Below are positions 1 through 64,000 of a stretch of 64,000 bases of DNA, piece by piece; the stretch's first letter is position 1, and every line of letters begins with the position of its first letter. The notes under the pieces were generated by a model. The model made no database searches and was not told the DNA's origin. It saw only the letters and a list, made by a program, of their open reading frames with translations. The DNA comes from Roseibium sp. MMSF_3412. Lineage in GTDB: Bacteria; Pseudomonadota; Alphaproteobacteria; Rhizobiales; Stappiaceae. The translations under genes and the position numbers were made by a program. The stretch covers positions 186,001 through 250,000 of the forward strand of contig NZ_JASHJI010000002.1 in the NCBI RefSeq assembly GCF_030733265.1, written 5' to 3'.

Positions 1-736
1 GCAGCACCATTTGTCCGAGCCCGGTGACCGAAATCATCGACGAGACGACCACCATGGACAGCGCCATCATGATGGTCTGGTTGACCCCTGCCATGATCGT
101 GGGAAGGGCAAGAGGCAGCTCCACCTTGTAGAGCGTCTGGCGATTTGACGCGCCAAAGGCCCGGGCCGCTTCGACCATGTCGGGGCGAACCTGCCTGATG
201 CCGAGATTGGTGAGGCGGACGACCGGTGGCAGCGCGTAGATGAAGGTCACGATGACCCCGGACACGTTGCCGATCGAAAACAGCATCACGATCGGCACGA
301 GATAGACGAAGGACGGGATGGTCTGCATCAGGTCCAGAACCGGTTGGAGAACCATCCAGAACCGGTCGCGCTTGGCGGCAAGAACGCCCAGCGGAATACC
401 GATCAGGGAGCAGAACACGACACATGTCAGAACGATCGACAGCGTCGTCATGCTTTCTTCCCAGGCCCCCATCAGCCCGATCGCAGTCATGCAGGCGGCC
501 GCGATGATGCCCAGCCTGCGGCCACCGGCCTGCCAGGCGATCAGCACGATCAGCGCCAGCACCAGGAGATCCGGGGCTTCGGTCAATCCGTCCTCCAGCG
601 CCGTCAGCACCAGGTCGAACGGCACCTTGATCGCCTGAAAGACGAAACGGAAATTCGCAACGACCCATTGCAGCGCGGTTTCGACCCAGACACCGACCGG
701 CACCCATTCCGTGTCGAAGATGTTCCACAGATCCAT
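1..736 (-). CDS. proW: Glycine betaine/proline ABC transporter permease (ProW-like), partial
   Basis: Inner-membrane permease of an osmoprotectant importer. The reading frame begins at ATG 736 (MDLWNIFDTEW) and runs off the left edge, so about 245 residues of the N-terminal part are visible. The translation has a hydrophobic segment (LLVLALIVLIAW), then a BPD_transp_1-type permease region including PSFVYLVPIVMLF, and the cytoplasmic EAA-type loop (VEAARAFGASNRQTLYKVELP) that contacts the ATPase. It lies 18 bp downstream of proV on the same strand, which makes it the third gene of proX-proV-proW. Function follows from the family and from its two recognisable partners; the C-terminus cannot be assessed. 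Confidence 0.9.
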   Translation of the reverse strand, partial: MDLWNIFDTEWVPVGVWVETALQWVVANFRFVFQAIKVPFDLVLTALEDGLTEAPDLLVLALIVLIAWQAGGRRLGIIAAACMTAIGLMGAWEESMTTLSIVLTCVVFCSLIGIPLGVLAAKRDRFWMVLQPVLDLMQTIPSFVYLVPIVMLFSIGNVSGVIVTFIYALPPVVRLTNLGIRQVRPDMVEAARAFGASNRQTLYKVELPLALPTIMAGVNQTIMMALSMVVVSSMISVTGLGQMVL

Positions 737-754
737 CGTCGCCTCTCCTCGGCT

Positions 755-1774
755 CTAGCCGCGCAGCGCCTTGAGCGCCGCAGTTATTGTGATCAATCCG
801 ACCGGGACGTCCTCGGTGTTCGTTACCGTTACCGGTGACTGATCCTCCATGAAGGCATCGATGATCTCGCCCAGTTCAACGTCCGTACGAACCTGCTTGG
901 GCGTCGGCGCACGGCCGTCGAGCGGTTCCATGATCGTTTCGGCGCGCACCAGGCCAACGCGGCTTATGCCCTTGACGAAGTCAGCGACATAATCGTCTAC
1001 CGGGTTTGTCACGATCTCCTCCGGCGTGCCGATCTGGACGATCTCGCCATCGTTCATGATCGCGATGTGGTCGCCCATCCTGATCGCTTCATCCAGATCG
1101 TGGGTGATGAACAGCGTCGTTTTGTGCATGTGCTCCGAAAGACTGAGGAACTGATCCTGCAACTGGCGCCGGATAAGCGGATCGAGCGCTGAAAACGGTT
1201 CGTCCATCAGCAGGATTTCCGGGTCCGCTGCGAGCGCGCGCGCAAGTCCCACTCTTTGCTGCATGCCGCCCGACAGCTGGTCGGGATAGTGGTCGATCCA
1301 GCCGCGGAGCTCCATGGCCTCCAGGGCCGTTTCCGCTGCCTTTCTCCGATCCGCCAAAGGCACGCCGCGCACCTCCAGGCCGAAACCGACGTTTTCTCCC
1401 AGGGTCCTGTGCGGCCACAGCGCCATGTGCTGGAACACCATTCCGATGGTTTCCGCACGCAGCTGGCGCAGGTCCGACTCGATCATCGTGTCGACCCGCT
1501 TTCCGGCAACGTGAATCTCGCCGGAGGTCGGCTCGATCAACCGGTTTACGTGACGGACCAGGGTTGACTTTCCCGACCCGGACAAACCCATGATGCAGAA
1601 GATCTCGCCCTTCCTGACGGAAAAACTCGCATTGCGGACCCCGAGCACACAGTCAAAGCGGTCACGCACCTCTTCTTTTGAAAGGCCTTCGGCAAGAACG
1701 GCCTTCATGGCCTCGTCGGAACGTTTGCCGTAGATCTTCCACAAATCCCGGCACTCGATCTGCGCATCGCTCAT
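755..1774 (-). CDS. proV: Glycine betaine/proline ABC transporter ATP-binding protein
   Basis: ATPase of the osmoprotectant importer, 339 aa. Visible motifs are Walker A GLSGSGKST, signature LSGGMQQRVGLARAL, Walker B ILLMDEP and the switch-region ITHDLDEA, followed by a short C-terminal region resembling part of a CBS domain. E. coli ProV is about 400 aa with two CBS domains, so this is a shorter version. I chose the ATG at 1774 (MSDAQIECRDLWKIYGKR). The frame stays open upstream to 1942, but that extension is low-complexity and overlaps the end of proX. It is preceded by proX and followed closely by proW. Confidence 0.93.
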   Translation of the reverse strand: MSDAQIECRDLWKIYGKRSDEAMKAVLAEGLSKEEVRDRFDCVLGVRNASFSVRKGEIFCIMGLSGSGKSTLVRHVNRLIEPTSGEIHVAGKRVDTMIESDLRQLRAETIGMVFQHMALWPHRTLGENVGFGLEVRGVPLADRRKAAETALEAMELRGWIDHYPDQLSGGMQQRVGLARALAADPEILLMDEPFSALDPLIRRQLQDQFLSLSEHMHKTTLFITHDLDEAIRMGDHIAIMNDGEIVQIGTPEEIVTNPVDDYVADFVKGISRVGLVRAETIMEPLDGRAPTPKQVRTDVELGEIIDAFMEDQSPVTVTNTEDVPVGLITITAALKALRG

Positions 1775-1792
1775 GACAGCAGTCCCTTGCAG

Positions 1793-1821
1793 AAAAACGG
1801 GCGAGGCAAGTGCCGCGCCCG
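1793..1821 (-). terminator. Intrinsic terminator/attenuator between proX and proV
   Basis: On the minus strand CGGGCG (1821-1816) pairs with CGCCCG (1803-1798), with an inner GGCA/TGCC stem, and is followed directly by TTTTT (1797-1793). It sits between the proX stop and the proV start, so it probably lowers read-through and leaves the binding protein more abundant than the transporter. Confidence 0.7.
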
Positions 1822-1838
1822 GAAGGTGGGGAGGGATG

Positions 1839-2789
1839 TCAGTTCGCTTTCGCCGCTTCCGCGACCCAGCCGTCGAATTCCGCCTGATTGGCCTTGACCC
1901 AGTCCTCGGCGTGGCGGCGGAAGTCTTCGAGCGTATTCTCACCGTCCCGGAGCTTGACCTGGGCTGCGTTCACCGCGGAGATCGGGATCTCGACAAGTTC
2001 AAAAAACTTTGCGGCCGCCGGATTGTCCTCAAGGAAATCATTGTTCGCGACGATGTAGACGTCATTGACGGCAAAGCCGGCATCAAAATCGCCATTCGAC
2101 GGAACCCCGATCTGTACGACATCGTCGCCCGGAACAAGGACGTCGCTGATCCAGTTGGGTGTCCACGTGTAATAGAGAATGGAGCCGCCCTCGTTGTAGC
2201 GCGTGATCGTGTCGGCCATGATCGCGAAGTAGCTGCCCTGGTCGTGCTGCACTGTATCGCGCAGGTCGTAATCGTCCAGGTGCTGTTCGATCGCCAGTTC
2301 ACAGCCCCATCCCGGATTGCAGCCTGAAAGATTGGCGCGGCCGTCGCCGTCGCTGTCGAATATCCCGCTGACCGCGGCATCCTTGAGCTGGCCGATGTCC
2401 TTGATCCCGTGTTCTTCGGCCGTTTTCCTGTCGATGAAGTATCCCTGCCCGGCACCGGTGATCGAGGCCTTGACCCGGGTCATGACCCCCTCGCCGCCGG
2501 ACTTGTCGAAGAAGTTGTTGTGCAGCGGTTTCCAGTGGTTGAACGTATAGTCTGCATCGCCCGATGCCACCGCGAGATGCACGGCGGGGAAATCCGCTTC
2601 AAGCGTCTCTTCGACATCGTAGCCCAGGGCTTCGAGACCCAGTTGAACCACCATGTGCTGAAACCAGGCATTCGCCGGCGATCCCTTGATCGGCGACACC
2701 GACACGCCCTTTCCGGGCATGTCCTGCGCCGTTGCCGGAATCGCAGTCGTCAACGCCACTGCTAGAATCAAGTTTGACAGCTGTCTCAT
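1839..2789 (-). CDS. proX: Glycine betaine/proline ABC transporter substrate-binding protein
   Basis: Periplasmic binding protein of 316 aa with a Sec signal peptide (MRQLSNLILAVALTTAIPATAQ). The mature part is an OpuAC/ProX-type domain: the N-terminal lobe has NHWKPLHNNFF, and the WTPNWI region later in the protein is rich in the aromatic residues that typically cage quaternary amines in this family. Two cysteines (GCNPGWGC) flank a Gly-Trp, also seen in ProX proteins. It is first in the operon and is divergently placed from a LysR-type regulator about 107 bp away. Substrate specificity (glycine betaine, proline betaine or proline) cannot be settled from sequence. Confidence 0.93.
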   Translation of the reverse strand: MRQLSNLILAVALTTAIPATAQDMPGKGVSVSPIKGSPANAWFQHMVVQLGLEALGYDVEETLEADFPAVHLAVASGDADYTFNHWKPLHNNFFDKSGGEGVMTRVKASITGAGQGYFIDRKTAEEHGIKDIGQLKDAAVSGIFDSDGDGRANLSGCNPGWGCELAIEQHLDDYDLRDTVQHDQGSYFAIMADTITRYNEGGSILYYTWTPNWISDVLVPGDDVVQIGVPSNGDFDAGFAVNDVYIVANNDFLEDNPAAAKFFELVEIPISAVNAAQVKLRDGENTLEDFRRHAEDWVKANQAEFDGWVAEAAKAN

Positions 2790-2896
2790 ATTCTCCTCCC
2801 AAAAAGGCGAGCGAACCTTCCTCGAAACCTATGTTCGATCCCCGCGATCCGTTTGTGAAGTTCCAAAATCCGGTTCAAACTGTTAGCCTGCGTGTT

Positions 2897-3796
2897 ATGG
2901 GAAATTTACGCAAAACTCTGACAAAACTGCCGCATCTCATTACATTTGAGGCAGTTTGCAGAAACGAAAATTTTACACGTGCTGCTGAAGCTCTTGGCAT
3001 CACGAGGGTGTCGGTCAGCCGTCAAATCGCGGAACTGGAAGAACAGCTCGGTGTCCGCTTGTTTCACCGAAGCCACCGGAAAGTGGTGCTGACCCAGCCA
3101 GGACGCATGCTGGAGGCGGAGGTCTGCCCCGCCCTCCACCAGATCGCGGGAGCGCTCAACAACGTGTCGGCAGTTTCGGGCCGCACCCGGTTGACGGTCA
3201 CGACCACCTCGGCGTTCTCGACCTATTGGTTGATGCCGAGGTTGGTGAACTTCAACAACCTTCATCCCGAGATCGAATTGAACCTCGTCGTTTCCGACCG
3301 CATGCTCGATCTGGCGGCGGAGAGTGTGGACGTCGCCATCCGCTATGCCAGGACACCGCCTCCCTGGGACAACGTGACGAGGTTGTTGCGCGAAAGGATT
3401 TTCCCGGTCGTCAGTCCGAAATACATCGCACGGACCAAGCTTGCGACGCCGGAGGACCTGTTAAGCGAAAACCTGCTTCATCTCTCCGGCATCTATCGTC
3501 CCGGTGCGCGCTGGCCAAACTGGTTCCGCCTGAACGGTCTGAATGCGCCGCCCGAGGCGAGCGGCGTCGTGATGAACACCTACATCAACATGCTGCAGGC
3601 CGCCATCGCCGGTCAGGGCATCGCGCTTGCCGGCTATCCGCTTGTCGACACGTATCTGGCCGACGGTTCGCTCCGAAAACTGACGGGTTTCCTTGAACAT
3701 GACCGGGACTACTTCTACCTGATCGACACCACCAAGAACCGGAAAGACGCACGCATGTTTTGCGACTGGATCTTGGCAGAGACTGACACGCACTAG
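2897..3796 (+). CDS. LysR-family transcriptional regulator (GcvA-like)
   Basis: LTTR of 299 aa. The N-terminal winged HTH contains FTRAAEALGITRVSVSRQI and is followed by a LysR_substrate effector domain of GcvA subtype (LLRERIFPVVSPKYI). I chose ATG 2897 (MGNLRKTLTKLPHLITFEAV). An in-frame open stretch back to 2732 overlaps proX and is unlike LysR N-termini. It is divergently transcribed from proX across a short AT-rich gap, so it is the likely regulator of the proXVW operon. That regulatory link is inference from position. Confidence 0.88.
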   Translation: MGNLRKTLTKLPHLITFEAVCRNENFTRAAEALGITRVSVSRQIAELEEQLGVRLFHRSHRKVVLTQPGRMLEAEVCPALHQIAGALNNVSAVSGRTRLTVTTTSAFSTYWLMPRLVNFNNLHPEIELNLVVSDRMLDLAAESVDVAIRYARTPPPWDNVTRLLRERIFPVVSPKYIARTKLATPEDLLSENLLHLSGIYRPGARWPNWFRLNGLNAPPEASGVVMNTYINMLQAAIAGQGIALAGYPLVDTYLADGSLRKLTGFLEHDRDYFYLIDTTKNRKDARMFCDWILAETDTH

Positions 3797-3902
3797 ATCA
3801 GCAATCGCTGTCAGGACGACGGCAAGAGCTTCCCAGCTGAATGTGTTCCGGAAGCGAAGCGATCAAGGGTCCCGGCAACTGCCTTGTTAATGAGGCCGTA
3901 CC

Positions 3903-4859
3903 CTAACCCGGGTCCTGCTCTGCGTTGACGTGCCGAAGAACTTCCCGCGACACGATCCGCGCGGCTGCGGTTTGCACCTGGCCCTTGCGGGTCAGGAAGG
4001 AATAGGTTTCCACGGAGAGAGGCAGGTCGGTCTGCAGGATGGCAAGCGAGCCGGGCGAGCCGTCCGGCAACATCGCGAAACTGTCCGCAACCGACCGGGC
4101 GACGGGTCCGATGGCGTTCGAGCGCTGAATGGTCGCAAGCGTGAACAGGAAAGAGGACGTGGTCAGGATCTTGGTCGGCAGCTGAAGCCCCATATCCCGA
4201 AGCGCGCTTTCCGCCGTCGTCCGGATGGGCGCACCAACCGGTGGAAAGACCCAGTCGAAACCCAGAAGGGCATGTGAAGGAATCGGAGCCGGATGACGGA
4301 TCAGGGGATGATCCAGCCGCGCGACCATACAGGCCGGCTCCCGCCGCAAAGGCTGTTCGTCGAAGAGGTCGGGGTCGGCATCCAGGGGCACGCGGCTCAG
4401 CGAAAAATCGAGCCGCCCTTCCTCAAGCATGGGTGCCAGAACCCTGCTTGGTCCGATTTCGACTGAAACGGAAATCTCCGGGTAGCTCAACCGGATGTGA
4501 CGGATGGCAGGCAAGACATACTCCACCGCGGGCCCGGTGACCGACCCGATATGCACCTGCCCTCTTTGCCCCGAAACGTGATGTTCGATATCGACCGCGG
4601 CGTCGGTCAGTTCCTGAAGCACCCGGACGCAGCGTTCCCCAAGATTACGGCCGACCTCTGTCAGCTCAATGCCACGCCCGCTTCGCACATAGACTTCCGC
4701 GTCCGCGACATGTTCGATTTCCGTCATCAGGCGTGAGGCTGCAGGCTGCGTTATGCCCAATGCGGCCGCGGCATCCGTCAGGCGGCTCTGCCGGCTGAGT
4801 TCGGCCAGCAGCCGCAGATGGGAAATTTTCATGCCGCGCCGCAACAGATCCAGGGCCAA
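3903..4859 (-). CDS. gbpR: LysR-family regulator of sugar uptake (GbpR-like)
   Basis: LTTR of 318 aa with an N-terminal HTH (LTDAAAALGITQPAASRLM) and a C-terminal effector-binding domain. It is divergent from a chvE-gguABC operon, the same arrangement as Agrobacterium GbpR, the galactose/arabinose-responsive regulator of chvE. The start is probably TTG 4859 (MALDLLRRGMK when initiated with Met), because GGAGG lies 7 nt upstream. The ATG nine codons later (4832) lacks an obvious ribosome-binding site. The family is certain; the GbpR name rests on context. Confidence 0.85.
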   Translation of the reverse strand: MALDLLRRGMKISHLRLLAELSRQSRLTDAAAALGITQPAASRLMTEIEHVADAEVYVRSGRGIELTEVGRNLGERCVRVLQELTDAAVDIEHHVSGQRGQVHIGSVTGPAVEYVLPAIRHIRLSYPEISVSVEIGPSRVLAPMLEEGRLDFSLSRVPLDADPDLFDEQPLRREPACMVARLDHPLIRHPAPIPSHALLGFDWVFPPVGAPIRTTAESALRDMGLQLPTKILTTSSFLFTLATIQRSNAIGPVARSVADSFAMLPDGSPGSLAILQTDLPLSVETYSFLTRKGQVQTAAARIVSREVLRHVNAEQDPG

Positions 4860-4877
4860 ACCTGATCCTCCATAAAC

Positions 4878-4897
4878 ATACCAATTTTAATAAGTAT
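4878..4897. promoter_or_regulatory. Candidate LysR operator in the gbpR-chvE gap
   Basis: An imperfect dyad with arms ATAC and GTAT around an AT-rich 12-bp core (CAATTTTAATAA) lies just upstream of the regulator's start and about 110 bp upstream of chvE. It resembles the T-N11-A boxes bound by LysR proteins. No binding data; inference from structure and position. Confidence 0.45.
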
Positions 4898-5009
4898 TGA
4901 TAGCAAATGATGATTTGACCGTCATGTGTCTTTTCGCAAGTTTGAAAACGGCATTTCCGGATGCCTCATCAATTTTGCGGTCGGACTTATACCGGCCAGG
5001 GAGGAACAC

Positions 5010-6074
5010 ATGAATTTCTTTTCCAAGGCGCTGATTGCAGTCGCCGCGACGGCAACGCTGATGTCCGGCACGTCTTTCGCCTCAGACAAGGGGGCGGTCG
5101 GCATCGCCATGCCGACCAAGTCCTCCGCCCGCTGGATCTCTGATGGAAACTCCATGGTCGAACAATTCACGGCGGCAGGCTATTCGACCGATCTGCAATA
5201 TGCGGAAGATGACATTCCCAATCAGCTGGCACAGATCGAAAACATGATCACCAAGGGTGTTGATGTGCTGGTGATCGCGGCAATCGATGGAACCACGCTG
5301 TCCAACGCGCTGGAAAACGCGGCAGCATCGGGGATCAAGGTCATTGCCTATGACCGGCTGATCCGCGACAGCGGCAATGTCGACTACTATGCGACGTTCG
5401 ATAACTTCAAGGTCGGTGTTCAGCAGGCCACGTCGCTGGTCAACGGCCTGAAAGAGCGCTTTGGTGACGGTCCTTACAATGTCGAGCTTTTCGGCGGATC
5501 GCCGGACGACAACAACGCCTATTTCTTCTATGACGGCGCGATGTCGGTCCTGCAGCCAATGATTGATGCTGGCACGGTCAACATCGTATCCGGGCAGATG
5601 GGCATGGACACCGTCGGCACCCTTCGCTGGGACGGCGCTGTTGCCCAGGCGCGCATGGACAATCTTCTGTCCGCGCACTACACGGACAAGCAGCTCCACG
5701 GTGCACTCAGCCCTTATGACGGCCTTTCCATCGGCATCCTGTCGTCACTCAAGGGTGTCGGCTACGGATCCGGCGATCTCAAGATGCCGATCGTTTCCGG
5801 ACAGGACGCAGAGATCCCGTCGGTAAAGTCCATTCTTGCCGGCGAGCAGCATTCGACCGTCTTCAAGGACACGCGTGAACTGGCCCGTGTCACGGTCGGC
5901 ATGGTCGAAGCCATCCTCAATGACGGCGAGCCCGAAATCAACGACACCAAGACCTATGACAACGGGATCAAGGTTGTTCCGTCCTATTTGCTGGAACCGG
6001 TCGCGGTCGATGCTTCCAACTGGGAAGATGTCCTCATCGGCAGCGGTTACTACACGGCTGATCAAGTCAAGTAA
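5010..6074 (+). CDS. chvE: Multiple-sugar-binding periplasmic protein (ChvE-like)
   Basis: Periplasmic_binding_1/4-type sugar-binding protein, 354 aa, with a Sec signal peptide ([20 protein letters not shown]...SFA). The mature N-terminus [16 protein letters not shown] and the later [33 protein letters not shown] and [13 protein letters not shown] segments are typical of ChvE/MmsB xylose-arabinose-galactose-binding proteins. ATG 5010 follows GGGAGGAAC; upstream in-frame codons back to 4926 are not needed. It feeds GguA/GguB. In Agrobacterium ChvE also signals to VirA; there is no sign here of a virulence partner. Confidence 0.93.
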
Positions 6075-6091
6075 GTCTGGTCCGGCAAAAG

Positions 6092-6127
6092 ACCCGTCCA
6101 CAACACACCAGTTGCGGGCGGGTTTTT
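6092..6127 (+). terminator. Intrinsic terminator/attenuator between chvE and gguA
   Basis: ACCCGTCC (6092-6099) pairs with GGGCGGGT (6116-6123) with one G-U pair. An inner CAAC/GTTG stem closes a 6-nt loop, and TTTT follows. It lies inside the operon, so partial read-through would keep the binding protein in excess of the ATPase and permease. Confidence 0.75.
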
Positions 6128-6149
6128 GGAATTTTGGAGAGCGGAGCAG

Positions 6150-7664
6150 ATGGCACTCCTGTCCATGCAGAACATCAGCAAGACCTTCCCGGGCGTGAAA
6201 GCGCTCGATCAGGTCAACCTGGATGTGCAGCAAGGTGAGATCCACGCCGTCGTCGGTGAGAACGGCGCGGGCAAATCGACACTCATGAAAATTCTCTCCG
6301 GCGTTTATCCGCACGGAAGCTATGACGGAAAAATCCTGTTCGGCGGCGCGGACGCGAAATTCGCCGGAATCTCGGACAGCGAGCGCGAAGGCATCATCAT
6401 CATTCACCAGGAACTGGCGCTCGTGCCCCAGCTCTCCATTGCGGAGAATATCTTTCTCGGCAATGAACGCGCAAGGAGCGGTGTCATCGACTGGCGGGAA
6501 ACCAACCGCAGAACGGAAGACCTCCTTGCGAAAGTCGGATTGGCCGAAGCGCCCTCCACGCTGGTCGACAATATCGGGGTCGGAAAGCAGCAGCTTGTGG
6601 AGATCGCCAAGGCGCTTTCCAAGGACGTCAAGCTTCTGATCCTGGACGAGCCCACAGCCGCGCTTCAGGAAAATGACAGCCGCAAGCTCCTGGACCTTAT
6701 GCTGGAACTCAAGACGCAGGGCGTCACCAGCATCATCATTTCGCACAAGCTGAACGAGGTCCGCTACGTGGCGGACACCGTCACCGTCATTCGCGACGGC
6801 ATGACCGTTTCACGCCTCGATGCCAAGGCTGGTCTGAGCGAAGACGCCATCGTGCGAGACATGGTGGGCCGGGACATGACGCATCGCTTTCCGGAGCATC
6901 GGCGCAGTCCCGGCAAGATCCTGCTGGAGGTCGAAAACTGGAATGTCTGGCATCCGGAGCATACCGGGCGCCAAGTGATCAGAAATGCCTCCTTTAACGT
7001 CCGCTCCGGCGAGGTTGTCGGCATCGCCGGTCTCATGGGGTCCGGGAGGACCGAGCTTGCCATGTCGATTTTCGGCCGCTCCTACGGCCGGAACATCTCG
7101 GGCTCGGTGAAGCTGAACGACAATGAAATCGACGTCAGCACCGTCGACAGGGCGATCAATGCCGGCATTTCCTATGTCACGGAGGATCGCAAGTCGCTCG
7201 GTCTCGTGCTTGAGGAGAGCATCCGCTTCAACACCACCCTGGCAAACCTTGACGACGTATCATCGGGCTCTGTTCTGAAGAAGAACGAGGAAACCCGCAT
7301 TGCCGAACGGTTCAGGCAGGCGCTCGCGATCCGCACGCCTTCGGTCTTTCAGAAGACCATGAACCTGTCCGGCGGCAACCAGCAGAAGGTTGTGCTGGCG
7401 AAGTGGCTTTTCACGGAACCGGAAGTCCTGATCCTCGATGAACCGACCAGGGGCATCGATGTGGGCGCAAAATACGAGATCTACACCATCATCAATGATC
7501 TGGCGGACCAGGGCAAAGGCGTCGTCATGATCTCCTCCGAAATGCCGGAACTGCTCGGAATGTGCGACCGGATATACGTCATGAACGAAGGTGCGCTCGT
7601 CGGTGAACTGAATGCCGCCGATGCGAGCCAGGAGCGCATCATGTCGCTCATCGTCAACGAATAG
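6150..7664 (+). CDS. gguA: Sugar ABC transporter ATP-binding protein (GguA-like)
   Basis: Double-domain sugar ABC ATPase of 504 aa from ATG 6150, which follows GGAGAGCGGAG. NBD1 has Walker [10 protein letters not shown], a degenerate signature [13 protein letters not shown] and Walker [14 protein letters not shown]2 lacks a canonical P-loop ([14 protein letters not shown]) but has a good signature [15 protein letters not shown] and [14 protein letters not shown], the usual pattern of the CUT2/RbsA class. It works with GguB and the ChvE-type binding protein. Confidence 0.93.
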
Positions 7665-7673
7665 AGTTTCAAT

Positions 7674-8927
7674 ATGGACCTGGCACAAAGCGATACCAAT
7701 CCCGCCCCGCAGGCAAAGACCAAGAGCATAGGTCAATACCTCTCTTCGCACTTGCGGCAATACGGTCTCCTGTTCGCGCTCATTGCGGTTATGGCGTTTT
7801 TCCAGATCGTCACCGACGGTACGTTGCTGCGCGCGGTCAATGTCACCAATCTTCTGCTGCAGAATTCCTACATCATCATCATGGCGCTCGGCATGCTGAT
7901 CGTCATCGTGTCCGGAAACATCGATCTTTCGGTCGGTTCGGTCATGGGCTTCATCGGTGCATTGGCCGCCGTCATGATCGTCAACATGGACGTGTCGGTC
8001 CCGTTGACCATCATCGTATGTCTCGTCGTCGGGGGGCTCATCGGAGCAGCGCAAGGGTATTGGGTGGCCTATTGGAAAATTCCATCCTTCATCGTCACCC
8101 TCGCCGGCATGCTGGTTTTCAGGGGCCTGTCGCTCTGGTTGCTGGAAGGACAGTCGGTCGGCCCCTTCCCGAAGGAGTTCCAGATCCTGGCGACCGGCTT
8201 CGTCCCGGACATCTTCCCGGTGAGCTGGGGTGACTCGCTGGCCGGCATGCTTGAGATGCGGCGCGTGAAACACGTCAACATGCTGGCGCTCTTCACCGGT
8301 GTTGCAGCTGCAGCGATGATTGTCTGGATCGGATTGCGTCAGCGCGCGCAGAACCGGCTTTACGGCATCGAAGACGAACCGAAGGTGTTCTTCATTGCGC
8401 GCAATGTCATCGTGGCCGCTGCGCTTATCTTCGTCATGTACAAGCTGTCGCTGTTCCGCGGACTGCCCAACGTCTTGATCACCATGGGCGTGCTGACGAT
8501 CATCTATGCCTTTATCACGGAATCGACCACGGTCGGCCGTCGCATCTATGCGCTTGGCGGCAACGAGAAGGCCGCCAAGCTCTCGGGCATCAAGACGGAG
8601 CGGCTGACGTTCCTGGCCTTTACCAACATGGGCGTTCTGGCGGCCGCGGCTGGCCTTGTCTTTGCCGCCCGCCTGAACACGGCAACACCGAAGGCCGGAT
8701 TTGCCCTGGAACTCGACGTCATTGCCGCGGTCTTCATCGGTGGTGCATCCATGTCCGGTGGCGTCGGCACCATCATCGGTGCGGTTGTCGGCGCGTTTCT
8801 CATGGGCGTCCTGAACAACGGGATGTCCATCATGGGCATCGGCATCGACTACCAGCAGATGATCAAGGGTCTTGTCCTGCTCGCAGCCGTGATTTTCGAC
8901 GTCTACAACAAGAACAAGCAAGGATAG
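7674..8927 (+). CDS. gguB: Sugar ABC transporter permease (GguB-like)
   Basis: CUT2/BPD_transp_2 permease of 417 aa with about 10 hydrophobic segments. It contains the family stretch GMLIVIVSGNIDLSVGSVMG and a second half with YALGGNEKAAKLSGI and GGASMSGGVGTIIGAVVGA. Like XylH/MmsB-type proteins it carries an extra loop in the middle (PKEFQILATGFVPDIFPVSW). It starts 9 bp after gguA and ends 4 bp before the next gene, so the three genes are tightly coupled. Confidence 0.93.
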   Translation: MDLAQSDTNPAPQAKTKSIGQYLSSHLRQYGLLFALIAVMAFFQIVTDGTLLRAVNVTNLLLQNSYIIIMALGMLIVIVSGNIDLSVGSVMGFIGALAAVMIVNMDVSVPLTIIVCLVVGGLIGAAQGYWVAYWKIPSFIVTLAGMLVFRGLSLWLLEGQSVGPFPKEFQILATGFVPDIFPVSWGDSLAGMLEMRRVKHVNMLALFTGVAAAAMIVWIGLRQRAQNRLYGIEDEPKVFFIARNVIVAAALIFVMYKLSLFRGLPNVLITMGVLTIIYAFITESTTVGRRIYALGGNEKAAKLSGIKTERLTFLAFTNMGVLAAAAGLVFAARLNTATPKAGFALELDVIAAVFIGGASMSGGVGTIIGAVVGAFLMGVLNNGMSIMGIGIDYQQMIKGLVLLAAVIFDVYNKNKQG

Positions 8928-8931
8928 TCAC

Positions 8932-9927
8932 ATGTTGCTCTCTCAGATCCTGGACGCACAGGGAAACTGCGCCGTTGTTGTGCGCAACGGCAGTGAAGCG
9001 GGTGTCCTGAAAGGGGTTTCCTCAACCTATCAACTCGTCATGGACGCGATCAGGAGAGGCAAGAGCCTGGCCGAACGCATCCGTGCCCACGAACTGGGCC
9101 CCGCCGTGGACCTGGAGAAGCTGGCAGAAGACGGCCGCCTTCTGCTGCCCCTGCACCATCCGGATCCGGCGCACATGCATCTGACGGGAACCGGCCTCAC
9201 CCATCTGGGATCGGCGGCAACACGCGATGCCATGCATGCCAAGACGGAGACAGACGAGACCCAACTGACGGACTCCATGAAAATGTTCCGCATGGGTCTG
9301 GAGAATGGCAAACCGGGCAACGGCCATGCCGGCGTTCAACCGGAGTGGTTCTACAAGGGCAACGGCACCAGTGCGGTCGCGCCTGGCGGCGACCTGGTCA
9401 GCCCCGGTTTTTGCGACGATGGCGGCGAGGAACCGGAGATCGCGGGGATTTATGTCATCGGCCCGGATGGAACCCCCAACCGTGTGGGATTTGCGCTCGC
9501 CAACGAGTTTTCAGATCACATAATGGAACGCCAGAACTACCTGTACCTGGCGCACTCGAAGCTGCGCCCGGCATCCTTCGGGCCGGAACTGCGCGTCGGC
9601 GATCTGCCGGATCATGTCGAGGGCACCAGCCGGATTATGCGCAACGGCGCGCTCTTGTGGGAAAAGCCGTTCCTGTCCGGCGAAAGCAACATGTCTCACA
9701 CCCTGGCAAATCTTGAGCATCATCACTTCAAATATGGCCTGTTCTGCCAACCCGGAGATGTGCACGTTCACATGTTCGGGACGGCGACCCTTTCCTTTGC
9801 CGACGGCATCTCCTGTGAAGACGGGGATGTGGTCGAGATAGCGGCGCGCGGCTTCGGTGTCCCCCTGAAAAACAGGCTTTCGTTTGAAGCAAAAACAAAC
9901 AGCATTACAGCTGTCAGGGTGCTCTAG
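8932..9927 (+). CDS. gguC: GguC/AraD1-family protein (FAH superfamily)
   Basis: 331 aa, of the GguC family within the fumarylacetoacetate hydrolase superfamily. The C-terminal two thirds carry FAH-like metal-site acidic residues (EEPEIAGIYVI, FALANEFSDHIMERQNYLYLAHSKLRPASFGPEL). Members next to sugar-acid dehydratases are thought to act on 2-keto-3-deoxy sugar acids such as L-2-keto-3-deoxyarabinonate. That fits its place between a sugar transporter and an IlvD-type dehydratase. The exact reaction is inference from family and context. Confidence 0.85.
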   Translation: MLLSQILDAQGNCAVVVRNGSEAGVLKGVSSTYQLVMDAIRRGKSLAERIRAHELGPAVDLEKLAEDGRLLLPLHHPDPAHMHLTGTGLTHLGSAATRDAMHAKTETDETQLTDSMKMFRMGLENGKPGNGHAGVQPEWFYKGNGTSAVAPGGDLVSPGFCDDGGEEPEIAGIYVIGPDGTPNRVGFALANEFSDHIMERQNYLYLAHSKLRPASFGPELRVGDLPDHVEGTSRIMRNGALLWEKPFLSGESNMSHTLANLEHHHFKYGLFCQPGDVHVHMFGTATLSFADGISCEDGDVVEIAARGFGVPLKNRLSFEAKTNSITAVRVL

Positions 9928-9930
9928 GAA

Positions 9931-11673
9931 ATGGCATTCCAACCGGCAAAATGGCCCAGGAAACTGCGGTCGGCGGAATGGTTCGGCGGCACCAGCCGGG
10001 ACAGCATCTATCATCGCAGCTGGATGAAGAACCAGGGCCTACCGGATGATCTTTTCGACGGCCGTCCCGTGATCGGCATCTGCAATACATGGTCACAGTT
10101 GACCCCGTGCAATGCACACCTGCGCGACCTTGCCGAACGGGTCAAACACGGCATCTACGAGGCCGGCGGGTTTCCCGTCGAGTTTCCGGTTTTCTCCACA
10201 GGCGAGAGCACCTTGCGGCCAACGGCGATGATGTTCCGCAACCTTGCCAGCATGGATGTAGAGGAGACTATTCGTGCAACACCGCTGGACGGGGTAGTTT
10301 TGCTGGTTGGATGTGACAAGACGACCCCGTCCCTGCTCATGGGGGCTGCATCCGTCAACCTGCCGGCAATTGTTGTCTCCGGCGGACCGATGCTGAATGG
10401 CTGGTTTCAGGGCGAACGGGTCGGTTCGGGGACACATCTGTGGAAGTTTTCCGAAGCCGTAAAGGCCGGCGAGATGACCCGGGAGGAGTTTCTGGAAGCC
10501 GAGGTATCGATGAGCCGCTCGCCCGGAAGCTGCAACACGATGGGCACGGCGTCGACCATGGCATCGATGGCGGAGGCTCTCGGCATTGCGCTTTCCGGCA
10601 ACGCCGCCATTCCTGCCGTTGACAGCCGGCGCCGCGTGATGGCGCATCTGAGTGGTCGGCGGATCGTTCAGATGGTCAAGGACGATCTGAAGCCATCGGA
10701 CATCCTGACCAGACAGGCTTTTGAGAATGCCATCCGGACCAACGGCGCAATCGGCGGATCGACCAACGCCGTCATCCACCTGCTGGCCATCGCCGGACGC
10801 ATCGGCGTCGATCTGACGCTTGACGACTGGGACCGGTTTGGCCGCGACATCCCGACGGTCGTCAACCTGATGCCGTCCGGCAAATACCTGATGGAAGAGT
10901 TTTTCTATGCTGGCGGTCTGCCTGTCGTGATCAGGCATCTCGGCGAAGCCGGGCTGCTTAACCGGGATGCCATCACCGTCTCCGGCGAGACCATCTGGGA
11001 CGAGGTCAAGACAGTCAAGAACTGGAACGAAGAGGTTATCCTGCCGGTTTCAAACGCTCTGACGGATCAGGGCGGGATCGCCGTCCTGAAGGGCAACCTC
11101 TCGCCGAACGGCGCGGTTCTGAAGCCCTCGGCCGCATCACCACACCTTCTGAAACATCGCGGCCGCGCCGTCGTTTTCGAAGACATCGGCGACTACAAGC
11201 TCAGGATCAACGATGAGGGTCTCGACATAGACGAGACCTGCATCATGGTGCTCAAGAATTGCGGACCCAAGGGATATCCGGGGCTGTCGGAAGTCGGAAA
11301 CATGGGTCTGCCGCCAAAAGTCCTGCGCAAGGGCATCACAGACATGATCCGCATCTCCGATGCCAGGATGTCAGGCACGGCCTATGGAACGGTCGTTCTG
11401 CACACGGCACCGGAAGCGGCGGCCGGCGGACCTCTGGCAGTCGTGCGATCCGGAGACTTCATTGAACTGGACGTACCGAACCGCCGGCTTCATCTGGCGG
11501 TTTCCGACGAGGAGTTGCAACGGCGGCTTGATGCGTGGGAACCCACGCACGATGTCCCCGAAAGCGGGTATGCCCGCCTCTTCCATGATCATGTTCAGGG
11601 CGCGGACACGGGCGCGGATTTCGACTTTCTGATAGGCTGCCGCGGTTCGGCAGTCCCGAAGGATTCTCACTGA
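9931..11673 (+). CDS. IlvD/EDD-family sugar-acid dehydratase (L-arabinonate dehydratase-like)
   Basis: Fe-S dehydratase of 580 aa. The conserved cysteine motifs of the family are present: CNTWSQLTPCN near residue 53, GCDKTTPSLLMG near 128 and SPGSCNTMGTASTMASM near 196. The C-terminal half has KNCGPKGYPGLSEVGNM and RISDARMSGTAYGTVVLH. The sugar-acid subgroup (arabinonate, galactonate, xylonate) rather than dihydroxyacid dehydratase is favoured because the gene sits between gguC and a sugar dehydrogenase, with gaps of 3 bp and a 1-bp overlap. Expected product: a 2-keto-3-deoxy sugar acid. Confidence 0.88.
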   Translation: MAFQPAKWPRKLRSAEWFGGTSRDSIYHRSWMKNQGLPDDLFDGRPVIGICNTWSQLTPCNAHLRDLAERVKHGIYEAGGFPVEFPVFSTGESTLRPTAMMFRNLASMDVEETIRATPLDGVVLLVGCDKTTPSLLMGAASVNLPAIVVSGGPMLNGWFQGERVGSGTHLWKFSEAVKAGEMTREEFLEAEVSMSRSPGSCNTMGTASTMASMAEALGIALSGNAAIPAVDSRRRVMAHLSGRRIVQMVKDDLKPSDILTRQAFENAIRTNGAIGGSTNAVIHLLAIAGRIGVDLTLDDWDRFGRDIPTVVNLMPSGKYLMEEFFYAGGLPVVIRHLGEAGLLNRDAITVSGETIWDEVKTVKNWNEEVILPVSNALTDQGGIAVLKGNLSPNGAVLKPSAASPHLLKHRGRAVVFEDIGDYKLRINDEGLDIDETCIMVLKNCGPKGYPGLSEVGNMGLPPKVLRKGITDMIRISDARMSGTAYGTVVLHTAPEAAAGGPLAVVRSGDFIELDVPNRRLHLAVSDEELQRRLDAWEPTHDVPESGYARLFHDHVQGADTGADFDFLIGCRGSAVPKDSH

Positions 11674-12596
11674 TGACAGAAAAACTGGCGCTCGTCGGCA
11701 TCGGCAAGATTGCCCGCGACCAGCACATCCCGGCCATTTCCGCCAACCCAGACTGGTCGCTCGAGGCCACCGTCAGCCGTCATGCGTCTGTCGACGGGAT
11801 TGCCTCTTATGCAGAGCTGCAATCCCTTCTGGACGCGCGCCCGGACATTTCGACGATTTCGCTCGCGATCCCGCCCCAGCCGCGCTTTGCCTATGCCGAG
11901 GCGGCCCTCAGAGCCGGCAGGCATGTCATGCTTGAAAAGCCTCCCGGGCAGAGCCTTGCGGAATGCTTTGCGCTTGAGACCCTCGCCCGGGAGATGGGCG
12001 TGACCATTTTCGCAACCTGGCACTCGCGTTTTGCCGACTGTGTCCCGGACCTGAAATCCTGGCTTGCGGCGCGCGAGCTCAAACGTCTCAGGATTGTCTG
12101 GAAAGAGGATGTCCGGCACTGGCATCCAGGGCAGGAATGGATCTGGGAACCCGGCGGAATGGGCGTGTTCGACCCCGGGATCAACGCCCTGTCGATCATG
12201 ACAGAGATCCTGCCCCATGCCGTTCACGTCCGCGAGGCAACCCTCGAATATCCGGAGAACCGGGCGACTCCGATTGCCGCCGGCCTCAGGTTTACCGATC
12301 CGGGGGGAGCCGATGTGTCCGCTGTCTTCGATTGGCGCCAGGAAGGTCCACAGACATGGGACATCGAGGTGGAAACAGAGGACGGCAACGCCCGCCTGTC
12401 TCTCGGCGGCAGCAAGCTGGAAATTAACGGCCAGCTGATCAGGGAAGGGTCGGAAAACGAGTATCCGAACCTTTATGAAAGGATGTCCGATCTGGTCCGG
12501 ACAGGGAGCAGCGACATGGACCTCTCCCCGTTCATCCATGTCTGCGACGCCTGCTCGCTTGGCCGCAGGGTTGTAACGGCACCCTTCCATTACTGA
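11673..12596 (+). CDS. Gfo/Idh/MocA-family sugar 1-dehydrogenase (D-galactose/L-arabinose type)
   Basis: 307-aa NAD(P)-dependent oxidoreductase. The N-terminal Rossmann fold has GIGKIARDQHIP, the catalytic-type lysine is in MLEKPPGQS, and the C-terminal substrate domain has WEPGGMGVFDPGINALSI. It resembles rhizobial and pseudomonad D-galactose 1-dehydrogenases that oxidise galactose/arabinose to the lactone. Its ATG overlaps the dehydratase stop (TGATG), so it is the last gene of the chvE operon. With the dehydratase it gives sugar to sugar acid to 2-keto-3-deoxy acid; a lactonase is not seen in the window. Confidence 0.85.
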   Translation: MTEKLALVGIGKIARDQHIPAISANPDWSLEATVSRHASVDGIASYAELQSLLDARPDISTISLAIPPQPRFAYAEAALRAGRHVMLEKPPGQSLAECFALETLAREMGVTIFATWHSRFADCVPDLKSWLAARELKRLRIVWKEDVRHWHPGQEWIWEPGGMGVFDPGINALSIMTEILPHAVHVREATLEYPENRATPIAAGLRFTDPGGADVSAVFDWRQEGPQTWDIEVETEDGNARLSLGGSKLEINGQLIREGSENEYPNLYERMSDLVRTGSSDMDLSPFIHVCDACSLGRRVVTAPFHY

Positions 12597-12923
12597 TCAC
12601 GCGTCAAACGCGATTGCCTTCCTGTCGCTTGGCCGGAGGGGCTAAGAAAGTCTGTTTTCGAGACTGGGAGTAATTTCCTGTGCGGCGGTTCCACCCGCCG
12701 GCGGCTGGAGCTTTTCCTGCCAATCTTGATGCCTATCGGCTGAACGCGTTCCACAACGGGTGAGAAAATCCGGCCCATCGGCCGCGTTGTACCACTTGCA
12801 CGATGCACCGCATCGCGCTTCATGACCCGCCTCGCCGAGTGAACCGGACATCCTCATCAAATGATCCAAATTGATCGGAAAATGCTCTAATCTGCCTGCA
12901 CAGATCCCGTAGATGGAATTTCT
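12597..12923. other. Intergenic, no gene seen
   Basis: 327 bp between the sugar operon and ggt. A small hairpin (CGCGT-CAA-ACGCG) follows the dehydrogenase stop, without a T-run. Near the ggt end there is a short inverted repeat, GATC-CAAAT-TGATC. I see no plausible coding frame. Confidence 0.5.
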
Positions 12924-14627
12924 ATGTCACGTCCCCTCCCTTTCACTTGTGAAAAACAACCGGCCTCCGGTTCCATCGGCATGGTCGTCACCAACCATCC
13001 GCTTGGCAGCGCGGCCGGAACAGAAATGCTCAGCGCTGGGGGCAATGCGATCGATGCCGCCGTTTCCGCATTGCTGACGCTGACGGTGGTTGAACCGATG
13101 ATGGTCGGCATCGCCGGCGGTGGACTTTCTCATGTTCGTCTTCGTGACGGGACACATGTTGTCATGGACGCGCTCTCCTGCGCCGCGAAATCCATGCATG
13201 CCGGGATTTACGAACCAGTGTCGGACATACCCCCGAACCACATGGAGGTGAAGGACAGGCGTAACACCGTCGGTCCTTCGGCGGTTGCCGTTCCCGGCAA
13301 TCTGGCAGGGTGGTGCCGCCTTCATGAAAAATACGGCAAGCTGCCGTTTGCCGACCTCGTGGACCCCGCCATCCGCGCGGCAAGCCGCGGTTTTCTGGCG
13401 ACACACTATCTCAGCGGTGCGGTGAATGAGTTCAGGCAAGATCTCGGCGACGATCCCGAATGCGCCAGGGTCCTGATGCCCGAAGGACGGCCGCCCCGTT
13501 TCGGCGAGCGGATCTTCATGCATGACTATGCCGAGAGCCTTCGCCTCATCGCGAAGGAAGGAGTCGCCGCGCTTCACGGTGGTGCGCTTGGCGCCGCACT
13601 TGCCGACCGCCTGGCAACCGGCGGACCGGACTGCGGATGGGTGACGCTGGACGACCTGAGAAACTACAGACCTGTCGAGCGTGACGTCATCGCCGGGACC
13701 TATCGCGGCTATGAGATCATTGGCCCGCCGCCGCCGGCCTCGTCGGGGGTCCACATCGTCCAGATGCTGAACATTCTGGAATCTTACGAGGTTTCGGCAC
13801 TCGGGTTCGGCAGCGTCGAGGGGCTGGATCTACTGGCACGCACGATCGCGCTCGCCTTCGATGACAGGCGGGCCGCCTCCGGCGATCCGGACTTTGTCGA
13901 TGTTCCGGTAGAACGCCTGACGTCCAAGGACTACGCCGCCGACTGCCTTAAACGCCTGGGTTCGAACACGCACACCGCACATCAAACCGAAAGCGCCGAC
14001 ACGACCCATGTCACCATTGCCGACAGGGAGGGCAATATCGTCACTGCCACGCACACGATCAACGGTTTGTTCGGGGCACGTTTCATGGTGCCGGGAACCG
14101 GCATCATCCCCAACAATTACATGATGAACTACGATCCGCATCCCGGCCGGGCGCTCTCTATCGAACCCGGCAAACGGGTACCGACGTCCATGGCACCGAT
14201 GATCGTCAGCAAGGATGGCACACCCTGCTTTGCGCTTGGCCTTCCCGGCGGCCTCAGGATCTTCCCCTCCGCGATGCAGGCCATCGTCAACCTGATCGAT
14301 CATGGCATGAGCCTGCAGGAAGCCGTGGAGGCTCCGCGCATCTGGACCCAAGGGCAGGAAGTCGAGATCGAAAAACCCTTTGCTCCGGCTGCCGACGCAC
14401 TCGCGCAGAATGGCCATGACGTGAAAGTGGTTCCGCATATCGGCGGCGGTATGAATGCCATCGGCTTTGAGCAGGACAGACTGACCGGCGCCGCCTGCTG
14501 GCGCGCAGACGGAACGGCAATGGGCATCGGTGGCGGCCTTGCCCGTCCGGGCGTCCGCTTCTGGCCGGACAAGGCCCCCGACGAAGACGACAGCGAGACC
14601 AAAACCGCGAACGAGGCAAAGCAATGA
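12924..14627 (+). CDS. ggt: Gamma-glutamyltransferase family protein
   Basis: Ntn-hydrolase of 567 aa. The autoprocessing/catalytic site DTTHVTI is present with the nucleophile at Thr360, followed by ADREGNIVTATHTIN. GGNAIDAAVSALLTLTVVEP and the oxyanion-region PTSMAPMIV are also conserved. No Sec signal peptide is visible, unlike the periplasmic enzyme of E. coli, so it may act in the cytoplasm on gamma-glutamyl compounds or be a paralogue with another amide substrate. Its stop overlaps the next gene's start by 4 bp (ATGA), so the two are co-translated. Confidence 0.88.
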   Translation: MSRPLPFTCEKQPASGSIGMVVTNHPLGSAAGTEMLSAGGNAIDAAVSALLTLTVVEPMMVGIAGGGLSHVRLRDGTHVVMDALSCAAKSMHAGIYEPVSDIPPNHMEVKDRRNTVGPSAVAVPGNLAGWCRLHEKYGKLPFADLVDPAIRAASRGFLATHYLSGAVNEFRQDLGDDPECARVLMPEGRPPRFGERIFMHDYAESLRLIAKEGVAALHGGALGAALADRLATGGPDCGWVTLDDLRNYRPVERDVIAGTYRGYEIIGPPPPASSGVHIVQMLNILESYEVSALGFGSVEGLDLLARTIALAFDDRRAASGDPDFVDVPVERLTSKDYAADCLKRLGSNTHTAHQTESADTTHVTIADREGNIVTATHTINGLFGARFMVPGTGIIPNNYMMNYDPHPGRALSIEPGKRVPTSMAPMIVSKDGTPCFALGLPGGLRIFPSAMQAIVNLIDHGMSLQEAVEAPRIWTQGQEVEIEKPFAPAADALAQNGHDVKVVPHIGGGMNAIGFEQDRLTGAACWRADGTAMGIGGGLARPGVRFWPDKAPDEDDSETKTANEAKQ

Positions 14628-15583
14628 CCCGGCTTGTCATTCTCGATCCTGTCTCCGGGGACCGGCTGGAACGCTTTGCCGGCTATTTACCGGACGGTTG
14701 GAGCCTGGAAAATGCCGCCTCGCGCACGCCGGAAGACCAACTGACCGCCCTCATCGGCACTGACTTCGCCATTTCCGCCGACGTACCCGTGACGGCGGAA
14801 ATGATGGCCGTGCCCGGTTTGCGCGCCATCCACAAATGGGGCGTCGGCTATGACAACATCGACTGCGCGGCCGCAAGGGCCCATGGTGTGCGGGTTTTCC
14901 GCACCACGGGTTCCAACGCGATTTCCGTCGCCGAAACGGCGCTTGGCCTGATCCTGGCCCTCAACAGAAACCTGATACGCGGGCATGCAGCCGTGCTTGA
15001 AGGGGGCTGGCCGAAATCCGAACTCGGCACGACATCGATGCGTCTGTCCGGCAAGACGGTCGGCATAGTCGGACTGGGTTATGTCGGCAAGGCACTGGCG
15101 CGGTTGCTCGGCGGTTTCGGCTGCGAGATCCTCTACACGGGACGAACGCGCCAGGACGCTGAAACCGAAGCGGCGCTGGCTGTCCGTTTCGCACCGCTGG
15201 AAGAACTCCTGGCCCGGGCGGATGTTGTCAGCCTCAACTGCGCGCTCAACGAGGACACACGCGCGATGATCAATGCGCGCACGCTCGCCCTGATGAAACG
15301 CGGTGCGTTGCTCGTGAACGTCGCCCGTGGCGGGATCGTCGTGGAGGCGGACCTTGCCGACGCCCTGACATCCGGACACCTGCGCGGTGCTGCCAGCGAT
15401 GTCTACATGGAAGAACCGGTTGCGCCGGACAATCCCCTGATCGGACTGGATACGGCGGTAAACACGCCGCATATCGCGGCAGTTTCGGCAGACACGTTCG
15501 AGCCCACTGTCAAGAGAATGATCGGCAACCTGCTTGCCCTTCAAGAAGGCCGTGAGTTGCCCGAAACCGATGTGCTGGTTTGA
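14624..15583 (+). CDS. D-2-hydroxyacid dehydrogenase (NAD-binding)
   Basis: 319 aa. The nucleotide-binding motif GIVGLGYVGKALARLLGGFG, the catalytic Arg in NVARGGIV, the Glu in YMEEPVAPDNPL and the His in NTPHIAAVS are all in place. The substrate (glycerate, phosphoglycerate, other 2-hydroxy acids) cannot be assigned. It is translationally coupled to ggt. The final codons and the stop lie at the left edge of a dispersed repeat that starts near 15576, so the extreme C-terminus may be repeat-derived. Confidence 0.87.
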   Translation: MTRLVILDPVSGDRLERFAGYLPDGWSLENAASRTPEDQLTALIGTDFAISADVPVTAEMMAVPGLRAIHKWGVGYDNIDCAAARAHGVRVFRTTGSNAISVAETALGLILALNRNLIRGHAAVLEGGWPKSELGTTSMRLSGKTVGIVGLGYVGKALARLLGGFGCEILYTGRTRQDAETEAALAVRFAPLEELLARADVVSLNCALNEDTRAMINARTLALMKRGALLVNVARGGIVVEADLADALTSGHLRGAASDVYMEEPVAPDNPLIGLDTAVNTPHIAAVSADTFEPTVKRMIGNLLALQEGRELPETDVLV

Positions 15584-15810
15584 GGCGGCTTGCTGCTCGT
15601 CAAGGCGCGGAAGCGCAGGAAATGGGCTTCATTTTCAAACCCTTCGCAAGGCGAGAAGGAGCAAGCCGGTCACATCCGAAGGATAGGAAAACGGCTTCAC
15701 CCCGTGGCGTCAGCGTGCTTGACCGGGCGGTGAGCCCGTTCTGCACACGCTTCCTGACGGGATATTGCCATTTCGCATGTCATCTCAGTCTCATTCGTGG
15801 GCCCATCGCC
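15576..15810 (+). repeat. MITE-like repeat, copy 1 (left end truncated)
   Basis: Matches the copies at 16971-17233 (same strand) and 28759-29022 (inverted). Shared blocks include GGCGGCTTGCT, CAAGCCGGTCA, ATCCGAAGGA and GCGTCAGCGTGCTTGACC. The left terminal repeat is missing and the right end (TCATTCGTGGGCCCATCGCC) has diverged from TCATTTATGGGTCCGTACCC. Confidence 0.85.
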
Positions 15811-16340
15811 GAGCAGGTATGGCGCGGGTCGAGGTCTTCGGAAAGCAGCTGGAAGGTGATCGCCTGCTTGCCGGCAATCGTCAGCCTGTAGGTTTCTCGC
15901 GAACCGCGACGTGTCCAGTATCCGGTCCTTTCGGGTGTATAGGCATCGCAGCTTTCGGCGAGGAAGACGATGTTGCGGCGCGCAACCAATTGACCGGCAT
16001 GGCCTTTTTCCATCGAAACCTCAAACCTGTAAATGGGCAGGATGGATCGAAAGAAGTATCCGTGCCGGTTCGAGCTTACGGAATAGAGCCTGCCATCGTC
16101 GCCGATTGCCAGACTTTGCACCGATTTCGCGTTGGCAGGCACATCGGCCTCTTTCCAGTTCCCGGCGGGTGCCAGGCTCGGGCCAAGACACAAAAGAGCG
16201 AACAAGTGCACGCGAACCCACCGGCGTCCGGTTTCACCGGACAAGGTCAAACAACCGGTCAACGTGTTGATCCACAGGCCTTGAGGGTTTGTTTGCGCCT
16301 TCGCCGGGCGCGGACACATGCCGACAAGACCGGCAGACAT
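15780..16340 (-). CDS. Small secreted protein of unknown function, 3' end formed by a repeat
   Basis: Open frame of up to 186 aa; start uncertain (ATG 16340 or 16319, or a GTG/TTG near 16211-16244). A signal-peptide-like stretch (VHLFALLCLGPSLAPA) begins near residue 44 after RRWVR. Its middle aligns by eye with the secreted protein at 57513-57908: GYFFRS...YRFEV / GYVLKS...TRFFE, then VFLAESCDAYTPERTGYW / LYLGRSCDASSTTMGEGKW. The last nine or so codons run into the right end of repeat copy 1, so the native C-terminus seems to have been replaced. Function unknown; it may be a decaying paralogue. Confidence 0.5.
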   Translation of the reverse strand: MSAGLVGMCPRPAKAQTNPQGLWINTLTGCLTLSGETGRRWVRVHLFALLCLGPSLAPAGNWKEADVPANAKSVQSLAIGDDGRLYSVSSNRHGYFFRSILPIYRFEVSMEKGHAGQLVARRNIVFLAESCDAYTPERTGYWTRRGSRETYRLTIAGKQAITFQLLSEDLDPRHTCSAMGPRMRLR

Positions 16341-17505
16341 GCATTTGCACCGGGATGTGATTGGACGTCGCTGTCATGGTCATGTGAGAGGGTTGCTGAT
16401 TTCAAGAAGAAAAATGCAGTCAGCATTGTGGGTTGAAGCAATGCTGACTGCAGTTGTCTCGGCGCAGAGTGTGTTAGGTAGCCGAGCGATATGTCCGTTT
16501 CCGATTAGGGGACGACGGTTCCATGCTTGTTGTCCACCACCAGCTCTTCATGCATCCCGGGCAGTAAATGCCCCCGCTCAAATCACTGATGCGTTCGCTT
16601 CAAGGCAATGGTGTCTGAGCAACACCCAATTGATACAAAGTTTAGGCAATGTAGTGTTATGCAGAAACCGAATACCTTTCAGTTTCGTTTTTGCTTCCCC
16701 TGCGTTGCAAAAACGAAGATTCGGATAGCCATATGTGCAAATAGCGCAACTTGGTGCCAAGTTTCTCAAAATGAGACTGCGGAGAATGCAGATGCCGAGA
16801 CAGGCATGACAAGGTTTTTTGAACAATCGCCGGTTTGGTAGCCGTGGCGTCGGGCACCCTACAATGGCGCAGCCGACCGGCGACCTGTTTGCATTCATGC
16901 AGCAATCGAACCCCGCACCGGTCGCTCGGACGCCAGGATCTGGCCCGCAAAGATACGCTTACAACGCTAATGTACGGGTCCAGAAATGAGGCCGAATTGG
17001 TTTTTAGGCGGCTTGCTTCTCGTCAAAGAGCGAAAGCGCGGGAAATGGGGTTCGTTTTCCAGCCGTTCGCAACTCGGAGAAGGTGCAAGCCGGTCAAATC
17101 CGAAGGAAATGAGAATCGCTTCATCTCGTCGCGTCAGCGTGCTTGACCAGGCAGGAAGCGCTCTCCGCACACTCTACCTGCCGGATTTCGCGATTTCGCA
17201 TGCCATTTCAGTCTCATTTATGGGTCCGTACCCGAGTGGCAATGCCGATCAGACCGGACTGCAACTTCCGTAGCGAGGGCACAAGGGTCAATCGGAGCTC
17301 CCACTGTCTTCTGTGCACTCGGGCACCGCGCTCCGGTGACCGTGCATCGACCGACAGGCTGGCTGGTTCAAGCAGATCCGCCTGACCAGTCCTGTTTGTT
17401 CAAGGCGATTGAGATTTTAGCCGCTCCCATCCGCAGCGGCATAGAAAGCACAGTTCAAGCGCGCACTGTTACACCAGTTTGCGCAACACGTTCCCAAACG
17501 GGGGA
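16341..17505. other. Long intergenic region, no convincing gene
   Basis: About 1.2 kb between the secreted-protein ORF and the porin terminator. It contains repeat copy 2 but no frame with a recognisable protein or good start. Composition is more AT-rich around 16600-16830. It looks like degraded DNA. Confidence 0.5.
16971..17233 (+). repeat. MITE-like repeat, copy 2
   Basis: About 263 bp. Left end TGTACGGGTCCAGAAATGAG and right end TCATTTATGGGTCCGTACCC are diverged inverted terminal repeats. The interior matches copies 1 and 3 over most of its length, including GCGTCAGCGTGCTTGACC. No TA duplication is clear at this copy. Confidence 0.85.
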
Positions 17506-17535
17506 CGGCCCGGCAACTTGGAGATAGCCGGGCCG
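17506..17535 (-). terminator. Terminator hairpin downstream of the porin
   Basis: CGGCCCGGC (17506-17514) and GCCGGGCCG (17527-17535) form a perfect 9-bp stem with a 12-nt loop, 56 bp beyond the porin stop. On the transcript it is followed by TCCCCC rather than a T-run, so termination strength is uncertain. Confidence 0.6.
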
Positions 17536-17590
17536 CTTGACTGACTGAAAATTTTGGAGGTCTCAGCCAGAACTTGTTGTTGTGCTGACC

Positions 17591-18856
17591 TTAGAAGGTC
17601 CGCTGCATACGAACGCCAAACTTGAGTTCGTTAAGGTCGTCAACATCAATATCAGCCACTGACGGATCAACGCTAGCGCTCGAGTAACCAACGTCCGCAC
17701 CCAAGACAAAACCGGACACAGGCTGCCATTGCACCGATCCATCGATCGCCCAGCGATCAATATCTGCGTCAACTGACCCAATTGTTGTTTCTGAGTAGAT
17801 ACCGCTCAATTCTAGATGAGCATACGAACCATCTACCGCAAGACCGATCGTCGGAGTCGCTTGGATGTAAACGCCAGCTGACAAAGAGAAACCAGAGTTC
17901 TTGCTACCATTTGAACCGTAGTCTGATACAGAGACGTCAGGGTCATCTCCATCGTAGTCAAGAGTCACTTCGGTAAGGGCTTCATTTATCGTACCCGTGA
18001 TAGAAGTAATTCCGTTACCAACATAAGACAGAGCCCCATCTGCATAAAAGCCCTGGAAGTAAATGTTGGACCCAGAGTTAGCAAAAGGCAGGTTGACATT
18101 TACACCGGCACCGACTGCCCAGCCGAGGTTGTCTTCATTGCCAGAAGCGTTGGTGCTGTTGAAGGCAGCGTCCGGGTAGACCTGGTGCAGGGCACCCGAA
18201 AGCTGGGCAGAACCCCAACCTTGCGAAATACCCAAAGCACCAACGAGATCTGGCGCCCGCGTACCACCATAGTCGCCAACTTCGCGGCCGGAACGATCCT
18301 CAAGCGCGATTGTCGCCGAGAAACCGTCACCGAAGGCTGCCGTATAGGCAAGCTGGTTAAGAGTAGAATCTGCCCAGTCACGGGTAACAACACCCATGAA
18401 CACCTGACCGGTGTAGATGTTGAAGTTGGAACCAAGATAACCGGCGGTCAGACCACCCCATTGGATATAGGCGTTGTCGAGCGTGACACTGTTCCCACCG
18501 TTGGTAACCGTGCCATAGATTGACGTGTAGGTACGCAGGGTTCCAAATTCTGTAGCGGTTCTCGAGTCGAGATAAACGTAACCGCGCGACAGCCAGGAAT
18601 AGCCGTCTTCGTCACGGTCGGCCCAGGCACCATCATCCAAAACATTGTTGACAATTACCTGCGTCCGCAAGCGACCACCAACACGCAGGCAGGTTTCGGT
18701 GCCCGGGATGTAGTAGAAGCGGGAGCCATAAGTGTCGCAAATGCGCACGTAATCTACCGGCTCCGGAGCGACCGGAAGGTCGGCTGCCTGTGCGGTGGTG
18801 GCAGTGGCTGCTGCTGCCGCACCAAGCAAGAGTGTTTTGAGTTTCATTCCAGACAT
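17591..18856 (-). CDS. Outer-membrane porin (Rhizobiales porin family)
   Basis: 421 aa with a signal peptide (MKLKTLLLGAAAAATATTAQA) and mature start ADLPVAPEPVDYVRICDTYG. This is followed by FYYIPGTETCLRVGGRLRTQ, the two-cysteine N-terminal signature of the Omp2/RopA-type porins of Rhizobiales. The protein ends in FGVRMQRTF, the terminal aromatic residue needed for BAM-mediated insertion. A 16-18-strand trimeric general porin is expected. AGGAG lies 9 nt before ATG 18856; ATG 18847 is an alternative. GC content is visibly lower than in neighbouring metabolic genes, as is common for abundant porins. Confidence 0.93.
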   Translation of the reverse strand: MSGMKLKTLLLGAAAAATATTAQAADLPVAPEPVDYVRICDTYGSRFYYIPGTETCLRVGGRLRTQVIVNNVLDDGAWADRDEDGYSWLSRGYVYLDSRTATEFGTLRTYTSIYGTVTNGGNSVTLDNAYIQWGGLTAGYLGSNFNIYTGQVFMGVVTRDWADSTLNQLAYTAAFGDGFSATIALEDRSGREVGDYGGTRAPDLVGALGISQGWGSAQLSGALHQVYPDAAFNSTNASGNEDNLGWAVGAGVNVNLPFANSGSNIYFQGFYADGALSYVGNGITSITGTINEALTEVTLDYDGDDPDVSVSDYGSNGSKNSGFSLSAGVYIQATPTIGLAVDGSYAHLELSGIYSETTIGSVDADIDRWAIDGSVQWQPVSGFVLGADVGYSSASVDPSVADIDVDDLNELKFGVRMQRTF

Positions 18857-19135
18857 TTAAAGATTCTCCTCAAAGGGGTCAGCTGCCCACTTCCTGGAAC
18901 CGATGAAATGCTGGTCTTGCCTGGTTTTCCGAACTCCGGGATGCAACAAAATTATTCATTCTGTACAAACACAGGAAATTCGAAGGAACCTGCGGTTGTC
19001 AAGCCCGGTAAAATTGAGTACTCATTTGGTCAGCCGCTTCTAACCGCTGAAATTCGCTGAGTATTTCTGACTGTAACAATATGAATAATAGTGTTGCAGA
19101 AAAGAAACACTACTGAGAATGGGTGTGTTAGTCTT

Positions 19136-19744
19136 ATGAATATCTCTATCTGCGGTCAGCAGTCCGCACAGATGCGGCTGTATGACCAAACCAACCGCAG
19201 GCTCTACGTCAACGCGGAAGAACGCAGGCGTTTCATCGCCGTTGCCAACGATCAGGACCTGCCGCAAAAGGCACTTTGCCTGACCCTCCTGCATACCGGG
19301 TGCCGGTTGTCGGAGGCGCTTGCACTCACATCGGAAGCGGTGGACACGACAAGCCACCTGGTTTCGATTCGGACCCTGAAAAAGCGCGACAAGCACCACG
19401 TCAGGGAGATCCCGATCCCCCCGGTGCTGAGCCGAACGCTCGCGGCGCTCATGGAAGCCCAGGCGCACGGGAATTTCCTCTGGCCGGAAAACTTGAACCG
19501 CCCTGTCTGCCGGATCACCGGCTACCGATGGGTCAAGAAAGTGATGACGGCTGCCGGTATCTCCGGCGCCCAGGCATCGCCCAAGGGCCTCCGGCACGGC
19601 TATGGCGTCTACGCACTCAGGTGTGGTGTCCCCCTCACAATGCTGCGCAAATGGATGGGCCATGCCTCAATCGAGACCACGGCGATCTACACCAACGCGG
19701 TCGGCAAGGAAGAGATGGAATTCGCCGGGCGCATGTGGTCCTGA
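19136..19744 (+). CDS. Short tyrosine-type site-specific recombinase
   Basis: 202 aa from ATG 19136 (an upstream in-frame start at 19091 is possible). It consists almost entirely of the catalytic domain. The catalytic residues are visible: Arg in HTGCRLSEALAL, Lys in TLKKRDKHH, His-x-x-x-Arg-type motif LRHGYGVYAL, His in MGHASIETT and the Tyr nucleophile in AIYTNA. The N-terminal SAM-like core-binding domain of ordinary integrases is missing or very short. Stand-alone catalytic domains occur on plasmids and in mobile regions of alphaproteobacteria. No att sites or phage genes were seen nearby. Confidence 0.82.
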   Translation: MNISICGQQSAQMRLYDQTNRRLYVNAEERRRFIAVANDQDLPQKALCLTLLHTGCRLSEALALTSEAVDTTSHLVSIRTLKKRDKHHVREIPIPPVLSRTLAALMEAQAHGNFLWPENLNRPVCRITGYRWVKKVMTAAGISGAQASPKGLRHGYGVYALRCGVPLTMLRKWMGHASIETTAIYTNAVGKEEMEFAGRMWS

Positions 19745-19937
19745 ATCGCGCCCGAAAACGGGCGCGGAGTTCAGTTCACGTGAAAAACCGAAAGGTTTCC
19801 TGGTAAGGCGACAAGTCTGCACCGATCGGAGGCTCAGAACTGGTTTGCCGGCAAATAAGTGGCACCGTTTATATGTTTGCAGTTGCACTCGTACATCCGG
19901 CGATCAACCACGCGTACGCCCTGCCGCCCGTCACAGG

Positions 19938-20300
19938 TCAGCACGCCTTGGAATTCGGGTCCTTCAGGTAGACCACCATGTCTTTCACGTTTTTCCGCAT
20001 GCTCTTGAGATCTTTAATCCGCTGTTCGATGTCCTGGAGCTTTGCCTCCAGGTTGGAAATAACCTCAGCCCGCTCCATGACGTCACTTGGATCGTCGGGC
20101 AGGAAGCGCTTGATCTCTGCGAGCGAAAACCCGAGAGCCTTGCTCATCGTGATCGTGTGCAGCCGGGAAATCATGGCTTCCGGATAGTCCCGGTAACCGT
20201 TTTCTTGCCTGACGGTTTGCGGCATCAGCCCATGTTTTTCGTAAAACCGGATGCGCGATGTCGCAACTCCGGCCGCTTTTGCGAGTTCGCCGATTTTCAT
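19938..20300 (-). CDS. MerR-family transcriptional regulator
   Basis: 120 aa. The N-terminal MerR winged HTH is KIGELAKAAGVATSRIRFYE followed by HGLMPQTVRQENGYRDY, and a long coiled-coil dimerisation helix (VISNLEAKLQDIEQRIKDLK) follows. It is shorter than drug-binding MerR proteins and has no large effector domain; the only cysteine is the C-terminal residue (SKAC). It is divergent from an Old Yellow Enzyme gene with a MerR-type promoter between them, so it very likely controls that gene and perhaps itself. Confidence 0.9.
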   Translation of the reverse strand: MKIGELAKAAGVATSRIRFYEKHGLMPQTVRQENGYRDYPEAMISRLHTITMSKALGFSLAEIKRFLPDDPSDVMERAEVISNLEAKLQDIEQRIKDLKSMRKNVKDMVVYLKDPNSKAC

Positions 20301-20305
20301 AGCTC

Positions 20306-20336
20306 TTGACCTTCAACCATTGTTGAAGGTTTATAT
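20306..20336 (+). promoter_or_regulatory. MerR-type promoter/operator for the OYE gene
   Basis: -35 TTGACC (20306-20311) and -10 TTATAT (20331-20336) are separated by 19 bp, the elongated spacer typical of MerR-controlled promoters. The spacer holds a perfect palindrome, ACCTTCAAC-CATT-GTTGAAGGT (20309-20330). Transcription would start near 20343, which rules out the in-frame ATG at 20335 and supports ATG 20368. Confidence 0.85.
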
Positions 20337-20367
20337 GCCCGGGATCCAGAACGCAAGGATCCCGAAA

Positions 20368-21624
20368 ATGACACCTTCTCCCCTGTTTACTCCGCTGCAC
20401 CTGCCAAATGGCACGGTCCTCAACAACCGGTTCGCAAAGGCGGCCATGGAAGAAAGCCTCGCCGACTATGGCCAGGTGCCGGGGACCCGCCTGCTCACGC
20501 TCTACCGCCGCTGGGCGAACGGCGGCGCCGGTTTGCTTATCACCGGAAACGTGATGATCGCGCCCGACGCCCTGTCCGGACCTGCAAGTGTCGTGTTGCA
20601 GGCAGAAACGGATGTCGCGCCGTTCAGAGCGTGGGCAGAAGCTGGCCGCTCAAAAGGCGCGCAGTTCTGGATGCAGATCAATCATCCGGGCCGTCAGGTG
20701 TTGGCAGCGCTTGGCGAAGAAGCGGTTTCCGCATCGGATGTCGCGGTTGACATTCCAGGAATGTCGCAGAATTTCCGAAAACCGAGAGCTTTGACGGACG
20801 AGGAGATCCTGGCACTTGTCGAAAAATTTGCAACCACCGCCGAACGCGCTGAAGAGGCGGGATTTACCGGCGTCCAGATCCATGCGGCGCACGGTTACCT
20901 GATCAACCAGTTTCTCTCTCCGCTTACCAATCTGCGGACCGATCGATGGGGCGGCAGCCTGGAAAACCGCGCCCGCTTCCTGTTTGAGGTCCTCCGCGCG
21001 GTCAGAGCGCGCGTGTCGAGCACGTTTTGCGTTTCCGTCAAATTGAACTCCGCTGATTTTCAAAAGGGCGGGTTCGACACGGCAGATGCCAAATGGGTTG
21101 TTGACCGGCTTGACGAAATGTCCGTCGACCTCGTTGAATTGTCGGGTGGCTCCTACGAGAGCCCTGCAATGCAGGGACGCGACACGGACGGCAGCAGCAC
21201 CGCGCGGCGCGAAGCCTATTTCGTTGAATTCGCTCGGGAGGCCGCGCAGACCGCAAAGATGCCGATCATGGTAACCGGCGGCATTCGCTCGCGCGACGTT
21301 GCCGAAGAAGCCATCAGCAACCACACCGGTGGTATCGGCGTTTCCGTTCTTGGCCTTGCCCGTGCCATGGCATTCGAGCCGGACGTCATCTCAAACTGGC
21401 AGCAGGGCAAAAAGTTGCGCGTCGATATCCCCGAAGTCCGATGGAAGAACAAGAGAATGGCCGGGTTCGCCTCAATGGTGCTTGCCTATGTGCAACTGGA
21501 ACGCCTCTCGATTGGAAAATCCCCGAACAAGGGCGGCATGCCGATTCTCGCGCTCATCGGCAACCAGTTGAAAACCAGGAAAAGGACACAGGCCTATCGC
21601 AAGTGGCGCGAAGGCAAGACCTGA
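20368..21624 (+). CDS. NADH:flavin oxidoreductase, Old Yellow Enzyme family
   Basis: 418-aa FMN-dependent ene-reductase-type TIM barrel. Family features are present: FTPLHLPNGTVLNNRFAKAAM at the N-terminus, QINHPGRQV, the substrate-binding pair in IHAAHGYLINQFLSP, DRWGGSLENRARFLFEV, and MVTGGIRSRDVAEEAI at the phosphate site. It lacks the Fe-S/FAD C-terminal half of 2,4-dienoyl-CoA reductases, so it is a plain OYE. Start ATG 20368 is set by the promoter position. The divergent MerR regulator suggests induction by an electrophile or a redox signal. Confidence 0.9.
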   Translation: MTPSPLFTPLHLPNGTVLNNRFAKAAMEESLADYGQVPGTRLLTLYRRWANGGAGLLITGNVMIAPDALSGPASVVLQAETDVAPFRAWAEAGRSKGAQFWMQINHPGRQVLAALGEEAVSASDVAVDIPGMSQNFRKPRALTDEEILALVEKFATTAERAEEAGFTGVQIHAAHGYLINQFLSPLTNLRTDRWGGSLENRARFLFEVLRAVRARVSSTFCVSVKLNSADFQKGGFDTADAKWVVDRLDEMSVDLVELSGGSYESPAMQGRDTDGSSTARREAYFVEFAREAAQTAKMPIMVTGGIRSRDVAEEAISNHTGGIGVSVLGLARAMAFEPDVISNWQQGKKLRVDIPEVRWKNKRMAGFASMVLAYVQLERLSIGKSPNKGGMPILALIGNQLKTRKRTQAYRKWREGKT

Positions 21625-21656
21625 CACACGATAGATCGAGAGCTATTACTTGATTT

Positions 21657-21672
21657 CAGAACGATCATTCTG
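21657..21672. promoter_or_regulatory. Candidate TetR operator
   Basis: Inverted repeat CAGAA-CGATCA-TTCTG lies 12 bp upstream of the TetR start in an AT-rich gap, a usual place for autoregulation. Inference only. Confidence 0.45.
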
Positions 21673-21684
21673 TAATAATCAGGA

Positions 21685-22272
21685 ATGGCACGACCCCGAT
21701 CCTATGACAGCGAGACCCTGGCGACGCGCACACTGACCGCCTTCTGGCAGGGTGGCTATCATGCGACGTCGATGGAGGATCTGGTTCGTGTGACGGGGGT
21801 CAGCCGCCACGGCATCTACAAGGAGTTTGGCGGAAAGAAAGGCATGTTCCTGTCGTCGTTCGACCTCTATCAGGAACTGATCGTCAGCCCGGCGTTCGGA
21901 CGAGTTGAACAAAGAGCCGCAACGATTGATGACATTGCTGCCTATTTCGAGCAGCAGATTGCGCTTGCGGAACAAAATGGACTGCCCGGACCCGGGTGCC
22001 TCGTCGCCAACTCTGCAACGGAGGTTGCCCCGCATGACGAAGATGTCCAACGAAAGATCGACCAACACAACGAGCGGCTCCGGCGCGGCTTTGCTTCGGC
22101 CATCAGCAACACGGTGAAGGGTGTTCCGCCCAAGCGGTGCCGGCAACTGGCGGAAACCGTCCTCGTATTCGCGACAGGCCTGTGGGCGTTGTCGCGCGTC
22201 ACGTCCAGCGCAAGGGACTTGCGCCGCGTCGTTGCAACATTTCTTGGCATGATCGAGGGAGAGCTCAGGTGA
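21685..22272 (+). CDS. TetR-family transcriptional regulator
   Basis: 195 aa. The N-terminal TetR HTH (TSMEDLVRVTGVSRHGIYKE, then FGGKKGMFLSSFDLY) is clear. The C-terminal ligand domain contains GPGCLVANSATEVAPHD, as in the TetR_C AcrR/NemR-like group. The downstream membrane-protein gene overlaps its stop, so the pair is one unit. An inverted repeat just upstream is a likely operator. Confidence 0.9.
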   Translation: MARPRSYDSETLATRTLTAFWQGGYHATSMEDLVRVTGVSRHGIYKEFGGKKGMFLSSFDLYQELIVSPAFGRVEQRAATIDDIAAYFEQQIALAEQNGLPGPGCLVANSATEVAPHDEDVQRKIDQHNERLRRGFASAISNTVKGVPPKRCRQLAETVLVFATGLWALSRVTSSARDLRRVVATFLGMIEGELR

Positions 22273-22721
22273 GTCCGACGGAAAGGCTGCAGGCTGCGCA
22301 AACGGATAGCAGAACACTATGGTTCGCACTAATGCTGAACTTTATCTGGATCAACTTGTCCGAGGTGTTCAGATATTTCGTGTTCGTCAGACCCATGATG
22401 CAGGATGCGCTCCCTGCCCTGCCCGACGTCGCCCCGATGAGCGTCCCGATCTTTCTGATCTGGGGGGTCTGGGATACGATCCTTGTGATTTCAGTCACCT
22501 TGATCGCACTCCTCGCCCTCGAACGGTTCGGCGGTTCCCCGAAAACCGTCTTCAAGGTGGCAACCGGCATCTGGGCCAGCATTTTCGTCATCCTCTGGCT
22601 CGGCCTTTACAACATGAACCTGGCATCTCATGACGTCCTGCTGGTTGCCTTGCCACTTGCATGGCTTGAAGTGTTTGTGGCGGTCCATCTTGTCGCCTAT
22701 GCGATGCGCCGTGCGCAGTAA
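22269..22721 (+). CDS. Four-helix membrane protein of unknown function
   Basis: 150 aa from GTG 22269, which overlaps the TetR stop (GTGA). Four hydrophobic segments are visible: LWFALMLNFIWINLSEVF, SVPIFLIWGVWDTILVIS, VATGIWASIFVILWLGLY and VLLVALPLAWLEVFVAVHL. No enzyme motif recognised. Translational coupling to TetR suggests it is the regulator's target, perhaps an envelope-stress or efflux-associated protein; that is inference. Confidence 0.72.
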   Translation: MSPTERLQAAQTDSRTLWFALMLNFIWINLSEVFRYFVFVRPMMQDALPALPDVAPMSVPIFLIWGVWDTILVISVTLIALLALERFGGSPKTVFKVATGIWASIFVILWLGLYNMNLASHDVLLVALPLAWLEVFVAVHLVAYAMRRAQ

Positions 22722-22743
22722 ACGGCCTCTCAAGACTTGCGTC

Positions 22744-22767
22744 AGAGCGGCCCTTGAACGCCGCTCT
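22744..22767 (+). terminator. Hairpin downstream of the TetR/membrane-protein pair
   Basis: AGAGCGGC (22744-22751) pairs perfectly with GCCGCTCT (22760-22767), 8-nt loop, 22 bp after the stop. No T-run follows. Confidence 0.5.
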
Positions 22768-22993
22768 CCGGATCGGGAGCAGCCCAATTTTCTGTCCGGC
22801 TCCTCCGGGTGTCGGTGCCTTGCCGTCCGGGTAAAACCTGTGCCAGGAACCCGGCATCTGTGGCGGCCGCTTTCGTTCGCGCCGATGACTGGCCTTAACG
22901 ATGAAAGGGAGAGAGGAGCCGTGTGATTTTCATTCCCGACACGAGAGCCGCCACATCACACGGCGCATCGCCTGGACGGACATCTGTCTAGTA

Positions 22994-23341
22994 TCAAAAA
23001 AAGCTGAAGACCGTGAAAATCAGGTAGAGCGACAACGCAACCGATCCCCAATAGAGAGTGTTCTTCAGCAACAGGAATGACAATTCTCCCCTGTTGCCAC
23101 CATGCGCCGGCGTCGTTCCCAGTTCCTTGCGCCAGACGTCAAGAACCGCGTCGTCCGGCGCATCCGCATCCGTTGCCGGAAGCGAGGCAAGGCCCGTCGC
23201 AAGTCTGCGCGCCTGCTGCGCCGAGGCACCGAAGTCAAAAAGAAAGTCGCGACGTCTGTCGAGCGAAACGGTTTCTGCACCCGAAAAAACAGTCAAAACA
23301 GTTTTTGTTTTCGAAAAACAATTAAGTAGCCGGCTAATCAT
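22994..23341 (-). CDS. Hypothetical small protein with one C-terminal membrane helix
   Basis: 115 aa from ATG 23341, with AGGA 10 nt upstream. The N-terminal 85 residues are polar and partly charged (SLDRRRDFLFDFGASAQQARR). A single hydrophobic segment at the C-terminus (SVALSLYLIFTVFSFF) would anchor it in the membrane. No family recognised. Flanked by long non-coding stretches on the left and by the pilus-gene region on the right. Confidence 0.5.
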   Translation of the reverse strand: MISRLLNCFSKTKTVLTVFSGAETVSLDRRRDFLFDFGASAQQARRLATGLASLPATDADAPDDAVLDVWRKELGTTPAHGGNRGELSFLLLKNTLYWGSVALSLYLIFTVFSFF

Positions 23342-23846
23342 ATTATCCAGTTCCTACGCAACAACATATCCATTCCCGGACCAGGCAACTCCCTGGCTTT
23401 CCCCGCCCGTGTCGCAGTCAGGCGAGCCTATTCGTAAAGCGGCACCCAGCCGCCTGTCGGGCAGTTGCCGGTTGACCGTCGCGAACGGTCGCCAGATCAG
23501 GTCACACAGACTTGGCTACACGTATTATGTGCATAGACCCGAGAAGCAACGTTATGCTTGAACCGAAGAAACCGGTTTAGAAAACCTTGATGAAACTTGT
23601 TGAATTTATGAACAAAATTTAACGATTATGCAGTTTACGCAACACGCTGGCCGAAGCGGAGCGTTGAACCCCAATAGTGTTCGAATATCTGCCACTTGAG
23701 AGACACACTTTGTTGACGCAGCTTGCGCGGTGCTGAGTTTCAATGAGTTCTACAGAATGCGCATTCATCCGGACAGACGACTGGAGCGCGAACCGCATTC
23801 CAAAAATTGGGTTCCGATCCGATCCGCGACTCTGAAAGACGGGACA
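23342..23846. other. Intergenic, no gene seen
   Basis: About 500 bp upstream of the hypothetical gene and downstream of the TadE-type operon. No frame with a recognisable product, no clear terminator. Confidence 0.5.
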
Positions 23847-24425
23847 TCAACACTTGCCGGAATCGCTCTCGCAAGTGATTTCGGAGACAAATCGCGGGCG
23901 GCGCACCTGGTTGTCGCTAAGGGTGAACGTGCCAAGCAGCTCGTTGACGAGCATCGGCTTGTATTGAGCCTGGACGAGCACATAAATCACGGAATCGCCT
24001 TCAGCGACAAAGGGAAGGTCAAGCTCGTCCAGATCCCCCTGTTCGAGCACCGCATCATCAACGTTGCTGCGGCTCCACACCAGTTCCAACTCATCATCTT
24101 CGTCAACATCGAAGACGTTTCGAATGCTCGCCACGACAACGGTGAATTCCGCGCTGACCGCGTATTTTCCGGTCAGCGCCGTCGCTATGTTGACGAGTTC
24201 CGTAAACTTGTCGTCATCGATTGCTCCCTTGTCGCGCGTGACCAGGTCAACGACAACACCGGTTGTTTTCGAAATAATTTTGTCGCCTCTGAACCCGTCA
24301 AAAAATGACACGACGTTGATGAGGACAAGGACCAGGAAGGGCAACACCAGCGCAAACTCGACAGCAGCAACGCCCGAGCAGTCGCGCAGGAGGCTTTTGG
24401 GCAGGAATGTCGTGCGTTTGTTCAT
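23847..24425 (-). CDS. TadE-like pseudopilin-family protein (second)
   Basis: 192 aa. The N-terminus has the TadE/F signature: a short basic leader (MNKRTTFLPKSLLRDCSG), then VAAVEFALVLPFLVLVLINV, including the conserved Glu at position 5 of the processed form. The rest is a polar extracytoplasmic domain ending in two cysteines (CESDSGKC). Such minor pseudopilins are processed by the TadV/CpaA peptidase and help Flp-pilus assembly. It follows the upstream TadE gene by 1 bp. No peptidase, ATPase or secretin gene is in the window. Confidence 0.85.
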   Translation of the reverse strand: MNKRTTFLPKSLLRDCSGVAAVEFALVLPFLVLVLINVVSFFDGFRGDKIISKTTGVVVDLVTRDKGAIDDDKFTELVNIATALTGKYAVSAEFTVVVASIRNVFDVDEDDELELVWSRSNVDDAVLEQGDLDELDLPFVAEGDSVIYVLVQAQYKPMLVNELLGTFTLSDNQVRRPRFVSEITCESDSGKC

Positions 24426-24426
24426 C

Positions 24427-24999
24427 TCAGAAGGGCTCGTTCAGGAAGGCCGCTGAAGAGATCAGCTCATACCGGTTGGTGCTCGTTTTTGTGAGACTCA
24501 GTCCGAAGCCGAGACCTGGCGTAATCAGATCCACGGTCAGGCAAACGCGCATGAAGACAACGCTGTTCGCCACACCCGGATTGAAGGTGACCGCAGGGTC
24601 CAGATCGAGCGTGGCGTCCTCGCAAGCTGCGTCGCTCGTCGGCAATGCGGACAGGGACGTGATTTCGGTCAACTCAACGGTGATTTCACTTTCACAGTCC
24701 GGTATCACGACACCGGTGATATCACACACAGCCGCTTCGATATCCGACTGGCTGATCGTCCCGGCTGCGACGCCTTCCGTTACCTGGCCGGTATAGACCA
24801 TTTTCGAGACCACATTGACGGCGTGATCCACCATGGCGATACGTGTGAACAAAATGCCGATTTCAAAAAGCGACAGGATCATCGCAAAGAACACGGGTGC
24901 GAGCAGCGTAAACTCCACGGCAGTAACGCCTCGCTTGTCGCGCGAGAGTGCTTTAAGCAAGCGCCTGCCGATCCATGACCGTTTTCCGTCGCGCATCAC
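24427..24999 (-). CDS. tadE: TadE-like pseudopilin-family protein (first)
   Basis: 190 aa. Leader RLLKALSRDKRG, then VTAVEFTLLAPVFFAMILSL, the TadE motif with conserved Glu, then a polar domain with several cysteines (AVCDITGVVIPDCESE, SDAACEDATLDL). The start may be GTG 24999 or ATG 24996; either overlaps the stop of the upstream TadG-like gene, so the three genes are translated together. Confidence 0.87.
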   Translation of the reverse strand: MMRDGKRSWIGRRLLKALSRDKRGVTAVEFTLLAPVFFAMILSLFEIGILFTRIAMVDHAVNVVSKMVYTGQVTEGVAAGTISQSDIEAAVCDITGVVIPDCESEITVELTEITSLSALPTSDAACEDATLDLDPAVTFNPGVANSVVFMRVCLTVDLITPGLGFGLSLTKTSTNRYELISSAAFLNEPF

Positions 25000-26402
25000 C
25001 CTGAAATCCTCAGGCTGTTGATTGATGCCGCGATACCGTTGAACGCGCTGGACAAATCGAACCCTTCAACATGGTAATAGTCGCTCGGGGACTTGGCGCA
25101 GTACTTCAACAGGGTGTCGGCCGCAGAGCCGCTCGTGATCTTGTAACCGATTGTATAGACATAGACGCCGTTCGAGCGCATCAGATCGCACATGCGCTTG
25201 TAATAGGCCATCGCATTATAAGCTGTTGCCGGGTCCACGCTCGTGCTGCCCTTGTCAACGATCGTTTGCCGAAGACTACCTTTGTCAAGGTGCGGTTTTA
25301 CGCCGCTGGTCGGCGATTTCGGCCGGACCTGTTCGGTAATGTCCCCGTCGGACATGATCACCGCGATTTTCATGGTGTTGCTATCATCGAAATCCGCTGG
25401 CCGGTCGGCAAAATCCCCACCCAACTCCCCCCTCAGATTTGGCGAAAGTGCCTTTGCGCCCCACATGGTTCCGATATCCATGCCGGTTCCGTCCGACAGT
25501 GACATCCCGTCTATCCGGCTTTTCAGGTCGGCGGCGCTGTTCGAATTGAACATGGATTCCGTGTCGGTTCGCGGACACCAGTCGTTCTTTGCACCGTAAC
25601 GGGTAAAATCAGGCACTTGCGGGTGTGACTTGCCCCCGATCGCGGTGAGGCTGAAATCCTTGTCCTGGTATTCGATGCACGTGTTGCCGGCGGAAAACCT
25701 CGAGACAAGATAGGGAACGTTCGTATTGGCCTGATAGTAAGAATCGGCTGGGTCGGTATTGCTGGGACTGGAGGGGACGGCGTATTTGTCGAAAAGCGTG
25801 CTGCCGATATTTACGGTCCCGCCGAACAAGACAAGGTTGATCGACGTTTGGTCGGCGAGATCCCCGTCGAGCATCAGGTCGATAAACTCCTTCGACGAGC
25901 TTTTCAGGTCCGTGAGTTTGGCGCCCTTCATCGACGACGAAATATCCAGCACCATGGAAATTTCGATATCTGTCTGGGCCTGAACAGCAGTGGATTCGGC
26001 CCGCACGGTTTGCTCACTCTGTCCAATCAGGGACAGAAACGGCGTCTTGAGCTTTACCGAAGCGGTGATCGTGACTTCCTTTGAACTCAGGCTGTCATCG
26101 ACAACAGTTGTCGTATAGGACAGCGTATCCCAAACAGCACCGTCCGGCTGATTGGCGGCCATGTATTCATCGACCACATCGGTTATTGAGCCGCTTTGCG
26201 TGAGTGAGGCGGATGCAAGTGTTGCGGAATCGAGCATGATCTGCAAACGCTCCTGCGTCGCCGTCATTCTCAGCACATCGACGCTGCCGCAGGCCGCGAC
26301 GATCAACGGTAAGGCGCAAAACGCGGTCAGAAGCGCGACGTTACCGGTTTCGTCATGACGGAATCGTGCCAGCACGGGCACAAATTTCTTGAATGGAGCC
26401 AT
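24996..26402 (-). CDS. tadG: TadG-like pilus-assembly protein with von Willebrand A domain
   Basis: 468 aa from ATG 26402. The N-terminus has a TadE/G-like leader and helix (RFRHDETGNVALLTAFCALP, then LIVAACGSVDVLRMT). A vWA domain follows with a MIDAS motif DISSSM (in MVLDISSSMKGAKL) near residue 155 and later metal-site residues (DGTGMDIGTMWG, IVMSDGDITEQ). TadG proteins of this layout are envelope-anchored and linked to Flp-pilus assembly. The open frame extends upstream to 26489 without a better start. First gene of the trio, with the AT-rich region upstream. Confidence 0.88.
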   Translation of the reverse strand: MAPFKKFVPVLARFRHDETGNVALLTAFCALPLIVAACGSVDVLRMTATQERLQIMLDSATLASASLTQSGSITDVVDEYMAANQPDGAVWDTLSYTTTVVDDSLSSKEVTITASVKLKTPFLSLIGQSEQTVRAESTAVQAQTDIEISMVLDISSSMKGAKLTDLKSSSKEFIDLMLDGDLADQTSINLVLFGGTVNIGSTLFDKYAVPSSPSNTDPADSYYQANTNVPYLVSRFSAGNTCIEYQDKDFSLTAIGGKSHPQVPDFTRYGAKNDWCPRTDTESMFNSNSAADLKSRIDGMSLSDGTGMDIGTMWGAKALSPNLRGELGGDFADRPADFDDSNTMKIAVIMSDGDITEQVRPKSPTSGVKPHLDKGSLRQTIVDKGSTSVDPATAYNAMAYYKRMCDLMRSNGVYVYTIGYKITSGSAADTLLKYCAKSPSDYYHVEGFDLSSAFNGIAASINSLRISG

Positions 26403-27366
26403 CTCAGTCTCACCAGCATTGTATTGCCAAGTGCAGATGAAGACCCCATTCAACGCCTGCGAGCTAATCCGTACGCAAACATAAGACAAGTTTCAAAAAA
26501 TTTGAATATAGATTAGCGTCAAGGATAAGAAATAAAAGAAAAAGGATTAATTAGTTACTAACAAGATCTTTTTTTTTATTTTTTATTCGATTGAGTAAAC
26601 TGATTTTCAGTGCAAAGGCTCCCAGTCGCCAAGATAAATCGCCATACCAATCAGGCTCCCTGGCTCAGAGAATCATTTCTTTTTCTCAGTTGGTTGTGAG
26701 AAATCTACCGAAAAATGAAATTGTTAGTTGGTTTCAGAACGTCAAATTTTCGAGTTCCATGTTCATGTTTGATCAAGAATTTTTTCTTGGCTCTGCTCAT
26801 TCTTTGAAGTGGGCACAACTATAAATTTGCATCTTTGGAAATTACTAAAAAAACGCGACGATCGACATCTTCGGAAAAGGCCGACAAGACAGTCCGCGCA
26901 AGCAACCCTGCCGTGTCAGATAACATGCAATGCGCATGTCTCGGTATGACGTTTGCGCAACTTGTTCGTGCAGGTCGAAGAGCTCCTCGCAAATTTATTT
27001 CAACCGACCCATCGTTTCGACCTGGCAACACAATGTCGTCTTTGCTTGCGAAGACCATCGCCTCCGGGAAACGCGCTCGGAAATCCGAACAAGACAGACC
27101 CGTCGCTTAACGGATTGCGCCATCTGGACAGGTATTAATTTTCGAATGCTCAAATCCATTGTTTAAGGCTTCCCCCCCTGCCATCAGAAGAGTCGCTCGC
27201 GGGAACAGGCGCGGACCGCTTTGCACGACAAGCTGCCGCAACGCGGAAAATGGTAATTTGTGCTGATACCATAAACGAAAATTATAGAAACATTAGATGA
27301 ATTTATACATTTATTTACCAACAGACGCTCTTCTTCACTGACTGTTCTCTCTTTGGATGGATCCCC
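26403..27366. other. AT-rich intergenic region, no gene seen
   Basis: Nearly 1 kb with GC content clearly below the surroundings, including a long A/T tract near 26565-26590. It separates the tadG-like gene (minus) from the globin-coupled chemoreceptor (plus), so it should hold both promoters. Short open frames exist but have no recognisable content. Confidence 0.6.
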
Positions 27367-28713
27367 ATGCTTGACGAAACACTGCAAGAGCGTTTGGCTT
27401 TCAACAAGATTGACGGCGGCACAATTCAGCTGCTCAGGGAAAACTCGGACAAAATTCTGGCCATTCTCCCGCATGTTCTTGATCGCTTTTACGATCACGT
27501 AAGCGCCGTCTCCGAGACAAGGGCTTTCTTTCGTGACGACGCACATATGCGGCATGCCAAACAGAAGCAGTTGGAACACTGGCAAATCATCGCGCAAGGC
27601 AGGTTCGACAAGGATTATGTTGCCTCCGTGACGCGCATTGGAGAAGTCCACAATCAGCTTGGCCTGGAGCCGCGCTGGTATATTGGCGGCTACAATTTCC
27701 TGGTCGCAGGTGTTGTGGAAGCGATTTCGCGGACCATGCCGTCCGGGATCATGGCGGGCAGGAAGCGCGAATATCTGCGCCAGTTGCAAACTGCGGTCAT
27801 CCGGGCGTCGATGCTCGACATGGACTACGCAATCGACGTCTATCTCAAGGCCGGTATCCGGGACAGGCACGAAACGCTTGAACGCCTGGCCGCACAATTC
27901 GAGGAGACGGTCGGCGGAATTGCCTTGAGCGTTGCGACTGCAGCGGGAGAGCTGTCGGATGCCTCCCGGCATTTGCAGACAGGTGCACAGGAAACATCGG
28001 GAAACATAGCCGCTGTCTCCGCCGTATCCGAAGAGACGGCATCAAATGTGCAAACCGTTGCCGCGGCAACGGAAGAGATGGCGGTCTCAGTTACTGAAAT
28101 TTCCCGCCAGATCGCCAATTCCACGGACTTGTCTTCCAAGGCAGTCGAAGGCATGCGCGCGACCAACGGCAAGGTGGAACTGCTGACATCCTCGTCGCAG
28201 GTCATTGGTGAGATCGTCAGCCTGATAAGTGATATCGCGGAAAGAACAAATCTTCTTGCTCTCAATGCCACGATCGAAGCGGCACGCGCCGGCGGCGCAG
28301 GCAAGGGATTTGCCGTGGTTGCATCAGAAGTCAAACAACTGGCTGAACAAACGGCAAAGGCAACCGCCGAAATCGGGACACAGGTTGCCAGCATTCAGGG
28401 CGCAACCACCGACGCGGCCGCGTCGATTTCATCCATCAGCAAGATCATCGAGGAAACCCATGTGATCTCGGCAGCCATCGCCTCAGCCGTCGAGGAACAG
28501 GATACGGCAACGCAGGAGATTGCAAGAAACGTCGAAGAAGCGGCAAAGGGCACGCAGGACCTGTCGCGCAATGTGGCAGCCGTGAGCAAGACCGCCGATT
28601 CGACCGGAACCTCTTCCGGTCAGATTTCGGCTTCCGCCGCCCGGCTGTCGGAACAGTCCGGCGACCTCAAGGCGGAGGTCGACAATTTCCTCAAATCAGT
28701 CAGATCCGCGTAA
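27367..28713 (+). CDS. Globin-coupled methyl-accepting chemotaxis protein (HemAT-like)
   Basis: 448 aa, soluble, no membrane segments. Residues 1-170 form a protoglobin domain with the expected proximal heme His at position 95 ([20 protein letters not shown]). Residues 190-445 are an MCP signalling coiled coil with the conserved hairpin tip [20 protein letters not shown] followed by [18 protein letters not shown]. Such proteins sense O2 (or other gases) and pass the signal to CheA/CheW, giving aerotaxis. No che genes are in the window. GGATGGATCCCC precedes ATG 27367. Confidence 0.92.
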
Positions 28714-28758
28714 GTGGAAACCCGCAGGCGGATCCACCGCATCATTCCGCGCGGACTA

Positions 28759-29022
28759 GGGTATGGACCCATAAATGAAGCCGATTTGGCGGTAGAAATG
28801 GCGAAATCCCGTCAGGAAGGGTGTGCGGAGCGGGCTTTTTGCCCGGTCAAGCACGCTGACGCCACGGGGTGAAGCCATTTTGCCGTCCTTCGGATTTGGC
28901 CGTTTTGGCCATCTGCTGCGTCGCGAAAGGCTTGAAAATGAACCACATTTCCTGCGCTTTCGCTTCTCGCAGCTGGTCAAAGCGATCCAAACCAAATTGA
29001 CTTCATTTATGAGTCCGTACCC
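28759..29022 (-). repeat. MITE-like repeat, copy 3 (complete, with terminal inverted repeats)
   Basis: 264 bp, inverted relative to copies 1 and 2. The left end begins GGGTATGGACCCATAAATGA; the reverse complement of the right end begins GGGTACGGACTCATAAATGA, and similarity extends about 31 bp. TA dinucleotides flank both ends (28757-28758, 29023-29024), as expected for a TA target duplication. No transposase inside. Confidence 0.9.
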
Positions 29023-29103
29023 TAGGTGTGGAGTCCCAAAAGGTTGTTCACCGATTGGGGTTCAGACGACTGATCGGTGTCTTGCGCGCATTCCTGCCCT
29101 GTG

Positions 29104-29331
29104 TCATGGGCGCTCGCGCGGCCTGCGCAACGTCCCCGATCTGGATTTCTGGCCCAGGGCGAAAGCCACCAGAGTTACCGCTGCCAAGGCAAAGACAACA
29201 TAGGAAAGCAGCGGTGCGGCACCAAGCAGGATCAGCCACCAGAAAGAGATGTTCACGACGCCGAATGCCTTGAGAACGGCAAGGCCGAAACACATCACCC
29301 AATAGGCGTAAATTCCTTTTGCATAGGTCAC
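29104..29331 (-). CDS. Small membrane protein of unknown function
   Basis: 75 aa from GTG 29331, with GAGGAGAGA 6 nt upstream, a strong ribosome-binding site that supports the start. Two hydrophobic segments (YWVMCFGLAVLKAFGVV and FWWLILLGAAPLLSYVVFAL, then AAVTLVAFAL) and a basic tail (GQKSRSGTLRRPRERP). No family recognised. A long leader carrying hairpin element A lies upstream. Confidence 0.65.
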   Translation of the reverse strand: MTYAKGIYAYWVMCFGLAVLKAFGVVNISFWWLILLGAAPLLSYVVFALAAVTLVAFALGQKSRSGTLRRPRERP

Positions 29332-30031
29332 GGGTGTCTCTCCTCAACAAGGGGTCCGAAGGCAGGTTTCAGCCTTCGAAGTTTGGAAACGGGTCAGATC
29401 GCAGTCGCTGAACAAAGATCCCGAGCCGGATTTGAAGTCCCGCCGGCATCAGTCCTCCGCCGGCATAAATCACTCGGGATTAGGCTCGGTAACGCCGACG
29501 CAATCGGACCCTTTCGTGACGACGGGCCGGCATCATGCGCCGCTCGATCAGCACTCCATTCGGTCGATGGAAGACAAAGCGCGGGGTCGGGTTCACCGGT
29601 ACACCGGCAAGCCCTCTCGAAGTTCGATTCTGGATCGCAATGGATTAGCCGCGCCGTCAAATGGCGATTGCCCGTTTCGCGACGCCAGGGCCTGCGCGGA
29701 CAACAGGAACTCTTCATCGATGGACGTCTTTCGTTTCAGACGTCCCCCACACGGGTTCTGGATAGCCTACTGCGCTTAAGAATCGGTGAAATGCAATCCG
29801 AAAATCGGAACAATTCACCTGGCACGCGCCCGGGCCACTGATGCAGTGACACGCTGTGCACGACGCGTTGGTGCACCTGCAGCCGGCCCCGGATACCGCA
29901 CTCGGCAGACACGGCTGGATTCAACATATTATTGCGCAAATTGCATTAACAACCACCGATTTATCCGTGATTGCATACCAAGACATTCCCAAAGCCATGA
30001 CCGGGCCACGGGAGTTTGGCGATGATGATTC
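29332..30031. other. Intergenic region with hairpin element A
   Basis: 700 bp between two divergently oriented small genes. Apart from element A (29722-29753) I see no plausible coding frame; the minus-strand gene would have a leader of about 420 nt if transcription starts at the element. Confidence 0.5.
29722..29753 (-). repeat. GTGTGGGGGACGTC hairpin element, copy A
   Basis: Read on the minus strand: GTGTGGGGGACGTC, then a 10-nt loop, then GACGTCC. Near-identical to copies B (33448-33478) and C (44445-44473). A possible -10 (CTATCC) lies 7 nt upstream of the first G. Confidence 0.75.
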
Positions 30032-30043
30032 TTGGAAATTCAA

Positions 30044-30439
30044 ATGATGAACGGAAAAATCCCCAAGCAAAAAATGCAGGCAACCGAAGTTATCGCGCTT
30101 CGGAAGTGCGTTGAATGCCTTCACTTCGCGAACGCGGATGCGAGATTCGCATCGGCACGCAACCCGACACGCGGCAAATCCTATGTCGCAGCGCGCGCAC
30201 TGCTGGACTACCTGGGAGGCAAGAAGCACGGCTACAGGCTGATGCGAGCCGTCGATCAGCACAATGTGCCGCACTATTGGGTGGCCAACTCGAGTGACGC
30301 TATTCTCGACCCAACGAAGGCGCAATACGAGGTCATGGGTGAATTTCCACCCTATACGACTGGAATATCAGTCAGTTACCGGCCAAAGAACAAGCACCGG
30401 ACACTTCTGGCTGCAATGAGACGGCTGAAGGTCGCCTAA
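30044..30439 (+). CDS. Hypothetical protein with an HYW...DPT motif
   Basis: 131 aa from ATG 30044, preceded by TTGGAAA. No family name recognised. The protein has a short polar N-terminus with two close cysteines/histidine (KCVECLHFANAD), then HGYRLMRAVDQHN and PHYWVANSSDAILDPTKAQY. The HYW-x(7-9)-DPT pattern occurs in small proteins that may share a peptidase-like fold, but assignment would be speculation. It stands alone between long intergenic regions, with no operon partner. Confidence 0.65.
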   Translation: MMNGKIPKQKMQATEVIALRKCVECLHFANADARFASARNPTRGKSYVAARALLDYLGGKKHGYRLMRAVDQHNVPHYWVANSSDAILDPTKAQYEVMGEFPPYTTGISVSYRPKNKHRTLLAAMRRLKVA

Positions 30440-30984
30440 ATGCGTTTTTCCGGGCGGCAAGGATGGTTGCCCGATGCGATGGCACAGATGTCAACATCCG
30501 GATTGTTGCAAGCAGCCAAGTGGCGCCTGCACCTCCGAACCCCGGACGCCTCCCCGCGATGCGTCCGGGCGCATTGAAAACAAGAAGCGGAAAACGACAC
30601 TTCAAACGCACCGTCTCCGATTTCCTCGTTCCGCTTTGTCCTGGCGCCATTCGAGCCCGAACGTTCCACGTTTCCCGCACCCGTTCGAACCCACGGTTCC
30701 AAGGGCATTCCGCGCTGCCCTTTGCGAATCATCTCGTCTGTGTTTCGCGCCGGGCGATACAACCCGGCAGCAACCGATTGTTGCGCAAGTCGCATAACCG
30801 TATGCATTTCTTCCAATTACTCTCAGATCAGGAGCAGCTTTCGCACCCGTATTGCTATTCCGGCCACGCACTTCAGATGCGAAAATTGCGCTGGTCGGCA
30901 CACCTGCAGTCGGTGCCGGGGTTTCAACAGGACGGAAAAACATCTGCGGAAAAAATCGTCGCGCAGACGGAAGGAACGGCGCTC
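30440..30984. other. Intergenic, no gene seen
   Basis: About 545 bp. A plus-strand frame runs open through it into the next gene, but its composition (Pro/Arg-rich, no start signal) argues that the stretch is untranslated. Confidence 0.5.
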
Positions 30985-31245
30985 ATGCGCAATGTTGAAA
31001 TAATTTCGACCTGTATTTTCCAGCCGCGCAAGCGCGAAGGGGATCGGGACGCCCACCTACTGTTCTGGTTCATCATCCGCCAGAACGGAACCGAAAAACT
31101 GGCTGCGATACGTGTATTTGGCGTCACCGCACATGAAAAGGACCGCGCTCGGGAAAGCGCTTTTGAGCGTTTCAAGGAGGAGCATCCTGAATTTGCCATG
31201 GTTCCGATTGTGGCACTGGACGTCTCGGAACCGGCATCTCGGTAA
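30985..31245 (+). CDS. Small hypothetical protein
   Basis: 86 aa from ATG 30985, with AAGGA 9 nt upstream. The sequence alternates beta-like and helical stretches: VEIISTCIFQPR, AHLLFWFIIRQNG, KLAAIRVFGVTAHEK, RARESAFERFKEEHPEFA. No signal peptide and no recognised domain. A strong hairpin follows the stop. Confidence 0.55.
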   Translation: MRNVEIISTCIFQPRKREGDRDAHLLFWFIIRQNGTEKLAAIRVFGVTAHEKDRARESAFERFKEEHPEFAMVPIVALDVSEPASR

Positions 31246-31253
31246 CAGGGCCT

Positions 31254-31281
31254 GTCACTGAGCGCCCGCGCGGGCAGTGAC
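31254..31281. terminator. Hairpin in the convergent gap after the small gene
   Basis: GTCACTG (31254-31260) pairs with CAGTGAC (31275-31281), with a further CCGCGCGG core inside. It lies 8 bp beyond the stop of the 86-aa gene and opposite the end of the chemoreceptor gene. No T-run. Confidence 0.5.
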
Positions 31282-31315
31282 CAAGTTCGAACCCCGCAGA
31301 AGCTGGCGGAGCATA

Positions 31316-31346
31316 TGAGCGCTTGCCATAGGCCCGGATGCGCTCA
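31316..31346. terminator. Hairpin at the end of the chemoreceptor gene
   Basis: TGAGCGC (31316-31322) and GCGCTCA (31340-31346) form a 7-bp stem that includes the stop codon of the minus-strand gene. Possible bidirectional terminator; no T-run. Confidence 0.35.
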
Positions 31347-33131
31347 GGCTACTCTGATTTCCTCGAGAAACTCGTCGACCTCAAACTTCAGTTTGGCCGC
31401 CTGGCCGGACAGTTCCGCAGCCCGCATGGTCACCTGGTTTGCCGCCGCCCCGGTTTCCAGCGAAGCAAGGCTGATCCCTGACACGGTCTCGGATACGGCA
31501 CCGGTTCCGCCCGAGGCCTCTGTGATGTTTTGTGCGATTTCCTGCATTGCCGTGTTTTGCTGATCCAGTGCCGCAGCAATCTCAAGCGTCGTTTCATTGA
31601 TTGTTGAAATCGTGCTGCCAATCTCCTTGACGGACGTGACCGACGCCCGCGTCTGTTCCTGGATCTCCCTCACCAGACCGGCAATGCCGTCCGTCGCCGT
31701 TGCCGTTTCGTTTGCCAGAGCCTTGACTTCGCTGGCCACCACCGCGAAACCCTTGCCCGCATCACCGGCACTCGCAGATTCAATCGTCGCATTCAAGGCC
31801 AGCAAGTTCGTCTGGCCCGCGATCTTGGAAATCATTGATATGACTTCGCCGATCTTCTCCGCCGTTTGCGCGAGATGATCGATTTGCACCTCTGTTCTGG
31901 CAACCTCTTCAACCGCATGTCCGGAAGTCTCCGAGGCCTGGGCAATGCGCGCGCTGATTTCACCAATTGAACTTGAAAGCTCTTCTGTAGAACTGGAAAC
32001 AGCGGATACATTGGTCGTTGCCTCTTCCGTTGCCGCTGCGACGGATGTTGTCTGACGGCCGGTTTCTTCCGCAATGCTCGACATGGATTGAGCCGTTGCT
32101 TCAAGTTCAGCCGACGCGACCGACAGGGTCTCGACAATCGTACCGACCTTCTCAATGAAACTGCCCGATGCATCGGCAAGATTTTTCTGCCGGGCCGCTT
32201 CGTTCTCACGCTCATGTACCTGCTGCTCTTCAAGCTCACGGGTTCGGATCATCGTCTCGCGAAAGGTCTGATAAGCCGTTGCAACGGCGCCGATTTCGTC
32301 GTGGTAGTAAACTCTCACCTCCCGTGAAAAATCACCATCGACAAGGGCCTTGATACCAGCGACAACGTCGCTTAGCGGATGCACGATTGTCCGTTTGCAC
32401 AGCAGCACGGCAGAGCCGAGCGATGCAACGAAGATGACACCCGCAATCAGAAGAATGCTTCGAACCGCAAGCTGTTCGGCGGCCAGCGCTGTTTGCGCCG
32501 CCTCGAGCGTGAAGACGGCGAGCTCGGCCACCATGTCTTCAAGCGCAAGGTTCAGGCCGTCTTCTAGTGCTTCAACGTCTTCATGCAGGTCGAGGGCAGA
32601 ATCCAATTGGCCTTCGTCTATCATGACGTAGGCCCGAAGGGCGGTCTCATTGAACGCCTTGTGTTTTGCCGCGATGGCATCGAAAGCGACGTGGATTTTC
32701 TGGAATTTGCGTTTTGATTTTTCGGAGATCGCCGATGATTCAGCTGCTTTGGCCAGCGCCTTGGCAGCGGAAATCTCTTCATCAACATCAACAGCGTAAG
32801 CGAGGAAAGAAGCGCGCGCGTCGTCGAACGCCTGCCTGGCTTTCCGGCTACGCTCGAGATTAAGTCCGGCCAGAAGTGACCGCTCCAGGCTGATCGACTG
32901 TTCCAGTTGATGTGCCGTTATCCCGGCAACCGCATTCGTCAGCGGAACATCCCTGTTTGCGACGTCGTCGATCAGCGCGCCAATGCTGACAAGCTGCCAC
33001 AACGAGATTCCGGCGACGAGAAGCAGACCTGCAAGACACACTGAAACAAGACCGACGATTTTCGCCCCTATGCTCAAAGATCGCTTGAAGACAATCTTGT
33101 CTGGCTGTTCTGACTCAAAGAACTGCTGCAT
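31344..33131 (-). CDS. Methyl-accepting chemotaxis protein, membrane-bound
   Basis: 595 aa from ATG 33131 (MQQFFESEQPDKIV), preceded by CCGGAGCG. The frame is open to 33197. TM1 is KIVGLVSVCLAGLLLVAGIS. A periplasmic helical domain of about 190 aa has a His/Glu-rich start (ITAHQLEQSISLERSLLAG). TM2 is SILLIAGVIFVASLGSAVLL, then comes HAMP (HPLSDVVAGIKALVDGDFS) and a signalling domain with tip [20 protein letters not shown]. The ligand is unknown. With the globin-coupled receptor it is one of two chemoreceptors in the region. Confidence 0.9.
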   Translation of the reverse strand: MQQFFESEQPDKIVFKRSLSIGAKIVGLVSVCLAGLLLVAGISLWQLVSIGALIDDVANRDVPLTNAVAGITAHQLEQSISLERSLLAGLNLERSRKARQAFDDARASFLAYAVDVDEEISAAKALAKAAESSAISEKSKRKFQKIHVAFDAIAAKHKAFNETALRAYVMIDEGQLDSALDLHEDVEALEDGLNLALEDMVAELAVFTLEAAQTALAAEQLAVRSILLIAGVIFVASLGSAVLLCKRTIVHPLSDVVAGIKALVDGDFSREVRVYYHDEIGAVATAYQTFRETMIRTRELEEQQVHERENEAARQKNLADASGSFIEKVGTIVETLSVASAELEATAQSMSSIAEETGRQTTSVAAATEEATTNVSAVSSSTEELSSSIGEISARIAQASETSGHAVEEVARTEVQIDHLAQTAEKIGEVISMISKIAGQTNLLALNATIESASAGDAGKGFAVVASEVKALANETATATDGIAGLVREIQEQTRASVTSVKEIGSTISTINETTLEIAAALDQQNTAMQEIAQNITEASGGTGAVSETVSGISLASLETGAAANQVTMRAAELSGQAAKLKFEVDEFLEEIRVA

Positions 33132-33765
33132 GGAGCGCTCCGGATTCGATTTTGGGGCAAACGCGGAGGACCCGCGGCCTGGGAAGAAACGGGACAAAGA
33201 CGAGACTTTTTTTGCTCAACCTGGCAAGGACAGACTGTCAGGCCAGCCGGCGCGTGAGCGGTCGCAGCCTGACAAAAAAATCAGCAAACGGACAGAATTC
33301 AAAGCGGAGAAAGGTTCAGCCTGCGCTTTTGGATCGGCGTCGAACCGGAAGAACAGCGTTGTGATCTCAGGCCCGCTGCCGCCGGCCGGCATCTCTCTTC
33401 CTGCAACGCGGGATGCGGAACGAAGCTGATTGTATCTGCACATTTCTGGACGTCTCGTCTTTGGGACGTCCCCCACACAGAAACGAAACTACAGGTTGAA
33501 ATCTGAAAAAGGGGTAAACGTGATGCGTCCGGACGCAGCGCGGTGGCTGGATGCGGATCAAGAGCAGAACGGCGCATCTCGGATGACTTTCCAGGCAGTC
33601 TGTTTGGACGCTTCCCGACCGATCCATCCCCTTGGAAATTAGCCGGCAAACGATCCGGGCTTCCTCAATCCACGAGGCTCTTTTCGTGATGATCGGCGCT
33701 CGCTTCCGGGTATCATTCTCCCCGTTCGGGAAGGATCGGCTGGGCCTGCCCTGCAGCGCGACCGC
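33132..33765. other. Intergenic region with hairpin element B
   Basis: 634 bp between the chemoreceptor start and the end of the AraC-type gene, both minus strand. Element B lies 317 bp upstream of the chemoreceptor ATG. No convincing gene; a minus-strand frame beginning at the element's GTG stays open for about 60 codons. Confidence 0.5.
33448..33478 (-). repeat. GTGTGGGGGACGTC hairpin element, copy B
   Basis: Minus-strand reading GTGTGGGGGACGTC, 10-nt loop, GACGTCC. Identical to copies A and C in the first 14 bases and in the closing arm. A possible -10 (TAGTTT) sits 7 nt upstream. Confidence 0.75.
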
Positions 33766-34803
33766 TCATCCCGCCATGGCCTGCGGAGACAAGTCGGATG
33801 GAGCCGCATTTTCTCGTGTCTGTGAAGGAAGTTCGCCAAAATGCTTGCCATAGTATGACGTGAATCTGCTCCACTCCCAGAACCCTTCCTGAGCCGCGAT
33901 GTTTCCGATCGACTCGCGAGCGAACCTCGTGTCACCCAGTTTTCGCCGGGCATTGTGCAGACGTACAAGACGGGCGTAAGAGAGCGGGCCCATGTCGACA
34001 CGTTCCGCAAACGCCTGTTCCACGGACCGTTTTGAGCCAAGCTGGAAGATCGCGTGCTGGCCATTTCCTGCAAGATTGTGCGGGTTCTTCCAAACGAGGC
34101 AACGCGCTTTCAAGAACCGTTGTAGCGCGGCCGATCTTTTCGGAGAGAGAAACCTCTTTTCTTTCAGCCATTCGAGAGAAAGGGAGTTTGCAATATTCGA
34201 GACGAAAAGCTGATCCATTGTTCGAAGTTGTTGCGTGTCTTGCTGTCCATGTGCGCTGCACAGCTTTGCAAACGCATCGGTACGCAAGCGGCTGGCCAAT
34301 GACAGCGAATTTATGGTTTCGCCTTCAGGACCGATTGCCTGGAACCATGCCGCAACAGCGGGCAGAAGACTGTCGCACTGCAGCAGGAAGTCCCGATCAA
34401 CCGTCATCGTCACAAGAGGAACGTCTTCCGGCACGATGGCAACTGCCTCGCCGCGTGGTGGCAGAATGAACACGGAGGAATTTAAGCTCGCGTTTCCGAA
34501 AACGGCATGTGAACACGCTTCGGACGGCGCGATGCAAAACACGAACTTGTTCGCATCCGCAATCATGTGCTGCTCGACGGACCGTGTGCAAATCGAAAAA
34601 TGGATCGCAATTTTTTCCGAAAGCCCCAGGCCAAGCCGGCCCTTGAAACTGCCATCGCTGAGTTGCATCAGCCTGACGTCGATGCCTTTGTAGAGGTTCG
34701 CATGATGATCGAAATTGTCGGTACTGCACCCTTCGTTTTGCAGGGCTGCAAGTTCGACCCGTTCGAATGAGTCCGCATTTCCAATGGTGGCCAGATCATT
34801 CAT
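33766..34803 (-). CDS. AraC-family transcriptional regulator
   Basis: 345 aa from ATG 34803 (MNDLATIGNADSFERV), preceded by GGAAGAACGC; the frame is open to 34908. The N-terminal 220 residues are an effector-binding region without a recognised cupin motif. The C-terminal part has the double HTH of AraC proteins: SKRSVEQAFAERVDMGPLSY, then ARLVRLHNARRKL, then IGNIAAQEGFWEWSRFTSYY. It resembles the EutR/RipA-like group. Target genes unknown; no adjacent operon. One of the neighbouring minus-strand signalling genes may be controlled by it. Confidence 0.85.
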   Translation of the reverse strand: MNDLATIGNADSFERVELAALQNEGCSTDNFDHHANLYKGIDVRLMQLSDGSFKGRLGLGLSEKIAIHFSICTRSVEQHMIADANKFVFCIAPSEACSHAVFGNASLNSSVFILPPRGEAVAIVPEDVPLVTMTVDRDFLLQCDSLLPAVAAWFQAIGPEGETINSLSLASRLRTDAFAKLCSAHGQQDTQQLRTMDQLFVSNIANSLSLEWLKEKRFLSPKRSAALQRFLKARCLVWKNPHNLAGNGQHAIFQLGSKRSVEQAFAERVDMGPLSYARLVRLHNARRKLGDTRFARESIGNIAAQEGFWEWSRFTSYYGKHFGELPSQTRENAAPSDLSPQAMAG

Positions 34804-36016
34804 GAGCGTTCTTCCGCGTCGCTTGATGGTTTCGACACAACTGCAACTGGATACGCACGCAGGACTGCGCCGCGCCGGCTTGTGTGCCTGGCACTCCGGA
34901 GTCGGCAAACATCTGATAAATAAGGAGAAGTAGAGCGGTGCGCATTGCGAGAATGCCGTCGTTCAACACCAACACTCCACCAGCATATTGTATTGCCAAC
35001 ACAACCAGGATGTGCCAATATTTTTAAGGCCACCCACCCAGGTGGCACGGGCGCTGAACAGGTGTGGGGGACCTTTTGCGCCAGACCCCGTGTTACTCCT
35101 GGGCGGGTGGGTTCGTCCGACACGATCAGTCACCGAAAACCAGCGAGGGGTAGCTCCTTGCTGATACATGTGACCGGCGCACCGGAAGTCGTCGACCGCT
35201 CGTCCGCATCTATGGATTGGAGCGGTGCCGCCAGTCCGCATCACAGTTTTTGCAACGCGAACTGACTGTTTGGCGCCTTTGTTGCGAGCAGAGGCGCCGC
35301 TTTATCTAGTCCATGGCGTTTCGTCTGCGCCAAATGAGCCCTTTCTCATCGGCCCGGAGAACGGTCCACCGGGAACGCTTGCCGCACTCCTGCGGAAGCG
35401 GGTCTTCGCGCACACGGTCCCGCGAGACGGAACTGCAGCGGCTGTCGATAGAGGAAGCTTCCTGGCAGGGATCCGAACCGGCTCCCTGCCCAAGGCCAGC
35501 TTCACCCTGGTTCGCGGAGTGACTGAGATTGTCCTGAAACTCTTCCGGCTCACCTGAAAGCACGGCTTTCACGAGCAGGCTTTGAAACGCACATGCATCG
35601 GCGTTGACGAAAATACCGTGCTTGGGTGACAGGATCCGGAACGGTATTCCGATCGATGCTACCTTCAGCGATAATGCGCCGTCTGCCGCCAACAAGATCA
35701 CTCTCCAAGTTCGTGAAACGTTGACCAATTAATACGGGATTTCAGCACTGCGGCGTTATGCAGTTTCCGAATGTCTCTCGACACCCAAGACTGACGTTAA
35801 TCATTTAAAATCAGTCACTTAACTTCCGGCGTGAGCGAATTGCGAAATTCAGAGATTAACAAGACATTAATGACGGACAGACCAGTGATTCGAAGACGGA
35901 AAACCGGCGACCCTGACCTGGGGGTATTCGAACAGGAACAGCCCGGTGCCCGGGACGAAGCGAACCCGAAACGGCGGCCTTTCAGGCCGCAGACCATTGG
36001 CCTGTGCGCCGATCGA
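34804..36016. other. Long intergenic region, no convincing gene
   Basis: About 1.2 kb. At 35047-35057 the plus strand reads GTGTGGGGGAC, a partial match to the hairpin elements. A 140-codon minus-strand frame (35306-35728, TTG start, no ribosome-binding site) is the best coding candidate but is weak. Composition varies along the stretch. Confidence 0.5.
35974..35990 (-). terminator. Hairpin downstream of the heme-c GGDEF-EAL gene
   Basis: GCGGCCT-TTC-AGGCCGC forms a 7-bp perfect stem with a 3-nt loop, 26 bp past the stop. No T-run on the transcript strand. Confidence 0.45.
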
Positions 36017-38116
36017 TCAATGTGCCGCGCGGGCGTGATCGGCCACTTTGCGATTTGACTGCATAAGCAATTCGGGAGCTTGCTCAATATCGAGCCCGAA
36101 CAACGCACCCTGAAGAACATGTGCGCCCAGTTTTGAAACCTTCACAGCCTGATCCGGCCGCTCGACACCTTCGGCGACGACGGTCTTACCAAGATTCGTC
36201 GCGAGCTTGATAATATGATTGAGCAGGATCAGTCTTGCCCGGTCCTCGTCCAGCCGTTGCAGGAACGTGCGGTCGATTTTGATGATGTCAAACGAAAACT
36301 GCATGAGGTAGGACAACGACGAATATCCTGTCCCGAAGTCGTCCAACGCGATCTTGAGCCCCATCTTCTGCAACAATTCCAGCCGAGCACAGGCTGCGCT
36401 CCAGTCTTCCAGAAAAACCGATTCCGTGATTTCCAATGTAAGCAGGTTCGGGTCAAACCTGCTGGTGTGGAGGACACGCTGGATTTGCTCGACAAACTCG
36501 TCCGTTTTGAAATCCTTCGCACTCACGTTGACCGAAAGCCTGAACGCACGGTTCGCGGTTTCCATCAATCGTTGCACCAGCACGATCGCGCGTTCGAGAA
36601 CGGCCAGATCGAGGCGCCCGATCAGTCCGATTTCCTCGGCGATGGGTATGAATTCGGCAGGTGAGATCTCCTGCCCTTCATGGGTCCAGCGCGCGAGCGC
36701 TTCAAAGCCCACAAGCTGATGGGTCGAAACGTCGACCTGTGGCTGCAGAATCGGGCTGACAGCGCCTTTGCCAATCGCATCCGGCAGCGCAGAGGTGAGA
36801 CCCGACAGCCGCCCGAACCTTTGGCGCAGTTCGTTGTCGAATATTCTGGTACACCTTTTGCCCCCCCGCTTCGCTGCGTAGAGCGCGATATCGGCGGCTT
36901 TCAGCAGTTGCCTGGGCCCTGGTTCCGGCAGGTGATTGAGACCGGCGACGCCGATGGAGACACCGGGTTGAATGGACGCTCCCTTGAAGCCGAACGGAAG
37001 ACAGAGTTCGTCCAGCAGCTCAGACCCGAGATCTTCCGGCAGGAGCCCCCCTGGACAAACCTTCAGCACGCCGGCGAATTCGTCACCTCCAAGCCGGGCG
37101 GCGATGCCGCCGTACCGTTCCAACACGGCGCGCAGGCTGATACCAATTTTTTTCAAGACCGCGTCACCGGCGTCATGACCCAGGGTATCGTTGATCGTTT
37201 TGAAGTCGTCGACATCAATGATAACGGCAATGACATTCTCGCATTTGCCCCTGTCAAACGCCGCTACATCCGCATTCAGCCTCCGCAGAAACAGTTTCCT
37301 GTTCGGCAAATCCGTGAGCGAGTCGTGAGAGGCAAGGAAATTCGCGTAGCTCTCCGCTTCCACGCGGCCTCGCAACGCATCGACCGCACTTTGCATGCGT
37401 TGATTCTCACGCCCGACAACAAGCAGGGCTGCGAATAGAATGACGAAAAACGCGCCTAAGGCGAAGTAGGCGTTTTGAACGACCGGCTTCGTCAGATCCG
37501 TCTCGATGACGAACGCACCCATAACGTCACCGCGCGCATAGGCCTGAAATCCCAGCGCTTCGTTGTGGCATGAAACGCACGTCTGCTCCGAGGCGAACGA
37601 AGGCACGATCTTGCGCGCGATCACCCTCCCCAGCTCGAGTTGGATTTCCTCTTTTCCTCGCGGCATGCCGGAATTTGCCATGACCCTGATATAGTCGAGG
37701 ATCTGCCGGTTCTTCTCGACCGTTTGGAGTTCCAGCCCCGGCACCCCGGGCATCCGGATGTAAACGGGAACTTCCCGCGAACGGGAAGATTGTCCTATTT
37801 CGCGGGCGAATTGTTCCATGCCGATCCTGCGGAACGCAGCCGGGACCGCACCGTTTTCGGTGCGCTCAAGCGCATAGGCATTCGTGAATGCATTGGTCAG
37901 TTCGATCATCTGATGTTGTTGCGCGCGCTCAGACTGCAGCAGTTTTGCATTCGCAATGGCAAAATAGAACACAGCACCACCCAGCGCTATGAACAACGCG
38001 AGGTAAATTGTTCTCGTGGGTTTGAATCTCTTGAACCCCAGCGCACGCGCGGCGTCGACGGGTTGCCTGTGTGTCGACAAGAACAACGGATCTCCGAGTT
38101 GTCTTGCCCAAGTCAA
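36017..38116 (-). CDS. Membrane GGDEF-EAL protein with a heme-c-type sensor domain
   Basis: 699 aa as drawn, from TTG 38116; the true start is uncertain. TM1 is IYLALFIALGGAVFYFAIA (38-56). A Tll0287-like (DUF3365) domain spans about 60-210 and contains a covalent-heme motif, CVSCH at 180-184. TM2 is at about 217-235. GGDEF is intact (RLGGDEF, 343-347), and the EAL domain has EAL (472-474), LEITESV, DDFGTGYSSL and AEGVE, so both diguanylate cyclase and phosphodiesterase sites look complete. It probably couples a redox or gas signal to c-di-GMP. The heme and both activities are predicted from motifs. Confidence 0.88.
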   Translation of the reverse strand: MTWARQLGDPLFLSTHRQPVDAARALGFKRFKPTRTIYLALFIALGGAVFYFAIANAKLLQSERAQQHQMIELTNAFTNAYALERTENGAVPAAFRRIGMEQFAREIGQSSRSREVPVYIRMPGVPGLELQTVEKNRQILDYIRVMANSGMPRGKEEIQLELGRVIARKIVPSFASEQTCVSCHNEALGFQAYARGDVMGAFVIETDLTKPVVQNAYFALGAFFVILFAALLVVGRENQRMQSAVDALRGRVEAESYANFLASHDSLTDLPNRKLFLRRLNADVAAFDRGKCENVIAVIIDVDDFKTINDTLGHDAGDAVLKKIGISLRAVLERYGGIAARLGGDEFAGVLKVCPGGLLPEDLGSELLDELCLPFGFKGASIQPGVSIGVAGLNHLPEPGPRQLLKAADIALYAAKRGGKRCTRIFDNELRQRFGRLSGLTSALPDAIGKGAVSPILQPQVDVSTHQLVGFEALARWTHEGQEISPAEFIPIAEEIGLIGRLDLAVLERAIVLVQRLMETANRAFRLSVNVSAKDFKTDEFVEQIQRVLHTSRFDPNLLTLEITESVFLEDWSAACARLELLQKMGLKIALDDFGTGYSSLSYLMQFSFDIIKIDRTFLQRLDEDRARLILLNHIIKLATNLGKTVVAEGVERPDQAVKVSKLGAHVLQGALFGLDIEQAPELLMQSNRKVADHARAAH

Positions 38117-38413
38117 ACTCGCTGCTGAAACACAATTTTCAGACAGTGCTTGGACGACTTCGTTGCGTAAGGCTAACGCGACGCCGGTCGCGCACGTTAG
38201 TCGTTTTGCGCAAGATCCGGGGCTGTATCCACAGGGCCTGCCGCCGGTCGCACTGCCCCGATTTTGAGGGGAACCCGGAAAAGACCTTTTCCTGGCCGCA
38301 GAACCCGGCTACATCCTGAGGGCAAGGTGTGGGACCGGACCGGTCCGACTGGTGACTGAAATTTGCATACGCGCAAATTCGGTGCGGTCGGGCTCAATCA
38401 TTGAGGAAAAGAC

Positions 38414-39553
38414 GTGACCATCCACACCTGCGGACATTGCCGCCCATATAGCCTTTGCTTCAAGCTGGCCACGCTCCTGGCCGCTTCAGTCTGTGTGTTC
38501 CTGTCGGCTCTCGGCACAGCGGTTTCACAGCAAAAGACCGTCACAATTGCGGCGTGGGCAGACTATATCCCTCCGGAAGTCATTTCCGGTTTCGAAGCGC
38601 GAACCGGGATAAAGGTCGTCTACGATACGTTTGACTCTCTTGAGTTTCTTGAAACGAAGCTGCTGACCGGCGGTTCCGGATACGATCTGGTTCTTCCCTC
38701 CGCCCTTGTTGCCAACAGGCTGATACAGGCGGGTGCGCTCCAGAAGCTCGACAAGGCGCAATTCGGCAACTACGCAAACCTTGATCCGGACATCCTGGCG
38801 TTTCTGGCGAAACACGATGAAGGCAACGCGTACGGCGTTCCGTATCTCTGGGGCACAACGGGCATCCTCTACAACCCGAAACTCGTATCCGAGCGCCTGG
38901 AAAACGCGCCGGTCGGCAGTCTGGACATACTGTTCGATCCTGAAATTGCAGCCCACTTCGCCGATTGCGGGATTGCCATGATCGACTCGCCCGAAGAAGT
39001 GGTCGCAATTGCGCTGAACTATCTCGGTCTTGATCCATTTACCGGCGATGCTGCTGAACTGGCGCAGGCGGAAGCTCTTTTGACGTCGGTCAGACCGCAC
39101 ATCCGGCATTTCAGGACCGGTGCAATCATCAATGGTCTGGCCGACGGTGACTTGTGTCTGGTTCTGGGATGGAGCGGTGACGCCGGTCTGGCCCATGCCC
39201 GGGCTCTCGACGCCGGAAACGGCATCGAAATCGCCTACGCCATCCCGAGGGAAGGAACCGAAGTCTTCTTCGATTTCCTTTCAATTCCCGTTGATGCGCC
39301 CAACCCCGAGAACGCGCACAGGTTCATCGACTACCTGATGGAACCGGAAGCCATTGCCGAGGTAACCAACCAGTACTTCTATCCGAACGGCAACAGGGCG
39401 GCCTTCGAATTGGTGGCCGAGGAGGTCAGAAACGACCCCAATGTCTACCCGCCGTCAGAGATCATGGAAAAGCTGTTTCCCAACCTCCCGCGCGCGCATG
39501 GAGCGCTGCGCCTGCTGACCAGAAGCTGGACACGTTTCAAGACAGGTAGCTAG
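38414..39553 (+). CDS. Polyamine-type ABC substrate-binding protein (PotD/PotF-like), orphan
   Basis: 379 aa with an N-terminal hydrophobic leader (LATLLAASVCVFLSALGTAVS) after a Cys/His-rich start. The mature part starts TVTIAAWADYIPPEVISGFE and has the family stretches YDLVLPSALVANRLIQAG and GVPYLWGTTGILYN. The substrate site resembles putrescine/spermidine-binding proteins. No permease or ATPase gene is adjacent, so it is either an orphan binding protein or a sensor component. It is divergent from the heme-c GGDEF-EAL gene, whose promoter shares the 297-bp gap. Confidence 0.87.
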   Translation: MTIHTCGHCRPYSLCFKLATLLAASVCVFLSALGTAVSQQKTVTIAAWADYIPPEVISGFEARTGIKVVYDTFDSLEFLETKLLTGGSGYDLVLPSALVANRLIQAGALQKLDKAQFGNYANLDPDILAFLAKHDEGNAYGVPYLWGTTGILYNPKLVSERLENAPVGSLDILFDPEIAAHFADCGIAMIDSPEEVVAIALNYLGLDPFTGDAAELAQAEALLTSVRPHIRHFRTGAIINGLADGDLCLVLGWSGDAGLAHARALDAGNGIEIAYAIPREGTEVFFDFLSIPVDAPNPENAHRFIDYLMEPEAIAEVTNQYFYPNGNRAAFELVAEEVRNDPNVYPPSEIMEKLFPNLPRAHGALRLLTRSWTRFKTGS

Positions 39554-39563
39554 AGCATATTCC

Positions 39564-39583
39564 GACCGGCTTGATCGGTTTTG
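39564..39583 (+). terminator. Weak terminator after the PotD-like gene
   Basis: GACCG (39564-39568) pairs with CGGTT (39576-39580) including one G-U, followed by TTG. Short stem; low strength. Confidence 0.35.
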
Positions 39584-39745
39584 CCGTCCGTCGCCGTGAC
39601 TGGTTATTCTTGAGCGGGTGGCGGCGGATCTGTCGTTCGGAGCCTGGTGCTCCGGACGACGACAATTTGCGACATTTCTGGCTCTTGAAAGGAAGCGTCG
39701 CGGACATAAGTCTGAACGACGTGTTGAAGAAGGACCGCGCCCTTT

Positions 39746-41752
39746 ATGCAATCTGCGACCTCGGCTGAACGGCAGGTGCCGGCCGTCCTGGCGGGACCGA
39801 TCTTGCGCAAGACTTTGTCCGGCCGTTTGTGCTTCTGGCTGGCGGCACGCGCGCCCGCGGACATCCGGTTGGAACTCTTTCCGCCGGATGCGCCTGCGCA
39901 GACCTACGACATGGCCCCCGGCACCGCGGAACTCGCCTGCCTCGAGGCCGGCGAGCAACTCTATTACCTGATGATCGATCTCCGCCTCGATACGGAGCTT
40001 CCGAAGGAAACGCTTGTCGGATACCGGCTCAACCTGAGACTTCACGACGAGCCGTCTGCGGATTGGCAGGACCATGAGACCTGGGCGCAGGATCTGTGTT
40101 ATCCGGGATGGAACACACCTTTCCTGCGCGTTCCCGACAAGGTGTCCTCGGTCATGCATGGCTCATGCCGCAAGCCTCACAGCCAATGCGGGGATGGTCT
40201 TGTTGCCGCAGACCGCCTTCTGGCTGACATTCTGACGTCGCCGGATGCAGAAAATCCTGCCGCCGAAACCCTGCCCGAAATGCTCGTTCTGAGCGGTGAT
40301 CAGGTCTATGTTGACGATGTCGCCGGTCCGATGCTGCAGGCGATCATGTGCCTCGCCGGTATTCTCGGTCTGCCCGACGAAACGTTTGAGGGGTCCGGCC
40401 CGGGCCTGCCGCGATCGGGTACGCAGCTCCGCGAAACCGGCGGCTGCCTTTATCACCGCGACCGCTTGCTGCCGAAAATCGACCAGAAAAGCACTGTGTT
40501 CGATGTCCTGTTCGGAGGCACCAACAAGCCCGTATTCACGTCGGCGCATGCACGCAATCATCTGATCACGCTTGGTGAAATGCTCTGCATGTATCTCCTG
40601 GTCTGGTCGCCGGCAGCCTGGCAGATCCTGCCCGGCTTCAACGCGCCGGAAAGCCTGGACGAAGACGACAGCGCCATGTATGCGCGTGAACGGGATACCT
40701 TGCGAGATTTTGTTCAAGGCCTGCCGAGCGTGCGCAGGTTGCTGGCCCATTTGCCGACAGCAATGATCTTCGACGACCACGACGTCACGGACGACTGGAA
40801 CCTGTCGCTCGCCTGGGAAGACGCCGCCTATGCACATCCCTTGTCTCGCCGCGTCATTGGCAACGCGCTGATCGCCTACGGGATCAATCAGGGTTGGGGC
40901 AACCGTCCGTCGCAGATCCGTGAAGACCTTGCAAATCTGTTTCGCCAAGCGCTTGCGCAGCCCGGGTCGAGTGTCCATGAGGACGCGATCGACAAGATTC
41001 TGGGCTACGAAAAATGGGACTTTGTCTGGCCGACCACCCCGCCGCTTATTGCGCTGGATACCCGCACGCGGCGCTGGAGATCGGAAAGAAACGCGCATTA
41101 CCCGTCCGGGCTGCTCGACTGGGAGGCGGCAACCGACTTGCAGGCAAATCTGAAGGGACAGGATGCGGTCCTGCTGGTCTCGGCCGCGCCGATCTTCGGC
41201 GTCAAGCTGATCGAGGTCGTCCAGAAATTCTTCACTCTGATCGGCAAACCTCTCATGGTCGATGCCGAATACTGGATGGCGCATCCTGGCACCGCGAGCG
41301 CGATCCTGAACATCTTTCAGCACCGGGACACGCCGGAGCATTTCGTGATCCTGTCCGGTGACGTCCACTATTCCTTTGTTTATGACGTGGAACTGCGCAA
41401 CGGCCACTCCGCACGCCATCGCACGGCGCAGGCGGATCCGAAAATCTGGCAGATCTGCTCCAGCGGTATCAAGAACAAGTGGCCGGACCGGCTGATCGCC
41501 GCACTTGATCGCGGAAACCGCCTGGCGTTCTCACCCAGGTCGCCGCTCAACTGGCTGACGAAACGCCGCGGCATGCGGATTATTCCGAGAAAGCCGCGCG
41601 GCACACCGGGTGGCAGGCGGATCCTGAACGCATCAGGTATTGGCGTCGTCGAATTGGATGACCAGGGCGCACCGACAACCATCCGGCAGGTCACGGCCGC
41701 GGGAAAAAGTTACGTGTTCGAGCGCAGAGAGGCGGAAGCCCGGCTGGATTGA
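39746..41752 (+). CDS. PhoD-like metallophosphatase family protein
   Basis: 668 aa. Metallophosphatase motifs are spread as in PhoD-like proteins: VMHGSCRKPHSQ, LVLSGDQVYVDDV, MIFDDHDVTDDWN, ALDTRTRRW and ILSGDVHYSF. No signal peptide or Tat motif is visible, so it may be cytoplasmic, unlike secreted PhoD alkaline phosphatases. The N-terminal ~110 residues form a beta-rich domain. Its stop is 7 bp from the stop of the convergent GGDEF-EAL gene. Substrate unknown. Confidence 0.85.
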   Translation: MQSATSAERQVPAVLAGPILRKTLSGRLCFWLAARAPADIRLELFPPDAPAQTYDMAPGTAELACLEAGEQLYYLMIDLRLDTELPKETLVGYRLNLRLHDEPSADWQDHETWAQDLCYPGWNTPFLRVPDKVSSVMHGSCRKPHSQCGDGLVAADRLLADILTSPDAENPAAETLPEMLVLSGDQVYVDDVAGPMLQAIMCLAGILGLPDETFEGSGPGLPRSGTQLRETGGCLYHRDRLLPKIDQKSTVFDVLFGGTNKPVFTSAHARNHLITLGEMLCMYLLVWSPAAWQILPGFNAPESLDEDDSAMYARERDTLRDFVQGLPSVRRLLAHLPTAMIFDDHDVTDDWNLSLAWEDAAYAHPLSRRVIGNALIAYGINQGWGNRPSQIREDLANLFRQALAQPGSSVHEDAIDKILGYEKWDFVWPTTPPLIALDTRTRRWRSERNAHYPSGLLDWEAATDLQANLKGQDAVLLVSAAPIFGVKLIEVVQKFFTLIGKPLMVDAEYWMAHPGTASAILNIFQHRDTPEHFVILSGDVHYSFVYDVELRNGHSARHRTAQADPKIWQICSSGIKNKWPDRLIAALDRGNRLAFSPRSPLNWLTKRRGMRIIPRKPRGTPGGRRILNASGIGVVELDDQGAPTTIRQVTAAGKSYVFERREAEARLD

Positions 41753-41759
41753 CCGGTGC

Positions 41760-44141
41760 TCATGGCTGGTGTGCCGTTGTCCCGTTGGCCGCCTGATTAC
41801 GCTCCCCGGTGCCGCGCTGCAGCCGTTTGTGCGCGAAGGTTTTGAAGAACATCTCGGCCGACATCGGACGCGCCAGGCCGTAGCCTTGAAGGATGTCGCA
41901 GCCGATGGCGGTAAGTGTCTTGATCTGCGACGGGGTCTCGGCGCCTTCCGCGATCACTTCCACCTCAAGGGTTCGCGCGATATCGATGATCGACTGTACC
42001 AGGCTCGTCATGGCCGTGTCTGTGTCGACATTCGAGACAAGGGTTTTGTCGATCTTCAAACGCTTGGGACGGATGTTCACGAGGCTGGCAATGGAGGCGT
42101 AGCCGCTGCCGAAGTCATCGATTTCCATCTCGATACCCAGATCCTGCAGTTGGCTGAGCGTTTTCTTGACCTGCTCGCTGGTGTCGTCAAGGAACGTCGA
42201 CTCGATCAATTCGAACGACAGGCTGGGGACGTTGTCTTCGAAATTCTCGAGAGAAAACAGAAGACTGGGATCAGCCAGACGGTCGGACGAAACGTTGACT
42301 GCAAGTCGCGGCAGGGCCAGCCCCGTTTCGTGCCACTGGTTGACCGTGGCAAGGGATTTCAGGAGCACCTGCCTGTCAATCTCCGCAACGCAGTTCATTT
42401 CTTCCGCATATTGCAGAAAGTCCCCCGGCGACAGTATTCCCCGCGTCGGGTGGTGCCATCGCACAAGCGCCTCCGCACCTGCGAGTTCCAGGTTGCCGGC
42501 ATAAAACTGTGCCTGGAAAAAGGGCACAAACGAACCGCCGTCTTCCAGGGCAAACTGGATTTCCTCCTTTGTTTTTCGAATGTTCGCCGCCTGCAGGCTC
42601 ATTTGATGGTCATACACCCTGTAGGTGTTCTTTCCGGCCCGTTTTGCCTTGTACAAGGCCTGATCGGCATTTCTCAGCAGATCCGATGCATCGTTTATCG
42701 GCTCTTCCGACAAGGCGATACCGACGCTTGCTCCCAGGTTGACCGGGCGCCCCTCGACGATCATGGGGTTTTCAAGTTTCCCGATGAACCGCTCGCTGAA
42801 ACGTATCGATCTTTCGGCATTGCTCTCGTCTTCAAGGATCGCAATAAACTCGTCACCCCCGCTGCGCGCAATGAAGTCACCTTCGACTGACAATCCTTGC
42901 AGGCATTCCGCCACCCGGCACAGCACCTCGTCGCCTGCAGCATGCCCAAGCAGATCGTTGACCTCCTTGAAGTTGTCGAGATCTATGTGCAAAAACGCGA
43001 GAGCCTTCTGCTTGCCGGGCGCGCTGCGTGCCTTGTTGGCGGAGATCAGTTCCATGAACCGTCGATTTGGCAGACCGGTCAGGCTGTCGTGCAGAGCAGC
43101 GTGCTCCACCTTTTTCTTGGCCAGCAGAAGTTCCTGATTTCGTTTTTCGAGTTCAAGCTTGGTCTCGACCAGATCCGTTACATCGGAGTTCGTTCCAACT
43201 ATTCGGACCGGTTCGTAGTGGGGATTGCGAATGACTTTGCCGCGCGAACGCCACCAGCGCCAGGACCCATCCCTGTGCCGCATGCGATAGGTTACGTCAT
43301 ACGGGCGGTCATTTTGGAGAAGTTCCGCATAATACGCCAGAACGCCGTCAATATCTTCCGGATGCACCCGCTCCTGCCACCACTCAAACTCGGTCGGTGG
43401 AATGTCGTAGCGTTCTCCGAGCAGGTCGAAATTCTGTTCCGAGAAATAGACCTGCCCGGTTTTGTAGTCGAGATCCCAGACACCGTCATAGGCCGCCTTG
43501 ATGGCAAGATCATACCGTTCGTTTGCAACAAACGAACTTTGAACGGCTTCTTTGAACCCGTTCCTGGCCTGGCCTCCGTGGCCCAGGAACGGGAGCTTGT
43601 TTTTCCGGTCTATGGAAAAGCCGAGAAGCTCCGCGATCGAAGCGATGAATGCACTTTCCCCGGTGGACCAGTCGCGCTGTGTTTGCAACGTCTCCGCGCA
43701 GACGATGCCGACGGGTTCGACGGCAGATCTGATTTGTGCGACCAGCATCGAAACTGCCGGGTTCGATGCGCAGCATGCCGCCGCAAGCTCCGACGTCCGT
43801 TCATCCTTTGCTGCATCGCTTGCACCGAAAACACGTTCCACCAGTACGGCTTCCAGGAAACCCGGGCAGGTTTCGGCGTGAAGCTTGCGCTCCGCAAGCT
43901 GCCCGAGCGTCTCATGCGGATAACACACGACGCAATCAAGGCTCGCCTTGTCCGGAGGAAACAGCCACACACTCAAGCGGTCGACGCCAAGCTCGTAAAA
44001 TGCCTCTTTTGCAACCACCCGGGCGTATTCAAGACGGGTTGGTCTGCTATCGACAAAGAAGCGCTTGAGTTCGTTCGCGGGGAAACAGGAGTGTGCGTCA
44101 GCTGCCGGGCCGAGGCCAGGACGAGGCGGGTTTGTTTTCAT
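41760..44141 (-). CDS. GAF-PAS-GGDEF-EAL cyclic-di-GMP protein
   Basis: 793 aa, soluble. An N-terminal GAF-like domain spans about 30-180 and has cysteines at CVVCYP, TCPGF and AACCAS. A PAS/PAC domain spans about 205-330 (AAYDGVWDLDYKTGQVYFSE, then YRMRHRDGSWRWWRSRG). GGDEF is intact (SGGDEF, 428-432) and the EAL domain has EAL (557-559), FELIEST, EIDDFGSGYAS and IAEGAET. Some EAL metal ligands look non-consensus (ELIEST rather than EITES), so PDE activity is less certain than in the neighbour. A 110-codon frame upstream ends on TAATG at its start. Confidence 0.9.
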   Translation of the reverse strand: MKTNPPRPGLGPAADAHSCFPANELKRFFVDSRPTRLEYARVVAKEAFYELGVDRLSVWLFPPDKASLDCVVCYPHETLGQLAERKLHAETCPGFLEAVLVERVFGASDAAKDERTSELAAACCASNPAVSMLVAQIRSAVEPVGIVCAETLQTQRDWSTGESAFIASIAELLGFSIDRKNKLPFLGHGGQARNGFKEAVQSSFVANERYDLAIKAAYDGVWDLDYKTGQVYFSEQNFDLLGERYDIPPTEFEWWQERVHPEDIDGVLAYYAELLQNDRPYDVTYRMRHRDGSWRWWRSRGKVIRNPHYEPVRIVGTNSDVTDLVETKLELEKRNQELLLAKKKVEHAALHDSLTGLPNRRFMELISANKARSAPGKQKALAFLHIDLDNFKEVNDLLGHAAGDEVLCRVAECLQGLSVEGDFIARSGGDEFIAILEDESNAERSIRFSERFIGKLENPMIVEGRPVNLGASVGIALSEEPINDASDLLRNADQALYKAKRAGKNTYRVYDHQMSLQAANIRKTKEEIQFALEDGGSFVPFFQAQFYAGNLELAGAEALVRWHHPTRGILSPGDFLQYAEEMNCVAEIDRQVLLKSLATVNQWHETGLALPRLAVNVSSDRLADPSLLFSLENFEDNVPSLSFELIESTFLDDTSEQVKKTLSQLQDLGIEMEIDDFGSGYASIASLVNIRPKRLKIDKTLVSNVDTDTAMTSLVQSIIDIARTLEVEVIAEGAETPSQIKTLTAIGCDILQGYGLARPMSAEMFFKTFAHKRLQRGTGERNQAANGTTAHQP

Positions 44142-44246
44142 TATCTTTTGCCTTGCCAGTCACGATCATTGCCGAACCCGGTTTCTCGTCTCCGGTCACA
44201 GTGCGTGTTGAGACCGCCGGTCCAATCCGTCATCGCAACGGCTGAA

Positions 44247-44275
44247 GCGCCATGCGGGGCACCCCCCGCATGCGC
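44247..44275. promoter_or_regulatory. Strong leader hairpin upstream of the GGDEF-EAL gene
   Basis: ATGCGGGG (44252-44259) pairs with CCCCGCAT (44264-44271) with a 4-nt loop, and GCGC/GCGC extends the stem to 12 bp with one bulge. It lies 106 bp upstream of the ATG, inside the presumed leader RNA. Confidence 0.55.
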
Positions 44276-44444
44276 GAGGTAAGCTGAACTTGGTTCAAAG
44301 AGCCGGGAAACGGGATCAGGCTTGCCGGAGACGATGCCGGTCCGAAAAGGTGCTTCCTGAGTGAAAAATATGGGCCTTAAAACCAGCGTTGCCTGTACCG
44401 ACAGATGTGTCAGCGGAAGCTGGTGACTGGAGTTCGGTATCATC

Positions 44445-44473
44445 GGACGTCTCTGTTTGGACGTCCCCCACAC
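44445..44473 (-). repeat. GTGTGGGGGACGTC hairpin element, copy C
   Basis: Minus-strand reading GTGTGGGGGACGTC, 8-nt loop, GACGTCC. A good -10 (TATAAC) lies 9 nt upstream of the first G, which suggests that transcription of the GGDEF-EAL leader starts at the element. Confidence 0.75.
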
Positions 44474-44866
44474 GTAGTTTTTGTTATATCCGGGATATGT
44501 GAATGTAAAGTAAATTCTTACTCTAGGATATCTATTTCGATTGCGACTATTTCACAAGCGCGAGATAATCGCAGAAACATCAGAACAAATTACTGATAAA
44601 TAGATATTTATGCAAAATTATTTTGAATTTTTCTTGACCTTTTTTACTTTGAAGCTGTTTTCACTAAACTATTTTACTTATAGAATTTCGGATCGTCGCG
44701 AATGTGTTTTATTGTATTTCCATCTTCAAAACGGCATCACCTTCAAAAATTCCCGCAATACGAGCATGAATTAGACCTTGGCGCCCTCCGTTTTCATGAT
44801 GCTTACTTGAAACCCAGGTTCAGAACAGATCACTCAATTGAGCCTGGCATTCGGCCCGGCGGCCGG

Positions 44867-45268
44867 TCATGCCTTCTCGTCCGGCATCTCGACAGGCCCG
44901 CCTTTCTCCGCCCATTTGGAAAAGCCTTCGCGCAGATGCGCAGCGTCAAATCCCATGTCCTGCAAGGTCGCGACAGTGAGCGCCGAGCGCCACCCTGAGG
45001 CACAATGAAAGACGAACTTCTTGTCTTCACCGAAAACCTCCTTGAAGTACGGGCTTTCAGGATCCACCCAGAATTCAACCATGCCCCGCGGTGCGTGGAC
45101 ACTGCCTGGAATGAAACCCGACCTCTGGCGTTCGCGGATATCGCGAATGTCGACAACGACGACACTGTCATCGTCCAACTGGCGAATGAGGTCCTCGATT
45201 TCGACTTCCTCGATACGTGCCCGGGCTTCGGCAACCATGGTTGCCGCGTTCTTTTTGAGCTTCTTCAT
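44867..45268 (-). CDS. Rhodanese-like sulfurtransferase
   Basis: 133 aa from ATG 45268 (MKKLKKNAATMVAEARARIE). A single rhodanese domain has the substrate-loop region VVVDIRDIRERQRSGFIPGS and the active-site Cys in FHCASGWRSAL. Single-domain rhodaneses carry persulfide sulfur or detoxify cyanide; the exact donor is unknown. The open frame upstream of 45268 overlaps the divergent oxidoreductase gene and is not believed. A 116-bp gap separates the two starts. Confidence 0.88.
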   Translation of the reverse strand: MKKLKKNAATMVAEARARIEEVEIEDLIRQLDDDSVVVVDIRDIRERQRSGFIPGSVHAPRGMVEFWVDPESPYFKEVFGEDKKFVFHCASGWRSALTVATLQDMGFDAAHLREGFSKWAEKGGPVEMPDEKA

Positions 45269-45384
45269 GATACCTGATGTTTCGATGAGAATAGGGTCAT
45301 TTCCATGTTGACCGGCGATGACGATACTTGCAAGTAACTCCGTCGGAGCGCTTTTGGAACGGGTCATAGACAGGAGAGCATGCG

Positions 45385-46659
45385 GTGGATCGAACACTGC
45401 CGGTTTCCCTTTGGGACGCAACAGCCGAAGAAGAAGATCTTGTCGGCAGTCTGCCTGAAAACGAAAGCTTCGACGTGGCGATTGTGGGCGGCGGATTCAC
45501 CGGGCTTTCCACCGCGCTTCACTGTGCGGAGGCGGGTCTGTCTGCCTGCGTCCTGGAAGCCGGCCAGGTTGGTTTTGGCGGCTCCGGGCGCAATGTCGGC
45601 CTTGTTAATGCCGGCATCTGGCTGCCACCGACGCAGGTCCGCGAAAAACTCGGCGAAACCTACGGACCCCGCTTTCTCAAGCGCTTTGGTGACGGACCGG
45701 CAAGCGTATTTGACCTGATTGAGAAACATCAGATCCGCTGCGAAGCAACGCGCGAGGGAACGATCCATGCGGCGCACGCCGCGTCCGGCCTGAGGGATCT
45801 GGAAGCACGATGGAAGGAGTGGACCTCTCTCGGTGAACCGGTCGACCTTTTGTCCCGTTCGGAGGTTGCTGCCAAAACCGGAACGGACATGTTTCACGGC
45901 GGCCTATGGGACCACCGCGCCGGAACGATCAACCCGATGGCCTATTGCCGCGGCCTTGCCCGCGCGGCAAGGGCAGCGGGTGCCAGGATCTGCACCGGGA
46001 TCAAGGCGGAAACCCTCAGAAAGGACAGAAGCGGCTGGTCGGTTCAGACAGGCAGGGGCGCGTTGCGGGCAGCATCCGTCGTTCTGGGAACAAACGCCTA
46101 TACGGATGCCCTTTGGCCCGGTCTCGCAAGAAGCTACACGGCAATCTACTACTTCCAGCTTGCAACGGAACCGCTTGGAGACAGGGCGGGTGCCGTGCTG
46201 CCGCACGGACAGGGGATCTGGGACACGGCCCCGATCATGTCCTCTCTGCGCAAGGACAGGTCCGGCCGATTGATTATTGGCTCCATGGGCAAACTCATTG
46301 GAACGAAGTCGACCGGTCTGTCTCACCGATGGGCACAGAAACGGCTTTCCAGAATGTTCCCGGGCCTTGGCCGTGTCCGGTTCGAGGAAGCCTGGCACGG
46401 CAGGATTGCCATGACCCCGGATCACATTCCCCGCATTCATGCCCTCGCCGACGGTCTCTACACACCGATCGGCTACAATGGCCGCGGCATCACCACCGGC
46501 ACCATTTTCGGTGAGGCCATGGCCGGGTTGCTGACAGGCATGAAACCGGAGGAGCTGCCGCTCCCGGTAACAGAACCCGCCGCGGTCGCCGCTGCACCGC
46601 TCAAGGCCCGTTTCTACAACATTGCCTTCAGCGCCAACCAGTTCATCAAGGGTTTCTGA
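45385..46659 (+). CDS. FAD-dependent amine/amino-acid oxidoreductase (DAO family)
   Basis: 424 aa from GTG 45385, preceded by AGGAGA with 8-nt spacing. The nearer ATG at 45380 is in another frame. The dinucleotide-binding motif GGGFTGLSTALHCAE sits near residue 35, followed by VLEAGQVGFGGSGRNVG. A C-terminal GYNGRGITTGTIFGEAMAGL closes the FAD site. This layout is shared with PuuB (gamma-glutamylputrescine oxidase) and glycine/sarcosine oxidases. Substrate not assignable; the neighbours give no pathway. Confidence 0.87.
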   Translation: MDRTLPVSLWDATAEEEDLVGSLPENESFDVAIVGGGFTGLSTALHCAEAGLSACVLEAGQVGFGGSGRNVGLVNAGIWLPPTQVREKLGETYGPRFLKRFGDGPASVFDLIEKHQIRCEATREGTIHAAHAASGLRDLEARWKEWTSLGEPVDLLSRSEVAAKTGTDMFHGGLWDHRAGTINPMAYCRGLARAARAAGARICTGIKAETLRKDRSGWSVQTGRGALRAASVVLGTNAYTDALWPGLARSYTAIYYFQLATEPLGDRAGAVLPHGQGIWDTAPIMSSLRKDRSGRLIIGSMGKLIGTKSTGLSHRWAQKRLSRMFPGLGRVRFEEAWHGRIAMTPDHIPRIHALADGLYTPIGYNGRGITTGTIFGEAMAGLLTGMKPEELPLPVTEPAAVAAAPLKARFYNIAFSANQFIKGF

Positions 46660-46703
46660 CCGGAAAGACCGGCAGGGCGTCGCACGCGCTGCGTCGGCGG
46701 AGG

Positions 46704-48101
46704 TCAGGTCTTGCGCACTGTTTCCCGCCAGGCCTTTGCATAGGCCTCCAGCGCCGATTGGGATTTGACCGGCGCAACATCCGTTTGCAACATTTCCTGC
46801 AATGCTCCGCGCCCGGCGCGCCCGCCGGAGATGAGCAGCGCGGCTCCGATCGCCGTGCCCGTTGCCGACGTTTTCTGGGTTTCAACCGGTCTTTGCGCTG
46901 CGGCCCGCAGCATCGCCAAAAAACAGTCATTTTGCGCAAAGGGACCCTCGACGATAATGGGGCCGTCGGCGCCGGTCATGTCCAGCATTTCTGCAGTCAC
47001 CAGCGCCAGGTAGTTTGCAACTGCGGCATACCGTTCACCGTTGCTCAGCCCGGTCTCGTCCACGTTCCAGCAGGCCTTTCTGCCCTGAAACGGGCCGGAT
47101 CTCGGCTCTACGGCCGGAAACAACATGATCCGCTCTTCGATTACCGCGTCCGCATCGCGCTGGTCACAGCCGCTTTCCCGCGCATTCATCAGGATCTCAA
47201 ATTCGCGGCCACCCATGAAACGGGCAGAGGGAACGGCATCGCCGAATGCATTCACGTTCATCAGCGTATCCCGGCCGGGGTCGAGCGCAATGCTCTGCCC
47301 GCCGATAGAAAAGGCGATGACCCAGGTTCCGGTAGACACCACGGAAAACGGAGCCTTCCTCGTCAGAAGATGGGGCAGCAGCGAGGCATTGGAATCGTGA
47401 ATGCCGCAATAGACAGGGGTCCGAGGCGGCAGTCCGGTCCGCTCAGAAACATCCGGCGCCAAGGTACCGAGGCAGTCGTTCGCGCGGCGGACCGGGGCCA
47501 TCCGGCCCGAAAGACCCAGTGTGCCCACCAGCGAGGAATAGCGGTTTGCGTATGGATTCCACAGGTCCGTGTGACAGCCCAGGGAAGAAACCTCGTTGGC
47601 CTTCACGCCCGTCAGCCGGAAGGCCCAGTATTGGGGATAAGCCAGGAAGGTGGCGACCCGGTCCACAAGACCGGGATCGGACCTGAATTGCCAGAACAGC
47701 TGCGCCCCGACATTAAGCCCCATGGCAAGCCGCGGTGATCCCGTTTCGGCAAAGTCCGGACGCAGGTCTTCGTACTCGGACGCCAGTTCATCCGGGCCCG
47801 TAAACTCGTAATCCATGACCGGCGCAGCAAGGTCGCCTGAACTGGTCAGCAGCACGCCGGACGCCCCGTGGGCGGTCACCGAAATCGCATCGATCGGGTG
47901 TTTCTCGTTGAGTTGACGAAGCGCGTCACAGATGAAATCCCAATGTGCCGCCGTGTCGAAATGCGGATAGGGTGGCCCGGGCAAGACAGTGTTGGCGCAC
48001 GTCATTACGTCGACTTCTCGCACTGTCCGAAGATCGGCGACAGCCACCTTTACATTTGTTTTGCCGATATCCAGCACACCGGCATATCTTGCGCCGTGCA
48101 T
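46704..48101 (-). CDS. rhaK: L-rhamnose/rhamnulose kinase of the rhizobial type (FGGY family)
   Basis: 465 aa. FGGY kinase features are present: N-terminal phosphate-binding VLDIGKTNVKVAVAD, the catalytic-domain PVYCGIHDSNASLLPH and C-terminal ATGTAIGAALLISGG. Last gene of the minus-strand rha operon, 3 bp after rhaU. In Rhizobium leguminosarum the homologous RhaK is needed for kinase activity and also for function of the rhamnose ABC transporter, which fits its position with the transporter genes. Gene order rhaRSTPQUK matches that locus. Confidence 0.92.
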   Translation of the reverse strand: MHGARYAGVLDIGKTNVKVAVADLRTVREVDVMTCANTVLPGPPYPHFDTAAHWDFICDALRQLNEKHPIDAISVTAHGASGVLLTSSGDLAAPVMDYEFTGPDELASEYEDLRPDFAETGSPRLAMGLNVGAQLFWQFRSDPGLVDRVATFLAYPQYWAFRLTGVKANEVSSLGCHTDLWNPYANRYSSLVGTLGLSGRMAPVRRANDCLGTLAPDVSERTGLPPRTPVYCGIHDSNASLLPHLLTRKAPFSVVSTGTWVIAFSIGGQSIALDPGRDTLMNVNAFGDAVPSARFMGGREFEILMNARESGCDQRDADAVIEERIMLFPAVEPRSGPFQGRKACWNVDETGLSNGERYAAVANYLALVTAEMLDMTGADGPIIVEGPFAQNDCFLAMLRAAAQRPVETQKTSATGTAIGAALLISGGRAGRGALQEMLQTDVAPVKSQSALEAYAKAWRETVRKT

Positions 48102-48104
48102 CGG

Positions 48105-48419
48105 TCAGTCCATGTGAAAGACGGTTTCGAGTTCCGTCGCGACCGGTGCGTTGTCAGGCCGTGCTTCCATGATGTCAGCCATGTGCGCCCACCAGCGCTG
48201 CATCACTTCATGTTTCGGCAGATCGTCCATGCGGTGGGTTTCGTCCCGCCACAGGACACCGAAAAGCGTTCCGGTCTCGCGGTCCAGATGGATTGAATAG
48301 TCGCGGATACCTGCTTCTTTCAGCAAGTCGACCAGTTCCGGCCAGATCTCGTCATGCCGCTTCTTGTATTCGGCTTCCATCCCCGGATTGAGTTTCATCT
48401 TGAAGGCAAATTTTTCCAT
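48105..48419 (-). CDS. rhaU: L-rhamnose mutarotase
   Basis: 104 aa, the standard length of RhaM/RhaU. It begins [20 protein letters not shown], with [20 protein letters not shown] and a conserved Trp-Trp in [13 protein letters not shown]. The enzyme interconverts alpha- and beta-L-rhamnose and feeds the isomerase. It starts 4 bp after rhaQ and ends 3 bp before rhaK. Confidence 0.95.
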
Positions 48420-48423
48420 CGTC

Positions 48424-49440
48424 TCACCCTCTTCTTGCCGCCAGCATGCGCCTCGCAATCCGTGGCAGCGCGATCACACCTATCAGGAGCAGGCCGATGA
48501 AGATCGACATGACGATGCCCGGAACGTTCAGCAGACCGAAGCCGAAAGTGACCATGCCCATGACGAATGCGGCGATGACGACGCCGGGTATCGTTCCCGA
48601 CCCGCCGAGAATGTTGACACCCCCAAGGACCACCATGGTCACCACTTCGAGCTCCCAGCCAAACGCGATCGAAGGCCGGGTTGCACCGAGGCGGGATGTC
48701 AGGCAGATCGCCGCCACGCCGGACATGACACCGGTCAGAAGAAACAGGGCAAATTTGACCCTGGGCACGCGAATGCCGGAAAACAGGGCCCCAACCGGGT
48801 TGTTGCCGATGACATAGACGGCACGGCCGAAATTGGTCTTGTGCAACAGCACCGCGAACAGGACCGCCATGAATGCGAACAGAACGAATTCAAAGGAAAT
48901 CACCCACCAGACGTAACCCTGTCCGAAAAAGGCGAAGTCGGCGGGATAACCCGTATAGGCCTTGTCGCCCAGAACAATGTAGGAGATCCCCCGGAAGAGG
49001 CTCATCGTGCCGATGGTCACGACAATGGACGGCAGGCCGAGGCCGGTCACCAGCGCCCCGTTGAAGGCCCCGCACAGGAGACCGACACCCAACCCGACAA
49101 GAACCAGCGTCGGGGTCTCCGCGCCGAGTTGCACGGCAAAGCCCATGGCGGTTGATGCGAGCGCGATGATCGAGGCGACGGAAAGATCGATTTCACCAGA
49201 AACGATCAGCAGCGCCATCGCAAAAGCGATCAGCGCCTTCTCCGTAAAATTGAAGGTCGCGTCCGAAAGGTTCCACGGATCGAGAAAGTAGGGCGAAGCA
49301 AAGCTGTTCAGGACGAAAACGGCGACAGCCACGCCCAGAAGCAGGATTTCCCAGCTCGCCAGCAAGCGCTGCAGGGGGCTGCGCAACCGGTCCGGAACCT
49401 GCCGGACGGGATTGGTTTCGTTGGCCTGGGAAACGCTCAT
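48424..49440 (-). CDS. rhaQ: Rhamnose ABC transporter permease (second)
   Basis: 338 aa from ATG 49440 ([20 protein letters not shown]), which overlaps the rhaP stop by 4 bp. CUT2-type permease with about 8-10 hydrophobic segments, the conserved [20 protein letters not shown] and a C-terminal [19 protein letters not shown]. It pairs with RhaP as a heterodimeric channel. The open frame further upstream overlaps rhaP and is not used. Confidence 0.93.
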
Positions 49441-50420
49441 TGCGCGTGCTCCGCTTTTTTGAGGATCACCCGGCCCTTGCTTCTGGTCGACGTCGCATTG
49501 AAGGCAACGGCAACGATGATCGCGCTGCCGGATATCGCCAGTTGCCAGAAAGGCGAGATATTGATGACCGGAAGCGCGTTCTTGACAATGCCGAGGAACA
49601 GCGCCCCAAGCAGGGCTCCGCCGACAGACCCGATCCCGCCGGCAATCGAGATGCCGCCAATGACACAGGCCGCGACCACTTCGAGCTCGAACCCGCCGGC
49701 AATGTCGACATAGGCCACGGCATAGCGGGCGACCCAGAGATAACCGGTCAGACCGGCCAGTGCACCGGACAGCACAAAGGCGGCACACTGCGTTTGCCCC
49801 ACATTGATCCCCGTGTAGACAGCTGCGTGCGGATTGCCCCCGACCGCATAAAACGCTCGGCCAAGTGCCGTTCGGCCAATCAGAACGGCAAAGCCTGTGA
49901 CAGCGACAATGGCGATCCAGGAAAGCACCGGAAGCCCCAGAAACACCGCACGTGGAAAGGCCTTGAAGCTCTCGCTCATTTCATGCGCGTTGATCCAGGC
50001 ACCGTCGGAGATGAGGAAGATGATTCCCCGGTAGACCGTCATCGTCCCGAGCGTGACGACGATCGGGGGAATATCCAGTTTCCAGACCAGCAACCCGTTC
50101 GCCAGACCCATGACGGCACCGAGAAGAATGGACACCATCAGGATGACAGGGATCGGCAGGCCGGGATAGAGAGTGTTCAGCATCGCGACGACCATGCCGG
50201 TCAACGCCAGGTTCGCCGCAACGGAAAGGTCGATGCAGCGCGTCAGGATGACGGCCATCTGACCGAGCGCGAGGATGATCAGCGGTGCCGTATCATTGAA
50301 CACCTTGGCAAGGTTCGCCGGCTCAATGAAGGCTGGAAAGCGGCTGGCAATGGCCAGAAGCAGGGCCAGGATCGCAACACCCAGCACAAGTTCGCGGGAT
50401 TTCAGGAAAGACAGTGTCAT
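49437..50420 (-). CDS. rhaP: Rhamnose ABC transporter permease (first)
   Basis: 327 aa. CUT2-type permease with LGQMAVILTRCIDLSVAANL, FYAVGGNPHAAVYTGI and GGISIAGGIGSVGGALLGAL. The start ATG overlaps the rhaT stop (ATGA). Two different permease genes in a row is the known arrangement of the rhizobial rhamnose importer. Confidence 0.93.
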   Translation of the reverse strand: MTLSFLKSRELVLGVAILALLLAIASRFPAFIEPANLAKVFNDTAPLIILALGQMAVILTRCIDLSVAANLALTGMVVAMLNTLYPGLPIPVILMVSILLGAVMGLANGLLVWKLDIPPIVVTLGTMTVYRGIIFLISDGAWINAHEMSESFKAFPRAVFLGLPVLSWIAIVAVTGFAVLIGRTALGRAFYAVGGNPHAAVYTGINVGQTQCAAFVLSGALAGLTGYLWVARYAVAYVDIAGGFELEVVAACVIGGISIAGGIGSVGGALLGALFLGIVKNALPVINISPFWQLAISGSAIIVAVAFNATSTRSKGRVILKKAEHAQ

Positions 50421-52009
50421 GTCGCAGCCTCGGCAAGGCCGGCAGCAGCCCGTACGAGACGCTCCGGCGTAAGTTCGTCGCCTTCAAACTCGGCCGCGAT
50501 GCGCCCTTCCCGCATGACGATGACACGGTCGGACATGCCCAGTATTTCCGGAATTTCCGACGACACCATGATCACCGCCAACCCTTGCGCGGCAAGCTCC
50601 GCCATGAATTCATGAACCGCCGCCTTGGAGCCGATATCGATGCCCTTGGTCGGCTCGTCCAGGATGATGACCCTAGGCTGCGTCGCCAGCCATTTCGCGA
50701 TGATCACCTTCTGCTGGTTGCCGCCGGACAGTTCGCCGATATCCTGATCGAGCGCGGCCGCGCGCAGATCAAGCCGCCTTGTATAGTCACGCGTCAGCTT
50801 GAATTCCTCTGCAAGACGCAAGAACCCGTTCCGCGACGTGGATTTCAGCGACGGTAACGAGACATTCTGGAAAATCGGCAGCCCCTTGATGGCCCCCTGT
50901 TTGCCGCGGTCTTCCGGCACATAGACAATGCCGTGGCTGATCGCTTCATTGGGTGTCCGGATCACGGCAACGGTGTCATCAATCCTGATAGCCCCTTTTG
51001 AGGGCCTGGTTATTCCGAAAAGCGCCTGCATGAATTCGCTGCGTCCGGCACCGACCAGCCCGTAGAAGCCGAGTATCTCGCCGCGCCGCAGCGTGAAGCC
51101 GATATCCTCGAACTCGGTTGGGTGACTGTAGCCGACAACACGCAGAACCTCCGGTCCGAGTTCGGGTGTTCTTTTCGGGAATACCTGGTCGACGGAACGC
51201 CCGACCATGAGCCGGACAAGATCCGGTTCCGACACCTCCGCGATTTTTCCGGCCCCCACCATCTGCCCGTCACGGAAAACCGTGTAGCGGTCGGCGATAC
51301 GGAAGATCTCGTCGAACTTGTGGCTGATGAAGAGGATCGCCTTGCCTTCGGCCTTGAGCCGTTCGACAAGCTCGTAGGTCTCCTCGATCTCCTTGTGCGA
51401 CAGGGACGCGGTCGGTTCATCCATGATGACGATGCTGGCATCAATTGAGAGCGCACGCGCGATGGCAACCAGATGCTTGTTGGCGATGCCCAGTTCCTTC
51501 AGCAGCACGGAAGGGTCTATCCTGGCACCGATCCGAGCAAGCAGCTCCTTGGCCTGCCGGACCATCGCTGTCTTGTCGATCAGGCCGAAACGGGATTTGG
51601 GAGCATGTCCGATGAAGATATTCTCGGCGACCGACAGATCGTCGAAGAGCACCGTTTCCTGATGGATCGCCGTCACGCCCGCCTTGCCCGCATCCTGCGC
51701 GGTCGGGAAGGAAACGGAAGAGCCGCTGATGCTGATCTCGCCCTCGTCCGGCTGGTAGATCCCGGTCAAAACCTTGACGATGGTCGATTTGCCCGCGCCG
51801 TTCTCACCGACAAGGGCCGTGACCTGCCCCGGGTAGAGATCAAGCGAGACTTCGGACAGGGCTTTGACACCGGGAAAGGACTTTGAAATGCCCTTCAGCG
51901 ACAGGACCGGCTTCTGATCGTTGGTAACAGACGGATGCACGTTGCCGATGCCCTGCGTGTTCGCAAGCATTCCCAGTCCCCCGGAATTTGATATTTGTTT
52001 TTGGGTCAT
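50417..52009 (-). CDS. rhaT: Rhamnose ABC transporter ATP-binding protein
   Basis: 530 aa from ATG 52009, or 517 aa from ATG 51970. The inner ATG has GGGGGACTGGGA before it; the outer one directly abuts a strong hairpin with no ribosome-binding site, so the inner start is credible. Two fused NBDs: NBD1 has Walker [10 protein letters not shown] and Walker B IVIMDEPTASL; NBD2 has GLVGAGRSEF, signature [15 protein letters not shown] and ILDEPTKGIDIGSK. This is the standard CUT2 pattern. Confidence 0.93.
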   Translation of the reverse strand: MTQKQISNSGGLGMLANTQGIGNVHPSVTNDQKPVLSLKGISKSFPGVKALSEVSLDLYPGQVTALVGENGAGKSTIVKVLTGIYQPDEGEISISGSSVSFPTAQDAGKAGVTAIHQETVLFDDLSVAENIFIGHAPKSRFGLIDKTAMVRQAKELLARIGARIDPSVLLKELGIANKHLVAIARALSIDASIVIMDEPTASLSHKEIEETYELVERLKAEGKAILFISHKFDEIFRIADRYTVFRDGQMVGAGKIAEVSEPDLVRLMVGRSVDQVFPKRTPELGPEVLRVVGYSHPTEFEDIGFTLRRGEILGFYGLVGAGRSEFMQALFGITRPSKGAIRIDDTVAVIRTPNEAISHGIVYVPEDRGKQGAIKGLPIFQNVSLPSLKSTSRNGFLRLAEEFKLTRDYTRRLDLRAAALDQDIGELSGGNQQKVIIAKWLATQPRVIILDEPTKGIDIGSKAAVHEFMAELAAQGLAVIMVSSEIPEILGMSDRVIVMREGRIAAEFEGDELTPERLVRAAAGLAEAAT

Positions 52010-52011
52010 GG

Positions 52012-52035
52012 GCCGGCCCGGTCGTCCGGGCCGGC
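52012..52035 (-). terminator. Strong hairpin between rhaS and rhaT
   Basis: GCCGGCCCGG (52012-52021) and CCGGGCCGGC (52026-52035) form a perfect 10-bp stem with a 4-nt loop, immediately before the outer rhaT ATG. No T-run, so it may stabilise the rhaS 3' end or mask the rhaT start as well as attenuate. Confidence 0.65.
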
Positions 52036-52055
52036 TGCTGCTTGGTCAGCGAAGC

Positions 52056-53048
52056 TTAGAAGATATCCTTGAAATCGTCGATGTTCGAGCTGTCATAGAC
52101 AAACGGATCGGCCATCGCGCCTTCGTTGTTGTCGTTCAGCGTCAGGGATCCCATGCGTCCCATCGGAATTTCGGCCCCCGGCTTGGCTTCGGCATTTCCG
52201 GCGGCAAGGTTATAGGCCAGCATCGTTGCCGAGTAACCGAGGTCGATCGGGTTCCAGATCGCGAAGGACTTGGACGCGCCGGAGTCGATATGGCCGGCCA
52301 TTTCAGACGGCAGTCCGAGACCGGTTACGTTGACCTGACCCGCCTTCTCCGCATCCGAGACTGCCTGCGCGGCGGCAACGATGCCGACGGATGTCGGCGC
52401 GATGATCGCCTTCAGGTCGGGATAGCTCTGCATGAGGCCTTGTGCCTCGCGGTAGGACTTGTCGGCAAGGTCGTCGCCGTAAACCGTCGCAACCACATTG
52501 ATGCCCGGATAGTTGTCCTTGACCTTGTTCATTTCCTCGATCCAGGTGTTCTGGTTCGTCGCGGTCGCAGAGGCGGACAGGACGGCCACGTCACCACCGT
52601 CCGGCAGATGATCTGCAGCAAGCTTGATGATCATGTTGCCGATCAGCGCATTCGAGGAAGGGTTCAGGTGCAATTGGCGGCCGTCCGCGGCAACGCCCGA
52701 ATCCCAGGAAATCACGGTGATCCCGCGCTGCATTGCCTTTTTCAGGGCCGGAACCAGCGCGTCCTGGTCATTGGCGGAGACGGCAATCGCATCCACTTTC
52801 TGCGCGATCAGCGCGTTGATGACCTCGATCTGGCCTTCCGCGGTGGTGTCGGTCGGGCCGGTATAGATGATTTCGACGTCGCCGAGTTCCTTGGCAGCTT
52901 CTTCAGCACCTTTGGCCGCTGCTTCGAAAAAGCCGATACCCAGGGCCTTGACGACCAGGGCGATCCGCTTGGTTTCTGCCTGCGCCGGCACAGCTATGCA
53001 CATGGCGGCAACGGCTGTTGCTGCTAACAGTGACTTCAAGAGTTTCAT
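52056..53048 (-). CDS. rhaS: Rhamnose ABC transporter substrate-binding protein
   Basis: 330 aa with a signal peptide (MKLLKSLLAATAVAAMCIAVPAQA). Periplasmic sugar-binding fold with RIALVVKALGIGFFEAAAKG, VDAIAVSANDQDALVPALKK, VISWDSGVAADGRQL and AIIAPTSVGIVAAAQAVSD. GGGAGGAAT precedes the ATG. First structural gene after rhaR, with a 7-bp hairpin (53068-53093) in the 53-bp gap between them. Confidence 0.93.
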   Translation of the reverse strand: MKLLKSLLAATAVAAMCIAVPAQAETKRIALVVKALGIGFFEAAAKGAEEAAKELGDVEIIYTGPTDTTAEGQIEVINALIAQKVDAIAVSANDQDALVPALKKAMQRGITVISWDSGVAADGRQLHLNPSSNALIGNMIIKLAADHLPDGGDVAVLSASATATNQNTWIEEMNKVKDNYPGINVVATVYGDDLADKSYREAQGLMQSYPDLKAIIAPTSVGIVAAAQAVSDAEKAGQVNVTGLGLPSEMAGHIDSGASKSFAIWNPIDLGYSATMLAYNLAAGNAEAKPGAEIPMGRMGSLTLNDNNEGAMADPFVYDSSNIDDFKDIF

Positions 53049-53101
53049 TTTATTCCTCCCTAGATAGCTGCCGGTCCTCCCAGGTTCCGGCAGAACACCG
53101 G

Positions 53102-53908
53102 CTACCCGCTTGAGGTCGCCTTTGCTTGTGCGGCGTTTGTCTGCGCCACGATTAATGTCACGTCCGCCTGCTCCAGCATGTTGGCTGCATGGTCGGGAAT
53201 GCCCTCGTCCGTTACCACTGTCGAAATCCGCTCAAGCGGACACAGGATCAACGAGGACCGGGCACTGAATTTCGAGGAGTCCGCCAGAACGACAAGTTCA
53301 TCGGCCTGCCCGATCAGCTTCTGCTCTGCCTGGATCAGAAGCGGGTCGGCTTCCATGAGGCCCAGTGCTCCGAGACCCTGCGCGCCCATGAACATGCGCT
53401 TGGCATAGAAGTTCCGCGTGACGTCATTGTCGAACGGACTGAGGATGATGTTCTGCTCCCGGTAGATCGCACCGCCGGAAAGCATGATCGTGTTCTTGGA
53501 ATTCTTCAGAAGGTGCTCGGCAATCGGAAACGAATTCGTAAACACCTGCATGCGTTTGGTCGCCAGCGGGTGCACCATCTGGAACGTTGTCGTGCCGCCA
53601 TTGATAATGATCGGGTCGCCGTCTTCACACAGCTCGACTGCCTTTTGCGCGATTGCGCGCTTTTGAGCGATGTTGATTGTTTCGTTGACCGAAAATGGCC
53701 GGCCGGCCAGACCGACAAATTGAGGCGGATGGATCGACTCCGCGCCGCCACGCACCCGGCGAAGCTTCTTTTGCACGTGCAGGGTCGCGATATCCCTGCG
53801 AATGGTCGCCTCTGAAGACCCCGTCAGCGCGACAAGTTCCTGCACCGTCACGACGGGCCGGTCCTGAACTGCGGACAGGATAATCCTCTGGCGTTCTTTC
53901 TCGTGCAT
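53102..53908 (-). CDS. rhaR: DeoR-family regulator of rhamnose catabolism
   Basis: 268 aa. The N-terminal DeoR HTH is VQELVALTGSSEATIRRDIA with TLHVQKKLRRVRGGAES, and the C-terminal sugar-phosphate-binding domain has INGGTTTFQMVHPL and VLADSSKFSARSSLIL. First gene of the minus-strand operon and divergent from rhaD. The intervening AT-rich gap carries arrayed TGATTG/CAATCA motifs likely to be its operators. In rhizobia RhaR is a negative regulator of this locus. Confidence 0.92.
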   Translation of the reverse strand: MHEKERQRIILSAVQDRPVVTVQELVALTGSSEATIRRDIATLHVQKKLRRVRGGAESIHPPQFVGLAGRPFSVNETINIAQKRAIAQKAVELCEDGDPIIINGGTTTFQMVHPLATKRMQVFTNSFPIAEHLLKNSKNTIMLSGGAIYREQNIILSPFDNDVTRNFYAKRMFMGAQGLGALGLMEADPLLIQAEQKLIGQADELVVLADSSKFSARSSLILCPLERISTVVTDEGIPDHAANMLEQADVTLIVAQTNAAQAKATSSG

Positions 53909-53944
53909 TCCGTCCTCCCGTTAATCAAACGTTTTCATCATAAT

Positions 53945-54021
53945 CAGTCATTGTCAATCAATAATTGTCAAAAATAGTCATTTTGCAGTGCAATATGATT
54001 GAAATTGATTGTTTTTGATTG
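53945..54021. promoter_or_regulatory. Putative RhaR operator array in the rhaR-rhaD gap
   Basis: Three TGATTG motifs start at exactly 10-bp spacing (53996, 54006, 54016), so they face one side of the helix. On the other half, AATCA/CAATCA motifs occur in the opposite orientation near 53943-53960. DeoR-family regulators bind such arrayed short repeats. The gap must hold both divergent promoters. Confidence 0.6.
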
Positions 54022-54094
54022 ACATGCAGATCCTTTCGAGCGAGTTTCTAATCAATCAGGCTTGCTCTGTCAGGCGCATAATCGGGAGGTATCG

Positions 54095-56197
54095 ATGCTG
54101 AACTCTGCTGCGGGATCACGGCTGCAAAATCTATGGGATGATGACACCGCGCAGCCGATGACGGAAGCCGAGCTGCTGCTCTACCGGTCGAACCTTCTTG
54201 GGTCGGACAAGCGCATCACCAATTATGGCGGTGGCAACACCTCGGCAAAGGCCATGGAGAAGGACCCGCTGACCGGTGAACAGACCGAAATCCTTTGGGT
54301 CAAGGGGTCGGGCGGCGATGTCGGCACCATTAAAATGGATGGCTTCGCAACGCTTTACATGGACAAGCTTCGCGCCTTGAAAAGCCTTTATCGCGGCGTC
54401 GAGTTCGAAGACGAGATGGTGGCTTACCTGCCGCATTGCACCTTCAACCTCAATCCACGCGCCGCCTCCATCGATACGCCTCTTCACGCCTATGTCCCTG
54501 CACGACATGTCGACCACATGCATCCGGACGCCATCATTGCAATTGCCGCGGCAGCCGACAGCAAGGCCATGACGGCGGATGTTTTCGGCGACGACATCGG
54601 CTGGCTGCCCTGGAAGCGCCCCGGTTACGAACTCGGCCTGTGGCTCGAAAAGTTCTGTCTGGAAAACCCCACCGCAAAAGGCGTGGTTCTGGAAAGCCAC
54701 GGCCTGTTCACCTGGGCGGACGACGCCAGGACCTGTTACGAGATCACCATCGACACGATCAACAAGGCGATCGGCTGGTTCGAGCAGAAAACGCTAGGAT
54801 ACAGCGCTTTCGGCGGCGCGAAATGCACTGCCCTGTCACCGTCTGACCGCCGCCGGACTGCCGCTTCTGTGATGCCTGTCATTCGTGGCATGATCAGCGG
54901 CGACCAGCATATGGTCGGTCACTTCGATGACAGCGACGCGGTTCTGGAATTTGTCTGCTCCAACGATATGGAGGCGCTGGCCAGACTTGGGACAAGCTGC
55001 CCGGACCATTTCCTGCGCACGAAGATCCGCCCCCTCGTGGTGGATTTCGACCCGAACACCCCGGATATTGAGAAGGTGCTTGCCGGACTTGGCGGTGAGA
55101 TCGCGCAATACCGGGACGACTACGCGGCCTATTACAAGCGGTGCCGCCGGCCGGACAGCCCGGCGCTCAGAAACCCGAATGCGGTTGTTTATCTCGTTCC
55201 GGGCGTCGGAATGATCACCTTCGCCAAGGACAAGGCGACAGCCCGGATCTCGGCCGAATTCTACACCAACGCCATCAATGTCATGCGCGGCGCATCGAGC
55301 GTCTCGACCTACCGGGGTCTTGAGGAACAGGAGGCGTTCGATATCGAATATTGGCTCCTGGAAGAAGCAAAGCTTCAGCGGATGCCCAAGCCGAAAAGTC
55401 TGGCAGGAAAGATCGCGCTGGTCACGGGCGGCGCCGGGGGAATCGGTTCGGCGACCGCGGAGCGGTTCCTGCGCGAAGGGGCCTGTGTGGTGCTGGCCGA
55501 CATTGACGAGGACGCCCTGTCGGAGACCGTGGATGTTCTTTCAAAGCGGCACTCCACGGATCAGGTTCGATCGGTGGTGATGGATGTGACCAGCGAGGCC
55601 GCAGTCGCGGACAGTTTTGCGCGGGCGGCAATGGAATTCGGCGGGATCGACATTCTGGTTTCCAATGCAGGCATTGCGTCTTCCGCACCAATCGAAGAGA
55701 CGTCGCTGGATCTCTGGAACCGCAACATGTCGATCCTGTCGACAGGCTACTTTCTGGTCTCTCGCGCCGCGTTTCAGCTCATGAAGACGCAAGGAACCGG
55801 CGGTGCGATTATCTTCATCGGGTCCAAGAACGGCCTCGCCGCCTCTCCCGGTGCCAGCGCCTACTGTACGGCCAAGGCATCGGAACTTCATCTTGCCCGC
55901 TGCCTGGCGCTCGAAGGCGCTCCGGACGGCATCCGCGTCAACACCGTCAATCCGGACGCCGTCCTGCGCGGATCGAAAATCTGGTCGGGCGACTGGCTGA
56001 AGGAACGGGCAGAAGCCTATGGCAAGGACACGGCGGAGCTCGAGGAGCACTATCGCCAGCGTTCCTTGCTGAAGCGCTCGGTGCTGCCGGAGGACATTGC
56101 GGAGGCAGCATACTTTTTTGCCTCCGACGTTTCATCCAAATCGACCGGCAACATTCTGAATGTCGATGCCGGCAACGTTCAAGCTTTCACACGCTAG
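54095..56197 (+). CDS. rhaD: Rhamnulose-1-phosphate aldolase / lactaldehyde dehydrogenase fusion
   Basis: 700 aa from ATG 54095, preceded by GGGAGGT. The N-terminal ~420 residues are a class II aldolase domain (ITNYGGGNTSAKAMEKD; zinc-site histidines in HVDHMHPDAI; VVLESHGLFTW). The C-terminal ~270 residues are a short-chain dehydrogenase (VTGGAGGIGSATAERFL, VSNAGIASSAP, catalytic SAYCTAKASE). This fusion is the rhizobial RhaD. It splits rhamnulose-1-phosphate to DHAP and lactaldehyde and oxidises the latter. Confidence 0.94.
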   Translation: MLNSAAGSRLQNLWDDDTAQPMTEAELLLYRSNLLGSDKRITNYGGGNTSAKAMEKDPLTGEQTEILWVKGSGGDVGTIKMDGFATLYMDKLRALKSLYRGVEFEDEMVAYLPHCTFNLNPRAASIDTPLHAYVPARHVDHMHPDAIIAIAAAADSKAMTADVFGDDIGWLPWKRPGYELGLWLEKFCLENPTAKGVVLESHGLFTWADDARTCYEITIDTINKAIGWFEQKTLGYSAFGGAKCTALSPSDRRRTAASVMPVIRGMISGDQHMVGHFDDSDAVLEFVCSNDMEALARLGTSCPDHFLRTKIRPLVVDFDPNTPDIEKVLAGLGGEIAQYRDDYAAYYKRCRRPDSPALRNPNAVVYLVPGVGMITFAKDKATARISAEFYTNAINVMRGASSVSTYRGLEEQEAFDIEYWLLEEAKLQRMPKPKSLAGKIALVTGGAGGIGSATAERFLREGACVVLADIDEDALSETVDVLSKRHSTDQVRSVVMDVTSEAAVADSFARAAMEFGGIDILVSNAGIASSAPIEETSLDLWNRNMSILSTGYFLVSRAAFQLMKTQGTGGAIIFIGSKNGLAASPGASAYCTAKASELHLARCLALEGAPDGIRVNTVNPDAVLRGSKIWSGDWLKERAEAYGKDTAELEEHYRQRSLLKRSVLPEDIAEAAYFFASDVSSKSTGNILNVDAGNVQAFTR

Positions 56198-57493
56198 GTG
56201 ATGGACATGCCCATGATCGACAGCGCGGTGATCGCGCAGGAAAACGACAAACTCATCACGAACCTCCGCCGCGACTATGATGTCCTCGGCGAACAGCTAG
56301 ATCGGCGCGGCGTCGCCATCGACGACATCAAACAGAAAGTGTCCGCCTATGGCGTTGCCATCCCGTCCTGGGGCGTTGGAACGGGCGGAACCCGGTTCGC
56401 AAGGTTTCCCGGTCCGGGAGAGCCCCGCAACATTTTCGACAAGCTCGAGGACTGCTCGGTCATTCACGAGCTGACAGGGGCGACACCGAGTGTGTCCCTG
56501 CACATCCCCTGGGACAAGGCAGACCCGACATTGCTGAAGAACAGGGCGGACGAACTCGGCCTCACCTTCGACGCGATGAACTCCAATACGTTTCAGGATC
56601 AGGAAGACCAGCGCCAGTCCTACAAGTTCGGCTCTCTGTCACATACCGACCCGGCCGTCCGGCAGCAGGCCATAGAACACAATCTGGAATGTATCGAAAT
56701 TGGTGCCGCGATCGGGTCGAAAGCCCTGACCGTGTGGGTTGGCGACGGCTCGAATTTTCCGGGCCAGACCAACTTTACCCGTCAGTTGGAACGCTATCTG
56801 GAAAGTGCCAAGACGATCTATGCACGGCTCCCGGGGGACTGGCGTCTCTTTACCGAACACAAGATCTTTGAGCCAGCCTTCTATTCCACAGTCGTTCAGG
56901 ACTGGGGCACCAACTACCTGATCGCAAATGAGCTTGGTGAACGGGCATTCTGTCTTGTCGATCTCGGACATCATGCCCCAAGCGTGAACATCGAGATGAT
57001 CGTTGCCAGGCTGATCCAGTTCGGCAAGCTCGGCGGTTTCCATTTCAACGACAGCAAATACGGCGATGATGACCTGGATACGGGCAGCATCGATCCCTAT
57101 CGCCTGTTCCTGGTTTTCAACGAACTGGTCGATGCAGAGGCCCGCAATGCGCCGGGCTTCGACCCGGCCCATATGCTGGACCAGTCGCACAATGTCACCG
57201 ACCCGATCGAGAGCCTGATGGTGTCTGCCATGGAAGTGCAGCGGGCCTATGCCCAGGCCCTGATCGTGGATCGCACCGGTTTGGAAGCCGCGCAGGAAAG
57301 CAACGATGCGCTGATGGCGTCTTCAACGCTCAAGCAGGCGTTCCGCACCGATGTGGAACCTATCCTGGCGCTGGCGCGCGCTGAAAAAGGTGCTGCGGTT
57401 GAGCCGGTCTCCGCCTATAGAACGTCCCGGTATCGGGAGACCGTCGCAAAGACCCGTCCCGTTGTTTCCGGTGCTGGCGGCGGCATCGTTTGA
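56198..57493 (+). CDS. rhaI: L-rhamnose isomerase (rhizobial type)
   Basis: 431 aa from GTG 56198, but ATG 56201, 56207 or 56213 are possible; AGGTGA lies 5 nt before 56207. TIM-barrel isomerase with metal-site regions LTFDAMNSNTFQDQE, WRLFTEHKIFEPAFYST, CLVDLGHHAPSVNIEMIV and GFHFNDSKYGDDDLDTGSID. It differs from E. coli RhaA and belongs to the group found beside RhaD fusions. Directly follows rhaD with no gap. Confidence 0.93.
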   Translation: MMDMPMIDSAVIAQENDKLITNLRRDYDVLGEQLDRRGVAIDDIKQKVSAYGVAIPSWGVGTGGTRFARFPGPGEPRNIFDKLEDCSVIHELTGATPSVSLHIPWDKADPTLLKNRADELGLTFDAMNSNTFQDQEDQRQSYKFGSLSHTDPAVRQQAIEHNLECIEIGAAIGSKALTVWVGDGSNFPGQTNFTRQLERYLESAKTIYARLPGDWRLFTEHKIFEPAFYSTVVQDWGTNYLIANELGERAFCLVDLGHHAPSVNIEMIVARLIQFGKLGGFHFNDSKYGDDDLDTGSIDPYRLFLVFNELVDAEARNAPGFDPAHMLDQSHNVTDPIESLMVSAMEVQRAYAQALIVDRTGLEAAQESNDALMASSTLKQAFRTDVEPILALARAEKGAAVEPVSAYRTSRYRETVAKTRPVVSGAGGGIV

Positions 57494-57512
57494 GTTCACC
57501 TGAACGTGGGTC

Positions 57513-57908
57513 TCAGGTCGGCGCCTCAGCAGCCACACGCAAGGAATCGCTTCCTCCGCCGGGGCAGAACAGTTCCTGCCTCGGAAAGCCGACCCTGTGA
57601 CGCTCAAACTCGGCGAAGAAGCCGCCATTGGCCCAGCACCATTTGCCCTCGCCCATCGTTGTGCTCGACGCGTCACAGGAACGCCCGAGATACAGCGTTT
57701 CCCGTTCACGCGTGACCGAAGACGCCGCTCCCGCTTCGAAAAAGCGGGTGACCGGATACTGGGACTTCAGGACATATCCTGACGCGTTGCAGCTGAGCGA
57801 CCAGCTGTGATTGTCGCCGACATAATCGAACTGCTCGGACAGCGCTGCGTTGGAAAGAAAAATGAAGAAGGCTACAGAGGACAAAAGAAGCTTGAATATT
57901 GAAGTCAT
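57513..57908 (-). CDS. Small secreted protein of unknown function
   Basis: 131 aa from ATG 57908 with a signal peptide (MTSIFKLLLSSVAFFIFLSNAALS). The mature part has several cysteines (SWSLSCNASGY, LYLGRSCDASS, KWCWANGGF, ELFCPGG), consistent with disulfide bonds in the periplasm. It aligns by eye with the protein at 15780-16340, so the two appear to be paralogues. It converges on rhaI. No family recognised. Confidence 0.75.
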   Translation of the reverse strand: MTSIFKLLLSSVAFFIFLSNAALSEQFDYVGDNHSWSLSCNASGYVLKSQYPVTRFFEAGAASSVTRERETLYLGRSCDASSTTMGEGKWCWANGGFFAEFERHRVGFPRQELFCPGGGSDSLRVAAEAPT

Positions 57909-58065
57909 TTTGCACGTTCCAATGAACTGACCACGGACAAAAGCACAGCCAATCATATCAAACCCCTGCACCAGGGGGCAGCCCGAAGTTCATTTGCGAC
58001 CGGGATCAGTCAGGCCGCGGGTCGCGGTCATGGGGTCGATGAAACGCCGGCCGGTTCACGTTCAG

Positions 58066-59181
58066 CTAAAGGCTCTCCACCTTGGGCAGGCTTTCCGGTT
58101 CAACCCTTTCCGTTTCAATCCGGTTTTCGGTCTTTGCGTCGAACAGATGCACGGCCCTTGGCGGGATCGTCAATTCAATGGGATCGCCCGACGCGGCACC
58201 ATTGTCCCGCGCCATTGTCGCAACGAGACTCGCGGTTTCGCTCAAATCCACATGGATGTTGACGTCGGCCCCCGTCTTTTCGACAAGTTTGACGGTTCCG
58301 GTGATCTCACCGCTCCCGGTCGTCACGAGGTCTGAAGGCCTCAAGCCGCAGATCACCTTCTGGCCCGGCTCGGCTTTCAGCCCGTCATCGAGCGGCAGGT
58401 TGATATGAGGTCCGACGAAGTGCGGGCGGCCGTTCTCAGCCGTGATCTCGCCTTCTATGAAATTCATTGACGGCGAGCCGATGAAATCGGCTGCGAAGCG
58501 CGTTGCCGGCCGGTCGTAAAGGTCGTCCGGCGTTCCAACCTGTTCGATCTTGCCGCCTTTCATCAGGACAATCTTGTCCGCCATCGTCATCGCCTCGATC
58601 TGGTCGTGAGTGACGTAGATCGTGGTCGCCTTGAGACGCTCGTGCAGCTGGCGGATTTCAACCCGCATATGCGCCCTGAGCTTGGCATCGAGATTGGACA
58701 GGGGCTCGTCGAACAGGAACACCTTTGCATCGCGGACCATGGCCCGGCCCATCGCAACGCGTTGTCTCTGGCCACCTGACAATTCTCTTGGATAGCGGTC
58801 GAGATATTCGGTCAGGTTCAGGACGGCGGCAGCCTCGTTGACCTTGCGCTTGATCTCATCCTTGCTGAGCCGCTTCACTTCCAGACTGAAGGCGATGTTG
58901 TCGAACACCTTCATGGTCGGATAGAGCGCATAGTTCTGGAACACCATGGCAATGTCGCGGTCGCGGGGATGCACCTCGTTCATCACCTTGCCGTCGATGG
59001 TCAGTTCGCCGCCGCTGATGTTCTCAAGGCCCGCAGTCATCCGGAGCAGCGTGGTCTTGCCGCAGCCCGAAGCCCCGAGCAGAACAGCGAACTCGCCGTC
59101 ATGGATGGACAGCGACAGGTCGCGCATGACCTCGAACGATCCGTACGACTTGCAGATATTGTGGTAGGCGACTTCTGCCAT
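58066..59181 (-). CDS. Carbohydrate ABC transporter ATP-binding protein (MalK/UgpC type)
   Basis: 371 aa. One NBD (Walker A GASGCGKTT, signature LSGGQRQRVAMGRAM, Walker B VFLFDEPLSNLDAK, ITIYVTHDQ-type switch as TTIYVTHDQIEAM) and a C-terminal TOBE regulatory region (VICGLRPSDLVTTG). Typical length for CUT1 ATPases. Last gene of the minus-strand operon that starts beyond the right edge. Substrate unknown. Confidence 0.92.
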   Translation of the reverse strand: MAEVAYHNICKSYGSFEVMRDLSLSIHDGEFAVLLGASGCGKTTLLRMTAGLENISGGELTIDGKVMNEVHPRDRDIAMVFQNYALYPTMKVFDNIAFSLEVKRLSKDEIKRKVNEAAAVLNLTEYLDRYPRELSGGQRQRVAMGRAMVRDAKVFLFDEPLSNLDAKLRAHMRVEIRQLHERLKATTIYVTHDQIEAMTMADKIVLMKGGKIEQVGTPDDLYDRPATRFAADFIGSPSMNFIEGEITAENGRPHFVGPHINLPLDDGLKAEPGQKVICGLRPSDLVTTGSGEITGTVKLVEKTGADVNIHVDLSETASLVATMARDNGAASGDPIELTIPPRAVHLFDAKTENRIETERVEPESLPKVESL

Positions 59182-59195
59182 AAAAGCTGATTTCC

Positions 59196-59921
59196 TCAGT
59201 AGGTTTGCCGCGTCGGCGTCAGGCAGATTTCCTGAACCAGGGCCTTTTGCGGCAGCTGATAGGCATTGAGGATCAGGTCGCCGACAATGTCCGCGCCGAT
59301 GCCTCCGCCCATCTTGACCTTGTTGTTCTTGTAGTTTGCAAGCGTTTCTTCATCCAGCACACCGGAAAGCACTTCCGTTTCGATCACACCCGGCGACAGC
59401 ACGATCACACGCACATCATACGCCGACAGGTATTCGCGCAGGCTTTCTGAGACCGCGTGCACGAAATACTTGGTCCCGCAATAGACCGTGTGATCGGGAT
59501 AGACCTTGCGGCCCGCAATGGAACTCATCATCACGAGCGTTCCGCGCTTGCGCGCCATCATGCCGTTCATCACCGCGTGGACCGTGTTCATCACCCCCTT
59601 GGTGTTGATGTCGATCATCTCGTCCCACTCTTCGGGAGGCTGGCGGCCGATATCGGCAAGGCGCGCGATGCCAGCATTGGCGAACATCATGTCGACCGGC
59701 CCGAAGCTTTCCTCCGCATCCCGAACGGCGGCCGCGATCGCGTCGCGATCCCTGACATCAACCTGCCGGAGAACGGCGTTCGGCAATCCGAGCGCTTCCA
59801 TCCGGTCCATCCGGCGGGCCATCAGCAGCACCGGGTGTCCGGCGGCTGAAAAGGCGCGCGCGGTTGCTTCCCCGATCCCGGAGCTCGCTCCGGTAACTGC
59901 GACAAGAGGTTTGGTTTCCAC
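59196..59921 (-). CDS. Short-chain dehydrogenase/reductase
   Basis: 241 aa from GTG 59921, preceded by AGGGAGGA with 6-7-nt spacing. The longer frame to 59963 starts inside the upstream hairpin. Cofactor motif TGASSGIGEATARAF, NAG motif MFANAGIARL, catalytic Ser in MMSSIAGRK and YCGTK. It is in a sugar-transport operon with an aldolase, so a polyol or sugar-acid dehydrogenase role is plausible but inferred. Confidence 0.88.
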   Translation of the reverse strand: METKPLVAVTGASSGIGEATARAFSAAGHPVLLMARRMDRMEALGLPNAVLRQVDVRDRDAIAAAVRDAEESFGPVDMMFANAGIARLADIGRQPPEEWDEMIDINTKGVMNTVHAVMNGMMARKRGTLVMMSSIAGRKVYPDHTVYCGTKYFVHAVSESLREYLSAYDVRVIVLSPGVIETEVLSGVLDEETLANYKNNKVKMGGGIGADIVGDLILNAYQLPQKALVQEICLTPTRQTY

Positions 59922-59944
59922 TTGGGTCCTCCCTGACCTGAGTG

Positions 59945-59972
59945 CCGGGAAGGGTGTCGCCACCCTCCCCGG
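59945..59972 (-). terminator. Strong hairpin after the solute-binding protein gene
   Basis: CCGGGAAGGGTG (59945-59956) and CACCCTCCCCGG (59961-59972) pair over 12 bp with one mismatch and a 4-nt loop. It lies 21 bp past the binding-protein stop and before the SDR start. Likely an attenuator or mRNA stabiliser. Confidence 0.6.
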
Positions 59973-59993
59973 TTCTGCTTTTTCGAAGATCGG

Positions 59994-61499
59994 TCAGCCG
60001 GAGACGATCTTGTCGACGGAAACCGCAATGTCGTCCATTGCTTCCTTCGGCGAACCGTAATCACCGGCAAAGTACTTGCCGAGCCGGACTGGGATCGTGT
60101 CGTTGGAGAGTTCCGCCCATTGCGGCAGGTCCGGTTCCGATCCCATGTCCATCGCGATCGTGTCGCGAACAACATTGAGGTGCCGGGTTGTGCCCGGACC
60201 GACGCGGTTGTTGGCGATGATGCGCGGATCGTCGTAGACGCTTTCGCGTGTCGGTCCGGTACCGCCACCCAGGGCCGTGATGAGAACCTGCGTGTCGTAA
60301 CTCGTCGCCCACTGCATGAAGATCCAGGCAGCGTCCGGGTTCTTGGAGTTTTTCGAGACCGCGAGCGACGATCCACCCTGGTGTCCGACACCCGGGATTT
60401 CGCCGAAACCGGTCTGGTCGACCGTGCGCAGCGTCCGCATCGGAGGCGGACAGCGGACGGCTTCCATGAGGCCGGACACCTTCGTCGCCGACGGATCGTC
60501 GAAATAGGGGAAGAATTCGCCCCAGCTCATCATCGATGCTGCGACGCCCTGGGCGACGGATTGACCCTGACCGTCCCAGGTCCAGCCCGTCACACCCGGA
60601 GGCATGGTCTTCCAGAGCTTTGTCCAGTAGTCCATGGCTTCCAGGCCGTACTCGTCATTGCCCGCGAATTTTCCGTCCGCATTGAAGATCGAACCGCCAT
60701 GGCCCCAGAGCCACGCCGTCCAGTCGCATTCAAGGCTGTAGTGCCCGGATTTCATCTGACCCGTGGAACCGTAAAGATCCGGCCCCTTGGCATCTGTGAT
60801 GGCCTTGGCCTGCTGGTAGTACTCTTCCAGGGACGACGGTGCCTCAAAGCCCATTTCGTCCCAGATATCCTTCCGGTACATCATGATGAAGATCGGGATA
60901 TCGTACGGCACGCCGACCCAGCGGTCTTCGTACTTCGCGATACCGTCGACAAGCGCCGGCAGGAAGTCATCGATATTGTAGTTCGGCATCGCGAGATCGG
61001 GTTTGTTCTCGATCTGCTCACGCGGATCGAACACATCCTGGCTCACCGACGCCGCCCAGCTCTGGTCGATATAGTAGAGATCGTAGGTGCCGAGCTGCGA
61101 AGCGATGTCCAGGGTCATTTTCTGGAGCACCTGCTCAAGCGGCAGCACTTCGATTTCGACGGTCATGCCCGACGCTTCCTCGAAATACTTCTTCAGCTGG
61201 CTGTTGATCGCGTTCGACGGCGGTGTGGATTCGGTCGCGAGCTTGAGTGTCGTTCCCTTGAACGGCCCGGACACATCCTTCACCCATTTCAGGACCTCGT
61301 CGGATGGCCGAAGGTCGTCTGCGGCATTGGCCAGTGGCATCGAACCCAGACCGAAGGGCCGGCGCATGCCCGCACCGAACGCGGCAGCACTCAATCCGAG
61401 CAAACCGGCATTTCTCATGAAATCCCGCCGCCCCATGCGCCGATGAACGAAGGCGTCCACCAGATTGGCGCGGTATTGTTTCCTGTCTGTATCTCTCAT
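59994..61499 (-). CDS. Carbohydrate ABC transporter solute-binding protein, Tat-exported
   Basis: 501 aa. The N-terminus has a twin-arginine motif (GRRDFMRNAG) followed by a hydrophobic LLGLSAAAFGAG, so it is exported folded by Tat. The mature part is an SBP_bac_1-type domain (LATESTPPSNAINSQLKKYF, WVGVPYDIPIFIMMYRKDIW, WAASVSQDVFDPREQ). It is larger than most sugar-binding proteins. Partner permeases and ATPase lie on either side. The ligand is probably a sugar or polyol. Confidence 0.92.
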   Translation of the reverse strand: MRDTDRKQYRANLVDAFVHRRMGRRDFMRNAGLLGLSAAAFGAGMRRPFGLGSMPLANAADDLRPSDEVLKWVKDVSGPFKGTTLKLATESTPPSNAINSQLKKYFEEASGMTVEIEVLPLEQVLQKMTLDIASQLGTYDLYYIDQSWAASVSQDVFDPREQIENKPDLAMPNYNIDDFLPALVDGIAKYEDRWVGVPYDIPIFIMMYRKDIWDEMGFEAPSSLEEYYQQAKAITDAKGPDLYGSTGQMKSGHYSLECDWTAWLWGHGGSIFNADGKFAGNDEYGLEAMDYWTKLWKTMPPGVTGWTWDGQGQSVAQGVAASMMSWGEFFPYFDDPSATKVSGLMEAVRCPPPMRTLRTVDQTGFGEIPGVGHQGGSSLAVSKNSKNPDAAWIFMQWATSYDTQVLITALGGGTGPTRESVYDDPRIIANNRVGPGTTRHLNVVRDTIAMDMGSEPDLPQWAELSNDTIPVRLGKYFAGDYGSPKEAMDDIAVSVDKIVSG

Positions 61500-61555
61500 G
61501 ACTAACTCCTCCCGTGATACGTGAAAGATGGTCTCCTAAAGCCTGTGTGTTGCTC

Positions 61556-62434
61556 CTATTGCTTGAGGGAACCGAGTGTCAGCCCGCGGACCAGTTGCTT
61601 CTGGACCAGCAGGATGAAGAGGAACGCCGGAGCCATCGCAGCCACTCCCAAGGCTGCCATGTTGCCCCAGGCGGTGCCTGTGGATGTGACAAAGCTCGAC
61701 GACACGACCGGCACGGTTTTCAGCCCGGTCTGCGTGAGGGTCAGGACGAAAATGAACTCCGTCCAGGAAAAGATGAAACAAAGAACCGCGGTCGCCGCGA
61801 TGCCGCCCTTGGCCATCGGCAGGATGATGCGGCGGAAGATCTTCCAGCGGCTTGCACCGTCGACGATGGCACTCTCGTCGATCTCTCGCGGAATGTCGTC
61901 GAAGAAGCTCTTCAGCAGGAGCACGGCAAGCGGCAGATTCATCAGCGCATGGATCAGGATGATCCCGGTGTAGGAATCCATCAGGCCGATATCCTTGTAG
62001 ATGAAGAACATCGGGATCGCGACCGCGACCGGCGGCATCATCCGCGTCGACAGGACCCAGGCAACGAAGTGGTGCCGCCCCCGGAAATCCATCCGGCTGA
62101 GCGCATAGGCGGCAAAGGTGGATATCGCGATCGCAAGCGCCGTGGAAAACACGGCGACGACGATTGAATCCCAGAGGCGCGGCGCCATGTAGAAATTGCC
62201 GCCACCGGGCAGGACCTCCTGCTGGCGCAGGAAGCCGAAGGAAATGCCGAACACCTCCTCGAAATTCCGGAGCGTCGGCGTGAACGACCAGACTGTCGGG
62301 GGAACCGAGAAGATCTCCTTGGCTTCCTTGAAGGCCGTGGTTCCCCAATAGTAGAGCGGGAACACGAACAGCGCGGTTATCAGCCACGCGGCGGCCATGC
62401 GCGAGTAGCGCCGATATTTGCTCTCGACAATCAC
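61556..62434 (-). CDS. Carbohydrate ABC transporter permease (MalG type)
   Basis: 292 aa from GTG 62434, which overlaps the upstream permease stop (GTGA). Six hydrophobic segments are expected, starting AAAWLITALFVFPLYYWG. The EAA loop is VDGASRWKIFRRIILPMAKG. It ends LVRGLTLGSLKQ, the common CUT1 C-terminus. The open frame upstream lies within the neighbouring permease and is not used. Confidence 0.92.
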   Translation of the reverse strand: MIVESKYRRYSRMAAAWLITALFVFPLYYWGTTAFKEAKEIFSVPPTVWSFTPTLRNFEEVFGISFGFLRQQEVLPGGGNFYMAPRLWDSIVVAVFSTALAIAISTFAAYALSRMDFRGRHHFVAWVLSTRMMPPVAVAIPMFFIYKDIGLMDSYTGIILIHALMNLPLAVLLLKSFFDDIPREIDESAIVDGASRWKIFRRIILPMAKGGIAATAVLCFIFSWTEFIFVLTLTQTGLKTVPVVSSSFVTSTGTAWGNMAALGVAAMAPAFLFILLVQKQLVRGLTLGSLKQ

Positions 62435-63327
62435 CAGCGCACCTTCGCAATCCAGATAAACAGGTTGGCGATCACGAGGATCAGCACGAGGCTGACGAGG
62501 CTCAGCGTCGCTCCATATCCCCACTTGATGAAACTGAATGTCTGCTGCCAGGCGTAGAGCGACAGCGTGTATGTCGACGTTCCAGGGCCGCCGGACGTCA
62601 TCACGAACATGTAGTCGAAGGCCCGGAACAGATCGATACCGCGGATCAGCACAGCCACCGCGATCACCTTGGACATCATCGGCAGCGTGATCCGGCGGAA
62701 CGTCTGGAACGCGGACGCACCGTCCAGCATGGCAGCCTCGTAGGGCTCCTGAGGCAGAGACCGAAGCCCGGCCAGGAAAATCAGGACCATGAACGGTGTC
62801 CATTGCCAGATATCGGCAAGCATCACACCCGCCAGCGCCGTGGAACTTGTCGCCAGGATCGGGTCCTGGCCGCTCAGGATCCCCATGGCTTCCAGAAGAT
62901 AGGTCAGAACGCCGAACTCGGGATCTTCCATCAGCAGGAACATCATGCCGGTGATCGCCGGTGGAATGACCAGCGTCAGCGTGAGAAGGCCGCGCAGCAA
63001 TCCGAACCCGGGTTCGTCGGAATCAAGCAGCAGCGCAATGATCATTCCCAGCACGACCTGGATCGCCAGCAGCACGAAGAAATACGTGAAGGTCACCGAC
63101 AGCGCTTCCCAGAAGCGCGGATCGTTGACGAGCGTGCTCCAGTTCTCCGTGCCCACATAGACCAGACGCCGTTTGAACGGCGCATATTCATGGAACGAGA
63201 GCCAGATATTGTAGAACAGCGGATAGATCGTGAAGACCACGAGCATGGCGACCAGCGGCGCAAGCCACGGCACCGGGCTGTCGCCGGTGATGTAGCCTTG
63301 CAGTCCTCTGGTTCTTACGAACGCCAT
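62431..63327 (-). CDS. Carbohydrate ABC transporter permease (MalF type)
   Basis: 298 aa. Hydrophobic segments include WLAPLVAMLVVFTIYPLFYN and TFTYFFVLLAIQVVLGMIIA. The EAA loop is LDGASAFQTFRRITLPMMSK. Forms the channel with the MalG-type permease. 27 bp downstream of the aldolase gene. Confidence 0.92.
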   Translation of the reverse strand: MAFVRTRGLQGYITGDSPVPWLAPLVAMLVVFTIYPLFYNIWLSFHEYAPFKRRLVYVGTENWSTLVNDPRFWEALSVTFTYFFVLLAIQVVLGMIIALLLDSDEPGFGLLRGLLTLTLVIPPAITGMMFLLMEDPEFGVLTYLLEAMGILSGQDPILATSSTALAGVMLADIWQWTPFMVLIFLAGLRSLPQEPYEAAMLDGASAFQTFRRITLPMMSKVIAVAVLIRGIDLFRAFDYMFVMTSGGPGTSTYTLSLYAWQQTFSFIKWGYGATLSLVSLVLILVIANLFIWIAKVRW

Positions 63328-63354
63328 GTTGCTCCTCCCGTGAACACGGACACG

Positions 63355-64000
63355 CTATTTCTTGCTGGCCGATGGCTTTTTGGCCGCGGCCGGTTTTTTG
63401 GCAGCAGCGGCTTTTGCCGCCGGTTTCTTTGCGGCAGACGTTCTGGCCGCTGCGGTCTTTGCCGCAGGTTTCTTTGCAGCCGCTGCCTTTGCGGCCGGTT
63501 TCGTGACTGCTGCGCTCTTCGCTGCAGGTTTCCTTGCCGCCGTCGCCTTCGACGCGGGTTTCTTTGCCGCCGCCGTCTTTGCTGCCGGTTTCTTGGCGGC
63601 ACGGGCTTTAGGCTTGGGCTTCTCTTTTCCGGCATCGTCCTGAAGGCCGTAGCCGGCAAAGCCTCGATGCGTGTCGTCTATGGCCGCGTCGCTCAAAAGC
63701 ACAGGACCGCCGATCGCCAGGCTGAGGTAGTACTGCTTGGCGATGGTCTCCAGCTCGATCGCGCGCCACATCGCCTTGGCAAGGGTCTCTCCAATCGCGA
63801 TCATGCCATGGTTAGCGAGCAGGCAGGCCGTCCTGTCGGTCATCGCGTCGATCGCGAGTTCGGACAGCTCCTCCGAACCGAATGTCGCGTAGCCCGCACA
63901 CCGCACATTGTTCCCGCCGAACGCCGCGATCATGTAATGGCAGGACGGGATTTCCTTGCGCGCGATGGCGAGCGTCGTGCAGTAGGTCGGATGCGCATGG
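63355..64000 (-). CDS. Class II aldolase with a histone-H1-like tail, partial
   Basis: About 215 residues are visible; the 5' end lies beyond the right edge. The catalytic domain shows HAHPTYCTTLA (zinc-binding His pair) at 63967-63999 and LLANHGMIAIG (third His), as in fuculose-phosphate aldolases. After GYGLQDDAGKEKPKPKARAA comes an 85-90-residue tail built of AKKPAAK/TAAAKKPA-type repeats, ending KKPSASKK. Such tails are known from bacterial H1-like DNA-binding proteins, not from aldolases. It is the first visible gene of the CUT1 sugar operon. Confidence 0.88.
   Translation of the reverse strand, partial: HAHPTYCTTLAIARKEIPSCHYMIAAFGGNNVRCAGYATFGSEELSELAIDAMTDRTACLLANHGMIAIGETLAKAMWRAIELETIAKQYYLSLAIGGPVLLSDAAIDDTHRGFAGYGLQDDAGKEKPKPKARAAKKPAAKTAAAKKPASKATAARKPAAKSAAVTKPAAKAAAAKKPAAKTAAARTSAAKKPAAKAAAAKKPAAAKKPSASKK

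Follow-up and report, generated by a model that had tools for sequence, protein, structure and literature searches.

We describe here a FucA-type class II aldolase gene of Roseibium sp. MMSF_3412, located at the end of the 64,000-nucleotide stretch of DNA analysed (the window), whose product continues from a conserved catalytic core into a long, basic, alanine-rich C-terminal tail. On balance, we believe that the product is a working aldolase with a disordered polycationic extension, which would have grown in place, been retained by selection and bind polyanions non-specifically.

The gene lies on the minus strand at 63355-64287 (63355-64000 within the window; G000:C22:249355-250287 on the contig) and comprises 310 codons plus the stop. 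The start codon is at C22:250287, 287 bases past the window end, and its ATG overlaps the stop codon of an upstream HAD-family gene. Extension of the contig, suggested in the preliminary description of this DNA as a check of the fusion, recovered the whole gene: the frame ending at 63355 runs unbroken through core and tail, and there is no separate tail gene. In-frame tails occur at the same position in two other genomes of the genus, G042 (72 residues, L011) and G036 (143 residues, L010), which makes chance or a frame error very unlikely; on this evidence and that of the continuous frame, a frame error or a separate gene is rejected. Repeats can mislead short-read assembly, and the genome under study consists of 34 contigs; an assembly, frame or annotation artefact is nevertheless a scarcely credible source of the tail, given its in-frame counterparts in G036 and in G042, the latter a single contig of 6.35 Mb, although the length of the array in our own strain could still be miscounted.

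Assignment of the core is based on several lines of evidence. On the class II aldolase/adducin head profile PF00596 the protein scores 178.4 bits, where 22.2 would suffice, and a Foldseek comparison of the predicted model with E. coli FucA (1fua) gives an E-value of 1.0e-24, a TM-score by target of 0.95 and 45% identity. By alignment to 1fua, the part of the core within the window, up to residue 217, spans 63637-64000 on the minus strand and holds H160 and Y213 (63649-63651), equivalent to H155 and Y209 of FucA. Residues E78, H97, H99, Y118 and H160 are invariant, and Y213 nearly so, in 27 aligned sequences. The equivalents of FucA Glu73, His92, His94, Tyr113, His155 and Tyr209 are all conserved, so that the metal ligands and the catalytic Glu/Tyr pair of FucA-like aldolases are kept. 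His92, His94, Tyr113 and His155 are the further FucA residues of this set; Glu73 and Tyr209 are named in PMC5434028. Judged by its sequence, the protein appears to be a catalytically competent FucA-type class II enzyme. Scores against the profiles for FucA proper fall short of the curated cut-offs (TIGR01086, 199.9 against 400.25; NF005984, 218 against 264), so that any assignment of a substrate is tentative; it is probably a ketose-1-phosphate.

The preliminary description had recognized a fuculose-phosphate-type aldolase in a sugar operon, and this is supported. The neighbours include, immediately downstream, an ABC transporter permease (62431-63327, minus strand), UgpA-like with a score below the curated cut-off; a GGGAGG motif is kept in the short gap between the two genes in our genome and in the six intact-core sister genomes read. 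Besides an ABC transporter, neighbouring genes encode GlpD, a HAD-IIB hydrolase, a second aldolase-like protein, a pair of FGGY kinases and a protein resembling glycerol-1-phosphate dehydrogenase. Past the window end, the glycerol-1-phosphate-dehydrogenase-like gene (L008:5111-6484) adjoins those of the HAD hydrolase and the aldolase, a trio which recurs in several other loci and which may serve some sugar-phosphate pathway; a literature search to name the pathway found no paper. Also past the window end is the second class II aldolase-like protein (L008:11125-12228), of 367 residues, with an extra region outside the aldolase match; the second FGGY kinase sits in the cluster with it. Elsewhere in the window, at 54062-57493, a rhizobial-type rhamnose isomerase and a bifunctional rhamnulose-phosphate aldolase/dehydrogenase are encoded, both scoring above curated cut-offs.

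The tail comprises residues 218-310 (63358-63636, minus strand): 93 residues, where 85-90 had been estimated at first, with a net charge of +27 and a composition (K+R 31%, A 43%, P 11%) which resembles that of AlgP and, as had been claimed, of H1-like proteins. Most of it, at 63358-63594 on the same strand, is an array of decapeptides of the form xKPAAKxAAx with a 30-base period, in which six full units, plus partial ones, were counted from the codon listing; tandem repeat periods of 15, 18, 30 and 60 were detected. In an AlphaFold2 model of the monomer, block means of pLDDT over residues 221-310 are 41-57, while 160 residues, mostly of the core, reach at least 90: the tail is thus predicted to be disordered. 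It is the sole stretch of its kind in a composition scan of the window, and an exact search of the whole genome for KKPAAK-coding sequence gave three matches, all within the aldolase gene, against one for the reversed-pattern control. Third-position GC of the tail (63358-63636) is 0.58, and 0.62 and 0.66 in two relatives, with simulated values of 0.76-0.77 when the codon usage of our own genome is applied to all three species. Codon choice against exact repeats was considered and finds no support, the longest exact repeats lying on no consistent side of the simulation.

The tail is rooted directly after Y213-G-L-Q216, aligned to Y209-G-L-R212 of FucA, and E. coli FucA, of 215 residues, ends about where it begins. 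The fifteen best structure matches are FucA entries with 214-215 residues by sequence and 203-210 in the structure library, a shortfall which would fit a mobile C-terminal end. Tyr209 acts as catalytic acid for epimerisation in the two-subunit active site of FucA, according to PMC5434028, and PDB titles list the FucA mutants R212A and Y113F/Y209F. The root of the tail, just past Y213, lies in this catalytic C-terminal segment, and the tail might consequently act at the active site, drawing in or holding the phosphorylated substrate or product, or acting on the pocket of the neighbouring subunit. Such a position would explain why, among the operon genes tested, the aldolase alone grew a tail. 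We nonetheless regard steering or gating of this kind as rather unlikely: it should need few charges, far fewer than the 23-38 net charges carried by 72-143 residues, and some relatives with similar operons carry almost none (L047, 13 residues, charge -1; L055, 9, +1; L057, 5, 0).

The preliminary description had read the protein as a fusion to an H1-like tail, and of this the in-frame basic tail of such composition stands, while kinship with H1-like proteins is not supported: on the HC2 profile (PF07382, cut-off 40 bits) the whole protein reaches 17.8 bits, its isolated tail 21.6 and the relative with the 143-residue tail 33.6, and the evidence favours growth in place. The corresponding E-values are 0.0039 for our own protein and 5.5e-8 for that relative; an extensin profile matches as well, as expected from composition. 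HC2 is not known as part of an enzyme fusion. Chlamydial H1-like HC2 (PMC2848022) has lysine-rich units varying in number, as in the Roseibium tail. The tail is also like those of AlgP/PhaF of Pseudomonas, for which PMC9239181 reports KPAA/KTAAA-type repeats, predicted as disordered and strongly positive; KPAA-type tandem repeats, predicted disorder and net positive charge are all found in the Roseibium tail. The remainder of the proteins differs, being described as a predicted helical domain in AlgP and a granule-associated protein in PhaF, and being an aldolase in Roseibium. The likeness, drawn from descriptions, would be one of convergence. Capture of the tail from an H1-like gene of the same genome was considered as well and is not supported: searches with the tail protein, with the sequence coding for KKPAAK and with the profile of HC2 matched the aldolase gene only, the HC2 match being below cut-off; these searches, within our own genome, could miss a diverged low-complexity source.

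The genus was represented by 45 genomes, 43 of them with a match, and the seven other orthologues with at least 91% identity were read by eye. Absence from all close relatives, which the preliminary description would have taken as a refutation, is not what was found: the tail is present in G042 and G036, and a 22-residue basic form is found in five sisters. In four of these (G005, G017, G041 and G016) it is the C-terminus of the protein, which in G005 ends KKPKPKRRAPRKPAAKKK; in the fifth, G021, the frame of the core is broken and a similar 22-residue basic end lies in another frame. The orthologue of Labrenzia sp. DG1229 (L022 / L059) has a frame break within the core, with the remainder, including a 22-residue basic end, readable in another frame; this may be either a sequencing error or a young pseudogene. 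Conservation in relatives, which had been proposed as a check, holds for position in the two other long-tailed genomes and fails for length, which is 72, 93 or 143 residues, and 22 in the sisters. Tails are 9-10 residues long, with a charge of +4 or +5, in five more distant members (L016-L020), 20 residues (+6) in L021, 2 residues in Roseibium sediminis (L043), and 2-5 residues in paralogues at 55-59% identity (L023-L036); two paralogues at 46-47% identity (L037 and L038) have 19-residue tails with charges of -3 and -2.

In a tree of upstream, core and downstream DNA from eight loci, the species with long tails group together as a single clade of three, with 100/100 support. From the aldolase start, the permease start is base 747 in intact short-tailed sisters and 897, 960 and 1110 in the long-tailed species. 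The gains, 150, 213 and 363 bases, are all divisible by three and come close to whole numbers of 30-base units. Since one KPAAK motif is already present in the short tail of G005, the simplest account is that the tail grew in place: the long tail would have arisen by in-frame lengthening of the short basic end.

Length variation among close species by near-multiples of the repeat unit is also what would be seen if residues added by slippage were merely tolerated, the tail being neutral, or nearly neutral, low-complexity growth with no function. Comparison of the repeat units, aligned by eye with partial ones omitted (6 units in our strain, 5 in G042 and 10 in G036), argues against this, as their amino acids are conserved despite high synonymous divergence. 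In the same order of genomes, pS between units is 0.63, 0.68 and 0.54, pN/pS is 0.19, 0.15 and 0.24, and pN at unit positions 2-6, 8 and 9 is just 0.04, 0.00 and 0.07. As pS of the core among the three long-tailed species is 0.42-0.53, divergence between units matches or exceeds that between species in two of the three genomes, and is about equal to it in G036. Recent duplication predicts low pS, and relaxed constraint predicts pN close to pS; both are opposed by the data, and the decapeptide pattern is thus most likely old and maintained by selection on amino acids. Recent slippage of the whole array is likewise disfavoured by the synonymous differences. In G036, six exact repeated 15-mers were counted, against a mean of 1.0 in own-codon shuffles (0.049 of the shuffles were as high), a slight excess which lends something to neutral growth and weakly suggests that part of that tail was duplicated more recently.

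Further relatives were collected by a contig scan with six patterns, which included two tail peptides and may thus over-sample tailed proteins, and only the matches listed were considered. Tails of at least 15 residues with a charge of at least +5 were labelled as basic. Among the matches listed, basic tails are carried by 18 of 62 unique proteins with at least 60% identity; the other 44 lack one, which suggests that the tail is dispensable for the basic reaction and is again compatible with neutral growth. Yet of the 23 proteins in this closer set with any tail of at least 15 residues, none has a charge of -3 or below, which neutral growth does not readily explain. Below 60% identity, 4 of the 64 proteins among the matches listed are basic-tailed and one is acidic. 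This comparison leaves out L022, L059, L095, L098 and L099 and merges identical core ends, 126 proteins remaining. Core-only queries gave 22 proteins with an identity of at least 60%, of which 7 were basic-tailed, including our own and three from one genus.

Among the genes compared, the excess of basic ends is peculiar to the aldolase. The last 20 residues have a charge of at least +5 in 24 of 99 aldolases and in none of 120 neighbour genes from 13 families (Fisher p 9e-10, uncorrected for kinship among genes related to each other). An earlier control, at +6 or above, had given 15 of 90 aldolases against 1 of 213 neighbour frames, in a set which included spurious frames. With no neighbour gene as basic at its C-terminus, and with the amino acids of the units conserved, we consider neutral growth improbable. 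Net charge bears also on a further explanation, by which the tail would be a solubility, crowding or turnover device (an entropic bristle, or a control of degradation or assembly) with its charge unused for polyanion binding. Predicted disorder, richness in Ala and Pro and variable length would all suit a bristle. Entropic bristles are, however, often acidic or neutral, and in the closer set net-positive tails outnumber net-negative ones by 47 to 6; we hold this explanation to be quite improbable.

In a tree of 99 cores, 21 proteins among the matches listed are basic-tailed, and the label needs 11 changes, 9 of them forced by well-supported branches (5, 5, 5 and 12 forced changes under four other thresholds); many branches are weak, only 40 of the 96 inner ones being starred, and gains are indistinguishable from losses. 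Duplicates of other rows or broken sequences (L040, L042, L059, L121 and L122), broken or partial ones (L022, L095, L098 and L099) and L115, the core of which equals that of L084, were left out of the tree, and the remote matches L101-L104 were never entered. The longest tails, of at least 40 residues and +12, need 7 changes, against a shuffle mean of 7.8, and thus do not cluster beyond shuffles. Examples of basic tails are those of 62 residues (+23) from a Kiloniellaceae bacterium, 54 (+19) from another genome of that order, 48 (+15) from a Rhodobacteraceae MAG and 32 (+13) from a Granulosicoccaceae MAG; many tailed relatives are metagenome assemblies. L085, an uncultured Rhizobiales MAG whose gene starts from 4001, has a 138-residue tail (+21) rich in Lys, Ala, Thr and Ser, with a different pattern; its long branch makes its placement in the tree unsure. 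The tails of distant lineages share a common composition, rich in K, R, A, P, S and T and poor in acidic and hydrophobic residues, and are unlike in sequence motifs. The aldolase group thus seems, from these comparisons, to have gained or lost basic tails at one position repeatedly. Charge balancing of the core by the tail was considered and set aside (Spearman 0.22, p 0.09).

Composition shared without sequence is expected for non-specific interactions of charge. Together with the large charge, the length and the precedent of AlgP, it favours polyanion binding; the position of the tail fits steering as well. According to the polyanion-binding explanation, a short basic C-terminus would have been lengthened in frame into a disordered polycation of xKPAAKxAAx units, with a charge of about +27 per chain, or about +108 per enzyme if the protein is a tetramer as in FucA. 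Such a tail would most likely bind polyanions non-specifically, whether DNA of the nucleoid, RNA, polyphosphate or an anionic membrane, and binding would set the location of the enzyme or the partners with which it clusters. Electrostatic binding of this sort would be the most economical use of the tail.

Papers on class II aldolases with such tails were not found in the open-licence literature, the match for KPAAK and aldolase being a sea cucumber proteomics study and none concerning a tailed aldolase. The nearest architectural parallel is adducin. In PMC12599920 and PMC4265757, adducin and Drosophila Hts are described as having a class II aldolase-type head and a disordered tail with a phosphoinositide-binding MARCKS-homology region; in Hts the aldolase domain spans residues 110-401 and the basic region 688-717. 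The adducin head, as described in PMC12599920, has lost catalysis and is followed by a neck and a tail, whereas the Roseibium protein keeps the catalytic residues and its tail follows the core directly. A bolder version of polyanion binding, which we put forward as doubtful but possible, is that polycationic tails have evolved time and again beside the active site of this aldolase, and that they tether the enzyme to DNA of the nucleoid, to RNA or to polyphosphate, which it may even sense, as a bacterial counterpart of the step from an aldolase head with a polybasic tail to adducin.

Low-complexity basic tails are easily dismissed as noise, while the one described here shows a pattern of purifying selection. 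Within one group of enzymes, such tails come and go at one position, and none was found among the operon neighbours examined. The natural series of 22, 72, 93 and 143 residues, on enzymes more than 90% identical, lets the role of a polycationic tail be asked, in a bacterial aldolase which has adducin as its animal parallel.
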